Source: Haloplanus sp. XH21
GTDB lineage: Archaea > Halobacteriota > Halobacteria > Halobacteriales > Haloferacaceae
Length of the DNA stretch: 64,000 bases
Assembly: GCF_023276355.1 (NCBI RefSeq)
Contig: NZ_JALLPL010000001.1
Coordinates: forward strand, 1,674,001 to 1,738,000
Direction of reading: 5' to 3'
Shown here: piece after piece, positions 1 through 64,000 of the stretch
Layout: every line of letters begins with the position of its first letter
Position numbering within the stretch: the first letter of the stretch is position 1
Program-made: the position numbers and the translations under genes
The notes under the pieces: generated by a model
What the model saw: the letters and a program-made list of their open reading frames with translations, nothing else
Databases searched by the model: none
What the model was told of the DNA's origin: nothing

Positions 1-957
1 CTCACACCCCGGCGTGAACCGAAGCGCCGTCAGCGTCTCCGGCGTGGGATCGAGCGCGACGATACAGCCACCCCCGCCCGCACCGGTGAGTTTCGCGCCG
101 TGGGCGCCGGCCTCGCGGGCCGCCCACACCATGCTGTCGAGCGACCGCGAGGAGACGCCGAGCGACTCCAGCAGGCCGTGGTTGAAGTCCATCAGCCGGC
201 CGAGTTCGGCGATGCGATCGTCCGCCTCGACATCGGCGTCAGGATCGAGCAGTCGCTCGCCGTTGCGCACGATGTTGCCGATGGTAGCAACGGTGTCGTC
301 GGCGAAGTCGTACCGCTCTTTGAGCGCGCGGACGCCGGCGACGAGTTCGCCCGTATCGCCCGCGCCGCCGTCGAAGCCGATGACGATGGGGAGGTCCGGT
401 GCGTCGATGCTTCGGCAGTCGTCGCCCTCGACGCGGACGGCGCCGCCGACGGCCGAACAGAAGGTGTCCGCCCGGGACGCCTGCCCCTCCTGTACCTCGG
501 CCTCGGCGCGGTAGGCGCGGTTCGCGATCTCGCCGGTCGGGAGCCGATGGCCGAGTTCCCGCGTCGCGGCGTCGATACCCGCCACCGTCACGGCGGCCGA
601 CGATCCCAGGCCAGCGCCCAGCGGAATGTCGCTCTCGACGGTGATGTCGAAGCCGGCGTCGGGGGCGTCGGCGGCGTCGCGGGCCTGCTCGACCGCCGCG
701 TCGATGTAGCCCATCGCAGCTTCCACCAGGGGTGCCGGTACGTCCACGTCCGGACGGTCGGCCGTCGACCCCGTGTACTCGACGGTGAAGCCGTCGAGGC
801 TGAGATCCGACGCCTGCACGCGGACGTGATCGTCGTCTCGGGCCTCGACCGTGACGGTCGCTCGCTGCTCGATGGCACAGGGAACGGCCGGTTCGCCGTA
901 GACGACGGCGTGTTCGCCGAACAGATACACCTTGCCCGGCGCACTCGAGACGGTCAT
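1..957 (-). CDS. mvk: Mevalonate kinase (C-terminus cut by window edge)
   Basis: GHMP-family kinase that phosphorylates mevalonate in the archaeal isoprenoid (lipid) pathway. The N-terminus reads MTVSSAPGKVYLFGEHAVVY, the usual GHMP start. The ATP loop follows (SDIPLGAGLGSSAAVT, around residue 110), and the C-terminal GHMP motif HGAKLTGAGGGGC is near residue 290. The frame is open to the window edge, 319 codons, so only the last residues are missing. The ATG at 957 directly precedes the conserved start. Cytoplasmic. The next gene upstream is on the same strand but reads as a separate unit. Confidence 0.95.
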   Translation of the reverse strand, partial: MTVSSAPGKVYLFGEHAVVYGEPAVPCAIEQRATVTVEARDDDHVRVQASDLSLDGFTVEYTGSTADRPDVDVPAPLVEAAMGYIDAAVEQARDAADAPDAGFDITVESDIPLGAGLGSSAAVTVAGIDAATRELGHRLPTGEIANRAYRAEAEVQEGQASRADTFCSAVGGAVRVEGDDCRSIDAPDLPIVIGFDGGAGDTGELVAGVRALKERYDFADDTVATIGNIVRNGERLLDPDADVEADDRIAELGRLMDFNHGLLESLGVSSRSLDSMVWAAREAGAHGAKLTGAGGGGCIVALDPTPETLTALRFTPGCE

Positions 958-996
958 ACGCCCTCTACGGACCGGCGGTCGCTTAAACCGCCCGGG

Positions 997-1281
997 TCAC
1001 TCCGCGTCGAGGTCCGTGAGGTCTTCGAGTTCCTCCAGGTCCTCGTCGCCCCCGAGGACTTTCCGAACGACGGCGGCGAGTAACGCGAGGACGACGGCCG
1101 CGAGGAGGAGTTTGCCGACGGTGCAGACAGGACACGACGCGTCGCCATCGGTCGTGTCGGCGTCGGCCTCGTCTTCGGACTCGGCGTCACTCGATTCGCC
1201 CGCTCCGAGCGTCGCGGGGCCGATCTGTACCGTGCCGTCACCGAAGTGGAGTTCGAGGAGGGTGAACTTCTTGCTCGCCAT
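997..1281 (-). CDS. Small membrane protein with CPVC motif
   Basis: A 94-residue protein I do not recognise by name. An N-terminal stretch (ASKKFTLLELHFGDGTVQIG) of beta character is followed by an acidic linker, a CPVC motif near residue 50, one hydrophobic helix (LLLAAVVLALLAAVV) and an acidic tail. The layout suggests a soluble N-domain tethered to the membrane, with a possible metal or redox cysteine pair at the membrane face. It ends 40 nt before the mvk start on the same strand, so the two may be co-transcribed. Confidence 0.7.
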   Translation of the reverse strand: MASKKFTLLELHFGDGTVQIGPATLGAGESSDAESEDEADADTTDGDASCPVCTVGKLLLAAVVLALLAAVVRKVLGGDEDLEELEDLTDLDAE

Positions 1282-1611
1282 ACAGGCTAGTGGATCACCT
1301 GCGACTTATAGTACGGGTTGTCTCTCGTGGGTGCGCATCCCCAGCGACATCGTCGCTTTCGACCGGACCAACGGGAGCGATGGTCGGCGCGTGGAGCAGT
1401 GGAGACCATCGTATCAGTGAACCTCTGCCAGTGGATTCATTTGATTAGGAAGCTAACTAAAGGGCCAAGGGAAGTGCGAATTCCTATCATCAGATACCTC
1501 ACGCGTCTCACAGCGGGACGACGTGGAGAGTCACTAGCTGTAGTTACTAACCATGGTTAACCTGCTTTTCATACCGGGAAATCAGGCCCGTCGTGTCAGT
1601 AGCACCTCTCT
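1282..1611. other. Intergenic region between divergent genes
   Basis: About 330 bases separate the small membrane protein (reading left) from the response regulator (reading right). The stretch is more AT-rich than its neighbours and must hold both promoters. A TATA-like tttcata lies about 40 nt before the response-regulator start. I see no credible gene, RNA or repeat in it. Confidence 0.5.
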
Positions 1612-2268
1612 ATGACCACTGCTTCGCCGACAGTCCTCATAATCGACGACAACGTCGACCTAGCTAATTTGTACGCACGCTGGCTCGACGACGAGTACGA
1701 TGTTCGAACAGCGTACAGTGGGGGGAGTGGAATCAAACAGTTCGACGCGGAGGTCGGTCTCGTCTTCCTTGATCGGCGGATGCCGGACTATTCAGGTAGT
1801 GAGGTGCTCGACGAGATCCGTTCTTACGAGCATACCTGTCCAGTTGTGATGCTCACCGCTGTCGAACCCGATGGCGATATCGTCGATTTGCCGTTCGACA
1901 GATATCTCACCAAGCCGGTTGATCGCGTCGAACTCCGAGACACTGTTCAGCAGGGCATCGACCGAGCGGAAAGCAACTATCAAAACGAGGTGCTGGACGT
2001 GCTCGGCGATGAGAAATCCCGCCACTGTCTCTCACAGATGACGGATGACACGTTCACCGCGAAGGAAATAGCGAACGCGACTGGCTACTCACTCCCGACC
2101 GTGTATCGCCGTCTCAACGATCTTCGTCAGGCAGAGTTGATCGAGGCTCGAACACGAATCGATGCGGAGGGAAATCGCGTCAAGAGATTCACTGCGGTGG
2201 TTGAACAGGTCGTGGTGGACCTCGTCGATGGGTTTCAAACCGAAATCAAATCCGACACTGAAAGCTAG
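1612..2268 (+). CDS. Response regulator, receiver plus HTH
   Basis: An intact CheY-like receiver occupies residues 7-115: acidic pocket D12/D13, phosphoacceptor D54 in LVFLDRRMPD, T82 and K101 (RYLTKPVD). A C-terminal winged-helix segment around residues 140-205 follows (FTAKEIANATGYSLPTVYRRLNDL). It should bind DNA when phosphorylated by a histidine kinase. No kinase is adjacent, so the partner is unknown. It is convergent with the DUF5305 gene of the TasA-like operon, which makes it a candidate regulator of that operon, but this is only position-based inference. Confidence 0.88.
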   Translation: MTTASPTVLIIDDNVDLANLYARWLDDEYDVRTAYSGGSGIKQFDAEVGLVFLDRRMPDYSGSEVLDEIRSYEHTCPVVMLTAVEPDGDIVDLPFDRYLTKPVDRVELRDTVQQGIDRAESNYQNEVLDVLGDEKSRHCLSQMTDDTFTAKEIANATGYSLPTVYRRLNDLRQAELIEARTRIDAEGNRVKRFTAVVEQVVVDLVDGFQTEIKSDTES

Positions 2269-2322
2269 CTTCTCGAGAGACCCGGACCTCAAAGCGGCCA
2301 TCTGAGTCTTCCCGTTCTCTTC

Positions 2323-3384
2323 TCATTTCCGAAGGAGCGATGGCTTGGTTTCTCGTTCGATATTGGTGTCGGAGACCCACTCCATCTCCGCCGTTTCCCC
2401 GGTCGGCGGCGTGAATACGTACGCGGATCCGTCTACCAGAACGAAGTAGTGCCCACTATCGCGGTCGTGCATGACTCGTTCGCCCTTGTCGATCGCCACG
2501 TCCACGAGGTCCTCGAGCGTATCCGCTGTCACTGTCACCGGGAGATCCGACGAGACGACACCCGTCGAAATCCACTCGCGGTATCGCTCTCGGTGAACCT
2601 CGTATTCGAGGCGTTCGGGGTCCCCGATGCGTCGCCGTGTGATACCGACGGCGAGCAAGCCGAGTATTCCCAGTCCCGTCGCGAACGGCGGGCCCGTTTC
2701 CATCCACCACGGGCGGTCGAGTGTGACGGTCCGCGTGGATGTCCGGGAATGGTCCTGTGTCCACGTTCCGTGCGGGAGAGAGAACATCTCGGAGCCGTGT
2801 TCGACGGCGAGCGTTTTCGTTATCTCGCCCTCGTAGTTCCCGGTCGTGTACTGTGTGTGTATTTCGACTTGGACGACCACACTCGCATCGCCCCCTGCCT
2901 TCCGTGCGATTTGACGCGCTTTGTCGTGGACCGAAACCATGTCGAGCGTCGCGTTGGACGCCACGGTCGTCCCCGTCGCTTGTGTCCGTTGTATCGTCCG
3001 ACGTTGCTCCCAGTACTGCTCGTCTCCGCGGACCACCCGATAGACCAACGAGACACGATGCGAGATATCCGCTTGCGTCGCCTCCGGTATCGAGGTCGTC
3101 GTGACTAGCGTGACCGTCGGCGTACTATCGTAGAAATGGAACGGCTTGTTCCGGAGGTGTGCGCCTTCGGGATAGAGTCCGTTCTCTCCATCGACGACCG
3201 CCAGCGTTCCGGCTTCGAGTTCTGCAGTTTGCCGGTCGTGGTGGTCCGTGACGGTCGTCGTCTTGGGGTTCACCTGCATCCACCCCGTCATGGCAGCGCC
3301 GCCGAGCGTCAGAATGAGAAACGCGACGACTATCGTGGGACCGTGCGACCAGACGAGATGTTTGAAGCGAGTAAGAGCGTACAT
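2323..3384 (-). CDS. DUF5305 membrane protein
   Basis: A 353-residue protein with an N-terminal transmembrane helix (about 14-34), a large extracytoplasmic beta-rich domain, a second helix near 232-251 (TGLGILGLLAVGI) and a cytoplasmic tail. The match is to the haloarchaeal DUF5305 family, which often sits with signal peptidase and DUF1102 proteins. It is the last gene of a four-gene operon; its ATG shares one base with the stop of the gene before it (TGATG). A role as membrane anchor or assembly factor for the secreted products is inference. Confidence 0.8.
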   Translation of the reverse strand: MYALTRFKHLVWSHGPTIVVAFLILTLGGAAMTGWMQVNPKTTTVTDHHDRQTAELEAGTLAVVDGENGLYPEGAHLRNKPFHFYDSTPTVTLVTTTSIPEATQADISHRVSLVYRVVRGDEQYWEQRRTIQRTQATGTTVASNATLDMVSVHDKARQIARKAGGDASVVVQVEIHTQYTTGNYEGEITKTLAVEHGSEMFSLPHGTWTQDHSRTSTRTVTLDRPWWMETGPPFATGLGILGLLAVGITRRRIGDPERLEYEVHRERYREWISTGVVSSDLPVTVTADTLEDLVDVAIDKGERVMHDRDSGHYFVLVDGSAYVFTPPTGETAEMEWVSDTNIERETKPSLLRK

Positions 3385-3872
3385 CAGTTGATGGGAACCG
3401 TTCGGTTCTCTGCGCGCGCTGAGATGCCAGTCGCGGTCGCAGAGGTGTCGAAATAGATGGCCGTGTCTGTTAGTGTACTTTCGTTCTGGACGTTTACGTC
3501 TACGGTCTCGGTGGTTCCTGGCTGTTGTTCGAAGGTGACACTATCACCCTGAACGCCGTTCACGACCAGGTCAGCATCGTCCTGGGATGCTTCTCGAAGT
3601 GAGACCGTCACCTGCATCGTCTGTCCGAAGTTGTTCGTGGTGTTCGTCAACGTGCTCGTCGTGCCCGACGCCACAGATGTCGCCGTGTCCAGCGCCATGA
3701 CGGAGTTCGAATCCTCGGTAACCTCCAGCGACGGCTGGCGGTCAGCCGACATCGAGGTGAATCCCGCTGCGGGGAACATCGGGCCCCAGGCCATGACGGC
3801 GACGATGGCGAGCAGCGCGAGCGTACTGCCGACCCGACGACGGGCTTTTCCACGGCGGCGGGAGCGACCCAT
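3384..3872 (-). CDS. Secreted DUF1102/TasA-like protein (minor subunit?)
   Basis: A 162-residue protein with a basic N-terminus (GRSRRRGKARRR), a hydrophobic signal segment, then a Thr/Asn/Asp-rich beta domain. The region just after the signal (GFTSMSADRQPSLEVTEDSN) lines up with the other secreted protein of this operon (AFTSSTIDRSATMNVVSDSN), so the two are paralogues. Its start overlaps the signal peptidase stop (TAATG), so the genes are translationally coupled. A fibre adaptor or minor subunit role, like TapA beside TasA in Bacillus, is inferred from context. Confidence 0.75.
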   Translation of the reverse strand: MGRSRRRGKARRRVGSTLALLAIVAVMAWGPMFPAAGFTSMSADRQPSLEVTEDSNSVMALDTATSVASGTTSTLTNTTNNFGQTMQVTVSLREASQDDADLVVNGVQGDSVTFEQQPGTTETVDVNVQNESTLTDTAIYFDTSATATGISARAENRTVPIN

Positions 3873-4894
3873 TAGCTATCACCCCGGGTACGCCGCGGAC
3901 GGGAACGGTTTCGAAGAGGCATCCGCCCGTCGATAGTGAGTACGACGAAGGTGAGCAGAGGCATTCCCACGACGAACGCGACGGCACTAGACGCGAGTAC
4001 GGGGTGGCCTCGATGCAGGGCAACGACGACATCCCGGGGTAAGAGTGCGGGATACGCGTGCGTGGTAATGTGGACATCTTTCGGGCCGATATCGGTGGGA
4101 CCCGTGACCCGAAGCGCCAGCGATGTCGTCGACGCATTTTGGGCGTGACGTTCGACTGTCGCCCCGTCCACTGAGACAACAGCGTGAGTCAGTGGCGCGT
4201 GCGACCGGTTCAGCACGATAGTGTGGGTTTTCGTCTCGCCCGGGGCGAGAAGCACTGGCCCGTCCGTCGACCCGTGCGTGACGACGTACGTTTGGGTGAC
4301 CGTACTCGCACCGACGAGCGGAAACGCGATCATCAGCAGTATCGAGACCAGTACGACCGGAAATACGAGATCACGGACGTACTGTACATCACGCACGTAC
4401 TGACTCGTCCGGGCCGCCTGGCGACCCATGAGCGCGACCAATGCACCGATCGCTAGCAGGAGTGTAACCCGGTACTGCTGGAGTATCTTCACGGCGATAC
4501 CGAAATTCGGTATCGTGACCGGATCGTCGTTGTACTGAAGGGCTTTTCCGGCAATCTCCGCGGACTGCACGTACGAATACCCCGAGGCCTGGTCCGTCGT
4601 TGGGTTGTTATCCCCTTTGGTGATGTATCCCCGTTCCGTCTCACCGACGACGCGGTGTGTCGTGTAGCCGCCCCGTTCGTCCATCCGGAACGTGATGATG
4701 TCTCCCTGTTGTACGTTGGCCGCAGGAACCAGAATGTAGCCGTCGTTGGTATGAATGGTCGGTTCCATGCTGTCCGAGTAGACGTACGAGACGTTGACGG
4801 GCGAACTCGGCGGCGCGACGAACACCGCGGCTAGTAGTAAAATCCCCAGAAGGGAAAGGGTTGTTTTCGTGCCGATGCGACGTGTGGCGGTCAC
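3872..4894 (-). CDS. Archaeal signal peptidase I with extra C-terminal membrane/Ig-like region
   Basis: Family S26B signal peptidase: membrane helix at about 11-30, catalytic Ser42 in YVYSDSMEPTI, His80 in YTTHRVVGE, and acidic residues in KGDNN (Asp95). The Ser-His-Asp arrangement is the archaeal/SipW type. Unlike a minimal peptidase (about 150-200 residues) it continues to 340 residues. The extension has two further helices (about 130-150 and 172-192), an extracytoplasmic beta domain (about 195-300), a last helix and a basic tail. It starts at GTG, one base after the preceding gene. It probably processes the two flanking secreted proteins. Confidence 0.88.
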   Translation of the reverse strand: MTATRRIGTKTTLSLLGILLLAAVFVAPPSSPVNVSYVYSDSMEPTIHTNDGYILVPAANVQQGDIITFRMDERGGYTTHRVVGETERGYITKGDNNPTTDQASGYSYVQSAEIAGKALQYNDDPVTIPNFGIAVKILQQYRVTLLLAIGALVALMGRQAARTSQYVRDVQYVRDLVFPVVLVSILLMIAFPLVGASTVTQTYVVTHGSTDGPVLLAPGETKTHTIVLNRSHAPLTHAVVSVDGATVERHAQNASTTSLALRVTGPTDIGPKDVHITTHAYPALLPRDVVVALHRGHPVLASSAVAFVVGMPLLTFVVLTIDGRMPLRNRSRPRRTRGDS

Positions 4895-4895
4895 G

Positions 4896-5456
4896 TTAGA
4901 CCGTGACCGAGAGTGTCCCGCTCAAGTCGTCTCCGGTCGAAACACCGGTGTTGGTGTCGATGATGAGGACGACGTTGACGGTTTCACCGGACGCGAGTGA
5001 AAGCGACTGGGCGGCGGTTTCCTCGGTAACCGTCGCGTCAGCGGTCGTACTGCCGGACCTGAACACCAGGAATTTCACGTTCTCGGTGGTGTTGTCTCCG
5101 TCATTAGTGGTGAGGGTGTAGTCGAGGTTGACGGTGTAACTCTCGCCACCGTTGTTGGTGATGTTAAACGCGGAACTGTTTCCGGGGTCAGTCTCGTCAC
5201 CGAACTCGTAGCGGGAGTCGATGTTGGCACCAGCGCCTGCAGTCTCGTTCGCGAGGTTGATGCTGAGTGCACCCGACGAATTCTCATTAATGAGTGTGCC
5301 GGACGTTCCGTCTTCCAGTGCGATCAGACCGTTCGAGTCAGAGACGACATTCATCGTCGCCGACCGATCGATAGTAGAACTCGTAAAGGCGCTTGCACCG
5401 AATGCCGCGGAAGCGCCAACGAGAACTACAGCCAATATTGCAAATTTTGTTCGCAT
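4896..5456 (-). CDS. Secreted DUF1102/TasA-like protein (major subunit?)
   Basis: First gene of the operon, 186 residues. The signal peptide is KFAILAVVLVGASAAFGAS, then AFTSSTIDRSATMNVV and a beta-rich, Asn/Thr/Asp-rich domain with no cysteines and no membrane helix. The arrangement (short signal, small beta domain, dedicated S26B peptidase next door) resembles bacterial TasA/CalY with SipW. Archaeal TasA homologues are known to form bundling pili. That this one polymerises is inference. The ATG at 5456 gives a clean signal peptide. Confidence 0.8.
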   Translation of the reverse strand: MRTKFAILAVVLVGASAAFGASAFTSSTIDRSATMNVVSDSNGLIALEDGTSGTLINENSSGALSINLANETAGAGANIDSRYEFGDETDPGNSSAFNITNNGGESYTVNLDYTLTTNDGDNTTENVKFLVFRSGSTTADATVTEETAAQSLSLASGETVNVVLIIDTNTGVSTGDDLSGTLSVTV

Positions 5457-5521
5457 GCAGGCATAGGTTACTGATGGACGGCGTTAAACTACCCGTGCAT
5501 TTTCTAAAATTGATAACGGTT

Positions 5522-5535
5522 AACTGAATTCAGTT
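5522..5535. promoter_or_regulatory. Perfect 14-bp palindrome upstream of TasA-like operon
   Basis: AACTGAATTCAGTT is a perfect dyad centred about 72 nt before the first gene of the operon. AT-rich TATA-like stretches (tctaaaat; gttaaac) lie between it and the start. Position and symmetry fit an operator for a dimeric regulator. No regulator is identified. Confidence 0.5.
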
Positions 5536-5620
5536 GGGGCATTGGGCGGGGTACCCCGGCAAAATCGGCGAAGTTGACGCGAGCGTGTATTGGTTGCACG
5601 GACCGTGCCCACCGACCTTT

Positions 5621-5721
5621 TCCAGCGAGGAGCCGAAGGCTCCGGCGCAGCAAAATCGACCAAAAGCCTGCGTCGGCCCTTCGGGCCTCCTTGGCCCGCT
5701 CGCTCACTTCGTTCGCTCGCG
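5621..5721. repeat. Modular hairpin repeat, copy 1
   Basis: A non-coding module of two stem-loops. The first is GGAGCCgaaGGCTCC-like (5630-5643), the second GGCCCttcGGGCC (about 5674-5687), followed by a tract of gctcgctcacttcgttcgctcgc. The gap 5457-5801 holds only the operon promoter and this module. A related module lies at 38583-38688, where the second half is inverted relative to the first. Confidence 0.65.
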
Positions 5722-5801
5722 GTCGGTAGTTCCCTATCGTGATCGATGCGTGGCTCAATTCGTCGCCCTCCGAGGGGCGGGGACAAGGCGCCACTTGACC
5801 C

Positions 5802-6236
5802 TCATTCGACGGCGCTGAACTCGTCGAACAGGGCGACGACGCGCCGTTCGACCTCATCGCGGATCTCTCGCACGCGCGAAGGATCTTGCCCGCCCGGGTC
5901 GTCGAGCGCCCAGTCCCGAACGTCGACGCCGTCGACGCCGCCGAGGTCGAGCGTCGAACAGCCCATGGTGGCGACGTAATCGCAGGTCCGGAGCGTCGCC
6001 GAATCGATCTCGCGGGGCGTGCGATCGGAGAGGTCGAAGCCGGCGTCGGCCATCGCATCAAGAACGCCCTCGTGGACGCTGTCGGCCGGCTCGGTGCCGC
6101 CGCTCAGGAGTTCGACGCGGTCCCCGAGGTCGCGCCGCTCGCGTTCGCGCTCGGCGAAGGCGAGCGACATCTGGGAGCGGCCGGCGTTCCGGACACAGAC
6201 GAAGGCGATGCGGATCGGATTGATGTCGGTGGACAT
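5802..6236 (-). CDS. arsC: Arsenate reductase, LMW-phosphatase type
   Basis: Reduces arsenate to arsenite. The fold is the low-molecular-weight tyrosine phosphatase fold: P-loop C14-V-R-N-A-G-R20-S near the N-terminus, plus the further cysteines C85 and C93 (TCDYVATMGC) used in the disulphide cascade of ArsC enzymes. At 144 residues it has family length. It is the last gene of the ars operon, 5 bases after the ACR3 pump gene. The reductant (thioredoxin or another thiol) cannot be read from the sequence. Confidence 0.92.
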   Translation of the reverse strand: MSTDINPIRIAFVCVRNAGRSQMSLAFAERERERRDLGDRVELLSGGTEPADSVHEGVLDAMADAGFDLSDRTPREIDSATLRTCDYVATMGCSTLDLGGVDGVDVRDWALDDPGGQDPSRVREIRDEVERRVVALFDEFSAVE

Positions 6237-6241
6237 GGATA

Positions 6242-7399
6242 TCAGTCGTGCGTGGTGTCGGATGTCGAGTCATCGAGTCGGCCGGTGCCGAAGCCGTCCC
6301 AGTCGACCCGCCGCTGGAAATACAGCGCGACGTTGACCAGCGCGAGCAGGACCGGAACCTCGATAAGGGGGCCGACCACGGTGGCGAACGCGACGCCGGA
6401 CCCGACGCCGAAGACGGCGACGGCGACGGCGATGGCGAGTTCGAAGTTGTTCGACGCCGCGGTGAATCCGATGGCGGTCGTGGTGGAGTAGTCCGCGCCG
6501 ATGCCGCGACCCATCCCGAAACTGACCAGGAACATCACGACGAAGTAGATGGTCAGCGGGATGGCGATCAAGAGGACATCGCCCGGCGATGCGACGATGG
6601 TCTCGCCCTGAGTCGCGAACATCACGATAATAGTGAAGAGCAGGGCGACGAGCGTCAGCGGATCGATGGCGGGGATGAACGTCTCGTCGTACCAGGTCTC
6701 ACCCTTGAGCCGGGTCCCGGCGAAGCGGGTCAGAAAGCCGGCGGCGAAGGGGAGACCGAGGAAGACGGCGATGGCCTCGAACACCTGCATCGGGTCGATG
6801 TCGAAGGCGGTGATACCGGCGACGAGCGACTCCATCCCGAGCAGTGGCGGGAGGACGAGCGCGAAAAACCAGACGTAGACGCCGTAGGTGGCGATCTGGA
6901 AGAGGCTGTTAAACGCCACGAGACCGGTGACGTATTCGGTCGACCCCTCGGCGAGTTCGTTCCAGACGAGCACCATCGCGATACAGCGCGCCATCCCGAT
7001 GAAGACGAGGCCGAGGAAATACTCGGGGCGGGCGGGCAGGCCGGGGACGAGGCCGCTGAAGAAGACGACCGCCAACCCGAACATCAGCGTCGGGCCGAGC
7101 AGCCAGTTCTGGACGAGGCTCAGTCCCAGCACGCGCCAGTTGCTGAAGACGGTGGGAAGCCGCGAGTAGTCGGCTTTCGCCAGCGGCGGATACATCATCA
7201 CGACGAGACCGATTTCGACCAGATTGAAGTCCCGAATCGGTCCCGTCACCGACGGCGCGACGAAGCCGAGGCCGACGCCGAGCGCCATCGCGCCGACGAT
7301 CCAGACGGTGAGGTACTTATCGAGGAAATCCATCGACCGCGGGTCGCCACAGGCCTCGCAGCCACAGTTCGGTCCGTGGTCGTGGGTGGCGTTACGCAT
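6242..7399 (-). CDS. arsB: ACR3-family arsenite efflux pump
   Basis: A polytopic membrane protein of 385 residues, ten predicted helices, family ACR3. The conserved membrane cysteine is C139 (GMARCIAMV), and the conserved acidic helix ASNNFELAIA is present. It has an unusual Cys/His-rich cytoplasmic N-terminus (HDHGPNCGCEACGDP, residues 6-20) that could bind arsenite or metal; this is inference. It overlaps arsR by 8 nt, so the two are translationally coupled. It exports the arsenite made by ArsC. Confidence 0.93.
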   Translation of the reverse strand: MRNATHDHGPNCGCEACGDPRSMDFLDKYLTVWIVGAMALGVGLGFVAPSVTGPIRDFNLVEIGLVVMMYPPLAKADYSRLPTVFSNWRVLGLSLVQNWLLGPTLMFGLAVVFFSGLVPGLPARPEYFLGLVFIGMARCIAMVLVWNELAEGSTEYVTGLVAFNSLFQIATYGVYVWFFALVLPPLLGMESLVAGITAFDIDPMQVFEAIAVFLGLPFAAGFLTRFAGTRLKGETWYDETFIPAIDPLTLVALLFTIIVMFATQGETIVASPGDVLLIAIPLTIYFVVMFLVSFGMGRGIGADYSTTTAIGFTAASNNFELAIAVAVAVFGVGSGVAFATVVGPLIEVPVLLALVNVALYFQRRVDWDGFGTGRLDDSTSDTTHD

Positions 7400-7790
7400 C
7401 GGTCACGCTCCCGTCGAGCACCGTCACGAGGGCGACGGCGCGGTTGGTGGCGCGGTATTTCTTCCACCGGCCGTCCTTCCGCCCCTCGACGAGGCCGGCG
7501 TCGGCGAGCGCCGAGAGGGCGTGGCTGAGGCCGCTCTCGGTCACGTCGACGACGGCGTGCAGTTCACAGACGCAGAGTTCCTCCCCGGCAGCCACGAGGA
7601 CGCGAACAAGCGTGTACCGCGTCTCGTTGGCGAGCGCCGAGAGAACGTCGAGTTCGGCGCTCACCCGCGCGTCTCCGAGGGTGGTCTCGAGGGCACCGAG
7701 TTCGTCGAGACGACATTCGACATCTTCGCTCCGGCACTCCTCGAGTTCATCGTCGAGATACCGTTCGAGCCGTTCCGTCGCCTGGGTCAT
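7392..7790 (-). CDS. arsR: ArsR-family arsenic-responsive repressor
   Basis: Winged-helix repressor of 132 residues. The metalloid-sensing motif ELCVCEL (C73, C75) lies at the recognition-helix entrance, followed by a typical ArsR HTH (DVTESGLSHALSALADAGLV). It has an N-terminal acidic extension of about 45 residues. It is the first gene of the ars operon and presumably represses it until arsenite binds. Confidence 0.92.
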   Translation of the reverse strand: MTQATERLERYLDDELEECRSEDVECRLDELGALETTLGDARVSAELDVLSALANETRYTLVRVLVAAGEELCVCELHAVVDVTESGLSHALSALADAGLVEGRKDGRWKKYRATNRAVALVTVLDGSVTDA

Positions 7791-7803
7791 CGGGAGTCAG
7801 TTG

Positions 7804-7825
7804 AACAAGCTCTCAATTAATTGTT
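7804..7825. promoter_or_regulatory. ars promoter with overlapping dyad
   Basis: The palindrome CAATTAATTG (7814-7823) is centred 28 nt before the arsR start, where a TATA box would sit for a leaderless transcript. It lies inside a wider AACAA...TTGTT inverted repeat (7804-7808 with 7821-7825). This fits TATA occlusion by ArsR, but binding is inferred. A second dyad, TATTCAagTGAATA, lies at 7906-7919. Confidence 0.5.
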
Positions 7826-7972
7826 GCGGTGTGATTCCGAGAAACCAGCTACATGCCCGATATTGCGCTCTTTCCGCCACAGTACTGATTCACCGACTCT
7901 CGAACTATTCAAGTGAATACTGTACTGAACACACTCCAAGATCGCAGGCTGGCCTCCCCTCGACCCGCGCCG

Positions 7973-9202
7973 TCACGCCTCGACGAGCAGCGTGTTCAAC
8001 GCGTCGGGGACGGCCAGCACCCGACTTCCGGGGTCCACGGCGTCTGCGACACGGGCGGCCGCGTGCATCGGACACGCCTCGACCACGTCGGGTCGCTCGG
8101 CGTTCGTAATGTACAGGTCGTGGTCGCGGAGGGCGCGGGCGACGACGAACGCTCGCTGGGCGCCGGGGTCGTAGCCCTCACGCATCGCTTCGTAGAGCGC
8201 GTCGGCGTCGTCGGCAGTCCGCAGGCGGTCGTAGAACCGAGTCTCGCCCGTCCCCTCGCCCGCCCCTTCGCCGAGGCGAGCAGGAACGACGACCCGTCCG
8301 CCGGAACTGACGGGATTGTGGTCGCCGAGCACGAGGTAGGTGAACGCGCGGGTCGTCTGATAGAGATTCGCGTCTTTCGGTGCGCCGACGCCACCGATCA
8401 CGGCGTCGTAGGTGTCCGAGAGCGGAACCGAGAGCGCCTCCCGCGCCGTCGCCGCGAGGTCGGCCACTACCGCCCGCGGGCGACCCGCACTCGCGGCCAG
8501 GATCCCGTCGGGACCCTTTGTCACGTTGAGGCAGAAATCGAGGCCGACGGCGTCGCCCGCGCGGTCGACGGTCGCCCGAAACGGGTTGTCGTCGATGCGT
8601 CCCAGACGGACGCCGGGCCGCGAGAGGACGTCCGGGCCGTGGGTGTAGCCGATGAGCGCTCCGTCGCCCGCGCCGATGACGACGGTCTTCGCGCCGCCGG
8701 AGAAGCCCGCGTACTGGTGGGGTTCGACCATCCCCGTCGACAGCACGCTGTCCGCGTTCGCGACGAGGGGGTGAACGCGGACGGGCACCCGGTCGTCGCC
8801 AACGCCCTCGACGGTGCCCACCTCGACGGTCGCCTCGGGGTCGTGGTTCACTGCGAGATCGGCGTACTCCCCGAGGCCGTCACGGAGTTCCGCGTCGGTC
8901 ATGGGGCGATGCAGCCCCAGGCCGACGAGGATGGACACCTGCTCGCGGTCGACGGGCAGGCGATCCATCATCGCGCCAACCAGCACGCCGTCCGGCGTCG
9001 CCCGGGTCACGTCGGTCACGACGATGGTTACGTCGTCGGTGGGGTCGACGAGCGTCGAGAGCGGTGGTCCGTGCGGGGCGTCGAGGGCTTCCCGGGCCGC
9101 CGCGGTCGGGTCCACGGGCGTCCCGCCCGGCCGGTCGAGGACGGTCACGTCACAGTCCGGCAGGGAGATGTCGACCGTGTCCGTCCCGAGCGGAAGTCGC
9201 AT
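7973..9202 (-). CDS. larA: LarA-family nickel-pincer racemase/epimerase (DUF2088)
   Basis: 409 residues from the ATG at 9202 (MRLPLGTDTVDISLP, the usual LarA N-terminus). A GTG at 9244 overlapping the helicase stop (GTGA) is an alternative start. Ligand motifs of lactate racemase are visible: GLGLHRPM and MVEPHQYAGFSGGAKTVV, carrying the two histidines and the lysine that would hold the nickel-pincer cofactor. The true substrate may differ from lactate. No larB, larC or larE lies in the window. Confidence 0.85.
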   Translation of the reverse strand: MRLPLGTDTVDISLPDCDVTVLDRPGGTPVDPTAAAREALDAPHGPPLSTLVDPTDDVTIVVTDVTRATPDGVLVGAMMDRLPVDREQVSILVGLGLHRPMTDAELRDGLGEYADLAVNHDPEATVEVGTVEGVGDDRVPVRVHPLVANADSVLSTGMVEPHQYAGFSGGAKTVVIGAGDGALIGYTHGPDVLSRPGVRLGRIDDNPFRATVDRAGDAVGLDFCLNVTKGPDGILAASAGRPRAVVADLAATAREALSVPLSDTYDAVIGGVGAPKDANLYQTTRAFTYLVLGDHNPVSSGGRVVVPARLGEGAGEGTGETRFYDRLRTADDADALYEAMREGYDPGAQRAFVVARALRDHDLYITNAERPDVVEACPMHAAARVADAVDPGSRVLAVPDALNTLLVEA

Positions 9203-9240
9203 ACGGCCGTCTGCGGCGCGCCGGGGCGTCAACCTGTCGG

Positions 9241-11895
9241 TCACCGCCGCGCCCAGTCCAGCATCCGGGCGTAGAACGGCTCGGATGCGAGCGCCGCGCC
9301 GTCGCCGACGAGGACGAGCGCCTTCTTCGCCCGCGTGAGCGCGACGTTCACTCGGCGGGTGTCCTCGAAGATGGGGCCGTCGAGGTCGCCGGTGGCGACG
9401 AAGGAGACGACGACCACCTCGGCGCTGGAGCCCTGGAAGCGGTCCACGGTGTCGACGGCGACGTCGACCCGCCGCGAAATTTCGGCCACCTGCGCGCGGA
9501 AGGGCGCGATGACCACCACGTCGTCGGGGTCGACGCCGGCGTCCAGGTACTCCTGGACCACCGCGGCGACGCGGTCGGCCTCGATGGGGTTGGCGTTGCC
9601 CTCGCGCCGGCCGTCGGGGTCGACGAAACGCACGCCCTCCCGGAGATGGGCGGGCAGCGAATCGGCGTCGACGCCGGGCAGATCGGCGAGACTCCCACCG
9701 GCGACCTCGGGCGTGGCAGGGCGGAGCGCGCCGTCGTAGAACTCCCGAGAGGCGAAGGCCTGGATGCGCTGGCTCATGCGGTACTGTTTGTCGAGCATCA
9801 CGGCCGCGCCGGGGTGCTCGTCGTGCAGGCGCTCGAACAGCGACCGCTGGAGGCGTTCGTCGCCCGACTGGACGACGGGAGGGAGTTGCTGGTGGTCGCC
9901 GACGAGGACGAACCGATCCGCGAGGTTGATCGCTGCGAGCGTGCCGGGTTCGGTGAGTTGCGAGGCTTCGTCGACGACGGCCACGTCGAACTCGTCCTCG
10001 CGGAGGACGCGGGAGCCGCAGGTCGCGGTGGTGGCGGCGACGACGGGCGCGTTACGGAGCGCCGCCGCCCGCTCGTTCGGTTCGCCCCGGCGTTCGAGGC
10101 GCACGTCGAGCATGTCGTCGCGGACGCCCGTCGCCGTCCCGACGCGGGCCACGTCCTCAAACCCCTGGTTGCGGAGGGCGTCGAGCGCGTTGTCGACGGC
10201 GCGGTTCGTGAACGCCGAGAGCAGGACGCGATCCCCGCGGGTGACGAGCGCTCGGACGAGGCGCGCAATGGTGTAGGTCTTGCCCGTCCCCGGTGGGCCG
10301 TGGACGAGGGCGAAGTCCTGGGCGCCCAGCGCCCGTTGGATGGCGGCGTTCTGGGCCGCGTTGTTGTCGATGAACGTCTCGTCGACGTCGGCGAAAGCGG
10401 GGTCGCGCCGGCCGAAGAGGACGTCCTTGCGGTCCGGGTCACCTTTCAGGAGCGCGTCGTGGAGCGCCGTCAGCTGGCGAGAGACGGATATCTCGGAGGG
10501 GTAGACGTCGAGTCGTCGCAGGTCGAGCGGTTCGTCCGTCCGGACGACGACCTCGTCGTCGAGTCGCTCGATGCGGCCGAGTTCGGCGTCGCCGGCGATG
10601 GGATCGCCGTCGCTCGCGAGCGCAACGTCGCCCTCCCGGAGTTTCGAGACGGCGCCGTCGGGGACGCGGGCGCGGAGTTCCCAGTCGCCGTCCGGGCGCT
10701 CGCGCCGGTCGATGGGGTCGAGATCGATGAGCGCCCGGTCAGCGTCGGCGCGTTCTTCGGGCGTCTGTTCCCAGAGTTTCCGGTATTCGGCGTGGACGGA
10801 GCGGCGTTCGTCCTCGATGGCGCGGTAGAAGTCGGCGAAGTAGTCGCGTTCCTCCTCGGGAATGGGGCTACCGATCTGCCCGGCCTTCGACTCCTGGTCC
10901 AGGCGACCGGAGACGACCATGCAGGTGTCCTGCTCGAAACACCACTCGCATTTCGCGTCGGCCTCGAACCCCGTCGGCACACGGCGCTCGGCCTCCGCGG
11001 CCGCGATTTCGTTGCGGGTGCGCACGACGAACTCCAGCAGGCCGCGGCCGACGGCAAACTCCTTGGCGGGCGAGAGATCGCCGCTCGCCTCGCTGCGGTC
11101 GAGCGCGGCGTTCTTCGTATAGAGCAGCGTGCCGGTGTCCGGCGGGTCGCCCGACTCGCCGAGGAGAAGGGCGTACGTCGCCGCCTGGATCTTGTCGTGG
11201 AAGCGTGGCTCGCGGTTCGTGTTCTTCCCCGTCTTGAGTTCGACGGGCATCCCCCGCCGGAGGGCGTCGGCCCGGCCCTTGATGCCGAAGGTAGGGCTGA
11301 TGAGCGTGTACTCCGAGCGCCATTCGTCCTCTTCGGTGAGCGTGCCCTGGGCCAACCAGCCCTCGATGGCGGCGGCGTTGCGCCGCACCTCGTCGCGTAC
11401 TTCGCTCGCCTCGTGGCCGAGCAGGCCGAGTTCGAGGCCCGCCGCCTCGACGTGGTCCGCGACGGCGTCGTCGAGATCACGCCCGCGCAACAGGTCGCCG
11501 AACACCTCGTGGACGATGGTCCCTTTCACGACGGGGTACGCGAGGGGGACGCCCGAGAGTTTGTTCAGGTAGTACATCCGCGGGCACTGCACCCACGAGC
11601 GCACGTCGGTCACGTCGACCAGGAAGTCGGGCTCGAGGACGACGTAGGAGTCGCCGGTGGTGGCGTAGCCTCGTCCCTGATCCCCCGCTTCGGCGTCGGT
11701 CACGAGGAGGTCCATCCCTTCGGCGGCGTGCTCGGCGGTGTGGGTCCACTTCCCCCAGAGCGTCATCGTCACCGATTCCCCGTACGTCGCGGCGTCGTCG
11801 GGACGGAGTTCCACCTCGACCAGTTCGCGCTCGCCGTGGTCCGTCGACACCGAGCGCACCGCACCCACGTCCAGAATCGTCCCGCGAATATTCAC
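9241..11895 (-). CDS. Dna2-like nuclease-helicase
   Basis: 884 residues from a GTG at 11895 (VNIRGTILDVG); longer frames would overlap the upstream gene. Order: N-terminal OB-like part; Cas4/Dna2 nuclease with C104, H129, D210, E219 and K221 (VELKTG) and QxxxY; Fe-S cysteines C316, C319, C325 (CEWCFEQDTC) pairing with C104; then superfamily 1 helicase with Walker A GPPGTGKT (533-540), DEASQL, GDHQQLPP, QYRMS and VALTRAKKAL. It probably processes flaps or ends in DNA replication and repair. Confidence 0.9.
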   Translation of the reverse strand: MNIRGTILDVGAVRSVSTDHGERELVEVELRPDDAATYGESVTMTLWGKWTHTAEHAAEGMDLLVTDAEAGDQGRGYATTGDSYVVLEPDFLVDVTDVRSWVQCPRMYYLNKLSGVPLAYPVVKGTIVHEVFGDLLRGRDLDDAVADHVEAAGLELGLLGHEASEVRDEVRRNAAAIEGWLAQGTLTEEDEWRSEYTLISPTFGIKGRADALRRGMPVELKTGKNTNREPRFHDKIQAATYALLLGESGDPPDTGTLLYTKNAALDRSEASGDLSPAKEFAVGRGLLEFVVRTRNEIAAAEAERRVPTGFEADAKCEWCFEQDTCMVVSGRLDQESKAGQIGSPIPEEERDYFADFYRAIEDERRSVHAEYRKLWEQTPEERADADRALIDLDPIDRRERPDGDWELRARVPDGAVSKLREGDVALASDGDPIAGDAELGRIERLDDEVVVRTDEPLDLRRLDVYPSEISVSRQLTALHDALLKGDPDRKDVLFGRRDPAFADVDETFIDNNAAQNAAIQRALGAQDFALVHGPPGTGKTYTIARLVRALVTRGDRVLLSAFTNRAVDNALDALRNQGFEDVARVGTATGVRDDMLDVRLERRGEPNERAAALRNAPVVAATTATCGSRVLREDEFDVAVVDEASQLTEPGTLAAINLADRFVLVGDHQQLPPVVQSGDERLQRSLFERLHDEHPGAAVMLDKQYRMSQRIQAFASREFYDGALRPATPEVAGGSLADLPGVDADSLPAHLREGVRFVDPDGRREGNANPIEADRVAAVVQEYLDAGVDPDDVVVIAPFRAQVAEISRRVDVAVDTVDRFQGSSAEVVVVSFVATGDLDGPIFEDTRRVNVALTRAKKALVLVGDGAALASEPFYARMLDWARR

Positions 11896-11932
11896 GCCCG
11901 AGAGTCGGTGTCCGGTGGCGAAAAACCCTGGG

Positions 11933-12502
11933 TTACTCGCCGTTTCCCCGCACGTCACGCAGGCGGTCGACGGCGTCGTCGTCGGCGTTCGACACCGCGG
12001 TTCGCCCCCGAACCGACGGTGCGTCGTCGTCTCGCTCCCCGGCGGGAACCACGTCCGACGAGTGACAGAGCGGGCAGGTCGCGTCCGGATCGTCGACGGC
12101 CGTCCCACAGACCGAGCAGACGAACGCGGCGTCGGACGCCGTTTCGGCGCCGTCGTTCGCCCGCGCCTCGCCGACCGCTGTCGGTTCGGCGTCCGGGATC
12201 GATATCTCGACATCGTCGGCAGACGCGGAGTCACCTTCGGCATCGGGAACGTCGACGCGGGGCGGGTCGCGCTCGTCGGGCGTGGCGTCGTCGTGCGGAG
12301 CGGTCGGGGTCAGCGTGTGGTCGGCGTCCCGAGAGAGCGTCTTCGGCGTCTCGAGAGGGCGGGTGTCGCGGTGGACGACCGCCGGACCGTCTCCTGAGTC
12401 GTGAGTCGCGCCGCCCGCTTCGCTGTCGGCCGATTCGTCGTCATCCCCGCCACCGAAGACCGCCCCGATCCACGCCCGGAGTCGGGAGAGCAGGCCGGTC
12501 AT
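11933..12502 (-). CDS. Acidic protein with C-terminal zinc ribbon
   Basis: 189 residues from the ATG at 12502 (MTGLLSRLRAWIGAVFGGG). It has a short amphipathic N-terminus, a long disordered acidic middle, and a zinc ribbon CSVCGTAVDDPDATCPLC near residue 140. No recognised function. The ATG overlaps the stop of the preceding gene (ATGA). It is followed after 37 nt by the Dna2-like gene, so a link to DNA repair is possible but not shown. Confidence 0.72.
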   Translation of the reverse strand: MTGLLSRLRAWIGAVFGGGDDDESADSEAGGATHDSGDGPAVVHRDTRPLETPKTLSRDADHTLTPTAPHDDATPDERDPPRVDVPDAEGDSASADDVEISIPDAEPTAVGEARANDGAETASDAAFVCSVCGTAVDDPDATCPLCHSSDVVPAGERDDDAPSVRGRTAVSNADDDAVDRLRDVRGNGE

Positions 12503-12984
12503 CGGTAATGCTTGAACAGCAGCGCTTTCACGTCGTCTTTGGTCCGGACCTGTTCCGACGATCCGTCCGGTAGCTCGACGGCGTACCGCTCGTCGCCCGA
12601 CGACTCGCCCCACTTGTCGTCGTGGGTGTCGAGAAGATTCATCATCTCGTCGAGCATGGCGTCGTCGCCGCCCGCGTCGGCGTCATCGTCGCCCTCGCTG
12701 ACGACGCGCGCCGTGGCGTCCGTTCCGTCCGTCGCGTCTCCCGACGACGTGGCGTCGTCTGCGTTCGATTCGTCGGCGTCGCCCGTTCCGTCGCCCGTCT
12801 CATTGACCGGTTCCACCGTGTCCACGTCCGCCGTCGCGTCGTCGTTCTCGTACCGATCGAGGAGATACTCCACGGCGTCGCGAGGGCGGACGTGGCCGTA
12901 TTTGCCGACCACGTCGCGGGCGATCTCCTCCTGGAGGGCGCGCAGTCGCTCCTCCTGTTCGGGCGTGATCTCGATGTCGGGCAT
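12499..12984 (-). CDS. Acidic haloarchaeal protein, helical N- and C-termini
   Basis: 161 residues from the ATG at 12984 (MPDIEITPEQEERLRALQEEI). The N-terminal helical segment resembles short DNA-binding or adaptor helices (VRPRDAVEYLLDRY). It is followed by a low-complexity Asp/Thr/Ala linker and a compact C-terminus ending VKALLFKHYR. Not recognised. Coupled by ATGA overlap to the zinc-ribbon gene. Confidence 0.68.
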   Translation of the reverse strand: MPDIEITPEQEERLRALQEEIARDVVGKYGHVRPRDAVEYLLDRYENDDATADVDTVEPVNETGDGTGDADESNADDATSSGDATDGTDATARVVSEGDDDADAGGDDAMLDEMMNLLDTHDDKWGESSGDERYAVELPDGSSEQVRTKDDVKALLFKHYR

Positions 12985-13198
12985 TACGCGGAGCATACAG
13001 CCCCCGGAGTATGAATGTGGCCGTCTCGCTCACCGACACACACGTGGATTACCCCCAACTGCAGTGTATGCGGGTCAGAGAGTGACCGGACATTCTCGAC
13101 GGTCTCATCGAAGACGAAATCGGCTGCGGGTTCCAGTAAGACACCTGATCGTCCGTGAGAAGAAATCGCCCAGTGGCCGAACAGCGGGGCTGGGCGTC

Positions 13199-14167
13199 TT
13201 AGTTCGCGTCGGCCTGGCCCTTGGCTTCGAGCAGTTCCTTGTACCGGTTGCGGATGGTGACCTCGCTGATGTTGGCGACTTCGGACACCTCGCTCTGGGT
13301 CACCGTCTCGTTGGTGAGGAGGGCGGCGGCGTAGATGGCGGCGGCGGCGAGCCCGACCGGGCTCTTGCCGCTGTGGACGCCGCGGTCACGCGACGACCGG
13401 AGCAGTTCCCGGGCCTGCCGGGCCGCCTCCTCCGAGAGGTCGAGTTCGGAGGCAAAGCGGGGGACGTACTGCTCAGGGTCCGCGGGTTTGACTTCGAGCT
13501 TGAGTTCGCGGACGACGTAGCGGTACGTCCGGGTCAACTCCATCTTCTCGACGCGGGAGACGGTGGCGATTTCGTCGAGCGAGCGGGGGGTGCCGGCCTG
13601 GCGGGCGGCGGCGTAGAGCGCGGCCGTGGCGACGCCTTCGATGGAGCGACCGGGGAGCAGGTCCTCGCTCAGCGCGCGACGGTAGATGACGCTCGCCGTC
13701 TCGCGGACGTTCTCGGGGAGGCCGAGCGCGGAGGCCATGCGGTCGATCTCGCCGAGGGCCTGCTTCAGGTTGCGCTCCTTGGAGTCGCGGGTGCGGAACC
13801 GCTCGTTCCACGTGCGCAGACGCTGCATCTTCTCGCGCTGACTGGCGCTCAGCGTCTTGCCGTAGGCGTCCTTGTTCTGCCAACCGATGTTGGTCGACAG
13901 CCCCTTGTCGTGCATCATCTGGGTCGTCGGCGCGCCGACCCGGGACTTCGAATCGCGTTCGCTGGAGTCGAAGGCGCGCCACTCGGGGCCGTGGTCGATC
14001 TCGTCTTCCTCGACCACGAGGCCGCAGTCGGCACACACCGTCTCGCCGTGTTCCTCGTCAGTGACGAGGTTGCCCGTACACTCCGGACAGCTGGGTGACT
14101 CGACGGTTTCCGATTCCGTTTGCTCCTGCTCGGTCGCTTTCGTCGTATAGGTCGTTGTATCGCTCAT
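13199..14167 (-). CDS. tfb: Transcription initiation factor TFB (TFIIB)
   Basis: 322 residues. N-terminal zinc ribbon with C27, C30, C45, C48; then the B-finger/linker region (EWRAFDSSERDSKSRVG) and two cyclin repeats, about 125-210 and 220-305, with the C-terminal recognition helix SEVTIRNRYKELLEA. It recruits RNA polymerase to TBP-bound promoters. Haloarchaea carry several TFBs; the sequence alone does not say which one this is. Monocistronic. TATA-like ttttatgc lies about 85 nt upstream and cttatgg nearer. Confidence 0.96.
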   Translation of the reverse strand: MSDTTTYTTKATEQEQTESETVESPSCPECTGNLVTDEEHGETVCADCGLVVEEDEIDHGPEWRAFDSSERDSKSRVGAPTTQMMHDKGLSTNIGWQNKDAYGKTLSASQREKMQRLRTWNERFRTRDSKERNLKQALGEIDRMASALGLPENVRETASVIYRRALSEDLLPGRSIEGVATAALYAAARQAGTPRSLDEIATVSRVEKMELTRTYRYVVRELKLEVKPADPEQYVPRFASELDLSEEAARQARELLRSSRDRGVHSGKSPVGLAAAAIYAAALLTNETVTQSEVSEVANISEVTIRNRYKELLEAKGQADAN

Positions 14168-14488
14168 GGTGGCTTACGAGGCGCCCGCACCGAGAGAGAC
14201 GGAAGGAGACGTGCGGTGGGGAGTCCTTACCATAAGTGTGTATCGGTCGCATAAAACAATTTCGAAACGGAAACGCCGAGAATAGGGTCCATCACGGTCG
14301 AACACACGGATTCCCCGTCGAACACGCCCCAGTGATGCAGTGATGGTGATTATATATATGTTCTGCCGGGATCGCTCGCTGTGATCCGACGATAGCGAAC
14401 CGACCACGACGCACCAGCCACCCGGGATCCGGGCCGGGCCGAACATGTCCCCGACAACCTCTATACGGAACTGAGAGGTGCTTGCTGC
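14168..14488. other. Divergent promoter region, tfb / oxidase
   Basis: 320 bases between divergent genes. On the left are the TATA-like motifs for tfb. In the middle is a strong AT tract (attatatatatg, near 14349-14360). No gene is seen. The oxidase promoter proper lies at the right end. Confidence 0.55.
14461..14467 (+). promoter_or_regulatory. TATA box for oxidase subunit I
   Basis: ctatacg is centred about 26 nt before the ATG at 14489, which implies a leaderless mRNA. It is framed by a CCTCT...AGAGG inverted repeat that could be an operator. Confidence 0.45.
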
Positions 14489-16237
14489 ATGGTCGAGATA
14501 TCGCCGTTGCTGACGTTGACGATGGGTGGTCTCCTGATCGTCGCCCTGCTCGCGGTGACTCGTCTAGAGAACTGGCGCACGTACGCACTCGCTGGCGCGG
14601 GGTACGGCGACGAGACGGAGACGGACCCGACGACCAACAAGCCGTCGGGGTTGCTTCGCTGGCTAACGACCGTCGATCACAAGGATATCGGGCTGCTGTA
14701 CGGCACCTTCGCCGTCCTCTCGTTCGCGTGGGGTGGGGTCGCAGTGTTGCTGATGCGACTGGAACTGCTGACGCCGGCGTCGGATCTGCTCAACGCGGCG
14801 TTCTACAACTCGCTGCTGACGAGCCACGGCATCACGATGCTGTTCCTGTTCGGGACGCCGATACTCGCGGCCTTTGCGAACTATCTGATTCCGCTGTTGA
14901 TCGGGGCGGACGACATGGCGTTCCCCCGGATCAACGCCATCGCGTTCTGGCTGCTACCGCCGGGCGCGCTCCTCATCTGGGCGGGCTTTTTCCCGCTCGG
15001 CGACGTGATCCCCGCCCAGACCGCCTGGACGCTCTACACGCCGCTCTCGACGGGGAGCGGCGGTGGCAATCAGGCCAGTGCTGGCGTCGACCTGATGCTC
15101 CTCGGTCTCCATCTCACCGGCGTCTCGGCGACGATGGGCGCCATCAACTTCGTCGCGACCATCCTCACCGAACGCGCCGAGGAGGTCACCTGGGCCAACC
15201 TCGACATCTTCTCGTGGACCGTCCTCGTCCAATCCGGACAGATCATCTTCTCGTTTCCCCTGCTCGGGAGTGCGCTCGTCATGCTTCTGCTGGATCGCAA
15301 CCTCGGAACCCGTTTCTTCGCGATCGAGGCCGGGGGCACGATGCTCTGGCAACATCTGTTCTGGTTCTTCGGCCATCCCGAGGTGTACATCCTCGTCCTT
15401 CCGCCGATGGGACTGATCAGCCTCATCCTCCCGCGGTTCTCCGGCCGGCGGCTGTTCGGATTCAAGTTCGTTGTCTACTCCACGCTTGCACTCGGCGTGC
15501 TCTCCTTCGGCGTCTGGGCCCACCACATGTTCGCCACCGGCATGGACCCACGCCTGCGCGCCTCGTTCATGGCCGTCTCCATCGCGATTGCCATCCCGTC
15601 GGCCGTCAAGACGTTCAACTGGATCACGACGATGTGGAACGGGCAGCTCCGCCTGACGACGCCGATGCTGTTCTGTATCGGATTCATCGCCAACTTCATC
15701 ATCGGCGGTGTGACCGGCGTGTTCGAGGCCGCGATCCCCGTCGATCTCGTGCTCCACGACACGTACCACGTCGTCGCTCACTTCCACTATGTCATCATGG
15801 GCGGGATCGCCTTCGCGGTCTTCGCGGCGATCTACTACTGGTTCCCCCTGGTCTCCGGCCGGCTATACCAGCGCCGCCTCGGGAAAGCCCACTTCTGGCT
15901 GACCATGGTCGGGACGAACCTCACGTTCTTCCCGATGGTGTTGCTCGGGTACGCCGGAATGCCCCGACGGTACGCGTCGTACGCGGCGCCCGTCGGCCCG
16001 GTCGACGTGTTCGCCTTGTTGCACCGCTTCGCGACGCTCGGGGCGATCGTACTCGCCCTGGGACAGCTCGTCTTCCTCTGGAACCTCGTCCAGTCGTGGC
16101 GCGAGGGGCCGCGGATCCGCGACGGTGACCCCTGGGATCTCGAAGCGAAGGGACTTCGGACCAACGAGTGGGCGTGGTTGGCTGCCTCCCGGCGCGACAC
16201 GATCGCTGCCGACGGTGGCGACGAGCGTGAGGACTGA
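14489..16237 (+). CDS. Haem-copper oxidase subunit I, aa3 (A1) type, orphan
   Basis: Terminal oxidase catalytic subunit, 582 residues, 12 or more helices. Haem a ligands H113 and H433, haem a3 ligand H431, CuB ligands H296, H345, H346, cross-linked Y300, D-channel E298 (WFFGHPEVY) and K-channel K374 (SAVKTFNW) are all present, so it should be active. No subunit II or III gene is adjacent, so partners must be encoded elsewhere. A truncated haemoglobin gene follows on the same strand under its own promoter. Confidence 0.93.
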   Translation: MVEISPLLTLTMGGLLIVALLAVTRLENWRTYALAGAGYGDETETDPTTNKPSGLLRWLTTVDHKDIGLLYGTFAVLSFAWGGVAVLLMRLELLTPASDLLNAAFYNSLLTSHGITMLFLFGTPILAAFANYLIPLLIGADDMAFPRINAIAFWLLPPGALLIWAGFFPLGDVIPAQTAWTLYTPLSTGSGGGNQASAGVDLMLLGLHLTGVSATMGAINFVATILTERAEEVTWANLDIFSWTVLVQSGQIIFSFPLLGSALVMLLLDRNLGTRFFAIEAGGTMLWQHLFWFFGHPEVYILVLPPMGLISLILPRFSGRRLFGFKFVVYSTLALGVLSFGVWAHHMFATGMDPRLRASFMAVSIAIAIPSAVKTFNWITTMWNGQLRLTTPMLFCIGFIANFIIGGVTGVFEAAIPVDLVLHDTYHVVAHFHYVIMGGIAFAVFAAIYYWFPLVSGRLYQRRLGKAHFWLTMVGTNLTFFPMVLLGYAGMPRRYASYAAPVGPVDVFALLHRFATLGAIVLALGQLVFLWNLVQSWREGPRIRDGDPWDLEAKGLRTNEWAWLAASRRDTIAADGGDERED

Positions 16238-16355
16238 TCGCGGATTCGAGATCCGCATTCCACACCGTTCTCGGTTTTGAGACCAAAAGTGATAGAAAAT
16301 TGAATAGACACCACGCTACTTAAGCATATCTCCGAACATATTTTATCGACGACAT

Positions 16356-16362
16356 CTTATAC
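16356..16362 (+). promoter_or_regulatory. TATA box for truncated haemoglobin
   Basis: The motif cttatac is centred about 26 nt before the ATG at 16385, so the transcript is probably leaderless and separate from the oxidase gene. Confidence 0.5.
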
Positions 16363-16384
16363 TGCGACACTCACCGTCTGGCCG

Positions 16385-16750
16385 ATGACAGAGAGTCAGT
16401 CGCTGTACGCCAAAATCGGCGGCCGCGAGGCCGTCGAAGCCGTCGTGTCGGACTTCTACGACCGCGTGTTCGCGGATCCGCTCCTCGAACCGTACTTCGA
16501 CGGGATCGACCGCGAGGCGCTGTACTCCCACCAGGTGCAGTTCATCAGTGCCGTCGCCGGTGGCCCCGTTTCGTACGACGGTGCGGACATGCAGCAGGCA
16601 CACGAGGGCATGGGAATCACCGAAGACGCCTTCGACCGTGTCGCGCTGTATCTCACGGAAGCGCTGGAGGAAAACGGCGTCGCCGAAGACGACATCGAAA
16701 CGATCATCGAGCAGGTGGCGGGCCTCGAATCAGATATCGTCGGACAGTAG
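16385..16750 (+). CDS. Group 1 truncated haemoglobin
   Basis: A 121-residue 2-on-2 globin. The proximal (F8) histidine is H73 in MQQAHEGMGI, the B10 tyrosine is Y25 (SDFYDRV), and the opening SLYAKIGGREAVEAVV is typical. It binds O2 or NO in the cytoplasm. Its position after an oxygen-reducing oxidase suggests NO detoxification or oxygen handling; that link is inference from position. Confidence 0.92.
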   Translation: MTESQSLYAKIGGREAVEAVVSDFYDRVFADPLLEPYFDGIDREALYSHQVQFISAVAGGPVSYDGADMQQAHEGMGITEDAFDRVALYLTEALEENGVAEDDIETIIEQVAGLESDIVGQ

Positions 16751-16858
16751 CGGTTCGGCATCCCACGGCGTGTCGTGCGCATCGACTACGCCTGACGAAC
16801 GCTGTTACTTCCTTTTCTTTTGGAGAGAAATTAAGGCCCTGGGAATCTGGCATCGCGT

Positions 16859-17650
16859 ATGTCCCCGCCCGAATCACGGCGCGGAGTGACATCCTCCATC
16901 GGCGTGATCCTGCTGGTCGCGCTGGCCGTGCTTCTGGCGACCGTTGCCGGCGCGTACGTTCTCAGCTCCATCGACGAACTCGAACAGGACGAACCGCGGG
17001 CGATGTTTTCGCTCAACGCAGAGGGGACGACGGTAGAAATCAGCCACACCGGGGGCGATGCGATCGATGGGACCCAGTTGTACGTCACGTCGGCGTCACG
17101 GGGATCGCTTGGCAACTACGCCGGGACGGATGGACAGTCCTGTCAGCGCACGCTGCCCGAGGTGGATCTGGGGACGGACTGTCACGTGCCCAATGCGGCC
17201 AACGAGACGCTCTACGTGATCTGGCGTGGCTCGGGCCGAGGCACCGTACTCGCCCGATGGCCGGGAACCGGGCCGGTGACGCCGACGGCGACGGCGACGC
17301 CAGCGCCACCCGCGATGCCGGCCACGTCGACCGCAACGCCGACGGCGACGGGGGCGCCAACGGAGACCGCAACGCCGACGGCGACACCGACCCCGTCGAA
17401 TCAGCCGCCGGTAGCGGCGTTCACGGCGTCCCGCAGAGGGCGGTCGTCCAACGTCGACCTGGATGCGTCCGCCGCGAGTGACCCCGACGGCACCATCGTC
17501 TCGTACGAGTGGTACGTCGGCAGTGACGGCGCCGTCGACTACACTGGCGACGCCGTCTCGGAGGCGAACGTACCGTCGGGGACGGCGGTGACGCTGGTGG
17601 TTACCGACGACGACAGCGCGACGGCGAGCGAAACGAAGACCGTCACCTAA
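16859..17650 (+). CDS. Type IV pilin-like protein with PKD domain
   Basis: 263 residues. The class III signal RRGVTSSIGVILLVALAV has a predicted prepilin peptidase site after RRG. Next come an archaeal pilin beta segment (about 50-140), a Thr/Pro/Ala-rich linker (about 145-185) and a PKD domain (VDLDASAASDPDGTIVSYEW). An archaeal type IV pilin or pilin-like adhesin. AT-rich aaattaag is centred 27 nt before the start, so the mRNA is probably leaderless. The PKD tail suggests carbohydrate or surface binding. Confidence 0.82.
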   Translation: MSPPESRRGVTSSIGVILLVALAVLLATVAGAYVLSSIDELEQDEPRAMFSLNAEGTTVEISHTGGDAIDGTQLYVTSASRGSLGNYAGTDGQSCQRTLPEVDLGTDCHVPNAANETLYVIWRGSGRGTVLARWPGTGPVTPTATATPAPPAMPATSTATPTATGAPTETATPTATPTPSNQPPVAAFTASRRGRSSNVDLDASAASDPDGTIVSYEWYVGSDGAVDYTGDAVSEANVPSGTAVTLVVTDDDSATASETKTVT

Positions 17651-17800
17651 CGGCACCACCGACGACTCGTCGGTCGCCTGCTGGACGCATGACGCACGCT
17701 TCTGGCGTGGATCGCGGCCACTCGCATGACGACCGGGCGGCGACCTCGGCGGGGCCACCTGTCCCGACACGTTTCTGTGGGTGAACGCATACGTCCGACT

Positions 17801-18763
17801 ATGGTCTCCGATTCGTCCGTAGCTCTCACCCGGCGACACGCCCTTCAGGCAGTCGGTGCGACGACGCTCGCCGCACTCGCCGGCTGTTCGTCGACCACAT
17901 TCTCCGACGACGCCAGCCCGGAGTACAGCCTCCGCATCGACTCGGTCGATGCCTCGCCAGTCGACCACGCGCTCTACGAACCCGACGCCGACGCGCTGTT
18001 CGGCGACTCTGCTCGAACCGCCCTCGACGCAATTCTCCCCGACGGACGACACACGACGTACGGCTACGAACCGCTCCCCGACGACGCCTACGTGGAGCAC
18101 GAGGGGGCGTACTACCGCACGGCACACGTCGTCACCGGGCGTGAGACGATGGATCGCACGCTCGTTCGCGTCGATCCCGTCCCGGAAGCCGAGGTCCCCG
18201 AGGACGCCCTACTGATCGATCGGCTCGAACGCCCGAGTGCGCGGGTGCTCAAGATCCTCCACAGCTACACGCACACCGACGGTGGGACGAGCACCGCCGA
18301 CCTGCTTCGGGGCGATGCGTACGTTCTGCGCCGCCCGGCAGAACTCGAGAGCCGGCTCGGCACCGGCGAGTTGGATGGACGGATCGTCACGATGACCGAG
18401 AGCGGCACGTGGGCGTACCGCGTCGACATCACCCAAGAGCGGATCGTCGAGACGGCACGGACGGCGCTCGCCATCGACGTGGCTCGCTCCCGCGAGCAGT
18501 TCCGTGAGGTCGTCTTCGGCTCGCGGATCGACGCCGACCTCGCGCCGGACGCGCTGGCACGCGACGTCAGTGACCTGCTCGAACGGACGGTCGCCCGCGG
18601 GACGTATTCGGAGCCGGCGCCGCTCTCCGACACGTTCGAGACGCTGCTCGACGCGCTCGGTCTGGGTGCCGTCGATACGATGGCGAACGGGAGGCTTCTG
18701 TGGTACGACGGCGAACTCTACCGGTACGCGCTGGCCGTCTCGGAGAGAGCTACTGCCCGCTAG
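17801..18763 (+). CDS. Tat-exported lipoprotein, unknown function
   Basis: 320 residues from the ATG at 17801. N-terminal TRRHALQAVGATTLAALAGC is a Tat signal with lipobox, so the protein is anchored outside by its cysteine. The body is acidic, with no domain I recognise; YEPLPDDAYVEHEGAYYRTA and a repeat-like helical C-terminal half are visible. Its stop overlaps the convergent small gene by 3 bases. Confidence 0.78.
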   Translation: MVSDSSVALTRRHALQAVGATTLAALAGCSSTTFSDDASPEYSLRIDSVDASPVDHALYEPDADALFGDSARTALDAILPDGRHTTYGYEPLPDDAYVEHEGAYYRTAHVVTGRETMDRTLVRVDPVPEAEVPEDALLIDRLERPSARVLKILHSYTHTDGGTSTADLLRGDAYVLRRPAELESRLGTGELDGRIVTMTESGTWAYRVDITQERIVETARTALAIDVARSREQFREVVFGSRIDADLAPDALARDVSDLLERTVARGTYSEPAPLSDTFETLLDALGLGAVDTMANGRLLWYDGELYRYALAVSERATAR

Positions 18764-18915
18764 TCGAACTGCTCGTCGGACATCCCGGCGGTGACATCCT
18801 CGGCCCCCTGTCGGTAGAGGTTGACGCCTAATCCGGCCAGGAACGTGAGGAACCCGACGGCGACGATCCAGAGTAGACTCGGGTGTTCGATCCCGATGTG
18901 GACTGGGATGTGCAT
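18760..18915 (-). CDS. Small single-helix membrane protein
   Basis: 51 residues from the ATG at 18915 (MHIPVHIGIEHPSLLWIVAV). One transmembrane helix (about 13-33), then an acidic tail. The start is chosen because a TATA box (TTATAT on this strand, 18938-18943) is centred about 26 nt upstream, which gives a leaderless mRNA. A longer frame would run through the TATA box. Function unknown. Confidence 0.62.
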   Translation of the reverse strand: MHIPVHIGIEHPSLLWIVAVGFLTFLAGLGVNLYRQGAEDVTAGMSDEQFD

Positions 18916-19040
18916 ACCCCCACTGTGCGAGGCCCGCATATAACGTTTAAAGTTCGGATACCCGTCGCTCACCCCGTCCGTCGGCTGTCGTCTCTTCCCA
19001 CCACTTACCTACCTGGGCCACCCAGGCGACACACACCGTA

Positions 19041-19463
19041 ATGCCTTCAGGAGATGCTACCCGGTCGTCCCCCGACGAGGTGCAGCACCCTCCGCCGATC
19101 CAGTGTGAGGCGTGTGAGTCCGCGCTCCAGAACCGGGACGGTCACACGCTATCGTTCCTGCTGCTCGATCGGCTCACGGTACCCGTTGTCGGGTGCGACG
19201 ACCACGTCACGGAGTTCGCCTCCGTCTGTGGACTGACGGCGACGGATCGGACGGACGTCATCGACCATCCGCCGGCGGGCGGCATCCGTTGTCCCAGCTG
19301 TCAGCTCGCCCGGTACGACATCGGACACCCGGTGGTCTCCGTCCAGGACGGGGCTGTGGGCATCCTGGCCTGTCAGGACCACCAGGCGGAACTCGTCGAT
19401 CGATTCCACGAAGGGCTGGACACACAGGAGCAGCTGACGGCCTCGCTCGACACGTCGCGCTGA
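19041..19463 (+). CDS. Putative zinc-binding protein
   Basis: 140 residues. Cysteine/histidine pairs suggest two metal sites: CEACESAL (about 22-25) with a later CDDH, and RCPSCQLARYDIGH (about 83-96) with ACQDH (about 112). No known family recognised. An inverted repeat CCTGGGccaCCCAGG at 19012-19026, just before the start, may be an operator. Confidence 0.65.
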   Translation: MPSGDATRSSPDEVQHPPPIQCEACESALQNRDGHTLSFLLLDRLTVPVVGCDDHVTEFASVCGLTATDRTDVIDHPPAGGIRCPSCQLARYDIGHPVVSVQDGAVGILACQDHQAELVDRFHEGLDTQEQLTASLDTSR

Positions 19464-19512
19464 TCGCCGGGGTTTCGGGACCGCACTGCGTCGGCCGGGA
19501 CGGTCCGTTTCG

Positions 19513-19782
19513 ATGCGTTCGAGCAGGAACGGCGCCGTCGCGGCCGTCGGCGTGGTTCTCGGCGTCGCCGTCGGCGGGCCGATCGTTCTGGACGTTCTCG
19601 GCGGCGCGTCCCTGTCGGTCGGGACACTGGACACGGTCACCTTCCTGTTCTCGTTCGTGTCGACACCGACGGAGATCTCGATGAGTATCGATCCCGCCGT
19701 GCTCTGGATCGGCGCAGTCGTCGGACTGGTGTACGCGCTGGGTCGGCGCTATCGCCGTGCGCACGCTCCCGGTGGGACGTAG
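19513..19782 (+). CDS. Small membrane protein, two helices
   Basis: 89 residues with two hydrophobic helices (AVAAVGVVLGVAVGGPIVLD and VLWIGAVVGLVYALG) and a basic C-terminus. Not recognised. It follows the zinc-binding gene by 49 nt and may share its transcript. It ends 7 nt before the convergent nuclease gene stop. Confidence 0.6.
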   Translation: MRSSRNGAVAAVGVVLGVAVGGPIVLDVLGGASLSVGTLDTVTFLFSFVSTPTEISMSIDPAVLWIGAVVGLVYALGRRYRRAHAPGGT

Positions 19783-19789
19783 GGACGGC

Positions 19790-21151
19790 TCAGATAACCC
19801 CGCTGACAACGAGCAGGCCCACGACGACCAGCAGCGCCGTGACGAGGGCGCCGCCGACGAGCGGTTTGTTCTCCATCGCCTTCTCGTGAAGCGGCATCGC
19901 CGCGTACGTGTCGCGGAACGTCTCGAGGTTGTCCTCGTCGTAGAAATACTTCGTCTGCAGCGCGAACCGCTCGGTGACTGCACAGCCCGTACAGACCGGC
20001 TCGCCCTCCAGCCGTTCGGTTTCGATGTGGCTGCGGCACGCGATCGCGCCACAGTTGGGGCAGTAGGTGTACGTCTCGTCGACGCCGCTCGCCTCGCAGT
20101 GAACGCAGCGGTGAATCCCGTCCTCGCTCGTCACCCGCGACGGGCCCGCCGCGTAGTACTCGTATGGATGCGAGTAGTCCTGTACCGCCGTCGTGTGCCG
20201 GACCTCGGGAAGGTAGACGGGATCGATCGACTGCACCGACACGTCCGAGCGGTTCGGCTCGCAGGTCTTGTCGTACGTGACGTTGTTGTCGCCCGTATAG
20301 GTCACCGTCGTCGTGTGGTGTGTCCGCAGTCGGTCGACCGCCCACTCCTTGTACTCGGTCTGGGTCTGCCCGAATCGGTGCTCATCGACAGCGTCGAACG
20401 CGGCTTCGAACCGGTCGTCGAGGGCGACCGTCGCGTGCGCGTTCTCGGTGACGAGCGCCGCGACATCGGCGTCGGCCACCTCGGGGTGACCCCGCTCCGC
20501 GTGGACGACGAACCGCGACCGGTCGTCGATCCGGTGAACGACGCCGACGGACGTCTCGAAGACGGCGTTCGTGTCGGCGGTCAGCACGACGACCGGCCGG
20601 AACGTCACCCGCGAGTGTGGCTCCGGAAGTTCGGCGGCCTCGATGTTCTCGATATCGCGAAACGCCGCCGCGACGGGCGCCGACACGGACGCCGACGGGT
20701 CGTAGGGACGGAGCGTCTCGTCACAGAGGATCTCGATCCGCCCGTTGTAGAGGTCGAGACCGATGTCGTCGGCGATGTCGCGCAGGTCCTGCCCGTCGAC
20801 GAGTTCGATCGGGTACGGATCGTCGTTGCGCTGGAGTCGGGTGGCGTACTCCTGTGCGGGCGTCGTGAACCGCCCCGTCGTGACGACCATCCCGCGTTTC
20901 GGCCCGTCGAACTCGAACGTCGCGATCGCGGAGTGGAGTTTCTGCACGACCGGTCGGCCAACCGTCTCCGTGTGCTTACACTCGACGACGACCGCCCGAC
21001 GGGTGCCGTCGACGACCTCTTCCATGATGACGTCCCGCCCCTCGTCGGCCGTCTTCCGCGCTTGCCGGACGTTCTCGTAGCCGAGGGTCCGGAAGACATC
21101 TTCCATCAGATCCTCGAACTCGAAGCCGGAGAGGTCGTCAAGGACGGGCAT
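19790..21151 (-). CDS. Mrr-like restriction nuclease with zinc ribbons and C-terminal membrane anchor
   Basis: 453 residues. The N-terminal Mrr-type endonuclease fold has D40 (DEGRDVIM), E57-x-K59 (VVVECKHT) and Q70 (PVVQKLHSAI), a complete catalytic set. A long middle domain (about 150-345) follows, then zinc ribbons (CVHCEASG, YCPNCGAIACRSH, VCTGCAV, about 350-400) and one C-terminal transmembrane helix (ALVTALLVVVGLLVVSGV). It is probably a membrane-tethered nuclease with its catalytic domain in the cytoplasm. No methylase is adjacent. A role in defence or DNA turnover is inference. Confidence 0.85.
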   Translation of the reverse strand: MPVLDDLSGFEFEDLMEDVFRTLGYENVRQARKTADEGRDVIMEEVVDGTRRAVVVECKHTETVGRPVVQKLHSAIATFEFDGPKRGMVVTTGRFTTPAQEYATRLQRNDDPYPIELVDGQDLRDIADDIGLDLYNGRIEILCDETLRPYDPSASVSAPVAAAFRDIENIEAAELPEPHSRVTFRPVVVLTADTNAVFETSVGVVHRIDDRSRFVVHAERGHPEVADADVAALVTENAHATVALDDRFEAAFDAVDEHRFGQTQTEYKEWAVDRLRTHHTTTVTYTGDNNVTYDKTCEPNRSDVSVQSIDPVYLPEVRHTTAVQDYSHPYEYYAAGPSRVTSEDGIHRCVHCEASGVDETYTYCPNCGAIACRSHIETERLEGEPVCTGCAVTERFALQTKYFYDEDNLETFRDTYAAMPLHEKAMENKPLVGGALVTALLVVVGLLVVSGVI

Positions 21152-21345
21152 CGCGGTGTGTCAGCGTCGTCTCGGCCGAGCGACAAATACGTTGCTACGC
21201 TACGGCCGTGTCGAAAGCCGCAAGCGATGCCCGGTGTCGACGGTCGTGCTGCAGAGAGGGTACAGATAGCGTCAGCTCGGCCGTGTGATCGCTGAAAAAA
21301 TCGGGGTTGGTGTCTGTCGCTATGAACGACAGTCGTGTCTCAGTA

Positions 21346-21552
21346 TTACTGCCGGACGACGTTCGTCGCGCGGGGACCCTTGGGGGAGTCCTCGATGTCG
21401 AACTCGACCTCAGTACCTTCCGTAAGGTCTTCGCCGCCGACGTCTTCCATGTGGAAGAACACGTCTTCGTCGTCGTCGAGGTCGCCGTCGTCAGTCGAAA
21501 TGAACCCGTAGCCGCCTGTGTCGTTGAAGAAATCAACCGTACCGTTTGCCAT
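21346..21552 (-). CDS. cspA: Cold-shock domain protein
   Basis: 68 residues from the ATG at 21552 (MANGTVDFFNDTGGYGFI). A single cold-shock OB-fold with RNP1-like GYGFI and RNP2-like DVFFHM, and an acidic insert (DDGDLDDDED) usual in haloarchaea. Binds single-stranded RNA or DNA. TATA-like ggttatc lies about 30 nt upstream. Confidence 0.95.
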   Translation of the reverse strand: MANGTVDFFNDTGGYGFISTDDGDLDDDEDVFFHMEDVGGEDLTEGTEVEFDIEDSPKGPRATNVVRQ

Positions 21553-21801
21553 TACAACCACACAGAAGGGTGGGTGAGTGATAACCTTTCCGAGGGTCGA
21601 GGTACCACGACTCCCAGTCACCTCTCACTCCGCGGACAGTTCATCGCCAGGAGGATCAAACGGGCTTCCCTGACGGAGACAGCTGCTGTATTCCGGACGC
21701 CATTCCACCGTGGAGGATCTCAACAGCGCTGTTGCCGCTGATCGAGCGGTCCCGCCATACCCCAACGGAAGACCCATCCCGATGGCCCGTCGCGTCCAGA
21801 T

Positions 21802-21981
21802 ATGGCCAGCCACCCGTTCCGGGGCGTTCTCTGTGTGATCGTCGGCCTCCTCGTCGGGGGCGCGCTCGGGCCGCTGTTCGTCCCCGATCCGACGGGGGTG
21901 CTCGCCGCAGCCCTCGCGTTCGGGAGCGCTCTCGTGACCAGTGTGTTCCTCTATCGCTCCTCCTGGTTCCGTGACCGATAA
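21802..21981 (+). CDS. Small membrane protein, two helices
   Basis: 59 residues starting MASHPFRGVLCVIVGLLVGG and ending WFRDR. Two helices separated by FVPDPTG. Small haloarchaeal membrane proteins of this form are common. Not recognised. It lies convergent to the next gene. Confidence 0.55.
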   Translation: MASHPFRGVLCVIVGLLVGGALGPLFVPDPTGVLAAALAFGSALVTSVFLYRSSWFRDR

Positions 21982-22034
21982 TCGGATCGCTCCCGGATCA
22001 CTCCTCGGAGACGAGCGACATCGGGGTCCGCGTC

Positions 22035-22496
22035 CTACTCGCGGCGGGCGTCGACCGAGAGTGCGGTCGCGGAAAGCAGGAGGAACAGCGTCGGGAGCAG
22101 GAAATACCAGCCGATACTGAACACGCCGACGACAGTGATTGCGGCGCCAGCAACGACCGTTCCCCACGTGAGACGTCGGCGGTTGGTCCACGAACTGTAC
22201 ACGCCGACCGCGACGAGGACGAGCAACACGAGCGCCCAAGAGAAGAGTATCTGAGCGTTGCCGCCGCCGGCGCCGCCGAGCAGCGCGTCGATGCCGGACT
22301 CACAGCCACGGGTGACGGTCGGCGTGGTGGTCGTTTCCGTGCCGTTACTGGCGGCCGATCCGGTCGCGGAGGTCGACCGCCAGCAGGAGACGGGGCCGAA
22401 CGCACCCATCAGGAAGAGGAAATGATACGCACCCACGAGGCCGGCGACCGTCGCGGCACCTCGGGCGAGTCGCTGGAGGGACCGGGCGGAGTTCAT
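22035..22496 (-). CDS. Membrane protein, four helices
   Basis: 153 residues. Helix 1 is near 10-35 (GAATVAGLVGAYHFLFL). An external loop with two cysteines (SCWRS, RGCESG) and Thr-rich sequence follows, then three helices to the C-terminus. The two loop cysteines could form a disulphide. Not recognised. TATA-like taaaatag lies about 28 nt before the start. Confidence 0.68.
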   Translation of the reverse strand: MNSARSLQRLARGAATVAGLVGAYHFLFLMGAFGPVSCWRSTSATGSAASNGTETTTTPTVTRGCESGIDALLGGAGGGNAQILFSWALVLLVLVAVGVYSSWTNRRRLTWGTVVAGAAITVVGVFSIGWYFLLPTLFLLLSATALSVDARRE

Positions 22497-22686
22497 GCCA
22501 AGCGCATGGCTCGGCCACTATTTTACGATACCCCCTGGCACCGGTGACAGACGATGGCTGCTCCGCCGTCGGCTTGCAACATCGTCCCTGAGCGTCGCTT
22601 GCGTTCATCACGTACCTCCCGCATCACTATGAACGTCGGAGAGGAACCTGTCCGCGGCTATCGTGTCGTTCGTCCGAGAGCGGACC

Positions 22687-23739
22687 TCATCGGTCGGTCG
22701 CGAAGAGCCGTTCGTTGTTCGCCGCGTAGAGGCGGTCGTCGCCGGCGACGACCGTGCCGACGGTGCTGTTCGTTTCGATCTGCCACTGGTGGGCGCCATC
22801 ACGCGTGAACGCGTATAGCCGGTCGTCGTTCGAGCCGGCGTACACCATCCCGTCAGCCAACGCGGGTTCGTACACGGTGCTGTTCTCGTCCGTGAACGAC
22901 CAGCGTTCGGTGCCGTCCGCACGCCTGAGCGCGACGAGCGTGCCGTGGTCGCGCCCGCTACAGCCGAGATACACCGCGTCCGGTCCGACCACCGGGCGCG
23001 TCCCGCGTTTCGGCGACGGCGTGTTGGCCGTCCACCGAACGGAGCCGTCCGCGATATCGAGCGCGAGGAGTTGGCCGGTCCGTCCCGGCTCCAGCGACGT
23101 GGCGACATAGACGGTGTCGCCAGCGATCGTGGGGCTTCGTGTCTCGGTGTCGGTGCGTTGCTGCCACCGACGCTCACCGCTGGATTCGAAGGCGGTGACG
23201 ACCCCATCGACGCGGTTCGTGAACACGATCACGTTCGCCGTCGCAGCCGGCGTCGTGAGACGCTCGCCGCCGGTCGATGCGCGCCAGTCGACTGCACCGG
23301 TGGTCGCATCGATAGCGAGCAGGTCGTCGGCGTTCGCGTACACCCGCCCGGGGGCGACGGCGACACCCTGTCTGAGCGGCGATCCGTCGAACCAGACCTG
23401 TTCACCGTCCGAGCGGCGGAGTGCGCGAAGGCCGTCACAGCCCGGGACGTAGATCCGGTGGTCGTCGACCGCGATATCGCTGCGTAGACAGAGCCGTTCG
23501 TCGAACTCGCTCTCGTCGTATTCGACCGTCCACTGTCTGCTGCCGTCGGCCGGCGACAACGCGTACAGCGTCCGCCGCCCCAGCACGTAGAGGACACCGC
23601 CGTCGAGAACGGGGACGCCGCGAATGTTCTTTCGCCAGCGAATGCGCTCGGGTGACGGCCCGGTCTGGCCGATACATCCGGCACTGACGCCACCGAAGAG
23701 GGCACCGACGGTCTGGAGGGTCGTTCTACGGGAAACCAT
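22687..23739 (-). CDS. PQQ-type beta-propeller Tat lipoprotein
   Basis: 350 residues. Tat signal with lipobox (SRRTTLQTVGALFGGVSAGC), then repeated propeller blades with the pattern VYxG..DDRLYAFxxDGxxxW that marks PQQ-like WD-type outer-surface propellers. It is probably a membrane-tethered scaffold; the residues needed for PQQ enzymatic activity are not evident. A second propeller lipoprotein lies at 26195-27478. Confidence 0.85.
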   Translation of the reverse strand: MVSRRTTLQTVGALFGGVSAGCIGQTGPSPERIRWRKNIRGVPVLDGGVLYVLGRRTLYALSPADGSRQWTVEYDESEFDERLCLRSDIAVDDHRIYVPGCDGLRALRRSDGEQVWFDGSPLRQGVAVAPGRVYANADDLLAIDATTGAVDWRASTGGERLTTPAATANVIVFTNRVDGVVTAFESSGERRWQQRTDTETRSPTIAGDTVYVATSLEPGRTGQLLALDIADGSVRWTANTPSPKRGTRPVVGPDAVYLGCSGRDHGTLVALRRADGTERWSFTDENSTVYEPALADGMVYAGSNDDRLYAFTRDGAHQWQIETNSTVGTVVAGDDRLYAANNERLFATDR

Positions 23740-23836
23740 AGGTAGAGACAGGGATTCTCCGAAAAGAGTGCTTCGTCGTTCGGCCGGCAGACACGGGGAT
23801 GCGGAGTTTTTAGGGCGGACCCGCGTAGTGGTGCCT

Positions 23837-24625
23837 ATGCCGTCGGATGAGACCGCCCAATTCCTCGCTGGCTCTCCGGACCGACGCCGACTCTTGGACC
23901 ATCTGGCCGATCATCCCGGGACACCCGCTGCACTCGCGGAGACACTCCCCCTTTCGCGGCGGAGTGTGCAGCGTCATCTCAGTCAGTTCGCCGACCGCGG
24001 CTGGGTGGAGAAGGACGAGGGGAGCTATCGGCTCACGGTGACGGGCGAGCTCGTCGTGGCCGAACACGCGGCGTACCGCGAGAGGCTCGACCGCATCGAA
24101 ACGTTCCGTCCCCTCTTCGACGAGCTCCCCGACCGCGCTCACGCCCCCGACCCACGATGGCTGACGGGGGCGACGCTGGTCACGGCGACGTCGACGAATC
24201 CGCAGGCTCCGGTTCGAGCGTACGCCGACGCGGTGCGGGCGCTAGAGACCGATCACGTGCGGATGCTGTCGCCGATCCTCAGCCGGTCGTTTCACGACGC
24301 TCACGCCCGCTTGGCGAGCGCCGGTGTCTACACCGAACTCGTCATGGATGCGGCCACGATCAAGCGCGCGAGCGACCTCAATCCCGGCGAATTCGAGGTC
24401 ATCGTCGGTCTCGACGTGTTGGATCTCTACCGTCATCCGTCGCCGATCCAGTTCGGCCTCACCCTCGGCGACGAGCGAACGGTGATGGGTGCCTACGACG
24501 AGGACGGCACTCTCCGGGCCTGTGTCACGTCCGCGAACGAGGCGTTCCGTGCCTGGGGCGACGACCTGTTCGATCGCTACCGTGACAGAGCCGAGCCAGT
24601 CGACTCCGCAGTCCCGTTCCGATAG
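23837..24625 (+). CDS. HTH transcriptional regulator with C-terminal sensor domain
   Basis: 262 residues from the ATG at 23837 (MPSDETAQFLAGSPDRRRLL). Winged helix at about 10-75 (LPLSRRSVQRHLSQFADRGWV), then a C-terminal domain (PVRAYADAVRALETDHVRML, TLGDERTVMGAYDEDG) typical of haloarchaeal HTH regulators with DUF1724-like effectors. Divergent from the propeller lipoprotein gene, so it may regulate it; ligand unknown. Confidence 0.8.
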   Translation: MPSDETAQFLAGSPDRRRLLDHLADHPGTPAALAETLPLSRRSVQRHLSQFADRGWVEKDEGSYRLTVTGELVVAEHAAYRERLDRIETFRPLFDELPDRAHAPDPRWLTGATLVTATSTNPQAPVRAYADAVRALETDHVRMLSPILSRSFHDAHARLASAGVYTELVMDAATIKRASDLNPGEFEVIVGLDVLDLYRHPSPIQFGLTLGDERTVMGAYDEDGTLRACVTSANEAFRAWGDDLFDRYRDRAEPVDSAVPFR

Positions 24626-24639
24626 GGTCGCGCATCGGG

Positions 24640-24879
24640 GTGCTCCGATATCAGCCATCTCTCGCCGATGACAGGGTTCACAAGAGTATTCTCCCCACCA
24701 CAAGCTGGTGGAGTATATCCCTGCCACGAGACACACTCCTCTTCGGTATCGCCCTCATCATGTTCGGCAACTGGGTCGCGGTCGACGGGTTGCAAGGGGT
24801 GCAGTTCGCCACCGCCGGACTGGCGCTTGCAGCGATCGCGTTTCTCGCCAGTGTGCTCGTCACGATACGTGCACAGTGA
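24640..24879 (+). CDS. Possible small membrane protein
   Basis: An open frame of up to 79 codons with two convincing helices (LLFGIALIMFGNWVAVDG and FATAGLALAAIAFLASVLV). No ATG is available in its N-terminal part (GTG at 24640), so the start is uncertain. Small membrane proteins ending like this are common in haloarchaea. The true N-terminus may be near PRDTLLFG. Confidence 0.4.
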   Translation: MLRYQPSLADDRVHKSILPTTSWWSISLPRDTLLFGIALIMFGNWVAVDGLQGVQFATAGLALAAIAFLASVLVTIRAQ

Positions 24880-24994
24880 GTCCACGTGCGCAGTGAGTCT
24901 TCCAGCAGGGCTGTCGCCGAGGTTGATACAGCCAAGATTTGAGCCTTGCGGCGTTTTATTTCCGTCGAGGCAGTGGCTCGATAGAGGTCGCACC

Positions 24995-25180
24995 ATGAGG
25001 CGATTCAGCTCCGACGGTTCCGCGTGGATCGACGCCGTCGCAACGACCCCGCAAGCGCGGCTGTGCGGAAACGCCGCGAGAACGACCGCGGCCCTCCTGA
25101 CGCTACTCTACGGCGGAGCCGTTGGGATGGTCGGCGATCTTCTCGGGACGACTGCCCGGACGATCACGGAGATCGAATAG
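24995..25180 (+). CDS. Small protein, unknown
   Basis: 61 residues (MRRFSSDGSAWIDAVATTPQ...). One weakly hydrophobic stretch (AALLTLLYGGAVGMVGDLLG) may be a membrane helix. It ends 5 nt before the hydrolase start on the same strand and may be coupled to it. Not recognised. Confidence 0.5.
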   Translation: MRRFSSDGSAWIDAVATTPQARLCGNAARTTAALLTLLYGGAVGMVGDLLGTTARTITEIE

Positions 25181-25185
25181 CGCCG

Positions 25186-26028
25186 ATGGCCTCCCCACTA
25201 CGCGAGCGTCCGGATCGGCGCTCGACGCTCTCGACGGAGACGTGTCCCCTCTCGGATGGGCGAACGCTGGCCTACACGACCGGTGGCGATCCGGACGGTG
25301 TCCCTGTCGTCGCCCACCACGGAACCCCCGGGTCTCGGCTGTTCGCCGCGTTGCTTTCGGCGGCGGCCGCTGACACGGGCGTCCGACTGCTCGTTCCGGA
25401 TCGCCCCGGTTACGGCCGCTCGTCGTCACCGCCGCGTGACTGGACGTGGTGGGCGTGGCAGCACGACCTGACGGAACTCCTCCGTTCGGAATCGATCCGT
25501 CGAGCCGGTGTCATGGGGTTCTCCGGCGGCGGCCCCTTCGCGATCGCAGCCGCAGACAGCGACTGGGCGAGCCGACTCGCCCTGGTCAGTACGGTCGTTC
25601 CACCGGCCGACACCGCGCTCGTACGGCTCTCGAGGGTCCCGTTTGCAGTACGCCTCCTCTTTCGAGCGGCCAAGGTACTCGCGGCCATCAGATCGGAGCC
25701 GAAGGCGATCGTCGAGCAGTACACCGATCGATCGGTGTCGGCGGCGGTCGCACGGGCTGTCGCCGACGACTTCCATGAAGCCTTGCGTCAGGGGGCACGG
25801 GCCGTCGCCCGGGAGAACCGGTCGTTTGCAACCGACGCTCTCGAACCGAGACGGCTATCCCTCCCGGTTCACGCGTGGCACGGGACGCAGGACACGAACA
25901 CGCCACTCTCTCCGGTACGAGCGGTCATGCACGATGTTGACGGACGGCTGTCGACGACCGAAACCGACCATCTCGGGACGTTGCTCGACTGTCGGAGAGA
26001 CGTGTTCGAGTGGCTGAGCGCCGAATAG
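25186..26028 (+). CDS. Alpha/beta hydrolase
   Basis: 280 residues from the ATG at 25186. Oxyanion motif HHGTPGSR near residue 45, nucleophile elbow GFSGGGPF (Ser near 113), and a late HAWHGTQDTNTPLSP with the catalytic acid. The catalytic histidine is presumably in ETDHLG near the C-terminus. A soluble esterase-like enzyme whose substrate cannot be read from the sequence. Confidence 0.85.
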   Translation: MASPLRERPDRRSTLSTETCPLSDGRTLAYTTGGDPDGVPVVAHHGTPGSRLFAALLSAAAADTGVRLLVPDRPGYGRSSSPPRDWTWWAWQHDLTELLRSESIRRAGVMGFSGGGPFAIAAADSDWASRLALVSTVVPPADTALVRLSRVPFAVRLLFRAAKVLAAIRSEPKAIVEQYTDRSVSAAVARAVADDFHEALRQGARAVARENRSFATDALEPRRLSLPVHAWHGTQDTNTPLSPVRAVMHDVDGRLSTTETDHLGTLLDCRRDVFEWLSAE

Positions 26029-26113
26029 CCGACGTGGACGCGATCGGCCGCGGCATATGGCTCCCCCGTCTCGTCGCGACTTCCATCCGGGAGCGTATCG
26101 AGATGGGCCACTC

Positions 26114-26195
26114 ATACGGATTATTGTACCTGTTTACCGGCGGTTCGCCGGACTGTTTCGGCGAACCACCGGTACTGACGTACAATAAACCGTAT
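26114..26195. repeat. Intergenic palindromic repeat, copy A (best copy)
   Basis: Two 36-nt arms, about 26114-26149 and 26160-26195, form a near-perfect inverted repeat around a 10-nt centre. The outer arm begins ATACGG-TTATTGTAC and the inner arm ends CGG-GGTTCGCC. It sits exactly between two convergent stop codons. Related copies lie at 43225-43292 and 49611-49690, with fragments at 36603, 37999 and 46862. Either a MITE-like element or a shared bidirectional terminator. Confidence 0.75.
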
Positions 26196-27478
26196 CACAC
26201 GAGCGCGTGGATGCCAGTTTCGTCACCGTAGTAGAGGCGGTCGTCGACGAGTGCGAGCGGATAACCGCCGTACGAGCCGCCGGGCCGGATCGTCCACAGT
26301 CGGTCGCCCGTCTCCGTATCGAACGCGTGCAGAACGCCAGTGTCAGCCGGCGAATCGCCGGGTGAACACTCCGTATCCGCATCGTCGTCGGTCGACGAAA
26401 CGCACACACTCGGCGAGCCAGGATCGGCGCCACCAGCCACGACGGTGTCGCCACCGACAGCCGGCGCCCCGAGCATCGCGCCGTCGTACCGCCACCGTTC
26501 GGTCCCCCGCCGTCGATCTAAGGCGACGAGAGAGCCGTCCGGGGGGTCCGTTGTCGCGCGAAACGGCGCCGCATACACGTGGTCGTCGTCGACGGCGACC
26601 GATCCCACGCCGGCCCAGGTGAGCGGCGTCATCCAGCGTTCGTCAGTCGTCCGGAGGCCGTACCGTCTGACGGCGGCGTCCGCGTCGGCGAGTCGGTCCC
26701 CGTACTGCGTGACGAACAGCGCCTCGTCGAGCAGCGTACAGGACTGCACGCCGGGTCGCCAGCCGGGCTGTATGGTTTCGGTCGTCCGCGGGGCCGGATC
26801 CCGTAGTAGCCCGTCGACGGTTTCGCCGGGGGCGACCAGCTGTACCTGCTCGTTCGTCACGAGCGCGATTCGGTCGGTGTCGGCAACCAGACCCGGATAC
26901 CGAGCGGTCTCGATGCGCCAGCGTTGGGCGCCCGAGTCCGGCTGCAGCCCGTGAACGGCCGTACGACTCGTGACGTAGACCGTGCCGCTCGTCTCGTGTA
27001 CCGCCCTTGGCGACGCATCCTCGGTCAGTGATCGCCACTGTTCCTGTCCCGAGGCGGTATCGAGGGCAACGAGGTCGGCGGCGCTGATGTACAGCCGCTG
27101 GTCGATATACGAGAGTCCACCGCCGACTCCGACTCGCCACTGTTCGGTGCCGTCCGGAGCGATGGCGACGGTCTCCGCGTCGGAACTCGCGTACACGTGG
27201 TCGGGGCCGACGACGACCGCGGAGGCGACTCCGGACAGGGAGACGGACCACGCTGTCGTCGGGTCCGCCCGCGGCGGCGACGCGGAGGGGCTGTGACGCG
27301 TGTTCCGGGGGTCACGCCCCGCGGTCGGCCACGTTCCGCGGGATGGCCGTATCGGGCTCTCTGCCTGGCGCTGCGCGGAGTCATGTGCCGTTCCATCCCT
27401 GTCGAGGCAGCCCGCAATCGCCACCGTGCCGACGGCAGCGCCCGCGTGGAGGACTTCGCGACGAGACCGGGGAGCCAT
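26195..27478 (-). CDS. PQQ-type beta-propeller lipoprotein
   Basis: 427 residues. Twin-arginine-like signal and lipobox (SRREVLHAGAAVGTVAIAGC), then about eight blades of the PQQ-like type (HVYASSDAETVAIAPDGTEQW, LVALDTASGQEQW, HAFDTETGDRLW). A cysteine pair CVSS...CSPG near 375 may be structural. Probably an extracytoplasmic scaffold. Paralogous in design to the lipoprotein at 22687-23739. Confidence 0.86.
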   Translation of the reverse strand: MAPRSRREVLHAGAAVGTVAIAGCLDRDGTAHDSAQRQAESPIRPSRGTWPTAGRDPRNTRHSPSASPPRADPTTAWSVSLSGVASAVVVGPDHVYASSDAETVAIAPDGTEQWRVGVGGGLSYIDQRLYISAADLVALDTASGQEQWRSLTEDASPRAVHETSGTVYVTSRTAVHGLQPDSGAQRWRIETARYPGLVADTDRIALVTNEQVQLVAPGETVDGLLRDPAPRTTETIQPGWRPGVQSCTLLDEALFVTQYGDRLADADAAVRRYGLRTTDERWMTPLTWAGVGSVAVDDDHVYAAPFRATTDPPDGSLVALDRRRGTERWRYDGAMLGAPAVGGDTVVAGGADPGSPSVCVSSTDDDADTECSPGDSPADTGVLHAFDTETGDRLWTIRPGGSYGGYPLALVDDRLYYGDETGIHALV

Positions 27479-27608
27479 ACCGGGTCACTGCCGACCCTGA
27501 TTACTTAGTCTCCACGAGAGCGGCGCGACAGCCACGCCCAGGGATCGGGGATCGTGTCCGAATCGATGTGATCGCGGTATCAGCGATGAAGGGCGGCCGG
27601 GTAGCGCC

Positions 27609-28658
27609 CTACCACTCGGGCTTGACGAGCACTTTCAGCGCGTCGCGCTCGTCCATCGCCCGGTACCCTTCGGCGATGTTCGCAAGCGTGACGGTCTTCG
27701 TGAACACCGGCGCGGGGTCGAGCGTGCCCCCGAGAACGTCGGCGAGCAGTTCGTCCGCGTAGGCACGCACCGGTGCGACGCCGCCCCGAAGGGACACGTT
27801 GTCGCCGAAGAAGTCGAACATCGGCATCCCACCCTCCGACACGCCGTGCGGGACGCCGACGTAGCCGACCGTACCGCCGGGACGGGCGGCCGCCACGGCC
27901 GTCTCCATCGAACTCGCGGCGCCGACACACTCCAGAACGTGCTCGGCGCCGCCGTGGGTCAGTTCCGTGAGGTGTTCGCCGACGTCGTCGTAGTCGGGGC
28001 CGAGAACGGTCTCCGTGGCACCGAATTCGGCGGCCAGTTCGAGGCGGTCGGCGTGGTGCCCGACCGCGATGATCCGGGCGGCGCCGAGCCGCCGCGCGGC
28101 GAGCACGCCACACAGGCCGACGGCGCCGTCGCCGACGACGACGCAGGTGCTCCCGGCTTCGACGCCGGCGTTCACCGCGGCGTGGTGACCGGTTCCCATC
28201 ACGTCGGTCAGTGGAAGGATCGACCGCAACGTGTCCTCGTCGTCGGCGTGACGGTCCGGGACGCGCACGAGCGTGCCGTCGGCGTGGGGCGCGCGGACGT
28301 ACTCCCCCTGGGCGCCGCCGTTCTCGCCGTTCCACGAGTCGCCGTCGACACAGGAAGTCTGCAGGCCGCGCCGACAGAACTCGCATTCCCCGCAGCTGAT
28401 GACGAACGGAGCGAACACGCGATCACCGGGATCGACGCTCGTGACATCGTCGCCGACGGCCTCGACGATACCCATCGGTTCGTGGCCGATCCGCGAGGGC
28501 GCGTCGCGCGGACTCTCCCCGCGGTAGGGCCAGAGGTCGGAGCCACAGACGCAGGTGTGGGTGACCCGCACGAGGGCGTCGTCCGGCGTCTGGATCTCGG
28601 GGCGTGGCACCTCTTCGACACGGATGTCTTCCGGACCGTGAAAGATCGCGGCACGCAT
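27609..28658 (-). CDS. Zinc-dependent alcohol dehydrogenase (MDR family)
   Basis: 349 residues from the ATG at 28658 (MRAAIFHGPEDIRVEEVP). Catalytic zinc ligands C38 (THTCVCGSD), H59 and E60; structural zinc cysteines C89, C92, C95, C103; Rossmann nucleotide motif VVVGDGAVGLCG. Substrate specificity is not evident; sorbitol/threonine-type relatives are possible. Monocistronic. Confidence 0.92.
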   Translation of the reverse strand: MRAAIFHGPEDIRVEEVPRPEIQTPDDALVRVTHTCVCGSDLWPYRGESPRDAPSRIGHEPMGIVEAVGDDVTSVDPGDRVFAPFVISCGECEFCRRGLQTSCVDGDSWNGENGGAQGEYVRAPHADGTLVRVPDRHADDEDTLRSILPLTDVMGTGHHAAVNAGVEAGSTCVVVGDGAVGLCGVLAARRLGAARIIAVGHHADRLELAAEFGATETVLGPDYDDVGEHLTELTHGGAEHVLECVGAASSMETAVAAARPGGTVGYVGVPHGVSEGGMPMFDFFGDNVSLRGGVAPVRAYADELLADVLGGTLDPAPVFTKTVTLANIAEGYRAMDERDALKVLVKPEW

Positions 28659-28714
28659 ACCCGTGCCCACGGGCCGACGCCGGAAAAAGCCGGGCGCGAC
28701 GCAGACCACGGCCG

Positions 28715-29131
28715 TCAGCCCAGATGCGCGACGACGACCCGGTGGCCGCCGTCCGACGTGGGGAGCACGACGTGGTCGACGAGGGCGTCGCGGACCGCGG
28801 ACCGCCAGTCGTCGACGGCGGCGGTGTGCCGCTTGCGGTGTCGGTTCGTGGTGTATCGATCCGCGGCCCGGAGTTGGGCCGCCGTCTCGTCGGGCGTCGG
28901 GGACGACGGCGGGTCGTCGACGAGCGCTTCCGGATCGAGGTGGATCGCCCCCTCCGCGTCGGCGACGGGGCGGTGGAGGCGCGCCCGCGTCCGTCCCGAA
29001 AACGGTGGCGTGATGCGCAGCACGGCCTGACGGCTGCTCCGTCGATTGGTCTCCAGCGCGGTGACGATGTCGTCGACAGTGACGGCGATGGCGACGATGA
29101 CCGTCGGATCAGTGCCCACCGCCGGACGCAT
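28715..29131 (-). CDS. Conserved haloarchaeal hypothetical
   Basis: 138 residues with a compact helical-beta pattern (VTVDDIVTALETNRRSSRQAVLRITPP) and a central loop rich in Asp/Pro. It looks like a small globular haloarchaeal protein of unknown function. It ends 57 nt before the dehydrogenase start on the same strand. Confidence 0.62.
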   Translation of the reverse strand: MRPAVGTDPTVIVAIAVTVDDIVTALETNRRSSRQAVLRITPPFSGRTRARLHRPVADAEGAIHLDPEALVDDPPSSPTPDETAAQLRAADRYTTNRHRKRHTAAVDDWRSAVRDALVDHVVLPTSDGGHRVVVAHLG

Positions 29132-29354
29132 CCGTCAGTTAGAGTACGCGTTGGCGGCGAAGCGGTCCGCCGCACTCTGGACACGCCGCTCGGAAGGAGC
29201 GGGGACTCACACGCTGCTGACACCGATCACATTCGAGTGCCCGTTCGGACATCAGGTCTGCCTTTGCCGTCTTTCGTGTTAAACGTTGGCACGGGAGGAG
29301 TGGTGAGTCGTGCTCCAGCGAAGCGCGACGACGCCATCGGTGGTGACGCGCACC

Positions 29355-29510
29355 TCACGAGCGGTACGCCTGCAGCGCGACTAGCAAGACCAGCAACAGC
29401 GGAAGGAGCGGTGCGGCGACGTCGAGCGGGACCAACAGGAGCACGATGGCGGCCATCACGACGAATTCGAGCACGACCAGCACGCTGATCGCGTCGATCG
29501 GATCGGTCAT
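29355..29510 (-). CDS. Small membrane protein
   Basis: 51 residues from the ATG at 29510 (MTDPIDAISVLVVLEFVVMA). Almost entirely two hydrophobic helices with a short PLDVAAP turn, ending LQAYRS. Divergent from the next gene, whose GTG lies 67 nt away. Not recognised. Confidence 0.6.
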   Translation of the reverse strand: MTDPIDAISVLVVLEFVVMAAIVLLLVPLDVAAPLLPLLLVLLVALQAYRS

Positions 29511-29577
29511 CGGTCCGACTCGCCGTTCCATCGCCGGGAGCATCAAGTTTAGTACGCGGCCGGGGGCGATACGATAC

Positions 29578-30111
29578 GTGGCCCGCTTCGACACCGCACG
29601 CGCCCGCCTGCTGGCCGTCCTGCTGCTCTTGGTCGGGCAGGTGGCGCTCTTCCCGGCGTTCGCGGTCCAGCCAGTCAACGAGGACGCGTGGGTGCTTCCC
29701 GACGAAGATGAGTTCGTCGACGATCCACAGCCGTATCTCGGCGAGCGCGTGGTCACCGGTGGTATCGTCCAGGCGACCGACCCGGTCGTCATCCGGGTCG
29801 GGACGACGAGCGGGACACACCGAGTGACGATCACCGAGGCGGCGATCACGCCGGCGCGCGGCGACAAGGTCCGGGTGTACGGCACGCTCACGGAACCGAC
29901 CACGATCCGGGCACAGAGCGCGTTCGTCGTCCCCCCGCAGGGACGGTGGTACGCGTGGGGCATCTCCTTCCTCGCCGGTCTCTGGGTGCTCGGGCGACTG
30001 TGCCGACACTGGACCGTGAATCGATCGACGCTCGGCTTCGAGCCCCGCGACGATCCACTCACGGTTCGGGAGATACGGCGAGCGATTCGGACGGGAGGGA
30101 CCGATGCCTGA
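29578..30111 (+). CDS. Membrane protein with external OB-like domain
   Basis: 177 residues from the GTG at 29578. N-terminal signal-anchor (ARLLAVLLLLVGQVALFPAF), then a beta domain (about 40-125; GERVVTGGIVQATDPVVIRV, DKVRVYGTL) that looks like an OB-fold, and a C-terminal helix (WYAWGISFLAGLWVLGRL). Overlaps the next gene by 8 nt, so the two are probably coupled. Confidence 0.65.
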   Translation: MARFDTARARLLAVLLLLVGQVALFPAFAVQPVNEDAWVLPDEDEFVDDPQPYLGERVVTGGIVQATDPVVIRVGTTSGTHRVTITEAAITPARGDKVRVYGTLTEPTTIRAQSAFVVPPQGRWYAWGISFLAGLWVLGRLCRHWTVNRSTLGFEPRDDPLTVREIRRAIRTGGTDA

Positions 30112-30625
30112 TCTGCTCGCGCACGTCTTCATCGCCTACAGCCTCTGTCGGGTGCTGTCCTGGCGCGTCCCGTGGCTCACGACGCCGTACGTCACCGTCG
30201 GGATGGTCGGCGCGTTCATCCCGGATCTGGTGAAGATCAAGCTCCTCCTGCCGAGCGAGACGATGGAGCGGGTTCTCGGCGTGCCGTTCGACTGGGGGAG
30301 TCTGGCCACGGGCGGCGGGACGCTGCTGAGTGTCTGTGTCGGGCTCGCGTTGCTGGCGTCGAGCGAACGCCGACGCGGCGGGCTGGTGCTCGGCCTCGGC
30401 GCCGGGAGTCACCTGCTCGCGGACAGCCTCCTCCTGACGCCGACCGGCCGCTCGGTGCAGCTCCTCTGGCCGCTGTCGCAGTACCGCGTCCCGAGTCCGG
30501 GGCTGTATCTCAGCACGCAGTCCGAGCCGATGTTGCTCGCGGGTGGCGTCGCCGCGCTCGTCTGGGTGCTCGATCGGTGTTGGTTCGGCGGCGCGGATCC
30601 CGCCGGCGCACGCGACCACCCCTAG
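30104..30625 (+). CDS. DUF457-type membrane protein (YdjM-like)
   Basis: 173 residues, four or five helices. It carries the DUF457 pattern: N-terminal MPDLLAHVFIAYSLCRVL, GAFIPDLVKIK and GLGAGSHLLADSLLL, where His and Asp could bind a metal. The family is annotated as membrane-bound metal-dependent hydrolase, but activity is unproven. It overlaps the preceding gene and is followed by a related gene. Confidence 0.8.
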   Translation: MPDLLAHVFIAYSLCRVLSWRVPWLTTPYVTVGMVGAFIPDLVKIKLLLPSETMERVLGVPFDWGSLATGGGTLLSVCVGLALLASSERRRGGLVLGLGAGSHLLADSLLLTPTGRSVQLLWPLSQYRVPSPGLYLSTQSEPMLLAGGVAALVWVLDRCWFGGADPAGARDHP

Positions 30626-30658
30626 ATACGTATAGCGCTCGGAACTACGGGGCCGTGG

Positions 30659-31021
30659 ATGAGCCTCGCCCTGACTCACTTCGCATTCGGTGCCCTGTCC
30701 GTAACCCTCCTGCTAGCGTACCTGCCCGTGCGGACCCGGTATCTCCTCCCGCTGTCGATCGCCAGCGGCGTGTGGGCCATGATGCCGGACTTCTGGCGCG
30801 TCGTCCCGCTCTACGAGACGGCGTTCCGACAGCTCGGCTCCTCGGCGTTCGGGAACGTCTTCTGGTTGCATCCGCTCTTCGACCGCGCCGACGCCGGGGA
30901 CTCCTATCGCCTCGCTGCCGCCGTCGTCGGCGTGTACTTCCTCGTGGCGGTCATTCACGCCGAGCGCTGTCGGGACGGGCCGACGTTCGAGAGCGACTGG
31001 GATGGGTTTCGGGGACGATAG
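30659..31021 (+). CDS. DUF457-like membrane protein
   Basis: 120 residues with N-terminal MSLALTHFAFGALSVTLLLA (His near residue 7), MMPDFWRVVP and WLHPLFDRADAGD, the H/D pattern of the same family as the preceding gene, in a shorter form. TATA-like gatacgtatag lies about 30 nt upstream. Probably a paralogue. Confidence 0.72.
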   Translation: MSLALTHFAFGALSVTLLLAYLPVRTRYLLPLSIASGVWAMMPDFWRVVPLYETAFRQLGSSAFGNVFWLHPLFDRADAGDSYRLAAAVVGVYFLVAVIHAERCRDGPTFESDWDGFRGR

Positions 31022-31116
31022 TGAGCGGATGGGCGGCGTCCGTCCGCACGATCGATGGCGGCGCGTGCCTCGTCACCAGCGATGGGAGAAGATTTACCTA
31101 TGAACTCGATCAATAG

Positions 31117-31827
31117 TATGAGAAATCGAATCCGTGTGACGCATCCAAACTGACTGAAGAGGAATTATCGGACTTTGAGACGCTATACAAAGGAGAAGTC
31201 GAGTACCTTGATAGACATATTGGAGACATAATTGACTGGGTTGATCAGAATATAGGGTTCGAGAATACTGTCCTGGCCCTCTTTTCAGATCATGGTGAGT
31301 CGCTAGGAGAGCACGGGAAACTGCGTCACGGTGACCAATTTCACAGCGGAGTCACCCATGTCCCATGCATAATCAAGGGGCTGAATGAACAAGGCAACAT
31401 CCATACCCCCGTCTCTGGCATCGATCTCATGCCAACTTTCCTTGATTACGCAGACATTACTATCCCCGATTCATGTAGAGGACAATCAATTAGAAAATAT
31501 CTCTCAGAAAGTGATCAGTCTAGATACGTCTACACACAGTCAGGTAAATCAGACGATGGCCGTGTGATGATAACTGATGGAACGTGGCAACTTGTCCACG
31601 ACATCTCGTCTAATGAGCGGACTTATTTCAAACGGACTGGTGACTCAAGCGAACATATTGAGGAAGAAACTGTACCGAGCAAGGATCTAGAGAAGTTACA
31701 AACGAATTTAGAGGATCATATGGAATCGTTCGAAGAGTCTGCACAGAAGAACGCCTCAAGAGAGGAAGCAGGAATTTCCAAAGATGTTGAGGAACGACTG
31801 CAGGATCTTGGTTATAAAGAGGTATGA
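31117..31827 (+). pseudogene. Sulfatase, N-terminus missing
   Basis: An open frame from about 31117 to the stop at 31827 encodes only the C-terminal half of an alkaline-phosphatase-superfamily sulfatase. It includes LDRHIGDIIDWVDQ, the metal motif LALFSDHGESLGEHG and a FHSGVTHVPCIIKG segment. The N-terminal half with the active-site Cys/Ser (CxPxR) is absent, and an in-frame stop lies just before it. AT-rich codon use unlike the neighbours points to transfer, then truncation. An internal ATG at 31429 could give a 132-residue product, but it would lack the active site. Confidence 0.8.
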
Positions 31828-32054
31828 ACTGCAGCCATAGGTGGCACTGTGTTACTCCCACGGGACCGGCTCGCCATCAATAGTCAAGTCACGCTTTCAG
31901 AGATTACCAGAGACAGCATCCACGAATGCGGCCCCCAACTCCGACTGACCGAGCAGGATTCCCTAGCCCTGTCATCGGTGCACTGGTCGGCGATGTCACC
32001 GGCCGCTGGCCATTCGACCAGTCGCTTGAGAGTGACCCCGAACTGTCATCAGCG

Positions 32055-32215
32055 AGGAACAGATGTCCACCAAGACCGCAATATCGGACCCCACCAGCGC
32101 ACTCAACTCGTCAATCATATCCGAGACGTAACAGACGCTCCAGTCTGCTCTCCAACATCGTGGGCGCACAAATCTACTCCGACAACGCCCATTTCGTGAA
32201 GGCCCGGATTTTCCC
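32055..32215 (-). pseudogene. Remnant of NAD-dependent sugar epimerase
   Basis: On the minus strand [18 protein letters not shown] matches [18 protein letters not shown] of the intact epimerase at 34617-35549. Just upstream, in a shifted frame, are GEQT and FTKWALSE, which match DGEQT and FMKQALTG of the same gene. One frameshift and one stop are present, so it is a dead copy. It marks a duplicated, decayed glycan gene next to the truncated sulfatase. Confidence 0.65.
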
Positions 32216-32294
32216 TCAAGTCGCATCCGATCAATCACCGACCACCACTACGGAGATACCTCCACGAAGCGTTCTACTTCCGCTGACAAATCCG

Positions 32295-32450
32295 TCAGTC
32301 GTTGGCTGCTCTTGGTGCAGTATGACTCGAGACGATGTTCGTCCCACACTCGACACAGAGATAGGCCCCATCGGTGGTCTCAACAACCGGAGCATTACAG
32401 GACACACACTTGATTTTCGCATTGCGAACGTCCCGCGGATATCGTCCCAT
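32295..32450 (-). CDS. Small zinc-ribbon protein
   Basis: 51 residues from the ATG at 32450, MGRYPRDVRNAKIKCVSCNA, ending in APRAAND. CVSC and CVEC knuckles 16 residues apart form a rubredoxin-like or zinc-ribbon site (YLCVECGTNIV). Small zinc proteins of this size occur widely in haloarchaea. Open and intact inside an otherwise decayed region, so it may be a real, selected gene. Confidence 0.6.
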   Translation of the reverse strand: MGRYPRDVRNAKIKCVSCNAPVVETTDGAYLCVECGTNIVSSHTAPRAAND

Positions 32451-33378
32451 AATCGAACAATATTAGTAATCCTACAAAACTGTTGCCCAGAGTGGGTCTT
32501 TATCATCGAAAAAGCCAATAATCATGATAAAAGTTCGATTCCGTCACTGATCCGGAACAGATGTCCAGATCTCACGCCTAGCTCCTACCCCGAGTTCGAA
32601 CCGCCAATCGAAGCCGAACCTCCAGAATCGGTGTCCGTGGTTCTCTAAGCCCGAAAAGCGCTCTCGCGGTGTATCCGCCGATAGCGGGGCAGTCATAATC
32701 GGGTCGTTTCTCCGGAGGAAACGGGGTGGAATCGCAGTTTGGAATGACCTGTAGGGCCGCGCCGAACCCCGACCACGAGCGGAGCCGCAGCACCCATCGA
32801 CGTCGGTGCTGCGCGGCCGCTCACAGACACCGAGGCGGTCGATCGAACCAGCGACACGGGGGCGCAATCGCTATCGGTGGGAAGAAACACAAAGCGGGCG
32901 TTACGACGGACGAGACACCTCTCTTGCGATTCGCTGGCGATGACGAGACCGACACGCCGAACCGTCCCAACGACAGCCACGGGCACCGTGAGTCGGGCGC
33001 TCGACGAGACGACGCCACGCGCGACGCGGTCCGAAATACCACGCGATACCTAGATCAGAAATCGCCCGACTGCAACCGATTTTGGAACGCTGCCGACCCC
33101 GAAACCCCCGACAGCCGAGCATGCGCAGCGCCGCCTATCACGGGGTTCTGGCCGCGCTCCCCGGGTGAGGTGGGCGTTTTGCCCGCCTCGACGCCAACAC
33201 CTAGCTCCACGCATCGCAGGCAGTCCCTCCATTCTTGCGGATCGAGACACCGATTTGGATGATCGAATTCCGGACGGAAAACCCCGCAAATCCCCTCTAC
33301 AGCCCTCTCAAACCACCAAACCGATTTTGGAAAACGCTCCATCTCAACACGGCTCGCTGTCGGCCCCGAACACCGGTC

Positions 33379-33816
33379 CTACACGCCGTGGTCGCGGAAT
33401 CGGTCCACGTCGATCGCGACGGAGAGATCGTCGAAGTCATCGTCGCCCCCGGCGACCAGTGTTGCGTCGTGTTCGTGGGCGAGCGCAACGGCGTACGCGT
33501 CGGCAAGCGAGATGTCCCCGTCGGCTTTCACCTCCGCAGCCCGTCGCCAGTCGGCCGAGACGATGCGAACGCCGCGCCGTTCGAGCGCCCGGAGGTCCCG
33601 ATCCGCGTCCCGCAGCGACGCGTCCGTGGGCGTCTCGTCGACACCCTCGAACCGCGCCACGAGGTAGAACACTTCGCTAGCGTTCGTCTCAGCGAGGAAT
33701 CCATCCGTTGCCCCGTCGAAGACCTCGTCGAGACGGTCGGCCACGGCCTCATGCCCCGGTTCGTTGTAGAGGAAGGCGATGATAGCCTCCGTATCGAAGA
33801 CGTAGCCGCCGCTCAT
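33379..33816 (-). CDS. vapC: VapC-type PIN-domain toxin
   Basis: 145 residues from the ATG at 33816. PIN fold with acidic residues D8 (YVFDTEAII), E43 region (AETNASEVFYLV), D104 (ISLADAYAVALA) and the late DDDFDDL. Such toxins are RNA-cleaving endonucleases. The start overlaps the antitoxin stop (ATGA), the usual antitoxin-first, toxin-second arrangement. Confidence 0.92.
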   Translation of the reverse strand: MSGGYVFDTEAIIAFLYNEPGHEAVADRLDEVFDGATDGFLAETNASEVFYLVARFEGVDETPTDASLRDADRDLRALERRGVRIVSADWRRAAEVKADGDISLADAYAVALAHEHDATLVAGGDDDFDDLSVAIDVDRFRDHGV

Positions 33817-34109
33817 GCGTCCTCGGACGGACGAAGCCGTTCGGCACGTTGTGCCTCGCGGCGCCGGTCTTCGTCTTTCAGCTCGCGGACCCGCTCCAGG
33901 ATGTCGCCGCGGTCGTGCTCCCCGGCGTGGATGCCGTGCAGTTCGTCGGGCGAGGGAACCGGCTCGACGACGATACACCCCTGCGCCTCGTAGATGAACA
34001 CCTCGCCCGGCGTCTCGATGCCGAACTTCTCCCGCAGCGCCTTCGGGATGGTTGCCTGCCCCTTCTGGGAGACGTGTACTACTCGTGGTTCGTCTGTACT
34101 TCTTGACAT
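33813..34109 (-). CDS. AbrB/MazE-type antitoxin
   Basis: 98 residues. A SpoVT/AbrB swapped-hairpin domain (VVHVSQKGQATIPKALREKF) and a charged C-terminal helix (RELKDEDRRREAQRAERLR) that would bind the toxin. It should bind its own promoter and repress the pair; no clear operator is seen in the 100 bp upstream. Confidence 0.9.
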   Translation of the reverse strand: MSRSTDEPRVVHVSQKGQATIPKALREKFGIETPGEVFIYEAQGCIVVEPVPSPDELHGIHAGEHDRGDILERVRELKDEDRRREAQRAERLRPSEDA

Positions 34110-34232
34110 CGTTAGTAGTACCTATGAGTTGCTGTAGTACTAAAGGTGTTGTCGGCAACTATCGGAGCCGCTGTTCGCGCTAGCGGTCGGAGCGAGCGAA
34201 CGCTTTTAGCGCCGCGAGTGTAACACGTTTGT

Positions 34233-34508
34233 ATGTCGGATGCGGATACAAACAGTAGTGGCGAGCCGGCGAAGACGAACATCAACATCCGGTTGACGGA
34301 ATCATTCCTCGAAGATATCGACGCGACGTGGCAAGATGAGGGCTACAACAGCCGCAGCGAGTTCATCCGTGACGCCCTCCGCGACGCCGTCAAACACCCT
34401 GATCTCACCCGTGAGAGCTGGAAGGAGATTGCCGCTGTCGAGCACGCGCGCCGCACCGGCGACAGCGAGACGTTCTCCCGCGACGACGTTCTCGCGGACG
34501 ATGCGTGA
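34233..34508 (+). CDS. Ribbon-helix-helix antitoxin
   Basis: 91 residues. An RHH/CopG-ParD domain (INIRLTESFLEDIDATWQDE, then YNSRSEFIRDALRDAV) followed by a toxin-binding C-terminus (SWKEIAAVEHARRTGDSETF). Typically the antitoxin of a ParE or RelE system. Its expected toxin partner appears damaged (next entry). Confidence 0.85.
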   Translation: MSDADTNSSGEPAKTNINIRLTESFLEDIDATWQDEGYNSRSEFIRDALRDAVKHPDLTRESWKEIAAVEHARRTGDSETFSRDDVLADDA

Positions 34509-34614
34509 CGAGTGGCGTGGCAGTTCCGTGGCCCTGAAACGAACCTCGACGCCATCGCTGTCCAACAAGAATAGCTTGAGCAGCCATATTGGCCGGCAGC
34601 TCGAATCCGGCTAG
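34501..34614 (+). pseudogene. Possible truncated toxin downstream of RHH antitoxin
   Basis: An ATG at 34501 overlaps the antitoxin stop by 8 nt, as in many toxin-antitoxin pairs. The frame (MRDEWRGSSVALKRTSTPSL...) runs only 37 residues and stops 2 nt before the convergent epimerase stop. ParE toxins are about 90 residues, so this is probably a remnant or a chance frame. Confidence 0.35.
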
Positions 34615-34616
34615 GC

Positions 34617-35549
34617 CTACACCCGCCCCTCGAAATACCCAACCGACTCCCGAAGCCCCTCACGCAACGACACCTCGGGGTCCCACCCCAGCTCCGACCG
34701 CGCCTTCGAGATATCCGGGCGACGTACCTCGGGGTCTTGGGGCGGCAACTCCTCGTGGGTGATCCCGCTCTCACTATCGGTCACCGCCAGTACGACTTCG
34801 GCCAACTCGTTGATGGTCCGCTCGTCGGGGTTCCCGATGTTCACCGGTTCCTGGACATCCGACTCCAGCAGCGCGATCAGCCCGTCGATCATATCCGAGA
34901 CGTAACAGAAACTCCGGGTCTGCTCGCCGTCGCCGTAGACGGTCAGGTCCGTGCCCGTCAGCGCCTGTTTCATGAAGTTCGGAATCACGCGGCCGTCGTC
35001 GAGGCGCATCCGCGGGCCGTAGGTGTTGAAGATGCGCGCGACGCGCACGTCGAGGCCGTGTTCGTCGCGGTAGGCGCGCACGAGCGACTCGCCGTAGCGC
35101 TTGGATTCGTCGTAACACGACCGCGGGCCGTAGGGGTCGACGTTCCCGCGGTAGTCCTCGGGCTGGGGGTTGATCTCGGGGTCGCCGTACACCTCGCTGG
35201 TCGACGTAAAGAGGTAGGTGGCGTCTTTCTCCCGCGCAAGACCGAGGGTCTTGTGCGTGCCCAGCGCGCCGACCTTCAGCGTCTTGATGGGGTGGTCGCG
35301 GTAGAAGACGGGCGACGCGAGACTCGCCAGGTGGAGGACGGCGTCCAACTCGCCCGAGATGTGGATGAACTCCGTCACATCGTGGTCGTAGAAGGTGAAC
35401 CGGTCGTGGTAGAACGCCTCGTCGAGATTGTCCAGCTGGCCGCTGACGCGGTTGTCCATGCCGATGACCTCGTGACCCTCGGCCAGCAGCTGGTCACAGA
35501 GAAAGGAGCCGAGAAAGCCCGCGGCGCCCGTGACGAGGACCCGACTCAT
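34617..35549 (-). CDS. NAD-dependent nucleotide-sugar epimerase/decarboxylase (UXS-like)
   Basis: 310 residues, short-chain extended dehydrogenase. Rossmann motif [15 protein letters not shown], then TSEVYGDP and the catalytic YxxxK in [12 protein letters not shown], which matches UDP-xylose synthase (SCYDEGKR). It probably converts UDP-glucuronate or another UDP-sugar for surface glycans. The start overlaps galU by 4 nt, so an operon. Confidence 0.88.
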
Positions 35550-36412
35550 TCGCCGTACTCCCGAATGAGCTCCTCGACGGCCGCGTTCATCTCGCCGTCG
35601 TCGTGGGTGAGCGCCATCTCGATGTTGGCCCGCAGCCAGCTCGGGATGTTGCCGATATCGTAGCGGTCGCCGTGAAGTTCGACCCCGCGCACGTCGTCGA
35701 GCGCCCGGATGGCATCGGTCAACTGGAGTTCGCCGCCGACGCCCATCTCCGTCTCTTCGAGGCGGTCGAAGATGTCGGGCGTGAGGACGTACCGACCCGT
35801 GATCGCCAGATTCGAGGGTGCCTCCTCCCGCGGCGGTTTCTCAACGAAGTCGTCGACGGGGAAACTCCCCGACTCCGCGCTCACGTCGTCGACGTCCGCG
35901 ACCCCGTAGGAGGGCACCTGCGCCCAGGGCACGCGCTCCAGGGAGAGCACCGAGGAGTCGTGTTCCTCGGCGGCGTCGATCAGGCTCTGGGTGCAGGGCG
36001 TCTCGCTCTCGATGATCGTATCGCCGAGCAGGAGCGCGAAGGGTTCGTCGCCGACGTGCTTGCGGGCGTAGAGCACGGCGTCGCCGAGGCCGTTGCGTTC
36101 CTTCTGCCGGACGTAGTGGATGTCTGCGAGGTCGGAAATCTCCTGCACCCGATCGAGACGGTCCAGTTTGCCGTCCGCCTTGAGCTCGGCTTCGAGTTCG
36201 TAGGACTTGTCGAAATGGCGCTCGATGGCCTGCTTCCCGCGGCCGGTGATGATGAGGATGTCGTCGATGCCGGCTTCGACGGCTTCCTCGACGACGTACT
36301 GGATCGTCGGCTTGTCCAGTACGGGCATCATCTCCTTGGGTTGGGCTTTCGTCACGGGGAGAAATCGCGTCCCGAACCCCGCCGCCGGAATGACTGCCTT
36401 CGTGACGTCCAT
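35546..36412 (-). CDS. galU: UTP-glucose-1-phosphate uridylyltransferase
   Basis: 288 residues. Nucleotidyltransferase signature [24 protein letters not shown], and the GDTII metal site; related to AglF of Haloferax N-glycosylation. It makes UDP-glucose for glycan assembly. The ATG at 36412 begins [14 protein letters not shown]. Divergent from the GT2 gene. Confidence 0.93.
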
Positions 36413-36602
36413 GAATTGCCCGCAACTCTGCGTTCCAGATAGATACTTTTTCTCATTGGGGTGGCCGGTCTGGCGGCTGTCTCGACGCTCTAAGACTCAC
36501 GGACGGTGACACGGTGCGTCCGCGGTACGGGCATCGTCACGACCGTCCTCGCCGCTCGTCACGGGGCCGAATACATACCTTTTAGTTATTTTGTTCGTAT
36601 GA

Positions 36603-36636
36603 CTTGTACGTCAGTACTGGACCGGGGGACCAGCAC
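36603..36636. repeat. Fragment of the palindromic repeat family (D)
   Basis: cttgtacgtcagtactgg matches the inner arm of copy A. It lies in the 5' leader of the GT2 gene, between its TATA box (tttagttatt, about 36580) and its start. Confidence 0.5.
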
Positions 36637-36646
36637 ACACTGCGCC

Positions 36647-37978
36647 ATGAAAACGGACAATCAATCGGCGAACGGAGGGGGAATCGAACGGGGGGCCGAC
36701 GCGGGGGACGCACGGACGAACGGCACGCTCGCAACGTCGGCGGGGGGCGTCTTGCTCCCGGCCGACAGCGAGCTGACGCCGACGCTATCGGTCGTCCTCC
36801 CGACGCTCAACGAAGAGGACGGCATCGGCGAATGTATCGATCGCATCATCGCCGCCCTGGAGACGCTGGAGATCCACGGCGAGATCGTCGTCAGCGACAG
36901 CTCGACGGATCGCACGCCGGAGATCGCCCGAGAGAAGGGCGCGATCGTCGTCGAACCGGACAAGCCGGGTTACGGCTACGCGTACCAGTACGCGTTCGAC
37001 CGGTGTCGCGGGGAGTACATCGCGATGGGCGACGCCGACACGACCTACGACTTCGAGGAACTCCCCAAACTGTATCGTCACGTCGCCGAGGACGACGCCG
37101 ACACGACCTACGACTTCGAGGAACTCCCCAAACTGTATCGTCACGTCGCCGAGGACGACGCCGACATGGCGATGGGGAGTCGCCTCAACGGCGAGATCAA
37201 GGATGGCGCGATGCCCGCGCTCCACCAGTACGTCGGCAACCCGCTCCTGACCGCGTTTCTCAACACGTTCTACGACACCGATGTCAGTGACGCCCACAGC
37301 GGGATACGCGTCTTCAGCCGCGACGCCCTCGACGCGATGGACCTCTCGACGACCGGGATGGAGTTCGCCTCCGAGATGATCATGGAGTCGGGGGCAAGCG
37401 ACCTGACCATCGCCGAGGAGCCCATCACGTACCACGAACGCGAGGGCGAGGCGACGCTCGACTCGTTTCAGGACGGCTGGCGACACGTGCGCTTCATGCT
37501 TGAGAACGCGCCGGGCTACCTGTTCACCGGCCCCGGCATCGCGCTGCTGGTGTTCGGCCTCGCCGTCATCGCGGGCTGTCTCGCCAACGTCTCGATCGGG
37601 CCGGCCGGATTCGGCCTCCACTCGCTCATCGCCGGGTCGCTGTTCGTCGTGATCGGCTTCCAGGCGATCACGCTGGGCGTGTTCGCCAAGCTCAGTGGCG
37701 ATCCCGTCCGGAATCCATCGGATCCACTGACGACGCTGCTCGTCGAACACCTGTCACTCGAACACAGCCTGGCCGCCGGCATCGGCGTCTTCGGCCTCGG
37801 ATCCGCCTACGCCACCTTCATGGCCGGACGATGGGTCGGCAGCGGCTTCCGGACGCTCCCGCTCGTCGAGTTCGACATCGTCGCGATGACCGCCATCGTC
37901 GTCGGCATCCTCGCCATCTTCAACTCCTTTTTCCTCAGCATCATCGTCGAGGAGTCGGCATCCGCCCGCGACGCGTAG
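36647..37978 (+). CDS. GT2 family glycosyltransferase (dolichol-P-hexose type) with internal duplication
   Basis: 443 residues from the ATG at 36647. GT2 fold with LSVVLPTLNEEDGI (about 43), GDADTTYDF (metal-binding DxD region) and SDAHSGIRVF. Three to four C-terminal helices follow, as in polyprenol-phosphate glycosyltransferases (AglJ-like). A 63-nt exact tandem repeat (residues about 129-149 and 150-170) duplicates the DxD segment. Part of the surface-glycan cluster with galU and the epimerase. The ATG at 36647 rather than 36506 is chosen because the TATA box at about 36580 lies between them. Confidence 0.88.
   Translation: MKTDNQSANGGGIERGADAGDARTNGTLATSAGGVLLPADSELTPTLSVVLPTLNEEDGIGECIDRIIAALETLEIHGEIVVSDSSTDRTPEIAREKGAIVVEPDKPGYGYAYQYAFDRCRGEYIAMGDADTTYDFEELPKLYRHVAEDDADTTYDFEELPKLYRHVAEDDADMAMGSRLNGEIKDGAMPALHQYVGNPLLTAFLNTFYDTDVSDAHSGIRVFSRDALDAMDLSTTGMEFASEMIMESGASDLTIAEEPITYHEREGEATLDSFQDGWRHVRFMLENAPGYLFTGPGIALLVFGLAVIAGCLANVSIGPAGFGLHSLIAGSLFVVIGFQAITLGVFAKLSGDPVRNPSDPLTTLLVEHLSLEHSLAAGIGVFGLGSAYATFMAGRWVGSGFRTLPLVEFDIVAMTAIVVGILAIFNSFFLSIIVEESASARDA
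37031..37156 (+). repeat. 63-bp exact in-frame tandem duplication
   Basis: Bases 37031-37093 and 37094-37156 are identical, followed by a third partial start (gacgccgaca). In protein this doubles DADTTYDFEELPKLYRHV plus AED. Confidence 0.95.
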
Positions 37979-37998
37979 ACGCTCTCGGCCTCCGTCTC

Positions 37999-38025
37999 AT
38001 ACGGTTTATTGGCTCTGTTGAAATC
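37999..38025. repeat. Palindromic-repeat end abutting an IS-end-like motif
   Basis: atacggtttattg (37999-38011) is the outer end of the palindromic family. It is directly followed by ggctctgttgaaatc (38011-38025), a motif also found at 43291-43305. The latter resembles IS6-family terminal repeats; no transposase gene is present. Confidence 0.45.
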
Positions 38026-38136
38026 CTCCGCAATTGATACATCTTGGGTTCGGTCAGTACAGCGGGCGAACCTATCGTCAGGAGTATTACGGAGGGAGCC
38101 ATCAAGTCTTTCCTGCAAACGCGAGGTGATGTGGGT

Positions 38137-38538
38137 ATGGCTGGAGCGATTGCCGGACTGATCTTGGGAAGCATTATCGGGGCAGTCGCAACGATTGCAG
38201 GATCGTACTTTTTGTTCTGGCGTCGCCGTCAAGCAGCACTCGCTCATCTCCGTCGCGCATTCAAAACGGAACTCTCTGCACTGTCGTATATCGACGAGAT
38301 GGCCGATAGCGGCGACTACGAAATACTCACTCAGACGGTCGAAAAACCGGTCGTCTACGAGAGTAATGCCGACGATATTGGTCACCTCTCGGGCGAGGAA
38401 GTTGAGACACTGGTCGCGTTTTACACTGACCTGTACTGGATACGTGACCAACAGGATATCGAGGATAAGAAAGAACGCGTCCATGAAATCGTCGAGAAGC
38501 GTCAGCGTGCGCTCACAACAATCCGAGAGGTCGAGTGA
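38137..38538 (+). CDS. Membrane-anchored coiled-coil protein
   Basis: 133 residues from the ATG at 38137 (MAGAIAGLILGSIIGAVATI). One N-terminal helix, then a cytoplasmic helical region (about 45-130) that is charged and probably coiled-coil (QDIEDKKERVHEIVEKRQRAL). An upstream TTG is possible but unsupported. The base composition is less GC-rich than its neighbours, so it may be acquired. Not recognised. Confidence 0.65.
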   Translation: MAGAIAGLILGSIIGAVATIAGSYFLFWRRRQAALAHLRRAFKTELSALSYIDEMADSGDYEILTQTVEKPVVYESNADDIGHLSGEEVETLVAFYTDLYWIRDQQDIEDKKERVHEIVEKRQRALTTIREVE

Positions 38539-38582
38539 GGTCTTCAGATACACTCTCGGCGGTATGTACGCGGATCTACCCA

Positions 38583-38688
38583 CGGAGTGAGCGAGCGGGC
38601 CAAGGAGGCCCCGAAGGGGCCGACGCAGGCTTTTGATCGAGCTTTTGCCAGCGAGGAGCCGAAGGCTCCGAGCGCAGCAAAAGGTCGG
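38583..38688. repeat. Modular hairpin repeat, copy 2 (half inverted)
   Basis: Hairpins GGCCCCgaaGGGGCC (38608-38622) and a GGAGCCgaaGGCTCC copy (38655-38669). The left half is the reverse complement of 5661-5705, the right half runs in the same direction as 5622-5654. Non-coding gap of about 215 nt. Confidence 0.65.
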
Positions 38689-38753
38689 TTCAAGGTGTCG
38701 ACCGACCGATGATCGCCGGCGGGTCGCGCGGATTCGGGAACGCCCCGCGCCGA

Positions 38754-39428
38754 CTACTGGTTCTGGCTCTGGGTGACGGACCCTTCTTCGTTCGGTTGGA
38801 CGACGACGAACCCCTCCGAGCCGGTGAACTTCACCTGTATCGATTCGCCGGAGGTCTGCCCAATTTCGAACGTCTTGTTCATCTCGAACTCGGGCGAGAG
38901 GTTCGCGCTCCACGCGACGGTCGCGTCCGGATCGGTACAGACGGGCGGCGTCATCACCAGCGGATCACCGTGTGTCGTGAGCGCGAGTTCGCCGGGGCCG
39001 GAGAGATAGACGTTCGTCAGGCCGCCGGCAGCCATCCCCGAGAGGCTGTTGACGGTGTTGATCTCGTAGTCGATGCTCGACTCGAACGCGAGCACGTCGT
39101 CGCCATTGACGGATATCGCCTCGTCCGCGTCGAGTTCGAGCACCTGGACTTTCTTGCCGTTCTCGGCCACGTAGAGATGCCCGCTCCCCTCGGCCTGCAT
39201 CACCGGCGTTCCCTCGCCGCTCACGGCCTCCTTGACGAAGCCCGTGATGCCGCCCTCCGCGGACGACTTCCCCGTGAAGGTGACCTCGCCCGTGTACGCG
39301 ACCATCGATCCGGCCTTGACCATCACCGTTCCGTCGAGCGGGACATCGAGGAGCCGGTTGTTCTCCTTCTGGAAGCCCTCCCCGCCCGCTACGGGCGCGT
39401 TCGACTGCGTGAACTCCTGCAGATCCAT
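38754..39428 (-). CDS. AIM24-family protein
   Basis: 224 residues of beta-sandwich AIM24/DUF124 type, with MVKAGSMVAYTGEV, LYVAENGKKVQVLELD, and GTPVMQAEGSGHLYV. Function unknown; a stress-linked, TerD-like beta-barrel is one proposal for the family. No membrane segment. Monocistronic. Confidence 0.85.
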   Translation of the reverse strand: MDLQEFTQSNAPVAGGEGFQKENNRLLDVPLDGTVMVKAGSMVAYTGEVTFTGKSSAEGGITGFVKEAVSGEGTPVMQAEGSGHLYVAENGKKVQVLELDADEAISVNGDDVLAFESSIDYEINTVNSLSGMAAGGLTNVYLSGPGELALTTHGDPLVMTPPVCTDPDATVAWSANLSPEFEMNKTFEIGQTSGESIQVKFTGSEGFVVVQPNEEGSVTQSQNQ

Positions 39429-39606
39429 ACGACAGGCGTCGGGCGGCGATCACCATAGCTCCCATGAAGGGTGAAATCCGAATTTGTGAGAGCGGGTGGC
39501 ACGCAGCGACGGGGCTGGTTCGGCTCGACGAGCGATGTGACCCAAATATAATTAAAATTATAAGTGTGACGGGGCAACAACCGGCATTCTACGACCTGCA
39601 CGACTC

Positions 39607-40800
39607 ATGAATCTCGAACGTATCCCGCACGCCTTGATCGGCGTCGGCGGTCTCTTGGGCGGGGTCATGCTCCTCGAAATCGGGGCGATGGCCGTCTCAT
39701 CGATGCAGTTCGAGACCGTCGCCATCGTCAACTGGGCGGCCAGCCTGCCGTTCATCGTGGCGCTCGTCGGCAGCGGCTACTGGTTGCGACGCCAGAACAT
39801 CGCAACCGAGCGATACCGACGGATTGCGGGCTGGACCGCCGCCGCGTTCGGCTTCTTTTTCGTGTTCTTCACCGTGATCGCGGTGCTGACGGAAGACCGC
39901 ACTCTCTTTCAGATCGGCATCATCCGATGGGGAGCGTCGGCCGGCGCGGGCGTCGGCGCCCTCGTCGGCGTCCTCGAAGCGAGAGCGATCGAACGGGAAG
40001 TGGCCGCCGACCGGACGCGCGTTCGCAACGAGGAACTGCAACGGCAGAACGAGCGCCTCGAGGAGTTCGCCAGCATCGTCTCCCACGACCTGCGAAACCC
40101 GCTGAGCGTCGCGTCGGGGTATCTCGAACTCCTCCGAGAGGAGTACGACGACGAGGCCCTCGATCGGATCGACGCGGCACACGAGCGGATGGACCAGATC
40201 ATCGAGGAGTTGCTGGTACTCGCCGAGAGCGGGCAACCGGTCGACGATCCACAGTCGGTGTCGCTCGCCGCCATCGTCGAACGCTGCTGGTCGAACGTCG
40301 ACACCAAGGGCGCGACGCTGGAGATCGAGGGGGACGCGACGATCCGGGCGTACCCCGACCGGATCCAGCATCTCTTCGAGAACCTCTTTCGGAACAGTGT
40401 GGAACATGCTTCCACGAGCAGTCGGATGGAATCCGACGACAGTGTCGAGCATGGCTCGACTAATAACCGGACGCAGTCCGGTGACAGTGTGGAACACAGT
40501 TCCACAAGCAGTCGGGCAGGGCCCGACGACAGCATCGAACACGGTGGCGAGGCCGTCACGATCCGCGTGGGGACGCTTCCGGACGGGTTCTACGTCGTGG
40601 ACGACGGTCCCGGGATCCCTGCGGGCGACCGCGAGACCGTCCTCGAGAGCGGCTACTCGACGAAACAGGGCGGCACCGGACTGGGCCTCGCGATCGCCCA
40701 GCGCATCGCCGATGCACACGGCTGGGCGCTCGACATTACGGAGGGATCGGACGGGGGCATGCGACTCGAGATCACCGGCGTCGAGTTCGCCGATCGGTGA
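39607..40800 (+). CDS. Histidine kinase with expanded palindromic insert
   Basis: 397 residues. Four membrane helices (about 8-115), then a coiled-coil linker, DHp with SHDLRNPLS (about 159-167) and an HATPase domain with N-box FENLFRNSVEH, G1 DDGPG and G2 GGTGLGL. No sensor domain beyond the membrane part, so it may sense membrane state. The N-box is followed by three 15-residue repeats (SVEHxSTxSR...). AT-rich palindrome ataattaaaattat lies about 45-60 nt upstream of the start. No response regulator is adjacent. Confidence 0.9.
   Translation: MNLERIPHALIGVGGLLGGVMLLEIGAMAVSSMQFETVAIVNWAASLPFIVALVGSGYWLRRQNIATERYRRIAGWTAAAFGFFFVFFTVIAVLTEDRTLFQIGIIRWGASAGAGVGALVGVLEARAIEREVAADRTRVRNEELQRQNERLEEFASIVSHDLRNPLSVASGYLELLREEYDDEALDRIDAAHERMDQIIEELLVLAESGQPVDDPQSVSLAAIVERCWSNVDTKGATLEIEGDATIRAYPDRIQHLFENLFRNSVEHASTSSRMESDDSVEHGSTNNRTQSGDSVEHSSTSSRAGPDDSIEHGGEAVTIRVGTLPDGFYVVDDGPGIPAGDRETVLESGYSTKQGGTGLGLAIAQRIADAHGWALDITEGSDGGMRLEITGVEFADR
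40399..40527 (+). repeat. Three tandem coding palindromic units (45-nt period)
   Basis: Each unit has two hairpins of 6-bp stem and 5-nt loop. Starts at 40399, 40444, 40489 and again at 40421, 40466, 40511. The first stems are GTGGAA, GTCGAG, GTGGAA; the second are GTCGGA, ACCGGA, GTCGGG. Stem changes are compensated. Confidence 0.9.
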
Positions 40801-40847
40801 GGGAGTCAGTGTGGTCGCGGTCCGCCTCGATCCACGCGGCGCCTGGG

Positions 40848-41873
40848 TCACTTCGGTGGGATATCGAACCCCGTGAACTCGAATCGGGCCCCGCCACCGG
40901 CGGTGTCGGTGACGAGAAATTCGGCTCCGTGTGCGTGGGCGACCGCCTGTACGATCGCGAGCCCCAGGCCGTTGGTCCCTTTCGTGGAGAAATCCGCGTC
41001 GACGATCTTCGCGCGGATCGCTTCGGGAAGGCCTTCGCCGTCGTCTTCGACGTAGAACCCCGTGGTGAGGGTGCCGACGGTGACAGTACACGCCTCGCCG
41101 GCGTGCTGGATCGCATTTCGAAAGAGGTTCTCGAACAGTTGGAGGAGGAGTCGACGGTCACCGAGAACCGTCTGTGCGTCGCGCACCGTCAGTGTCGCAT
41201 CCGCGGTGTCGACGGTTCGCCACGCCTCGCGGGCGAGCGCGCCGGTATCGACCGGCTCGACCGTCGACAGCGCCCCGGAGCGCGTGAACGCGAGCGTCGC
41301 CTCCGTGATTTCGGTGATCCGCTGGGCCGCCCGCTGGATCGTGTCGACCTTGTCGTTCTCACCCAGTTCGGTCGCGAGCAACGCCGCGTAGCCACCGATC
41401 ACGTTCAGCGGGTTCCGAATGTCGTGCGTGAGGACCCCGAGCAGGGTTTCGAGCTGCTCCCGCTGTGTCGTCGCCTGCAGCTCGGCCTCTTTGCGGTCCG
41501 TGATGTTGAGATGGGCGACCAGCACGTACTGCGCCCCGTTCTGCCGAAAGCCAGCGGCCTGCATCATGAACCAGCGCTGTTCCGTCGGCGAGTGACACGG
41601 GTATTCGGCCTGTAACTGCGTCTCGGTTCCGTCGAGGATCGCTCGGAGGCCGTCGACGATCTCGCTCGCCCGCGGATCGTCGTACGCCTGCCCGGCGATC
41701 TCCAGGTAGTTACTGCCGAGCCAGTAGTCGGGGCTGGTCCCGTGGTTCGCGTCGGCGAACTGTCGCCACGCCTCGTTGACGAGGATGATCTCACCCGCGG
41801 CGTCCAGAATCGCCACTTCAGCAGGCAGTGCGTCCATCCCCGCGGCGATCACGCCGGCTGATAGCTGGGTCAT
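40848..41873 (-). CDS. PAS-histidine kinase
   Basis: 341 residues. PAS domain (about 10-125; AGEIILVNEAW, AHLNITDRKEAE), DHp H-box THDIRNPLNV, then HATPase with N-box ENLFRNAIQH, DDGEG and GTNGLGLAIV. No membrane helix, so a cytoplasmic sensor. The N-box region lacks the palindromic insert seen in its two relatives. Convergent with the other kinase. Confidence 0.9.
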   Translation of the reverse strand: MTQLSAGVIAAGMDALPAEVAILDAAGEIILVNEAWRQFADANHGTSPDYWLGSNYLEIAGQAYDDPRASEIVDGLRAILDGTETQLQAEYPCHSPTEQRWFMMQAAGFRQNGAQYVLVAHLNITDRKEAELQATTQREQLETLLGVLTHDIRNPLNVIGGYAALLATELGENDKVDTIQRAAQRITEITEATLAFTRSGALSTVEPVDTGALAREAWRTVDTADATLTVRDAQTVLGDRRLLLQLFENLFRNAIQHAGEACTVTVGTLTTGFYVEDDGEGLPEAIRAKIVDADFSTKGTNGLGLAIVQAVAHAHGAEFLVTDTAGGGARFEFTGFDIPPK

Positions 41874-42009
41874 TTGCGGGGCTCTGGGTGGTGACTTACG
41901 GAGACTTCGTTGAATAAGTGTGGCCTTGCTGTCTTGCCCATCACGACGGCACCATCGACAGTCCCGTGTGTCGGCGTCACCGGTCCCGCCGCCGAAAAAA
42001 TACCGTGGG

Positions 42010-42022
42010 TTATATTATATAG
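42010..42022 (+). promoter_or_regulatory. Strong TATA box of the MetE-like gene
   Basis: ttatattatatag is centred about 35 nt before the ATG at 42050, which suggests a leader of about 9 nt. The region is strongly AT-rich against the genome background. Confidence 0.6.
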
Positions 42023-42049
42023 TGAGACTATTACTCGTGTGAGTACCCA

Positions 42050-43204
42050 ATGACGACGAACGACGCCCGCATTCGCACGACGCATATCGGAAGTCTCCCC
42101 CGACCGCCCGAACTGCTCGACCTCCTCGAGGCGCGCCAGGAGGGCGAAGACATCGACGCCACTGAGTGGGGCGAAACGGTCGCTGACGCCACGCGCGACG
42201 TCGTCGAGCGCCAGGCCGAGGTCGGCCTCGACGTCGCCAACAACGGCGAACAGTCCCGCGTCTCGTTCAACTGGTACGTCGCGGACCGCCTCAGCGGCAT
42301 CGACGGCAAGCGCGAACAGGAACTCTGGGCGGACCTCCAGGAGTTCCCCGACTACGCCGCCGAGACGTTCAAGACCGACGTCATCGACCTCTCGATGCAC
42401 CCCGTCGTGACCGGTCCCGTCGAGTACACCGGTCACGACGAGGCCGAGGCCGAACTCGACGCGTTCCGCGACGCGCTCGCCGCCGCCGACGCTGACTTCG
42501 AGGAGACGTTCGTCACCTCGGCGTCGCCCAGCGTCGTCACCGCGACACACGTCAACGACCACTACGACTCCTACGAGGACTTCCTCTTTGGCGTCGCCGA
42601 GGCGATGGCCGAGGAGTACGAACTCGTTGCCGAGACGGGGATGACCCTCCAGATCGACGCTCCGGAACTCCTCACCGTCGGGCATACGGCGGCGTACGCC
42701 GACGCACCTCTCGACGAGGTGAAGGCAGCCACGCGCCTCCACGTCGAGGCGCTCAACGAGGCGCTGTCGAACGTCCCCGCGGAACAGGTCCGGCTCCACA
42801 CCTGCTGGGGGAGCTACGAGGGGCCACACCACCTCGATACGGAGCTGGTCGAGATGCTCCCCGAAATCTACGAGGCCGACATCACGGGGCTCAGCGTCGA
42901 GCAGGCCAACCCCCGCCACCAGCACGAGTACCGCGCGTTCGCCGAGCAGCCGCTGCCCGACGGCTGGACGCTGATCCCGGGCGTCGTCGACGTGAAGACG
43001 AACATCATCGACCACCCCGAGACCATCGCGGACCGTCTGGAGCGGGTGGCCGACGCCGTCGACGCCTCGACGCCCATCGTCGCCGCACCCGACTGTGGCT
43101 TCGGCACGCAGGCCGGCCTCGGCATGGTCGACCCCGAGATCGCGTGGGCGAAGCTGGAGGCGCTCGTCGAGGGTGCCGACATCGCGGCCGAGCGGCTCTC
43201 CTGA
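42050..43204 (+). CDS. MetE-like cobalamin-independent methyltransferase
   Basis: 384 residues, UROD/MetE-C fold of the YxjG/archaeal methionine-synthase II type. Zinc ligands in LHTCWGSYEG (His and Cys) and the late CGFGTQ; the N-terminus TTHIGSLPRPPELLDLL is typical. It lacks the N-terminal half of full MetE, so its methyl donor is probably a different one (for example methylcobamide or a corrinoid protein). A methionine-synthesis role is probable; a coenzyme-M transferase-like role cannot be excluded. Confidence 0.85.
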   Translation: MTTNDARIRTTHIGSLPRPPELLDLLEARQEGEDIDATEWGETVADATRDVVERQAEVGLDVANNGEQSRVSFNWYVADRLSGIDGKREQELWADLQEFPDYAAETFKTDVIDLSMHPVVTGPVEYTGHDEAEAELDAFRDALAAADADFEETFVTSASPSVVTATHVNDHYDSYEDFLFGVAEAMAEEYELVAETGMTLQIDAPELLTVGHTAAYADAPLDEVKAATRLHVEALNEALSNVPAEQVRLHTCWGSYEGPHHLDTELVEMLPEIYEADITGLSVEQANPRHQHEYRAFAEQPLPDGWTLIPGVVDVKTNIIDHPETIADRLERVADAVDASTPIVAAPDCGFGTQAGLGMVDPEIAWAKLEALVEGADIAAERLS

Positions 43205-43224
43205 GCACGCTCATCGCAGTTCTG

Positions 43225-43305
43225 ATACGGATTATGTGACTGTCTACCAGTGGGTCGCCAAGACGGTCCCGCGATCCGCCGGTACTGACGTACAATAACC
43301 GGCTT
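43225..43305. repeat. Palindromic repeat, copy B, plus IS-end-like motif
   Basis: Outer arm atacggattatg (43225-43236); a degenerate centre; right arm ggtactgacgtacaataacc (43271-43290). This is followed immediately by ggctttgttgaaatc (43291-43305), as at 38011. It lies 20 nt after the MetE-like stop. The rest of the gap to 43512 shows no gene. Confidence 0.6.
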
Positions 43306-43512
43306 TGTTGAAATCATGTTTTTCAGATATATTATGGTGTGTAATGGCTGCTCGGTAGGTGCATACTCAGCACGCAAGTCTGTGTAGAACGGACCTCTTG
43401 GTCGGTGGCGACGAAGGGAGAACTCCACAAGATACTTTGCGAATTCTTTCTAAATTTAACCCAAGTTGCCCTGATCGAGTCGCGTCCTCCTCTCGGACAA
43501 CTGCAATACAGA

Positions 43513-43836
43513 ATGCGACACTTGATTGACTTTATCCTGTACGCTGTGGTCGTTTCACTTCCGGTAATTGCCGGATTCGCCGCTGCATACATCTCGCCAT
43601 CATACCGCGAGGATACCATACGGAACGCCGGGAAAATTGCACTGTCCTTCCTCATTCTCACCGTGTCGATTGCATCATACTACCTGTTCCAGCACGTCAC
43701 TGGAGACCCGTACTGGCCTGATACAATCGCGGTCGTGGTAGGATTCGGATTCTTGTTGTTTCTCGTCGTCTCTGTATCTACCCTCACGCTCGGCGCTGTC
43801 GGACTCAAATTAGGTACGTACGTGAAGATGCGGTGA
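43513..43836 (+). CDS. Membrane protein, three helices
   Basis: 107 residues from the ATG at 43513 (MRHLIDFILYAVVVSLPVIA). Helices near 5-30, 45-65 and 75-100. Codon use is more AT-rich than its neighbours, so acquisition is possible. An upstream GTG (43405) would add 36 poorly hydrophobic residues. Not recognised. Confidence 0.6.
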   Translation: MRHLIDFILYAVVVSLPVIAGFAAAYISPSYREDTIRNAGKIALSFLILTVSIASYYLFQHVTGDPYWPDTIAVVVGFGFLLFLVVSVSTLTLGAVGLKLGTYVKMR

Positions 43837-43972
43837 GGCCTAAGTTTCCGGTATTCCAGCCATAGGGTTGCATATGATACTTTGAAGCGATTGCGACTAA
43901 TTCAGCGTGGAATATCCGACAGCGTACTACTGCATACATCCTCTGTAGTGAGTAGCCAGTGCATTCCCAAGC

Positions 43973-44290
43973 ATGCCGTCCTCCGACAGACTCCGCGAAC
44001 AGCGGCTTCGCGCCGCGGTCCGTGACGGCGTGATCGATGCCCTCGGAACGGTCTTCTGGTCAGTCCTCGCCGCTGTCGCGCTGCTGGTAGGGCTCCAGGC
44101 CATCCAGATCGCGTTTGTCACGCCGTCGATCCTCGCGACGGCGGGGTTCGTCGCCGTCGGCGTCCTCGTCTCCGGGGCGAGCCTGTACCTCCTCTCTCTC
44201 CTGTACTGGACGAGGGAGAGCGACGCGTCCACACCGAACGGTCTCATCGAAAGCACATTTACGAGGTGGGCGTCTAGGGACGGTACATGA
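43973..44290 (+). CDS. Membrane protein coupled to nop5
   Basis: 105 residues: charged N-terminus (SSDRLREQRLRAAVRDG), then two helices (TVFWSVLAAVALLVGLQAI, FVAVGVLVSGASLYLLSLLYW). Its stop overlaps the nop5 start by 4 nt (ATGA), so it sits in the same operon. Function unknown. Confidence 0.72.
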   Translation: MPSSDRLREQRLRAAVRDGVIDALGTVFWSVLAAVALLVGLQAIQIAFVTPSILATAGFVAVGVLVSGASLYLLSLLYWTRESDASTPNGLIESTFTRWASRDGT

Positions 44291-45132
44291 CCGACGAATC
44301 TGCGGCGTCCGCCTGGTTTCGGGGCGTCGACCCCGGCGAGACGGCCGCGGCCCGCGAGGCGATCGAACACGGGCACGCGGACGAGCCAGCGGACTGGCCG
44401 GCTATCGCCGTCGACGCCGGGTTCGCGGACGACGAGGACGACTACTATCGCCGGCTCCACGACGCGACGGTGGCGGCGACCCACGAGGCCGTCCGGGAAC
44501 GCGAACAGGCCGACGACCAGCAGTTGAAACACGCGACCCGTGCCATCGAGGACATCGACCGCACCGCGAACGAACTCGCAGAGCGGGTCGCGGAGTGGGC
44601 GGGCGCCCTGTTCGACGACGTGCGAACGGGCATCCCCGGTGCGCGCGAGGTGGCCGAGCGCGACCCCGAGACGGCCGCTGAGCGCCGCGCCGTCTCGCTA
44701 GCCCAACGGGTCGCCGACCTCGACGACGAGGCCGAAGCCCTCCGGACGTTCATCGAGCGCACCGCGCCGGTCGTCGCCCCGAACCTGAGCGAAATGGCGG
44801 GGCCGGTGCTGGCCGCGCGCCTCATCGCCCTCGCCGGCGGCCTCGAAGACCTGGCGAAGATGCCCTCCGGGACGGTCCAGGTGCTCGGCGCCGAGGACGC
44901 GCTGTTCGCCCACCTCTCCGGCCGCGCGCCGTCGCCGAAACACGGCGTCATCTACACTCACGACTACGTCCACAACACCCGCCCCGAGGACCGCGGCTCG
45001 GCGGCCCGCGCGCTGGCGGGCAAACTCACTATCGCCGCGCGTATCGACCACTACGCCGGCGACCTTCGGCCGTCCGTCCACGAGGAACTCGACGAGCGCA
45101 TGGAGACCATTCGCGCGCGGGGTGAGGCGTGA
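44287..45132 (+). CDS. nop5: NOP5/NOP56 C/D box RNP core protein
   Basis: 281 residues. Coiled-coil region (about 75-165), then the Nop domain with GPVLAARLIALAGGLEDLAK and MPSGTVQVLGAEDALFAHL. It holds fibrillarin and L7Ae on C/D box guide RNAs that direct 2'-O-methylation. The stop overlaps the fibrillarin GTG (GTGA). Acidic, shortened haloarchaeal form. Confidence 0.95.
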   Translation: MTDESAASAWFRGVDPGETAAAREAIEHGHADEPADWPAIAVDAGFADDEDDYYRRLHDATVAATHEAVREREQADDQQLKHATRAIEDIDRTANELAERVAEWAGALFDDVRTGIPGAREVAERDPETAAERRAVSLAQRVADLDDEAEALRTFIERTAPVVAPNLSEMAGPVLAARLIALAGGLEDLAKMPSGTVQVLGAEDALFAHLSGRAPSPKHGVIYTHDYVHNTRPEDRGSAARALAGKLTIAARIDHYAGDLRPSVHEELDERMETIRARGEA

Positions 45133-45767
45133 GCCTCCCCGACGGCGTCGAACGCCGGACGTTCGACGGCCGCGAGCGACTCGCCACGCGCGGCAGTCCC
45201 GTGTACGGCGAGCCGACGGACGGCCCATGGCGCCTCTGGGACGCCGGACGGTCGAAACTCGGCGCCATGCTGGAACTCGGCCTCGACACCGGTCTCGCTG
45301 GCGGCGACGCCGTGCTCTATCTCGGCGCTGCCAGCGGGACGACCGTGAGCCACGTCGCCGATGTCTGTGGACCGACCTACGCCGTCGAGTTCGCGCCGCG
45401 GCCCGCGCGTGATCTCGTCGATGTCGCGGCGTCTCGCCCAACCCTCTTTCCGCTCCTCAAGGACGCCCGTCGGCCGGAGACGTACGCCCACGTCGTCGAG
45501 TCGGGGCTCGACGCCATCGTGCAGGACGTGGCCACTCGCGGCCAGGCCCGCGTCGCGACGCGAAACCGACAGTTCCTCGCCGCTGACGGCCGCCTCGTTG
45601 CCTCCATCAAAGCCCGCAGCGAGGACGTAACCGCGGAGCCCGCGGCCGTGTTCGAGGACGCGCTCGACGAGTTGCGGACGGCGTACGAAATCCTGGAGAC
45701 GGCGCGCCTGGACCGCTATCACGACGACCACCTCGCCGTGATCGCTCGCCCCCGCACCGACGACTGA
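45129..45767 (+). CDS. flpA: Fibrillarin-like rRNA 2'-O-methyltransferase
   Basis: 212 residues from the GTG at 45129. Rossmann SAM motif VLYLGAASGTTVSHVADVCG, YAVEFAPRPARDL and QDVATRGQ. Methylates rRNA and tRNA with Nop5 and guide RNA. Translationally coupled to nop5. A catalytic K-D-K-H-type arrangement is partly visible (LLKDAR, SIKARSED). Confidence 0.95.
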   Translation: MSLPDGVERRTFDGRERLATRGSPVYGEPTDGPWRLWDAGRSKLGAMLELGLDTGLAGGDAVLYLGAASGTTVSHVADVCGPTYAVEFAPRPARDLVDVAASRPTLFPLLKDARRPETYAHVVESGLDAIVQDVATRGQARVATRNRQFLAADGRLVASIKARSEDVTAEPAAVFEDALDELRTAYEILETARLDRYHDDHLAVIARPRTDD

Positions 45768-45885
45768 TCGTCGGCACCCAGGGAGGCGACTATCTTCGTT
45801 GACGTACAGCCGAGGGGATGACCCCGCGACAACGCGGTGGTATCACCCGCCAAAGCTTCTTGGGTCGACGCTCCCGACATCGCGT

Positions 45886-46560
45886 ATGGCCTTCACCGAC
45901 GACCTCCAGCCCGTCGCCGAGACCCTGTGGGACGACATCGTCGCCCACCCGATGGTGTCCCGCCTCGGCGACGGTAGCCTCGACGTCGAACCGTTCGCGT
46001 ACTGGGTGCGCCAGGACTACGTGTATCTGATCGACTACGCGCGGGTGTTCGCCCACGGCGCCGCGGCGGCGCCCACGCTGGAGCGGATGGGGACGTTCGC
46101 TGAGTTGCTCCACGAGACGCTCACCACCGAGATGGACCTTCACCGGGCCTACGCCGCCGAGTTCGGCATCAGCGAGACCGATCTCGAAGCGACCGAGCCC
46201 TCGCCGACGACCCGGGCGTACACCGACTTCCTCGTCCGGGTGGCCGCCACGGGGTCGTTCGGTGACCTCGTCGCGGCGCTCCTGCCCTGTATGTGGGGGT
46301 TCAACGAGACGGCGAAGCGCCTCGAAGCCGACGGCCTTCCCGACGATGACCGCTACGCCGAGTGGATCAGCACGTACGCCGGCGCGGAGTTCTCGGAACT
46401 CACCGCCTGGTGCAAGGACCTCCTGGACGAGGTGGCGGCCGAGGCGAGCGAGGCGGAGCGCGAGCGGTATCGCGATCTGTTCGTCACGTCCGGACGCTAC
46501 GAGTACCGGTTCTGGGACGCCGCCTGGCGCCAGGAGTCGTGGACGATCAGTCCCGAATGA
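45886..46560 (+). CDS. tenA: TenA/thiaminase-II family protein
   Basis: 224 residues from the ATG at 45886. All-helical TenA fold with WVRQDYVYLIDYARVF, the conserved cysteine in LLPCMWGFNE and glutamate in RYEYRFWDAAW. It salvages pyrimidine products for thiamine. Upstream hairpins (CCGCGacaaCGCGG at about 45831) do not match the THI-box riboswitch. Its stop overlaps the next gene by ATGA. Confidence 0.88.
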   Translation: MAFTDDLQPVAETLWDDIVAHPMVSRLGDGSLDVEPFAYWVRQDYVYLIDYARVFAHGAAAAPTLERMGTFAELLHETLTTEMDLHRAYAAEFGISETDLEATEPSPTTRAYTDFLVRVAATGSFGDLVAALLPCMWGFNETAKRLEADGLPDDDRYAEWISTYAGAEFSELTAWCKDLLDEVAAEASEAERERYRDLFVTSGRYEYRFWDAAWRQESWTISPE

Positions 46561-46835
46561 GTCACGCGGACGAACTCCGTCGGCTACGCGACCATCTCGA
46601 TGCGACCGAAGAACTCCCGGTTCGGCCGGACGCGAGTCCGTGGCTCGGCGAAGCGGCAGCCATCGCGTCGGATCTGGTGGATGCGGAGCTGCCGCCGGCG
46701 GTCGTCGCCGAGCGGGTGGAACACGTCGCGGCGCTGCTGGACGAAATAGAGACGACAGGAAATCAATCGGCGGACGAACACGTCGCTGCGGCCGAACGGC
46801 TGGCGAACCGAATCGTGACGGCAGCCGACGAGTGA
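46557..46835 (+). CDS. Small helical protein coupled to tenA
   Basis: 92 residues from the ATG at 46557, all predicted helical (DELRRLRDHLDATEELPVR, AERVEHVAALLDEIETTGN). No known motif. ATGA overlap with tenA implies co-translation. A possible partner of the TenA protein. Confidence 0.65.
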   Translation: MSHADELRRLRDHLDATEELPVRPDASPWLGEAAAIASDLVDAELPPAVVAERVEHVAALLDEIETTGNQSADEHVAAAERLANRIVTAADE

Positions 46836-46869
46836 GCGGGGACCGTCGGCAGCGTTACACCAAACCGTA

Positions 46870-47169
46870 TCAGGCCGGCGTCGCTTCTTCGATCAGCTCC
46901 GAGACGTACTGGTCTTCCCACTCGCGGCGGGCTTCGAGTTCGCGTCGTCCGCGGCGCGTCAGCGTGTAGTAGTTGGTGCGGCGGTCTCGTTGCCCTTTGT
47001 CGATGAGGCCCTTCTCGACCAGGGTGTCGAGATTGGGGTACAGCCGCCCGTGATGGATCTCGCTCTCGTAATAATCTTCGAGTTCCTCCTTGATCGCCAG
47101 CCCGTGGGGCTCGTCGAGCCCGGCGATGACATACAGGAGATCTCGCTGGAAGCCGGTCAAGTCGTGCAT
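46870..47169 (-). CDS. PadR-family transcriptional regulator
   Basis: 99 residues. Winged helix with GLAIKEELEDYYESEIHHGR, LYPNLDTLVEKGLI and the C-terminal helix RRELEARREWEDQY. Autoregulation is probable: AT-rich tatatctcgatgcttatatg (47183-47204), with a dyad of TATAT arms, lies just before the start. A cluster of palindromic-repeat residue (aaaccgtat) lies at its 3' end near 46862. Confidence 0.88.
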   Translation of the reverse strand: MHDLTGFQRDLLYVIAGLDEPHGLAIKEELEDYYESEIHHGRLYPNLDTLVEKGLIDKGQRDRRTNYYTLTRRGRRELEARREWEDQYVSELIEEATPA

Positions 47170-47434
47170 CGTCAGTTTTCGTTTATATCTCGATGCTTAT
47201 ATGACTGTCGTGAGAGGACACGATTGCACTCGACGATCCGAATCTCCCCGGAAGCGGCGCCTCGGCGAGCGAACGGCCGGGATCGCGAGTCGGCACTTCC
47301 CTCGCTTCTCGTGCGTTCGTGGGGGAACGTCACCGTCTACTGATACTGGCCAGACGGGAGGGGGGCGGTCGACTTCCGTGGCATCCGGCCGTCGTCCACG
47401 GCTTATTTAATCGGCGGCACCAAACGGAGGAGCG

Positions 47435-48517
47435 ATGGAACTCGGCTCGCGGGACGCGTTCGCGCGGATGGGGACGCTCGGCATCGAAGAGGAGTTCTAC
47501 ATCGTCGACGAGGCGGGACGGCCGACCGCGGGGATCGACGACCTGATCTACGGAAGCGAGCCGCCCGAACCGCTCGTCGACCGTCTCGATCACGAACTGT
47601 TTCAGTTCACCATTGAAACGCAGACGCCGCTCATCGAACGGCTGAGCGATGCGGCCGCCGAACTGCGAGTCGTCCGCGAGGCGCTGGTGCAACACGCCGC
47701 CGATCACGGCTACCGGATCGCCGCCGCGGGGCTGCATCCGACGGCGAAGTGGCGCGAACTCGACCACGCGACCAAAGCGCGCTACCGCGCCCAACTCGAC
47801 CGTATTCAGTATCCTCAGCACCGGAACACCACCGCCGGCCTGCACGTCCACGTCGGCGTCGACGACGCCGATAAGGCGACCTGGATCGCCAACCGGCTCC
47901 GGTGGTATCTCCCCATGCTCCTCGCGCTCTCGGCGAACTCCCCGTTCTGGAACGGCTTCGACACGGGCCTGGCCTCCGCCCGCGCCAAGATATTCGAGAA
48001 CCTCCCGAACACCGGCATCCCCACCGCGTTCGAGGATTTCGACGCCTACCAGCGGTTCGAGCGTCACATGGTCGAAACGGGATCGATCAACGACCGCGGC
48101 GAACTCTGGTTCGATGTCCGTCCTCACACCGGTCACGGCACCGTCGAAGTGCGCACGCCCGACGCCCAGGCCGACCCCGACCGCGTGCTCGCGTTCGCCG
48201 AGTACGTCCACGCGCTGGTCGTCGACCTGGGTGAGCGCTACGAGGACGGCGAGTCACTCCCCCGTCTCCGCCGGGAGTTCCTCGACGAGAACAAGTGGCG
48301 GGCCATGCGCCACGGCCACGACGCCGAGTTCGTGACACGTGCGGGCGACGACACCATCTCGCTGGCGGCCTTCGTCGACCGGGAGAGCGACCGCCTCGGC
48401 GTCGACGGGCTCCGTGCCATCCTCGACGCCCCGAGCGGCGCGGCCACCCAGCGGCGGATCCACGACGCCGACGGCGCCGACGCGCTCCGTGAATCCCTGC
48501 TCCTGCCGTCGCCGTAA
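47435..48517 (+). CDS. gshA: Glutamate-cysteine ligase, YbdK/EgtA-like
   Basis: 360 residues. N-terminal [24 protein letters not shown], and [17 protein letters not shown] are the signature of the carboxylate-amine ligase GCS2 family. It makes gamma-glutamylcysteine, the main haloarchaeal thiol. TATA-like gcttatttaat is about 30 nt upstream. No glutathione synthetase is nearby, which fits known haloarchaeal biology. Confidence 0.93.
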
Positions 48518-48566
48518 TCGGAGCAAGCCTTTTACCCGCCGCGATCTGACCTTTTGGAGAGAACAC

Positions 48567-49052
48567 ATGTCCGACGACAACGACTCCGACCGGTTCGACG
48601 CGGACGACGAGGAGGACGTCTCGGCGCGCGAGCGACTGGAGGCCGAGGCCGACCGCGCCGTGACGGAGTTCGACGAGGGCATCGTCGACCTGCTGGCGTG
48701 GGTGCTGGATACGGAGACCCGCGCTCGCATCTACGTGTATCTCCGGCAGCACCCCGATTCGACGAGCGAGGAAGTCGCCGAAGGGACTGGACTCTACCCC
48801 AGCACGGTCCGGGAGGCGCTGGCCCAACTCCACGAGGAAGGCACCGTCGAGCGACACAAACGCGAGAGCGCCGGCGCCGGCAACAACCCCTACGAGTACG
48901 AGGCCATCGCGCCGAGCGATCTGGTCCGGGGTGTCGTCGGTCAGGTTCAGGACCAGTTGAACGCCGTGTTCAACCTCGACCGGGAACTGGACGCGGACGC
49001 CGACGGCACCGAGTCCGACCCCGTTCGGATCACCGTCGACGGCGAGGAGTGA
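48567..49052 (+). CDS. Winged-helix transcriptional regulator
   Basis: 161 residues from the ATG at 48567. Acidic N-terminus, then a winged helix at about 45-105 (TRARIYVYLRQHPDSTSEEV, YPSTVREALAQLHEEGTVE) and a C-terminal dimer helix (LVRGVVGQVQDQLNAVFNL). Reads as an ArsR/MarR-like haloarchaeal regulator, possibly of the flanking gshA or coaD. The target is unknown. Confidence 0.8.
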   Translation: MSDDNDSDRFDADDEEDVSARERLEAEADRAVTEFDEGIVDLLAWVLDTETRARIYVYLRQHPDSTSEEVAEGTGLYPSTVREALAQLHEEGTVERHKRESAGAGNNPYEYEAIAPSDLVRGVVGQVQDQLNAVFNLDRELDADADGTESDPVRITVDGEE

Positions 49053-49106
49053 TCCGCCCAGTGTCGAGCCGACCTTTTTAAGTCACGCCGAATCGTGGCA
49101 CCGGAT

Positions 49107-49589
49107 ATGCAGGTCGCGCTTGGCGGGACGTTCGACCCCATACACGACGGACACCGAGCGCTGTTCGAGCGCGCGTTCGAGCTCGGCGATGTCACCGTCG
49201 GTCTCACCAGTGACGACCTCGCGTCCGAGACGCGGCACGAACCGCGGCGGGTCCGACCCTTCGCCGAGCGCAAAGCGGATCTGGAACTCGAACTCGAACC
49301 GCTCGCGTCGGCCCACGACCGCGAGTACGCGATCCGACGACTCGACGAGCCGACGGGCATCGCGACCGATCCGACGTACGACGCCATCGTCGTCTCGCCG
49401 GAGACGCGTGACGGCGCCGAGAAGATCAACGAGATCCGCGCCGAGCGCGGCGTGGACCCGCTCCGCGTCGAAGTCGTCGATCACGTCCCCGCCGAGGACG
49501 GCGAACGCATCTCCTCGACGCGGATCGCCCGGGGCGAGATCGACCGCCACGGCAACCTCACGCCCGAGCGCACTCCGGAGACGGAGTAG
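49107..49589 (+). CDS. coaD: Phosphopantetheine adenylyltransferase
   Basis: 160 residues from the ATG at 49107 (MQVALGGTFDPIHDGHRALF). The HxGH-type nucleotidyl-transferase motif is HDGH and the late ISSTRIARGE matches; archaeal-type CoaD. It makes dephospho-CoA. The upstream GTG (49095) would add four residues only. A palindromic repeat follows its stop. Confidence 0.93.
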   Translation: MQVALGGTFDPIHDGHRALFERAFELGDVTVGLTSDDLASETRHEPRRVRPFAERKADLELELEPLASAHDREYAIRRLDEPTGIATDPTYDAIVVSPETRDGAEKINEIRAERGVDPLRVEVVDHVPAEDGERISSTRIARGEIDRHGNLTPERTPETE

Positions 49590-49610
49590 TAGGAATCATC
49601 GGACATCATC

Positions 49611-49690
49611 ATATGCGGTTTATTGTAAGTCAGTTCCGGTGGTTCGTCGGGACGGTCCGGCGAGAATCTCTGGACAGTTACGATCATCCC
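49611..49690. repeat. Palindromic repeat, copy C (right arm degenerate)
   Basis: Left arm atatgcggtttattgtaagt continues to ggtggttcgtc, closely like copy A. The right arm has decayed. It lies between the coaD stop and the convergent mini-TFB stop. Confidence 0.6.
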
Positions 49691-49696
49691 TAGAGG

Positions 49697-50005
49697 TCAC
49701 CACTCCGGCGCGCGGAACCCTGACTCCTCCAGCAACGCCTTCCAGCGCTGCTGGACGCTCAAGCGCGTCACGTCCATCGCCGCCGCGGCGGCGCCCTGTG
49801 ACCGCTCGTCGCCGGCGATCAACGCGCCGGCATAGAGGCTCGCGGCCGCCACGGCGGGTTTCGATCGCTCCTCGTCCGGGACGTTCGACAGGAACAGATC
49901 GACGGCGTTTGACCGCGCCTCGGCGCCCAGTTCGAGGCTGTCCGCGGCGCGGGTCAGGCGGGCAACCCACTCCTCGTTGTCGATACGGTCCCGCGCCCGA
50001 TACAT
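49697..50005 (-). CDS. Single-cyclin TFB-like protein
   Basis: 102 residues. One cyclin-fold repeat of TFB (RSNAVDLFLSNVPDEERSKP, AVAAASLYAGALIAGDERSQ, MDVTRLSVQQRWKALLEESG) but no zinc ribbon, no B-finger and no second repeat. It may bind DNA or TBP as a mini-TFB or act as a competitor; not known. Leaderless: TATAAATA (on this strand) is centred 26.5 nt before the ATG. Confidence 0.8.
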   Translation of the reverse strand: MYRARDRIDNEEWVARLTRAADSLELGAEARSNAVDLFLSNVPDEERSKPAVAAASLYAGALIAGDERSQGAAAAAMDVTRLSVQQRWKALLEESGFRAPEW

Positions 50006-50027
50006 GGGTGATGGTTCGGCTGCGTGG

Positions 50028-50035
50028 TATTTATA
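50028..50035 (-). promoter_or_regulatory. TATA box of mini-TFB gene
   Basis: TATAAATA on the minus strand, centred 26-27 nt before the start codon at 50005, so a leaderless transcript. Confidence 0.65.
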
Positions 50036-50134
50036 CTGTGTCCCGAGCAGGAGCGCATTCGTGGAACGACAGAGAGAGCGCCTCGGAGGAGTCTACGCAT
50101 CGCACATAGTGAGATAGTTACCGAACGGCGAGAA

Positions 50135-51292
50135 TTAGAGCATGTCGTCGGTCGTCTCTGCTGACCGTAGTGCTCCGATCGTGGTATAACGAAGCCCTTG
50201 CGGGTACTTCGACTCATATGGAACCGGATCTTCTAACTCGAAAAGACTCTCGGATTCGAAGCGAATAACCATCTTGTCTTCCGCTATTTTCGCGCCGTCG
50301 GCGTACTCTTCGATGGGGCGAGATAATTCGGCCTCTTCGGGCGGAACTACGTCCTTGACTGTAGCGAAGTATTTGACCTGACGTACGTCGCCAGTCACGT
50401 ACATCGCAACGTACTCGAACTCGCTTCCAATCCGAACGAATCCCCATGCGTTGTTCTCCTTGAGAAACGGTAGGCCTGACTCCTTCGTCGGGAAGACCGC
50501 GACCTTCGCGTCATCATTGCCGTCAATCTCAGTCCGCCGAATTGCCCCAGCGATATGATTTCCTGTTGGTTCGACACCGCCACTACTGCCACCGACGGGT
50601 TCGTCAGTACCCCCGCTGTCGGCGTCAATCTCCGACGCAATATCCGCGACGAGCCGGTCAATCATCTCTTTTGCCTGTGTTTCCGCGAGCGACGAGATTG
50701 AATCTGAAACCTCTTCAGCTAACGTATTCGAAAGTTCGACTGCCAATTCGTCCTTTTCGACCTCAAGAGTTCGCCGGGCTTCCCGGAGTTCGTTGATCCG
50801 GCCGAGTATCTTCCCCGATTCGCCCGACTCGATGGCGTCTTTCTCGAAGGCCGTCAGAACGGCGAGGCGGTTGGGTAGATCTTCGAGGGCTACGTCACCG
50901 ACCTTCTGTACGTCCACGTTCGAGGCGTCAACACGGCGCTGAAAGAACCGGTACTGCTTGCCGTTCGTGAGGATACCGTACGTGACGTTCTTGTTCATCA
51001 TGTACGACGACAGCTGTTCTTCGTGCTTGACCGTCAGAGCAGTGTCCGCTCCCTTGGCTTCGAGAAATGCGACTGGCGTTCCTTCCAGAATCAACGCATA
51101 ATCGACCTTGTAAGTCCGCCCGAACGCCTCGACGGAGTATTCGAGTTGAGTATTTTCCGGAATCTGCCACTCGAGCAAATCTAAAAAATCACGCAGAACA
51201 GCGGCTTTGGTGTTGGCCTCATCCATCTGCGGAGAGGAGTCGAGAACGGATTCGGATTGCTCCACGTACTCCCGAATAGCGCTCCTATTCAT
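50135..51292 (-). CDS. Orphan HSDR_N-type nuclease
   Basis: 385 residues. The N-terminal type I restriction R-subunit nuclease fold has D64 (KVDYALI), E78 and K80 (FLEAKG) and QLSSYM. A coiled-coil region (about 165-225) and a C-terminal beta domain (ESGLPFLKENNAWGFVRIGS) follow. No helicase motor and no HsdM/HsdS are present, so it is not a full type I system. Adjacent to the tRNA-Leu integration-like site. Defence is probable by family; the target is unknown. Confidence 0.82.
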   Translation of the reverse strand: MNRSAIREYVEQSESVLDSSPQMDEANTKAAVLRDFLDLLEWQIPENTQLEYSVEAFGRTYKVDYALILEGTPVAFLEAKGADTALTVKHEEQLSSYMMNKNVTYGILTNGKQYRFFQRRVDASNVDVQKVGDVALEDLPNRLAVLTAFEKDAIESGESGKILGRINELREARRTLEVEKDELAVELSNTLAEEVSDSISSLAETQAKEMIDRLVADIASEIDADSGGTDEPVGGSSGGVEPTGNHIAGAIRRTEIDGNDDAKVAVFPTKESGLPFLKENNAWGFVRIGSEFEYVAMYVTGDVRQVKYFATVKDVVPPEEAELSRPIEEYADGAKIAEDKMVIRFESESLFELEDPVPYESKYPQGLRYTTIGALRSAETTDDML

Positions 51293-51480
51293 GTTGTCCT
51301 GTCACGTCACGGGGGTAGCTTATCAAACCCTGCGAACGAACGCCCGGGGATCGGCACGTGGTAGGGCCCCGTCTCGAAACAGTATGGTAGTTGATGTATT
51401 CACGATGAACAGCCCTGCGACTTGAGTGAGTTTATAACCTTATAGTCCAAATCCGGGCACGTCGGGGAACCTACCGACGC

Positions 51481-51564
51481 GCGCGGGTAGCCAAGCCAGG
51501 AAAAGGCGCAGCGCTTAGGACGCTGTCCCGTAGGGGTCCGCCGGTTCAAATCCGGTCCCGCGCA
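51481..51564 (+). tRNA. tRNA-Leu (anticodon UAG)
   Basis: 84-nt cloverleaf. Acceptor GCGCGGG pairs with CCCGCGC, discriminator A. Anticodon stem CAGCG/CGCTG with loop CTTAGGA, anticodon UAG at 51516-51518, decodes CUN leucine. A long variable arm marks a class II tRNA. CCA is not encoded. A TATA-like tttataa (51431-51437) lies upstream, and a hairpin CGTCGG...CCGACG (51460-51479) abuts the 5' end. Confidence 0.97.
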
Positions 51565-51750
51565 TGAGCGAACGGAGTGAGCGAAGAGCAGGCACGGATT
51601 TGTGGCCCAGAGAACGAGCGGAGCGAGTTCTCGTGGTTCAAATCCGGTCCCGCGCAGTGAGGAGCGAAGCGACGAACGAGCAGGACGGGGTGAGCTCTAG
51701 AAGACGAACGGAGTGAGTCTTCTTTCGGTTCAAATCCGGTCCCGCAGCCG
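51565..51750. repeat. Extra tRNA-Leu 3' ends and hairpins (att-like)
   Basis: The tRNA 3' end (ggttcaaatccggtcccgc) recurs at about 51635-51656 and 51729-51748. Between them lie hairpins GAGAAC...GTTCTC and GAAGAC...GTCTTC around the core GARCGGAGYGA. The stems differ but pair. This looks like a stepwise attachment-site scar. No integrase is present. Confidence 0.7.
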
Positions 51751-51809
51751 TATTCGGGGATTCAGCCGCCACACGAGGTTTTATCCTCTGATTGGAGACA
51801 AACTGTGGT

Positions 51810-52340
51810 ATGGACCCCGAGGAGATCCGGAACTGGAGCGAACGCTACGACGAGGTCTATGACGGCGGTTTACAGGACATCGAAGAACATCTTCACGAGG
51901 CGCTCACCGCCCAGCAGTATCTCACCCGCGACCAACTCGAAGACGTAGTTCGGTGGAAACTGAACGGAATGCCGGGCAGACGAGGTGGAAACCTCGACAG
52001 GGTAAGAACGGTCCCTGACCAGTTCGTTCGACGGGTAAGCGAAGCCGCCCTACAGGTTGACGACCCGACTGTGCAGTTGAAGACGCTGAAATCTGTCCCC
52101 GGTATCGGGCCAGCGACCGGGACTGTCGTACTAACGTTCTATGATCCCGAGCACTACGGTATCGGTGACCGGTATATCGTCCACGAGCTCTTGGGAGAGG
52201 ACCGGATCATGCGTGTCACGGACTATCCGGACATCCTGGCAGAACTCCGCGACCGCAATCCCGGCGGGTTCGACCTGCGAACCGTCGAGAAAGCCTACTA
52301 TCAGCGATACCGGGTCGAGAACGACGTTGGAGACTGGTAG
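51810..52340 (+). CDS. Helix-hairpin-helix protein
   Basis: 176 residues from the ATG at 51810. One HhH motif (LKSVPGIGPATGTVVLTFYD) in a helical frame like base-excision glycosylases, but with a tail (EHYGIGDRYIVHELLGEDRI) of unknown role. Could bind DNA. It lies right after the tRNA repeat array and may belong to the same acquired block as the HSDR_N gene. Confidence 0.72.
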   Translation: MDPEEIRNWSERYDEVYDGGLQDIEEHLHEALTAQQYLTRDQLEDVVRWKLNGMPGRRGGNLDRVRTVPDQFVRRVSEAALQVDDPTVQLKTLKSVPGIGPATGTVVLTFYDPEHYGIGDRYIVHELLGEDRIMRVTDYPDILAELRDRNPGGFDLRTVEKAYYQRYRVENDVGDW

Positions 52341-52385
52341 CCCGAAGAAGCGTAGCAACCGGACGCTTCGACTACAAACGCTCAC

Positions 52386-54593
52386 CTACCCCTCCACGAA
52401 CTCCACACCCCTGATCTCGAATCGCGCGCCGCCCTCATCACTCTCGACAATCCGCACGGACCATCCGTGGGCCTCGACGATCTGCTCGACGATGCTCAAC
52501 CCGAAGCCGGTTCCCCGCTCCGATGTCGAGTAGCCGGCCTCGAAGACATCGGTGCGTTCGCCCTCGGGAATCCCTGGCCCGTCGTCTTCGACGTAGAAGC
52601 CGTCGTCCAGGTCGCCCACGGTGACCGTGACATCCGCGCCGCCGTGCTCGACACTGTCGTCGGATTCCATCCGACTGCTCGTGGAAGCATGTTCCACACT
52701 GTTCCGAAACAGGTTCTCGAACAGTTGCTTCAACCGGCCGATGTCGGCCTGAATCGTGCGATCGGTGTCGACGACGAGCGAGGCGTTCGCCGTCTCGACG
52801 GTGTCCCAGCACTGGTCGAGTACTGTCTCGAGGGCGACCGGTTCGGGGTCGGTCACTGTAGTCCCCTCCCGAGCGAGTGCGAGGAGGTCCTCGATGAGGG
52901 CGTCCATCCGCTCGTGTGCGTGGGCGACGTCCTCCAGGTGGTCACAGTCACAGTTGCGGCGGGCGAGTTCCAGTCGGCCTTCAGCGACGTTTAACGGGTT
53001 CCGGAGATCGTGTGAGATGACGCTGGCGAACCGATCGAGGCGCTGATTCTGGTGTTCCAGTTCCTCCGCGTAGGCCTTCCGCTCGGAGATGTCACGACCG
53101 ATACCGACGAGCCCGTCCATATCGATGTCCTCGCCATGCAGCCGACCGGCCGTGAACTCGTAGGGGATGTGGGTCCCGTCGGCCGTGACGAGGTCGGCCT
53201 CGACGACCGCCTGCCCGGTCGTCAGGGCCTCGTCGATCGCGGCCTGTACCCGCGGTCGATCCCCCTCGGCGAAGAACTCGATCACGTGCATCGCGTCGAT
53301 TTCGTCGCCCGGGCGACCGATGACCGCGGAAAACCGGTCGTTCCACCGGCGGAGAGTCCCATCCTGGCCGACGAGATAGAAGATATCGGGGAGCATCTGA
53401 GTCAGTTGCTCGACGAAATCACGCTCCTTTCGGAGTCGTCGCTTCTGTTCGACCTGTTCGGAGATATCCTGGCCGAAGCCACACAGTCGTTCGACGCGCC
53501 CCTCCTCGTCGGTGATGACGGTCGCATCGAACCGATACGGGACGAGGCTCCCGTCCTTCGTGCGGAACTCGGCCTCCGCAGTGACGGTGCCGGTCTCTAG
53601 GAGTTCCTGGATCTTCTCGGCGATGTACTCCTGTTCGTCGTCGGGGAAGAACTCGGTCGCGTGCATCCCGATCGCTTCCTGGGGACGATACCCCGTCACG
53701 GAGCCATCCGTGTCGCTCCAGTCGGTGACGTAGCCCTCGGTGTCGAGCACCCAGTAACACTCCAGCACGCTGTCGAGGACGATTTCGTTGAACGCTTGCT
53801 GCTTGCGGAGTCGTTGCTCGCTCCGCTTCCGGTCCGTGATATCGCGAAGCACGCCGACGAATCGCCGCTCGCCGTTCCATTCGAACTCGCTGACGGAGAC
53901 CGAGGTCGTGAGTTCGTGTCCCTCCTCGTGGCGCACCGGCAGTTCCGCCGCGTTCCAGTCGAGCGTTCGTTCCCCCGTCGCGAGATACCGGTCGACGGCG
54001 GCGAGATGGTCGTCGCGATAGCGGGCGGGCATCAGCGTGGTCAGGGGTTCACCGACGAGCGACTCGGGATCGTAGCCGAACGACTCCTCGACGGCGGGGT
54101 TCGCAAACCGGATCGTGCTCTCGGCGTCGATGGCGATGATCGCGTCCGTCGAGTTGGTCGTGATCGCTTCGAGGCGCGCACGGGTGCGTTCGGATGCCTG
54201 AATGTCCCGCCACTCCTCGACGGCGGTTTCCACCCGGCGGGCGAGCGTCGAGAGCCCCTCGTCGACGCTCTCGTGCCGGAGATAATCGGTGACGCCCGCC
54301 GAGATGGCTTTGCTCGCGACCGCTTCGCCCCCCGCGTCGGTGAAGAGGATAAAGGGGAGGTCCGGATGGGTCTCGCGGACGGCGGAGAGAAACGCGAGGC
54401 CGTCCCGGTGGGGCAACGCGTACGCCGAGACGATGCAGTCGACACCGGTCTCGGCGAGTCGCTCGAGCCCGTCGGCGGCGGTGGTCGCCGTCGAGACCTC
54501 GAAGCGGTCGTCAGCGCGTTCGAGGGCGACCGCAACCGATTCGGGATCGGGAGCGACGTGGAGGATGTGGTGGCTACCGGGTGGCGGGCTCAT
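52386..54593 (-). CDS. Multi-PAS histidine kinase with pseudo-receiver and palindromic insert
   Basis: 735 residues. An N-terminal receiver-like domain (8-125) lacks the phosphoacceptor: DCIVSAYALP replaces the usual VSDYDMP, the acidic pocket is ILHVAPDP, and the lysine is lost (DYLRHES). Three PAS domains (about 145-265, 275-400, 405-515), then DHp SHDLRNPLNV and HATPase with NLFRNSVEH and one unit of the palindromic insert (52659-52697). A cytoplasmic sensor with no adjacent regulator. Confidence 0.92.
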   Translation of the reverse strand: MSPPPGSHHILHVAPDPESVAVALERADDRFEVSTATTAADGLERLAETGVDCIVSAYALPHRDGLAFLSAVRETHPDLPFILFTDAGGEAVASKAISAGVTDYLRHESVDEGLSTLARRVETAVEEWRDIQASERTRARLEAITTNSTDAIIAIDAESTIRFANPAVEESFGYDPESLVGEPLTTLMPARYRDDHLAAVDRYLATGERTLDWNAAELPVRHEEGHELTTSVSVSEFEWNGERRFVGVLRDITDRKRSEQRLRKQQAFNEIVLDSVLECYWVLDTEGYVTDWSDTDGSVTGYRPQEAIGMHATEFFPDDEQEYIAEKIQELLETGTVTAEAEFRTKDGSLVPYRFDATVITDEEGRVERLCGFGQDISEQVEQKRRLRKERDFVEQLTQMLPDIFYLVGQDGTLRRWNDRFSAVIGRPGDEIDAMHVIEFFAEGDRPRVQAAIDEALTTGQAVVEADLVTADGTHIPYEFTAGRLHGEDIDMDGLVGIGRDISERKAYAEELEHQNQRLDRFASVISHDLRNPLNVAEGRLELARRNCDCDHLEDVAHAHERMDALIEDLLALAREGTTVTDPEPVALETVLDQCWDTVETANASLVVDTDRTIQADIGRLKQLFENLFRNSVEHASTSSRMESDDSVEHGGADVTVTVGDLDDGFYVEDDGPGIPEGERTDVFEAGYSTSERGTGFGLSIVEQIVEAHGWSVRIVESDEGGARFEIRGVEFVEG
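52659..52697 (-). repeat. Coding palindromic element, single unit (kinase 2)
   Basis: Hairpins GTCGGAttccaTCCGAC (52659-52675) and GTGGAAgcatgTTCCAC (52681-52697). The gene-sense sequence is identical to unit 1 at 40399-40437 and shares its flanks over about 65 nt. Confidence 0.9.
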
Positions 54594-54760
54594 CGATGGT
54601 ACGGTTATCGGTAGTGTCGGATCAGCTATAAGTGTCGTGGTCGGTCGCCCGAGCGTCTCGATACCGGCCGGGACGCCGCGTTCGAAGCCCTTTGGCTGGT
54701 GCTATTAGTGTGTTTCCGGGAAAGCCACGCGTGGACACTGTCGTTCGGGATTGATCACAA

Positions 54761-55981
54761 ATGGATATTAGTTCGATCGTTTCGACCGAGTACACTGAGG
54801 TGTCGAGTGACACACGGATCGCGAAGGTCGTCGCAGCGTTCGAGGATCCCGACTGTCGGGGGGTGATCGTGACGGAAGACGGGACGTTCGAGGGTGTCAT
54901 AACCCGCCGTCAACTCGTCGCCTCGCACCACGACCCGGACCAGAAGGCGGGCTCGTGCGTCTGGGCCGTACCCCAGATAGCGACCGACGAAGACGTACGG
55001 CGAGTCGCCCAACTGATGATCGACGGCGACACCCGCCTCCTCCCCGTGTTCGAAGACCAGCATCTGCAGGGCGTCGTCACGGCCGACGACCTCCTGAAAC
55101 ACGTCCAGGAGTTCCTCGAAGCGGCGACCGTCGACCAGGCCGCAAGCCGAGACCTCGTGACGATCCGTCCGGACACGACGCTCGGGGAGGCGCTCCACGA
55201 GTTCCGCGACCACCGGATCACCCATCTCCCGGTCGTCGAGGACGGCTCCGCACGCGGGATGCTGACGCTCTACGATATCGTCGATCTGACCACCCGCGAG
55301 ATACAGGTGTCACAGGGCGGGAACGCGTCGGGGTTCGACGCACACGGCGGCGAGGGATCGAGTGACAACTACCGCACTCACGGCGGGTTCGGCGCCCGCG
55401 AGGGCGAACTCGACCGGATGCTCGACCTGCCCGTCCGCGACGAGATGTCCTCGCCGGTCCGAACGGCCGACCTGGAGGAGACGCTCGACGAAGTGGTCCA
55501 CGAGATGTTCGACGCGACCGCGTCGTCGCTCGTCGTCACCGACGAGAACGAGGAGCCGATGGGCATCATCACCAAAACCGACGTGCTCGACGCGCTCACG
55601 TGGGGGGCGGAGGGACACCGCGCCGTCCAGGTCACCGGCACCGAGTACATCGACGACACGACGTACCGGGATATCGTCGACACGATCGACGAACTGGACG
55701 GGATGGACAGCGGCCTCGACATCCACGACGCGAACATCCACATCAACGAACACCAGGAGCGACAGCGCGGGACGCCGCTGCTGTTCGTCCGCGTCCGCCT
55801 CGCGACGGATCGTGGACTCATCACGGCGTCCGAAGAGGGGTACGGCGCGAGCCACGCGCTCAACGAGGTGCGGGACATCCTGAAACGCCGGATTCGGGAG
55901 AAGAAAACCTACGACAAGAGCAAGAAGCCCCCCGGCGAGGACTACTGGAAGCGGCGGTTCGGCTGGCTGCTCAGAGAGTGA
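54761..55981 (+). CDS. CBS-domain protein with HPF-like ribosome-binding domain
   Basis: 406 residues. Four CBS motifs (about 5-60, 65-125, 130-185 and 225-290), then a C-terminal sigma-54-modulation/HPF-like domain (about 295-390; DIHDANIHINEHQERQRG). CBS pairs typically sense adenine nucleotides; an HPF-like tail could link energy state to ribosome hibernation. The fusion is known in haloarchaea but its function is unproven. A hairpin follows the stop. Confidence 0.85.
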   Translation: MDISSIVSTEYTEVSSDTRIAKVVAAFEDPDCRGVIVTEDGTFEGVITRRQLVASHHDPDQKAGSCVWAVPQIATDEDVRRVAQLMIDGDTRLLPVFEDQHLQGVVTADDLLKHVQEFLEAATVDQAASRDLVTIRPDTTLGEALHEFRDHRITHLPVVEDGSARGMLTLYDIVDLTTREIQVSQGGNASGFDAHGGEGSSDNYRTHGGFGAREGELDRMLDLPVRDEMSSPVRTADLEETLDEVVHEMFDATASSLVVTDENEEPMGIITKTDVLDALTWGAEGHRAVQVTGTEYIDDTTYRDIVDTIDELDGMDSGLDIHDANIHINEHQERQRGTPLLFVRVRLATDRGLITASEEGYGASHALNEVRDILKRRIREKKTYDKSKKPPGEDYWKRRFGWLLRE

Positions 55982-55989
55982 TCTATATC

Positions 55990-56004
55990 GGGGGACGCTC
56001 CCCC
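55990..56004 (+). terminator. Hairpin after CBS-HPF gene
   Basis: GGGGGAcgcTCCCCC, a 6-bp stem 9 nt after the stop codon. No T-run follows. In the gap to 56308 I see no complete gene; a decayed frame near 56120-56245 ends TIERLRLRFAERNPV without a start codon. Confidence 0.4.
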
Positions 56005-56308
56005 GGTCCTCGATGGACCGCCGGCTGTATGTCGAGATTTGGCGGGGGTTGACTTCGGATCGGATCTGCAGTCAATCGCCGGCTATCTGGAGGGCATGCC
56101 GAAGATGCCGCGTCGGAACTTCTCTCGGCGTTTCACGAGACCGACCACCCGTGGCGGTCATCGCCGACGGTCGCCGCGCAGTGTGACCGCACCGTCCCGA
56201 CGATCGAACGCCTCCGGCTCCGGTTCGCGGAACGAAACCCGGTGTGAGTGGCGGCTAGCCCCCCGATTAGGAGGGCATTTTTCTGTGGTTGCACGCGATG
56301 GCTCGTGT

Positions 56309-56518
56309 ATGAGCGACTCGGACGACACGACGGCGCTCCGTCCGTCGTCTCACCCCCCGGAGTCGGACACGCGGCCACTGACGAGCGTGGTCGTCGAACG
56401 GGACGACAACCCCGACAGTTGCACGTTGTACCCGGTCGGGGCGCGCGACGAGGCACCCGTGACGCGGTGGCTCTCCGGCACCGGCGACGCGTTCGTCGAC
56501 CTCGACGACGCGCGGTAG
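56309..56518 (+). CDS. DUF7511-type small haloarchaeal protein
   Basis: 69 residues (MSDSDDTTALRPSSHPPESD...). The conserved pattern VVVERDDNPDSCTLYP then VTRWLSGTGDAFVDLDDA matches a widespread haloarchaeal small-protein family (DUF7511) of unknown function. Acidic, soluble. TATA not obvious. Confidence 0.8.
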   Translation: MSDSDDTTALRPSSHPPESDTRPLTSVVVERDDNPDSCTLYPVGARDEAPVTRWLSGTGDAFVDLDDAR

Positions 56519-56632
56519 CCCGAGACGCCGTCGGTGAGGGGGCGTACCCATTTCAAGAGGGTCGCCTGCAGTGGCGTATCTCTCTCGACGTACAGCCGTC
56601 AGTGTTAGAAGGCGGCGGCTCCACCTTTGGGT

Positions 56633-57193
56633 ATGCGCCTGTTCCGGTCGAGCGAACTCCTGGGAATCGCCCGGGAGACACTGGAGTTCGTCCTCGACGC
56701 CTCCGAGGAGACCCATCCGAACGAGTACATGGGCTTTCTCCGGGCCGAAGACGCCCGGAAGTTCGACCTCGACCGCGAGGGACAGCTGATCACCGACGTG
56801 CTCGTCATTCCGGGAACGGTGTCGAACCCCGTCAGCGCGACCGTGAAAACGAACATGAAGCCGAACGACGTGCGCTCGGTCGGATCGGTCCACTCCCACC
56901 CGAACGGCGCGCTCCAGCCGAGTTCACAGGACCTCGCGACGTTCGGACAGGGATCGGTACACATGATCGTCGGCGCGCCCTACGGTCCCGACGACTGGCG
57001 GGCGTTCGACAACGAGGGCGAGCCACGCACGCTCAACGTCATCGACATCGACCTGCCGGACGAGCAGTTCTTCGATTTTACCCAGGACGACATCGACGCC
57101 GAACTCCGGGCCGAGGGGCGGAGCGTCGCGGGGCGAGACGACGAACGCACCGATCGTGACGACCGCGGCGGCTTCCTCTCGTGGCTCCGGTGA
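56633..57193 (+). CDS. JAMM-domain metalloprotease
   Basis: 186 residues from the ATG at 56633. JAMM motif: E31 (PNEYMGFL), H87 and H89 in VHSHPNG, S97 and D100 (PSSQD). Archaeal JAMM proteins cleave ubiquitin-like SAMP conjugates. The C-terminal 30 residues are disordered and charged. Overlaps the next gene (GTGA). Confidence 0.9.
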   Translation: MRLFRSSELLGIARETLEFVLDASEETHPNEYMGFLRAEDARKFDLDREGQLITDVLVIPGTVSNPVSATVKTNMKPNDVRSVGSVHSHPNGALQPSSQDLATFGQGSVHMIVGAPYGPDDWRAFDNEGEPRTLNVIDIDLPDEQFFDFTQDDIDAELRAEGRSVAGRDDERTDRDDRGGFLSWLR

Positions 57194-57918
57194 CCGGTGA
57201 CGACTCCCCCTCGAACCGCTACCACGTCGGCGTCGCGGCCGTCCCGTACACGGTCGACCGCGAGGCCGGCCGGACGACCATCGACTGCTCGATGACGCCC
57301 GACATGGAACTGACGGTCCGGGCACCGGCCGAGGCGAGCGCCGCTGCCGTCGAGGCCGCGCTCGACGACCGGCGGGCGTGGGTGCTGGACACGCTCTACG
57401 GCCTCGCCGAGCAGCCGGATCCACGCCTCGGTCACGACTTCACGAACGGCGAGAAACTGCTGTATCGGGGGAAGAAACACCGTCTCCGCGTCTCCGAGAG
57501 TTCGGTGGACGAGCCCGCGTTCACCTTCGACGGAACGCGGTTCGGACTCCGGATCCCCCGCGACGAGGAAACGCCGGCCACGGAGCGCCGTCGAGCGGTC
57601 GTCGACTGGTACGTGGCGCACGCCGAAGACGTACTCCCGTCTTGTGTGGCGACCGTCGCCGACGGCGATCCGGTCCCGCCCGTCGCGGTCACCGAGAGCG
57701 GCCGGCGCTGGATCCGCGTCGACGAGACGCTGACGCTCCACTGGCGTCTCGTTCTCGCCCCGCGTGAGATCGTCGCCTACGTCGTTGCCCACGGTCTCGC
57801 GCGACGCGACCACGACCCGTCGACCGAGGCGTTCTGGGAAGCAGTCGACCGCCGCGTTCCGGACTCCCGGGTGCGGCGGTCGTGGCTTCGGCACAATGGC
57901 GCGCAACTCCGGCTGTGA
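57190..57918 (+). CDS. Degenerate DUF45 (YgjP/SprT-like) metallopeptidase
   Basis: 242 residues from the GTG at 57190. Homologous to DUF45 (ESGRRWIRVDETLTLHWRL, then IVAYVVAHGLARRDHDPSTE), but the HExxH zinc motif is HGLAR (201-205): the catalytic Glu and second His are lost. The usual RWGSCS is RWIRVD. Therefore probably not a peptidase; a structural or binding role is possible. Coupled to the JAMM gene. Confidence 0.78.
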   Translation: MTGDDSPSNRYHVGVAAVPYTVDREAGRTTIDCSMTPDMELTVRAPAEASAAAVEAALDDRRAWVLDTLYGLAEQPDPRLGHDFTNGEKLLYRGKKHRLRVSESSVDEPAFTFDGTRFGLRIPRDEETPATERRRAVVDWYVAHAEDVLPSCVATVADGDPVPPVAVTESGRRWIRVDETLTLHWRLVLAPREIVAYVVAHGLARRDHDPSTEAFWEAVDRRVPDSRVRRSWLRHNGAQLRL

Positions 57919-57924
57919 GGTGGA

Positions 57925-58821
57925 TCAGGAGCCGCGTTCCGCGTCGTCGTTCCGTGGCGCGCGGTCGTCGTCCTCGGCGTCCGGCGCCGCATCCGCTCGG
58001 GACCGCGCGGCCGCCATCGTCTCCCGGGCCGTCTCCTCCAACTGCGACGAGGCGTCGACGGCGTACGCCTCTAGCTCCTCGATGTCGACGATATCGGCTG
58101 CGTCGAGGCGGCGCTCGAACCGGTCGAGCATCCCCTCAGTCAACTCCTCTTCGGACCGCTGCCCGGTGGCGACGCCGCTGGTCACGATGGACTGGATGCC
58201 CTCTTCGACGGTCATGTCGATGTCGTAGACGTGCGCCGTGGAGACGTGGAGAACGTAGCCGCCCATCACCGGGTTGGGTGCCATCGGGAGAAAGAGCGTC
58301 ACCATGTCCGTCTCGTCGGTCGCGTCCCGGATCACGTCTGGCGTCTCCGCAGTCAGGAAGGCGATAGAGTACGACCCCTGGTCCGGAAACTCGACCAGTT
58401 TCACCTCACGGAAGCTATCGGTGTCGCTGTCGAGCAGAAGCCCGCTCATCTCGTCGAGGCTCTGGTAGAGCGAGCCGACGCCGGGGATGCGAGCGATGAG
58501 CGTATCGAAGAGGGCACCGAAGCCGGAGCGGTTCGGACGCCGCTCGGTCACGGCGCCGATGCAGAACACCGTCGCGACGAGCATCACGATGGTCACGAGT
58601 TTGACCGTGGTTTCCGATGTCGACTGAAAGCCGATGATCGAGGTGAGGATGCCGACGAGCGGGTCGAGTTGCTGCGAGACGAAGTTCACGACGGCGCTGA
58701 GAACGAGCAGCGTCACGATGAGCGGGAGGGTAACGGCAGCACCGGTGACGAAGGCCTGTCGGGCGAACCCCCGCGCTCCGTCGTAGTCGTCGAACGGGTC
58801 GCTGTCGCTGGGACGGCGCAT
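57925..58821 (-). CDS. DUF502 membrane protein
   Basis: 298 residues. Two N-terminal helices (about 25-50 and 75-95), then the DUF502 core with RIPGVGSLYQSLDEM and FPDQGSYSIAFLTAET, MAPNPVMGGYVLHV, and an acidic, disordered C-terminus. Function unknown; widely conserved in bacteria and archaea. Convergent with the DUF45 gene. Confidence 0.86.
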   Translation of the reverse strand: MRRPSDSDPFDDYDGARGFARQAFVTGAAVTLPLIVTLLVLSAVVNFVSQQLDPLVGILTSIIGFQSTSETTVKLVTIVMLVATVFCIGAVTERRPNRSGFGALFDTLIARIPGVGSLYQSLDEMSGLLLDSDTDSFREVKLVEFPDQGSYSIAFLTAETPDVIRDATDETDMVTLFLPMAPNPVMGGYVLHVSTAHVYDIDMTVEEGIQSIVTSGVATGQRSEEELTEGMLDRFERRLDAADIVDIEELEAYAVDASSQLEETARETMAAARSRADAAPDAEDDDRAPRNDDAERGS

Positions 58822-58940
58822 GGACGCACAACGCCGGTGATCGGTGAAAACGTTCCGGGCGAGCGGCCGACGGATCGGATCTCGGTATGCGAACCCGAAC
58901 CACGGGTATTTACCGGGTCAGCTACACGGCCTATGTAGCC

Positions 58941-59513
58941 ATGTCCTCAAACTCGAACGTCTTCGATACCCTCCCGTTCGTGGCGGGGGCGCTGTCTGGA
59001 GTGGTCGCGTGGGTGCTCGGCTATGTCTTCACCTATCTCATCGTGGCACCCGACATTCGTGAGTCGGCATTACAACGGATCATCGAGACGTTCGGAGGCG
59101 ATTCGGCCACCTACGAGCTGGTTGGATGGGTGTTCTTTAATGCACACTTCGTCAACACCGTCTTTCAGAACGTCCCGCTCGTTGGCAATCGCACCACTAG
59201 CTTCATCGGCGGTGAGCAGGGGTTCACCGTCCTCCTCTACGTGATTCCCGTCGGCCTGCTTCTCGCCGCCGGTATCGCGCTCGCCCGATATCGCGGCGTC
59301 ACGAACGCAACCGATGGAGCGCTCACCGGCGTGACCGCGCTCCCCGGATATCTCCTGTTGTCAGTCGTCGGTGTGTTCCTCTTCGAGGTGACTGTCGCCG
59401 ACGTAAGTGGCGGGCCGGACGTGCTTCCAGCCATCTTCCTCGCCGGAATCATCTATCCCGCGCTGGTCGCCGGCGGCGGTGGCGCTCTCATCGGGATGCT
59501 CGCTGACACCTGA
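58941..59513 (+). CDS. Membrane protein, about four helices
   Basis: 190 residues from the ATG at 58941 (MSSNSNVFDTLPFVAGALSG). Helices near 12-35, 75-90, 105-125, 130-150 and 155-180. TATA-like gtatttac lies about 30 nt upstream. Not recognised; a haloarchaeal membrane family is probable. Confidence 0.65.
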   Translation: MSSNSNVFDTLPFVAGALSGVVAWVLGYVFTYLIVAPDIRESALQRIIETFGGDSATYELVGWVFFNAHFVNTVFQNVPLVGNRTTSFIGGEQGFTVLLYVIPVGLLLAAGIALARYRGVTNATDGALTGVTALPGYLLLSVVGVFLFEVTVADVSGGPDVLPAIFLAGIIYPALVAGGGGALIGMLADT

Positions 59514-59574
59514 GACGCGACGACGGGGGCGGGGTGCCACCACACATAACTGTCTCACCGCCATCCGCAGACAC

Positions 59575-59802
59575 ATGGACGAAGCGCTCGATGTCGTCGA
59601 CGCGGTCGCCGACTCGGGAATCGAAGGTGTGCTGACGTGGCTCCTCCGCCTCGTTGGACTGCTGCTCGTGTTCGCCGGTCTCGGCCTCTGGCTGTTCACG
59701 GAGATGGGATTGCTTGTCCTTCCGGCCGCCCTCCTCGTTGTGGGACTCGTGCTCCTCGTCGTCCCCGAACTGTTGCTCACGGCCGCTGAGCTCGCTGGCT
59801 GA
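59575..59802 (+). CDS. Small membrane protein, two helices
   Basis: 75 residues from the ATG at 59575 (MDEALDVVDAVADSGIEGVL). Two hydrophobic helices (LLRLVGLLLVFAGLGLWLF and ALLVVGLVLLVVPELLL). Not recognised. Confidence 0.62.
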   Translation: MDEALDVVDAVADSGIEGVLTWLLRLVGLLLVFAGLGLWLFTEMGLLVLPAALLVVGLVLLVVPELLLTAAELAG

Positions 59803-59845
59803 CCAGCACGACAGCCTTTATTCGCACCGTGGTGGACGACAACGT

Positions 59846-61495
59846 ATGGCGACACAGCAGACGCTCCGGCCGTTCCTGTCACGGTCGGCACGACTCTACC
59901 CCGACCACGAGATCGTCGCTCGCACGCGGGCGGGGACGGTGCGGTGTACGTACGCCGAGTACGCCGATCGCGTCGCTCGGCTGGCGAACGCCCTCCGGGC
60001 GGCCGGCGTCGAACACGGCGATCGCGTGGCGACGATGTGCTGGAACCACGACCGCCATTTCGAGGCGTACTTCGCCGTGCCGAACCTGGGCGCACAGTTA
60101 CACACCGTCAACCCGCTCCTGCCCGCGAGCGACGTGCGCCGCATCGTCGAGAGCGCGAACGATCGACTGCTCCTCGTCGACCCGTCGCTCACGGACACCC
60201 TCGTCGAGGCGTACGACCCGGACGCCTTCGCGAGCGTCGAGCGCATCGTCGTCGTGGGGAGCGAGGCGCCCGCGCTCGACGTATCCGTTCCCGTCACCGA
60301 CTACGACTCGTTCGTCGCAGGCCACGACCCAGACTACGACTGGCCCGCACTCGACGGCGACCACGCGGCCGGCCTCTGTTACTCCTCGGGAACGACGGGC
60401 GCGCCGAAAGGCGTCGAGTACACCCAGCGGATGCTCTGGAGCCACACGATGGCGATCATGACGCCGATGGGGCTCGACATCGACCACTCGGACGTGGTGA
60501 TGCCCGTCGTCCCGATGTTTCACATCAACGCGTGGGGACTCCCCTACGCCGCGACGGCCGCCGGAGCGACACACGTCTACCCGGGGCCCTCGCCCGATCC
60601 GGCCGATATCGTCGACCTGATCGAACGCGAGGGCGTCACGCTCACTGCGGGCGTACCGACGGTGTGGCTGGGCGTCCTCGACCATCTGGAGTCGACCGAC
60701 GGCGCCCCGGATCTTTCCACGCTCGAACGCATCGTCATCGGCGGGGCGGCCCCGCCCGAACGCCTGATCCGCGCGTTCGACGACCGGGGCATCGAGGTGG
60801 TCCACGGGTGGGGGATGACCGAAACGTCGCCCGTGGGCGCCGTCTCCCACCTCAAGCCCGAGTTGCAGGACGCCGACTACGACCGACGGGTGGCGAAACG
60901 GGAGAAACAGGGGCTCGTCCTGCCCGGACTGGAGTTCCGGGTCGTCGACGACGCGGGCGAGGAGGTCCCTTGGGACGGCGAGTCGATGGGCGAACTCCTC
61001 ATCCGGGGGCCGTGGGTCGCGACGACGTACTACGACGGCGACGACGCGGACGCCTTCGACGGGTCGTGGCTCCGCACCGGCGACGTGGTGACCGTCGACG
61101 CGGACGGCTACCTCGAACTCGTCGACCGCGCGGCCGACGTCATCAAATCCGGTGGGGAGTGGATCTCCTCGCAGGCGCTCGAAAACGCGATCATGGGCCA
61201 CGACGCAGTGCGCGAGGCGGCCGTCGTCGGCGTCCCCCACGAGCGCTGGGGGGAGCGTCCCGTCGCCTTCGTCGCCAGCGATGTCGAGGATCGAGACGCG
61301 TTGCGGGACGCCCTCGCCGACCGCCTCCGCGACGACTACCCCGACTGGTGGGTTCCCGACCGGTTCCGCTTCGTCGAGTCGATCCCCAAGACGGCGACCG
61401 GAAAGTTCGCCAAAGAGGCCCTGCGGGCGCGCCACGACGAGACTCTCGATGGTCCCATCGACGCGGCGCCGCCGGAGGGGAGCGAGAGCAACTGA
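59846..61495 (+). CDS. Acyl-CoA ligase (long-chain fatty acid type)
   Basis: 549 residues from the ATG at 59846 ([20 protein letters not shown]). ANL fold: [18 protein letters not shown] (about 180), [15 protein letters not shown] (about 320), the hinge [17 protein letters not shown] and the catalytic lysine [13 protein letters not shown]. Activates a carboxylic acid to its CoA thioester; chain length is not determined by sequence. Possibly in fatty-acid use with the alcohol dehydrogenase downstream. Confidence 0.93.
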
Positions 61496-61537
61496 CCGCC
61501 ACAGAAAACATTTGGGTCCGACGGCACAGTTTCGACT

Positions 61538-62056
61538 ATGCGCTCCCAGGTCGGGCTCGCTGCCCTCTTGGCCATCGCCCTCGTGACGGCCGGGTGTGCC
61601 GGCGTCCAGCCGGACGGGGGGACGGCGACCGACACCGCCACTGGTACCGCGACACCGACCGACACCGCTACGCCGACGGCGACAGCGACGGCGACGCCCG
61701 CGAACGTCGACTTCCCCGACGGGCCGCGCGAGCCGCCGGCGCGACCCGCGACGCTGAGCGCGTCGTCCGTGCGCGAGTACGTCGAGACCTACGAGTACCG
61801 CTACGCCTACAACTCGCTGTGGATAAACGAGTACTCCGAGGTCACCCTCGACTGCCGCGTCGATAACGTGACCCAGCGGTCGTCGGGGTACGAGGCGGTC
61901 GTCACGTGTACTGGGTACTCGAACACGAACGTGCCCGAGAATTCGACGCTGACGCCGGGGCCACACGCCGACTGGTTCACGCAGTCGTATCGCTACCGCG
62001 TGACCGAGACGGCGACGCGACGACAGCGCGTGGAGAATCGCGACCCGGTGTCTTGA
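61538..62056 (+). CDS. Lipoprotein with Thr-rich spacer
   Basis: 172 residues. Sec-type signal and lipobox (AALLAIALVTAGC), Thr/Ala/Pro linker (about 25-60), then a compact domain (YVETYEYRYAYNSLWINEYS) with two cysteines (TLDCRVD, VVTCTG) that may form a disulphide. Membrane-anchored outside. Function unknown. Confidence 0.75.
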   Translation: MRSQVGLAALLAIALVTAGCAGVQPDGGTATDTATGTATPTDTATPTATATATPANVDFPDGPREPPARPATLSASSVREYVETYEYRYAYNSLWINEYSEVTLDCRVDNVTQRSSGYEAVVTCTGYSNTNVPENSTLTPGPHADWFTQSYRYRVTETATRRQRVENRDPVS

Positions 62057-62070
62057 TCGTCCAACGCCGG

Positions 62071-63303
62071 TCAGGACCGCCGCGGACTGTCCGGCGCCAG
62101 CGCGTCGTCGTAGATGGTGATGTAGAGGTCGGCGATTTCCTCGCGCGTCGGTTTCCGCGGGTTGTTGTCGGGCGACCCCGAGTCGATGGCGTCTTGGGCC
62201 ATCTCGTCGACGACGTCGAGATACTCCTCGCGGTCGGGTACCTCGCCGAAGTCGTCGAGATAGCCCGTGAGATCCAGATCGTCACAGAGGCTGAGGATGC
62301 CGTCGGCGGCCGCGTCGGCGGCCTCGCGCGTCGGGTCGTCGGCGTCGGCGGCGCCGAGGACCCGCGCTACTTCGGCGTACTTCTCCGGTGCCGCCATCGC
62401 CGAGAAGTCGACGACGTAGGGGAGGATGAGCCCGTTCGCGAGGCCGTGCGGGATGTGGAGCTGAGCCCCCAGCGGGCGCGCGAGGCCGTGGACCAGCGCG
62501 ACCGAGGCGTTGGTGAAGGCCTGCCCCGCCTGGAGTTGGCCGACCATCATGTCGGCGCGGGCGTCGAGGTCGTCGCCGTTGGCCCACGCGATCGGGAGCG
62601 ATCGGGCGATGCGCTCCATCGCCGCCTCGGCGTAGCCGTCGGGGACGCTGTAGGATTTCACCGAGACGTACGCCTCGATGGCGTGGGTCAGGGCGTCGAT
62701 GCCAGTGAAGGCGGTGTGGCTCTTGGGGAGCGAGACGGTGAGTTCGGGGTCCTCGATGGCCACGTCGGGGACGACGTTCGCGGAGACGATGAGGAACTTC
62801 GTGGACGTGGACTCGTCGCTGACGACGACCGAGCGGGTCGCCTCGCTGCCCGTCCCGGCTGTCGTGTTGACGGCGATGAGCGGCGGGATGGGGTTCGGAA
62901 CGCCCTCGTAGCCGGTGCGGTCGACGCCGAAGTCGCGGATCGACCCCTCGTTGGTCGCGAGAATACCGACGCCCTTGCCGGTGTCGATGGAGGACCCGCC
63001 GCCGAGAGTGACGATGACGTCGCCGTCGTGGCGCTCGTACAGCGCGTGGGCGCTCTCGATGTTGTCGACAGTGGGGTCGGGACGAACGTCGGTGTAGACG
63101 ACGGGGTCGACGCCCGCGGCTTCGAGGTGCTCAGTGATGGTCTCGCCGTGGAACTCGAAGATCTGTTCGGTCGCGACGACGAGCGCCGTATCGCCGTGAC
63201 GGGCGGCGTGTGCCCCGACTGACTCTACGGCGCCGACGCCGAGTTCGATCCGTCCCGGCGAGACGACCGTGCGCGCCTCGCTCGACAGTACGGTGTCGTG
63301 CAT
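62071..63303 (-). CDS. Iron-containing alcohol dehydrogenase
   Basis: 410 residues from the ATG at 63303 (MHDTVLSSEARTVVSPGRIE). NAD-binding GGGSSIDTGK, metal ligands in FTGIDALTHAIEAY (Asp and His) and SVALVHGLARPLG, HIPHGLANG. Type III Fe-ADH (butanol/methanol-type). TATA-like cttataa lies about 34 nt upstream on this strand. Confidence 0.93.
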   Translation of the reverse strand: MHDTVLSSEARTVVSPGRIELGVGAVESVGAHAARHGDTALVVATEQIFEFHGETITEHLEAAGVDPVVYTDVRPDPTVDNIESAHALYERHDGDVIVTLGGGSSIDTGKGVGILATNEGSIRDFGVDRTGYEGVPNPIPPLIAVNTTAGTGSEATRSVVVSDESTSTKFLIVSANVVPDVAIEDPELTVSLPKSHTAFTGIDALTHAIEAYVSVKSYSVPDGYAEAAMERIARSLPIAWANGDDLDARADMMVGQLQAGQAFTNASVALVHGLARPLGAQLHIPHGLANGLILPYVVDFSAMAAPEKYAEVARVLGAADADDPTREAADAAADGILSLCDDLDLTGYLDDFGEVPDREEYLDVVDEMAQDAIDSGSPDNNPRKPTREEIADLYITIYDDALAPDSPRRS

Positions 63304-63387
63304 GTCACCCGCGAAATCGGGTTTGTGTCTCTTATAAGCTCGGTCGGGTGTCGAAGGTTTATCCCTGCGCCCCGCGGTGTGACGTGT

Positions 63388-64000
63388 ATGCCACAGGTCA
63401 GCGTCGAGACCATCGAGTCGGTCGGAGAGCGAACCGTCGCGATCGAACTCCGGACGCCCGAAGGGTTCGACGCCGACCCCGGACAGTTCGTCCTCGTCCG
63501 TGCGACCGTCGACGGCAGCGAGGAGCAACGCTCCTCTGGAAACCGGTCGGAGACCGGTGGCGTCGAAGAGACGGGGTACTACACCATCTCCTCGCCCGAC
63601 GTCGAGGAGACGTTGGAGATCACGGTCGAAGCCGCAGCGGAGGGCACGCTCGCGCCCTGGTTGGCCGAACGTTCACCCGGCGACACCGTCGAAATCGAGG
63701 GGCCCTTCGGCGACGTTCGGTACACGGGCGACGGACCGGTCGTCGTCCTCGCCGAGGGGCCGGGCATCGGTCCGGCCGTCGGCATCGCGGAACGCGCCCA
63801 GCGCGCGGGTCACGACGCGACGGTCGTGTTCTGGGGCGAGTCCCCGCCGCACCAGGAGCGCCTCGACGCCCTCGAAGACGAGGGGGGGACGGTCCTCCTC
63901 GTCGGGTCGCTCGACGAGGCGGCCGATATGCTCGCCGGCGTCGAAGACGAGACGGTGTACGTCTTCGGCTTCGAGTCGTTCGTCAGGGACGCCAAGACGG
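63388..64000 (+). CDS. PyrK-like FAD/Fe-S oxidoreductase (C-terminus cut), with palindromic insert
   Basis: 204 codons to the window edge; ferredoxin-reductase fold: FAD-binding beta barrel (DPGQFVLVRATVDG, ETGYYTISSPD), then the NAD domain (VVVLAEGPGIGPAVGIAERA). Resembles the electron-transfer subunit of dihydroorotate dehydrogenase. Residues 45-57 (EEQRSSGNRSETG) are an insert made by the palindromic element, just before the conserved YYTISSP. Missing the cysteines that would bind Fe-S, but the C-terminus is cut. Confidence 0.82.
   Translation, partial: MPQVSVETIESVGERTVAIELRTPEGFDADPGQFVLVRATVDGSEEQRSSGNRSETGGVEETGYYTISSPDVEETLEITVEAAAEGTLAPWLAERSPGDTVEIEGPFGDVRYTGDGPVVVLAEGPGIGPAVGIAERAQRAGHDATVVFWGESPPHQERLDALEDEGGTVLLVGSLDEAADMLAGVEDETVYVFGFESFVRDAKT
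63520..63558 (+). repeat. Coding palindromic element, single unit (PyrK-like)
   Basis: Hairpins GAGGAGcaacgCTCCTC (63520-63536) and ACCGGTcggagACCGGT (63542-63558), spaced 22 nt start to start as in the kinases, and starting at codon position 1. Confidence 0.88.

Follow-up and report, generated by a model that had tools for sequence, protein, structure and literature searches.

In-frame copies of a small palindromic double-hairpin element, probably mobile, in haloarchaeal genes

The histidine kinase locus of Haloplanus sp. XH21

The window analyzed here is a 64,000-nt stretch of the Haloplanus sp. XH21 genome. It carries a histidine kinase gene whose coding frame holds three tandem 45-nt units, as the original prediction had stated, together with further copies of the same unit and a neighboring kinase that lacks it. 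The features are as follows.

39607-40800, + strand: histidine kinase open reading frame of 397 aa, with HisKA and HATPase_c domains and a three-unit array in its N-box loop
40396-40530, + strand: three-unit array, in frame in the histidine kinase gene
40396-40440, + strand: unit 1, consisting of AGT, hairpin A (40399-40415), linker (40416-40420), hairpin B (40421-40437) and GAC
40441-40485, + strand: unit 2, consisting of AGT, hairpin A (40444-40460), linker (40461-40465), hairpin B (40466-40482) and GAC
40486-40530, + strand: unit 3, consisting of AGT, hairpin A (40489-40505), linker (40506-40510), hairpin B (40511-40527) and GAC
41115-41117, - strand: N-box Asn codon of the neighboring kinase (40848-41873), a site without insert
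52386-54593, - strand: second histidine kinase, 735 aa, with one unit at the corresponding N-box position
52656-52700, - strand: the single unit of the second kinase, identical to unit 1 of the array
63517-63561, + strand: non-kinase copy within the reading frame of a FAD-binding oxidoreductase gene that continues past the end of the window, the copy consisting of AGC, hairpin A (63520-63536), linker (63537-63541), hairpin B (63542-63558) and GGC

Each kinase unit contains two 7-bp stems with 3-nt loops, which replace the 6-bp stems and 5-nt loops first proposed. In unit numbering, hairpin A pairs positions 1-7 with 11-17 and hairpin B pairs positions 23-29 with 33-39. Hairpin A of unit 1 is the exception, its seventh pair being C:C, so that 6 bp are closed. 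The stems differ between units with both arms changing jointly, as had been described. Units 1, 2 and 3 score 57.9, 54.2 and 59 bits with a covariance model of the element, and the array folds far more stably than its shuffles (z = -7.35 for DNA, z = -6.13 for RNA), 0 of 200 shuffles being as good. In a predicted structural model, the insert lies immediately after the N-box helix and ahead of the next beta strand; the earlier placement between the N-box and the ATP lid is correct, if loose. The kinase core of this model is mostly confident, and the insert (approximately residues 128-173) forms a low-confidence loop.

The second unit-bearing kinase is located 12 kb from the array kinase. The two share an exact tract of 65 nt, and the 90 nt upstream are only 63% identical. 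The N-box site of the neighboring kinase (40848-41873) is insert-free and reads NAIQHAGEACTV. Two other repeats are present in the window: a 92-nt tandem repeat at 51542-51745 (2.2 copies, 78% match) that includes a sequence resembling a tRNA 3' end (GGTTCAAATCC...), and a perfect direct repeat of 63 nt, or 21 codons, at 37030-37166 (2.2 copies).

Covariation in kinase units

The array pattern is matched in 119 of 391 Halobacteria genomes and its reversed control in none; among the 119 are genomes with 57-nt matches (GTCGAACATCTCGTC...) that represent another gene and were excluded. The scan of the 391 genomes provides 127 distinct 45-nt units from kinases, in which all varying free pairs are Watson-Crick far more often than expected from column composition. 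Observed and expected counts are 115 versus 60.5 for V3:S3, 116 versus 63.2 for E3:G3, 121 versus 73.8 for 23:39, 119 versus 68.7 for 24:38 and 114 versus 49.3 for 28:34. At the pairs quoted, this test is free of the paired-stem selection bias that affects the covariance model.

Pairs V3:S3 and E3:G3 join third codon positions and are synonymous, in units that all encode VEHGST. Both remain significant when one state per genus is counted (27 versus 14.1 expected and 29 versus 17.4 expected, respectively). All four Watson-Crick types occur at pair 28:34, and the encoded amino acids are exchanged accordingly (T-S, P-A, A-P and S-T). Protein selection alone cannot explain the kinase units, given the third-position covariation and these pairing-driven amino acid swaps, and to this extent the proposed selection on structure is upheld, the structure being conserved beyond what the protein needs.

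Two kinases from related genomes (L019 and L058) carry other types of N-box insert beside the standard unit, including a 48-nt insert (VEHGSTSPRANAPED) and SPDSQARQD / GSENASEPSVANAPED repeats. These are possibly sister element families.

Family, distribution and empty sites of the element

The double hairpin extends well beyond kinases. A search pattern that bars the usual kinase serine codon recovers copies in a FAD-dependent (TrxR-like) gene and in a membrane-protein linker, and a further copy where no host frame is open. When a non-His pattern is applied to 84,980 species genomes, it returns 29 elements from Halobacteria, 27 of which have both stems paired, and 19 matches from outside Halobacteria, none of which does. 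The consensus unit of approximately 45 nt opens with AGC and hairpin A (7-3-7); a linker of 5 nt, close to RRGCA, leads to hairpin B (7-3-7), which has a CGG...CCG core, and GAC closes the unit. The consensus flanks are GACAGC and GAC. Translated in its usual frame, the unit yields a soluble loop, DSxxxxxSSSRTQSGD.

Among 81 non-kinase-type elements, hairpin A has 34 different left arms and pairing is nonetheless retained. In a diverse alignment of 40 family sequences, 98.2% of cells are paired, a percentage that is biased upward because the covariance model was trained on elements picked partly for paired stems. Double changes are found at 11 of the 14 pairs, the pairing is reached by 0 of 500 shuffles, and it is lost when the pairing is shifted by one column. 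A structure-only scan of the loci gives 282 matches, versus 4 in order-2 simulated sequence.

At E <= 1e-6, the census places the element in 91 of 116 Halobacteria genomes, with up to 37 copies per genome. The covariance model finds 12 copies in the Haloplanus sp. XH21 genome, 5 of them within the window. Six units are distributed across four kinases, and the non-kinase copies lie in TrxR-like, DJ-1/PfpI-like, FAD oxidoreductase (63517-63561) and GMC-oxidoreductase-like genes; the remainder are a decayed copy in a CBS-domain-like gene and one without a clear gene (host names other than those tested with Pfam were read from translations). Across Halobacteria, in-frame copies are present in LeuRS, LeuC, PurD, CobN, nitrite/sulfite reductase, FAD oxidoreductases, a P-type ATPase and others. 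Pfam domains span the insert in PurD (GARS_N), LeuC (Aconitase), CobN, nitrite/sulfite reductase, the HAD domain of the P-type ATPase and the FAD-binding protein of the window, and the LeuRS insert is spanned by NCBIfam LeuRS models. For all other genes the host frame is taken from translation only, and its choice by acidity is rough, being wrong for some genes that Pfam settles, such as nitrite reductase. Among the loci examined, the element is found mostly inside genes and most in-gene copies are read in the sense direction. The matches listed favor strong copies, so decayed copies are under-represented.

Some copies depart from this pattern. Exceptions to the sense frame in DJ-1-like and peptidase-like genes (L109, L118 and the second copy of L075) are probable antisense insertions. 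Near-identical intergenic compound arrays recur at several chromosomal places in genomes of one genus (g14; L161-L169). In several genera a copy without an obvious host frame has a common context, GTCAACAGC... (L071, L096, L104, L106, L192 and L213), and may travel with some other repeated or mobile sequence.

Relatives have empty sites at five unrelated loci, and filled genes typically gain exactly 45 nt, or 15 codons. In LeuRS, the insert is present in one of seven species of the same genus. The FAD oxidoreductase of relatives reads GAC GGC GTC, which in XH21 and one other species becomes GAC GGC [AGC...hairpin B] GGC GTC; a third species has a variant insert, and most orthologues in the same genus have none. 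In the TrxR-like gene, GAC GGC becomes GAC [AGC...hairpin B] GAC GGC, and the same empty and filled pattern is seen in beta-CASP-like and HerA-like genes, with a gain of 42 nt at one beta-CASP-like site. GAC or GGC flanks both ends at several sites. Conservation is much stronger on the right side than on the left: in 82 non-kinase contexts, GAC or GAT stands on the right in 78 and GAC on the left in 51. The sequences would fit either a 42-nt element with a 3-bp target duplication or a 45-nt unit with its own GAC. Some sites are filled in several genera, which could reflect vertical descent or repeated insertion. Variant inserts with other stem lengths and paired arms are present at a HerA-like site (L378, approximately 8 bp and 6 bp, and L381).

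The unit is accordingly not confined to one gene, a point on which the original prediction could have failed, since the second kinase and many unrelated genes carry it. Copies in many unrelated genes and between genes, empty sites in relatives and decayed copies leave unsupported a reading that the wording of that prediction allows, in which structure is selected in place as a kinase feature. On this distribution, a kinase-centered reading of the double hairpin does not hold.

Origin of the element and relation to known systems

The array was probably built from copies of a small, mobile palindrome that leaves the reading frame intact, its mobility being deduced from comparison among genomes. 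The element would insert beside a GAC-type codon and add 15 codons, and insertions in genes would survive because the usual frame gives a soluble loop. Copying may proceed via single-stranded DNA hairpins, either by a transposase or by template switching, and the hairpins would be kept because only copies with paired arms propagate; the element would thus act as small selfish DNA. The kinase N-box is an insertion hot spot at which the element re-encodes VEHG residues. Landing after the N-box Asn would displace VEHG by 15 codons per unit, and the kinase versions encode VEHG in hairpin A, which presumably restores the N-box motif. The 45-nt repeats may afterwards expand to arrays and pass between paralogous kinases.

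Selection of the peptide VEHGST...SR...DD as a linker or spare N-box motif, with incidental hairpins, would account for its conservation in kinase units and for the soluble loop of the usual frame; as a pure protein repeat it is contradicted by the synonymous covariation, and with third bases covarying with one another, a third base from which Asp or Gly at another site can be predicted, the amino acid swaps at 28:34 and the low-confidence loop of the predicted model also against it, it is scarcely credible. An mRNA structure of the kinase transcript, selected for pausing, stability or protein binding, could draw on the strong synonymous covariation within coding sequence, the folding of the array as RNA and the sense reading of most in-gene copies. 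The stem mismatches speak against it. RNA helices favor G.U over A.C, and the 249 distinct elements contain 34 G.T and 38 A.C mismatches (28 versus 31 in kinase units and 6 versus 7 elsewhere), as opposed to 16 G.U versus 4 A.C in a small and noisy control of tRNAs from the loci of the element census. On these near-equal counts, the constraint on pairing seems to act in DNA and not in sense mRNA, a choice that the original prediction had left open. Hairpin B of 54 of 81 non-kinase elements has a GNA triloop with a C-G closing pair. Such loops have unusual stability in DNA, although codon choice could also favor them. The element is moreover present in unrelated genes and intergenic DNA and missing from most orthologues, and nothing near the array exceeds the Rfam gathering score. 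The mismatch symmetry and the non-kinase copies lead us to reject mRNA structure as the main cause, and we regard it as very unlikely.

Two further explanations concern how the hairpins are maintained or moved, and both appear unlikely. In palindrome correction, template switching during replication would use one arm to rewrite its partner. Pairing could then persist with no selection on mobility or structure, and spread would occur by rare transfer and slippage. It is consistent with mismatches that lack strand bias, with reverse-complement loops on one stem (e.g. GGA and TCC with GTCGGAT/ATCCGAC) and with the absent transposase association. It leaves unexplained the conserved linker and CGG/CCG core as well as dispersal to unrelated genes that share only a GAC-type triplet, and it should affect any hairpin, yet this layout alone is amplified; such correction may nevertheless act jointly with mobility. 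Similarly improbable is a REP-type element moved by an IS200/IS605 (Y1) transposase in the manner of RAYT and GTAG REPs. Small multi-copy hairpins would suit it, and 81 of the 116 Halobacteria genomes have a Y1 transposase. However, the number of Y1 transposases in a genome is nearly unrelated to its number of elements (Spearman 0.16, p = 0.10), and PF01797 is unmatched in four of the richest genomes (21-33 copies); the correlation ignores phylogeny and past losses, so it lowers this explanation rather than excluding it. Two carriers were also considered and rejected. None of 47 pattern matches in IMG/VR has both stems paired, and of six weak plasmid matches to the array, five fall under annotated histidine kinases or response regulators.

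The proposed frame-preserving mobile palindrome resembles several known systems, and would work in the manner of Rickettsia palindromic elements or yeast mitochondrial GC clusters. Like MITEs, it is small, dispersed and apparently non-autonomous, with a possible 3-bp target duplication; unlike them, it has no terminal inverted repeats joining its ends, and its arms pair inside each self-contained hairpin. Paquin and colleagues, as cited in PMC4478555, reportedly described, in 2000, double-hairpin elements with two hairpins and evidence of mobility in Allomyces mitochondria, which differ from the haloarchaeal element in genome and sequence. Mobility of the latter, as compared with such double-hairpin elements and GC clusters, is drawn from comparative evidence only. 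The yeast mitochondrial GC42 is a 42-bp G+C-rich mobile hairpin with AG or ACT flanking repeats and presence/absence variation (PMC4478555). GC42 and the haloarchaeal unit are both short hairpin DNA with short flanking repeats that vary in presence, whereas the yeast clusters are mitochondrial, mostly intergenic and of other sequence (PMC4478555).

CGTC- and GTAG-tagged REPs, described in bacteria, are single, mostly intergenic hairpins with a tetranucleotide tag, and the CGTC families have no dedicated transposase (PMC3733652). They likewise are short many-copy hairpins, some within genes (PMC3733652). The haloarchaeal element differs in being a fixed pair of hairpins joined by a 5-nt linker and, at the loci examined, in lying mostly within genes; its consensus lacks the tetranucleotide tag on a single hairpin, and no association with a RAYT-like Y1 transposase is seen among the Halobacteria genomes tested. 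Rickettsia palindromic elements (RPE; Ogata et al., 2000) measure approximately 150 bp and form ten families in Rickettsia (PMC10969869). They too are short palindromic DNA dispersed in frame among unrelated protein genes and have no known mobilizing enzyme (PMC10969869), as none is identified for the haloarchaeal element. The latter shares the in-frame dispersal among unrelated protein-coding genes and is a small hairpin unit with presence/absence differences between close relatives. Set against RPE, it is 45 nt long, with two separate 7-bp hairpins and arrays, and was found only in Halobacteria. The element is placed outside the REP, MITE, RPE and GC-cluster families, from which it differs in layout, length and, where compared, sequence; it lacks the tag and Y1 association of REPs and the terminal inverted repeats of MITEs.

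To our knowledge, in-frame invasion of genes by mobile palindromes is rare and unexplained, and is recorded mainly in Rickettsia and organelles. No earlier archaeal report was found in the open-access literature searched, which leaves out most subscription journals. We tentatively suggest, as a broader reading that is possible rather than probable, that Halobacteria carry selfish DNA that has no dedicated transposase, is copied via single-stranded hairpins, is nearly harmless and mimics displaced N-box residues. Its 15-codon length and benign frame would make insertion nearly harmless, so that the element could colonize the coding part of the genome. Approximately four fifths of the haloarchaea sampled carry it, and its many copies, clear-cut empty sites and genetically tractable hosts would make the mechanism directly testable. 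The element also accounts for odd low-complexity inserts (VEHGST..., GSRTQSGD...) that interrupt proteins of haloarchaea, a tRNA synthetase and biosynthetic enzymes among them, and that can mislead annotation and alignment.
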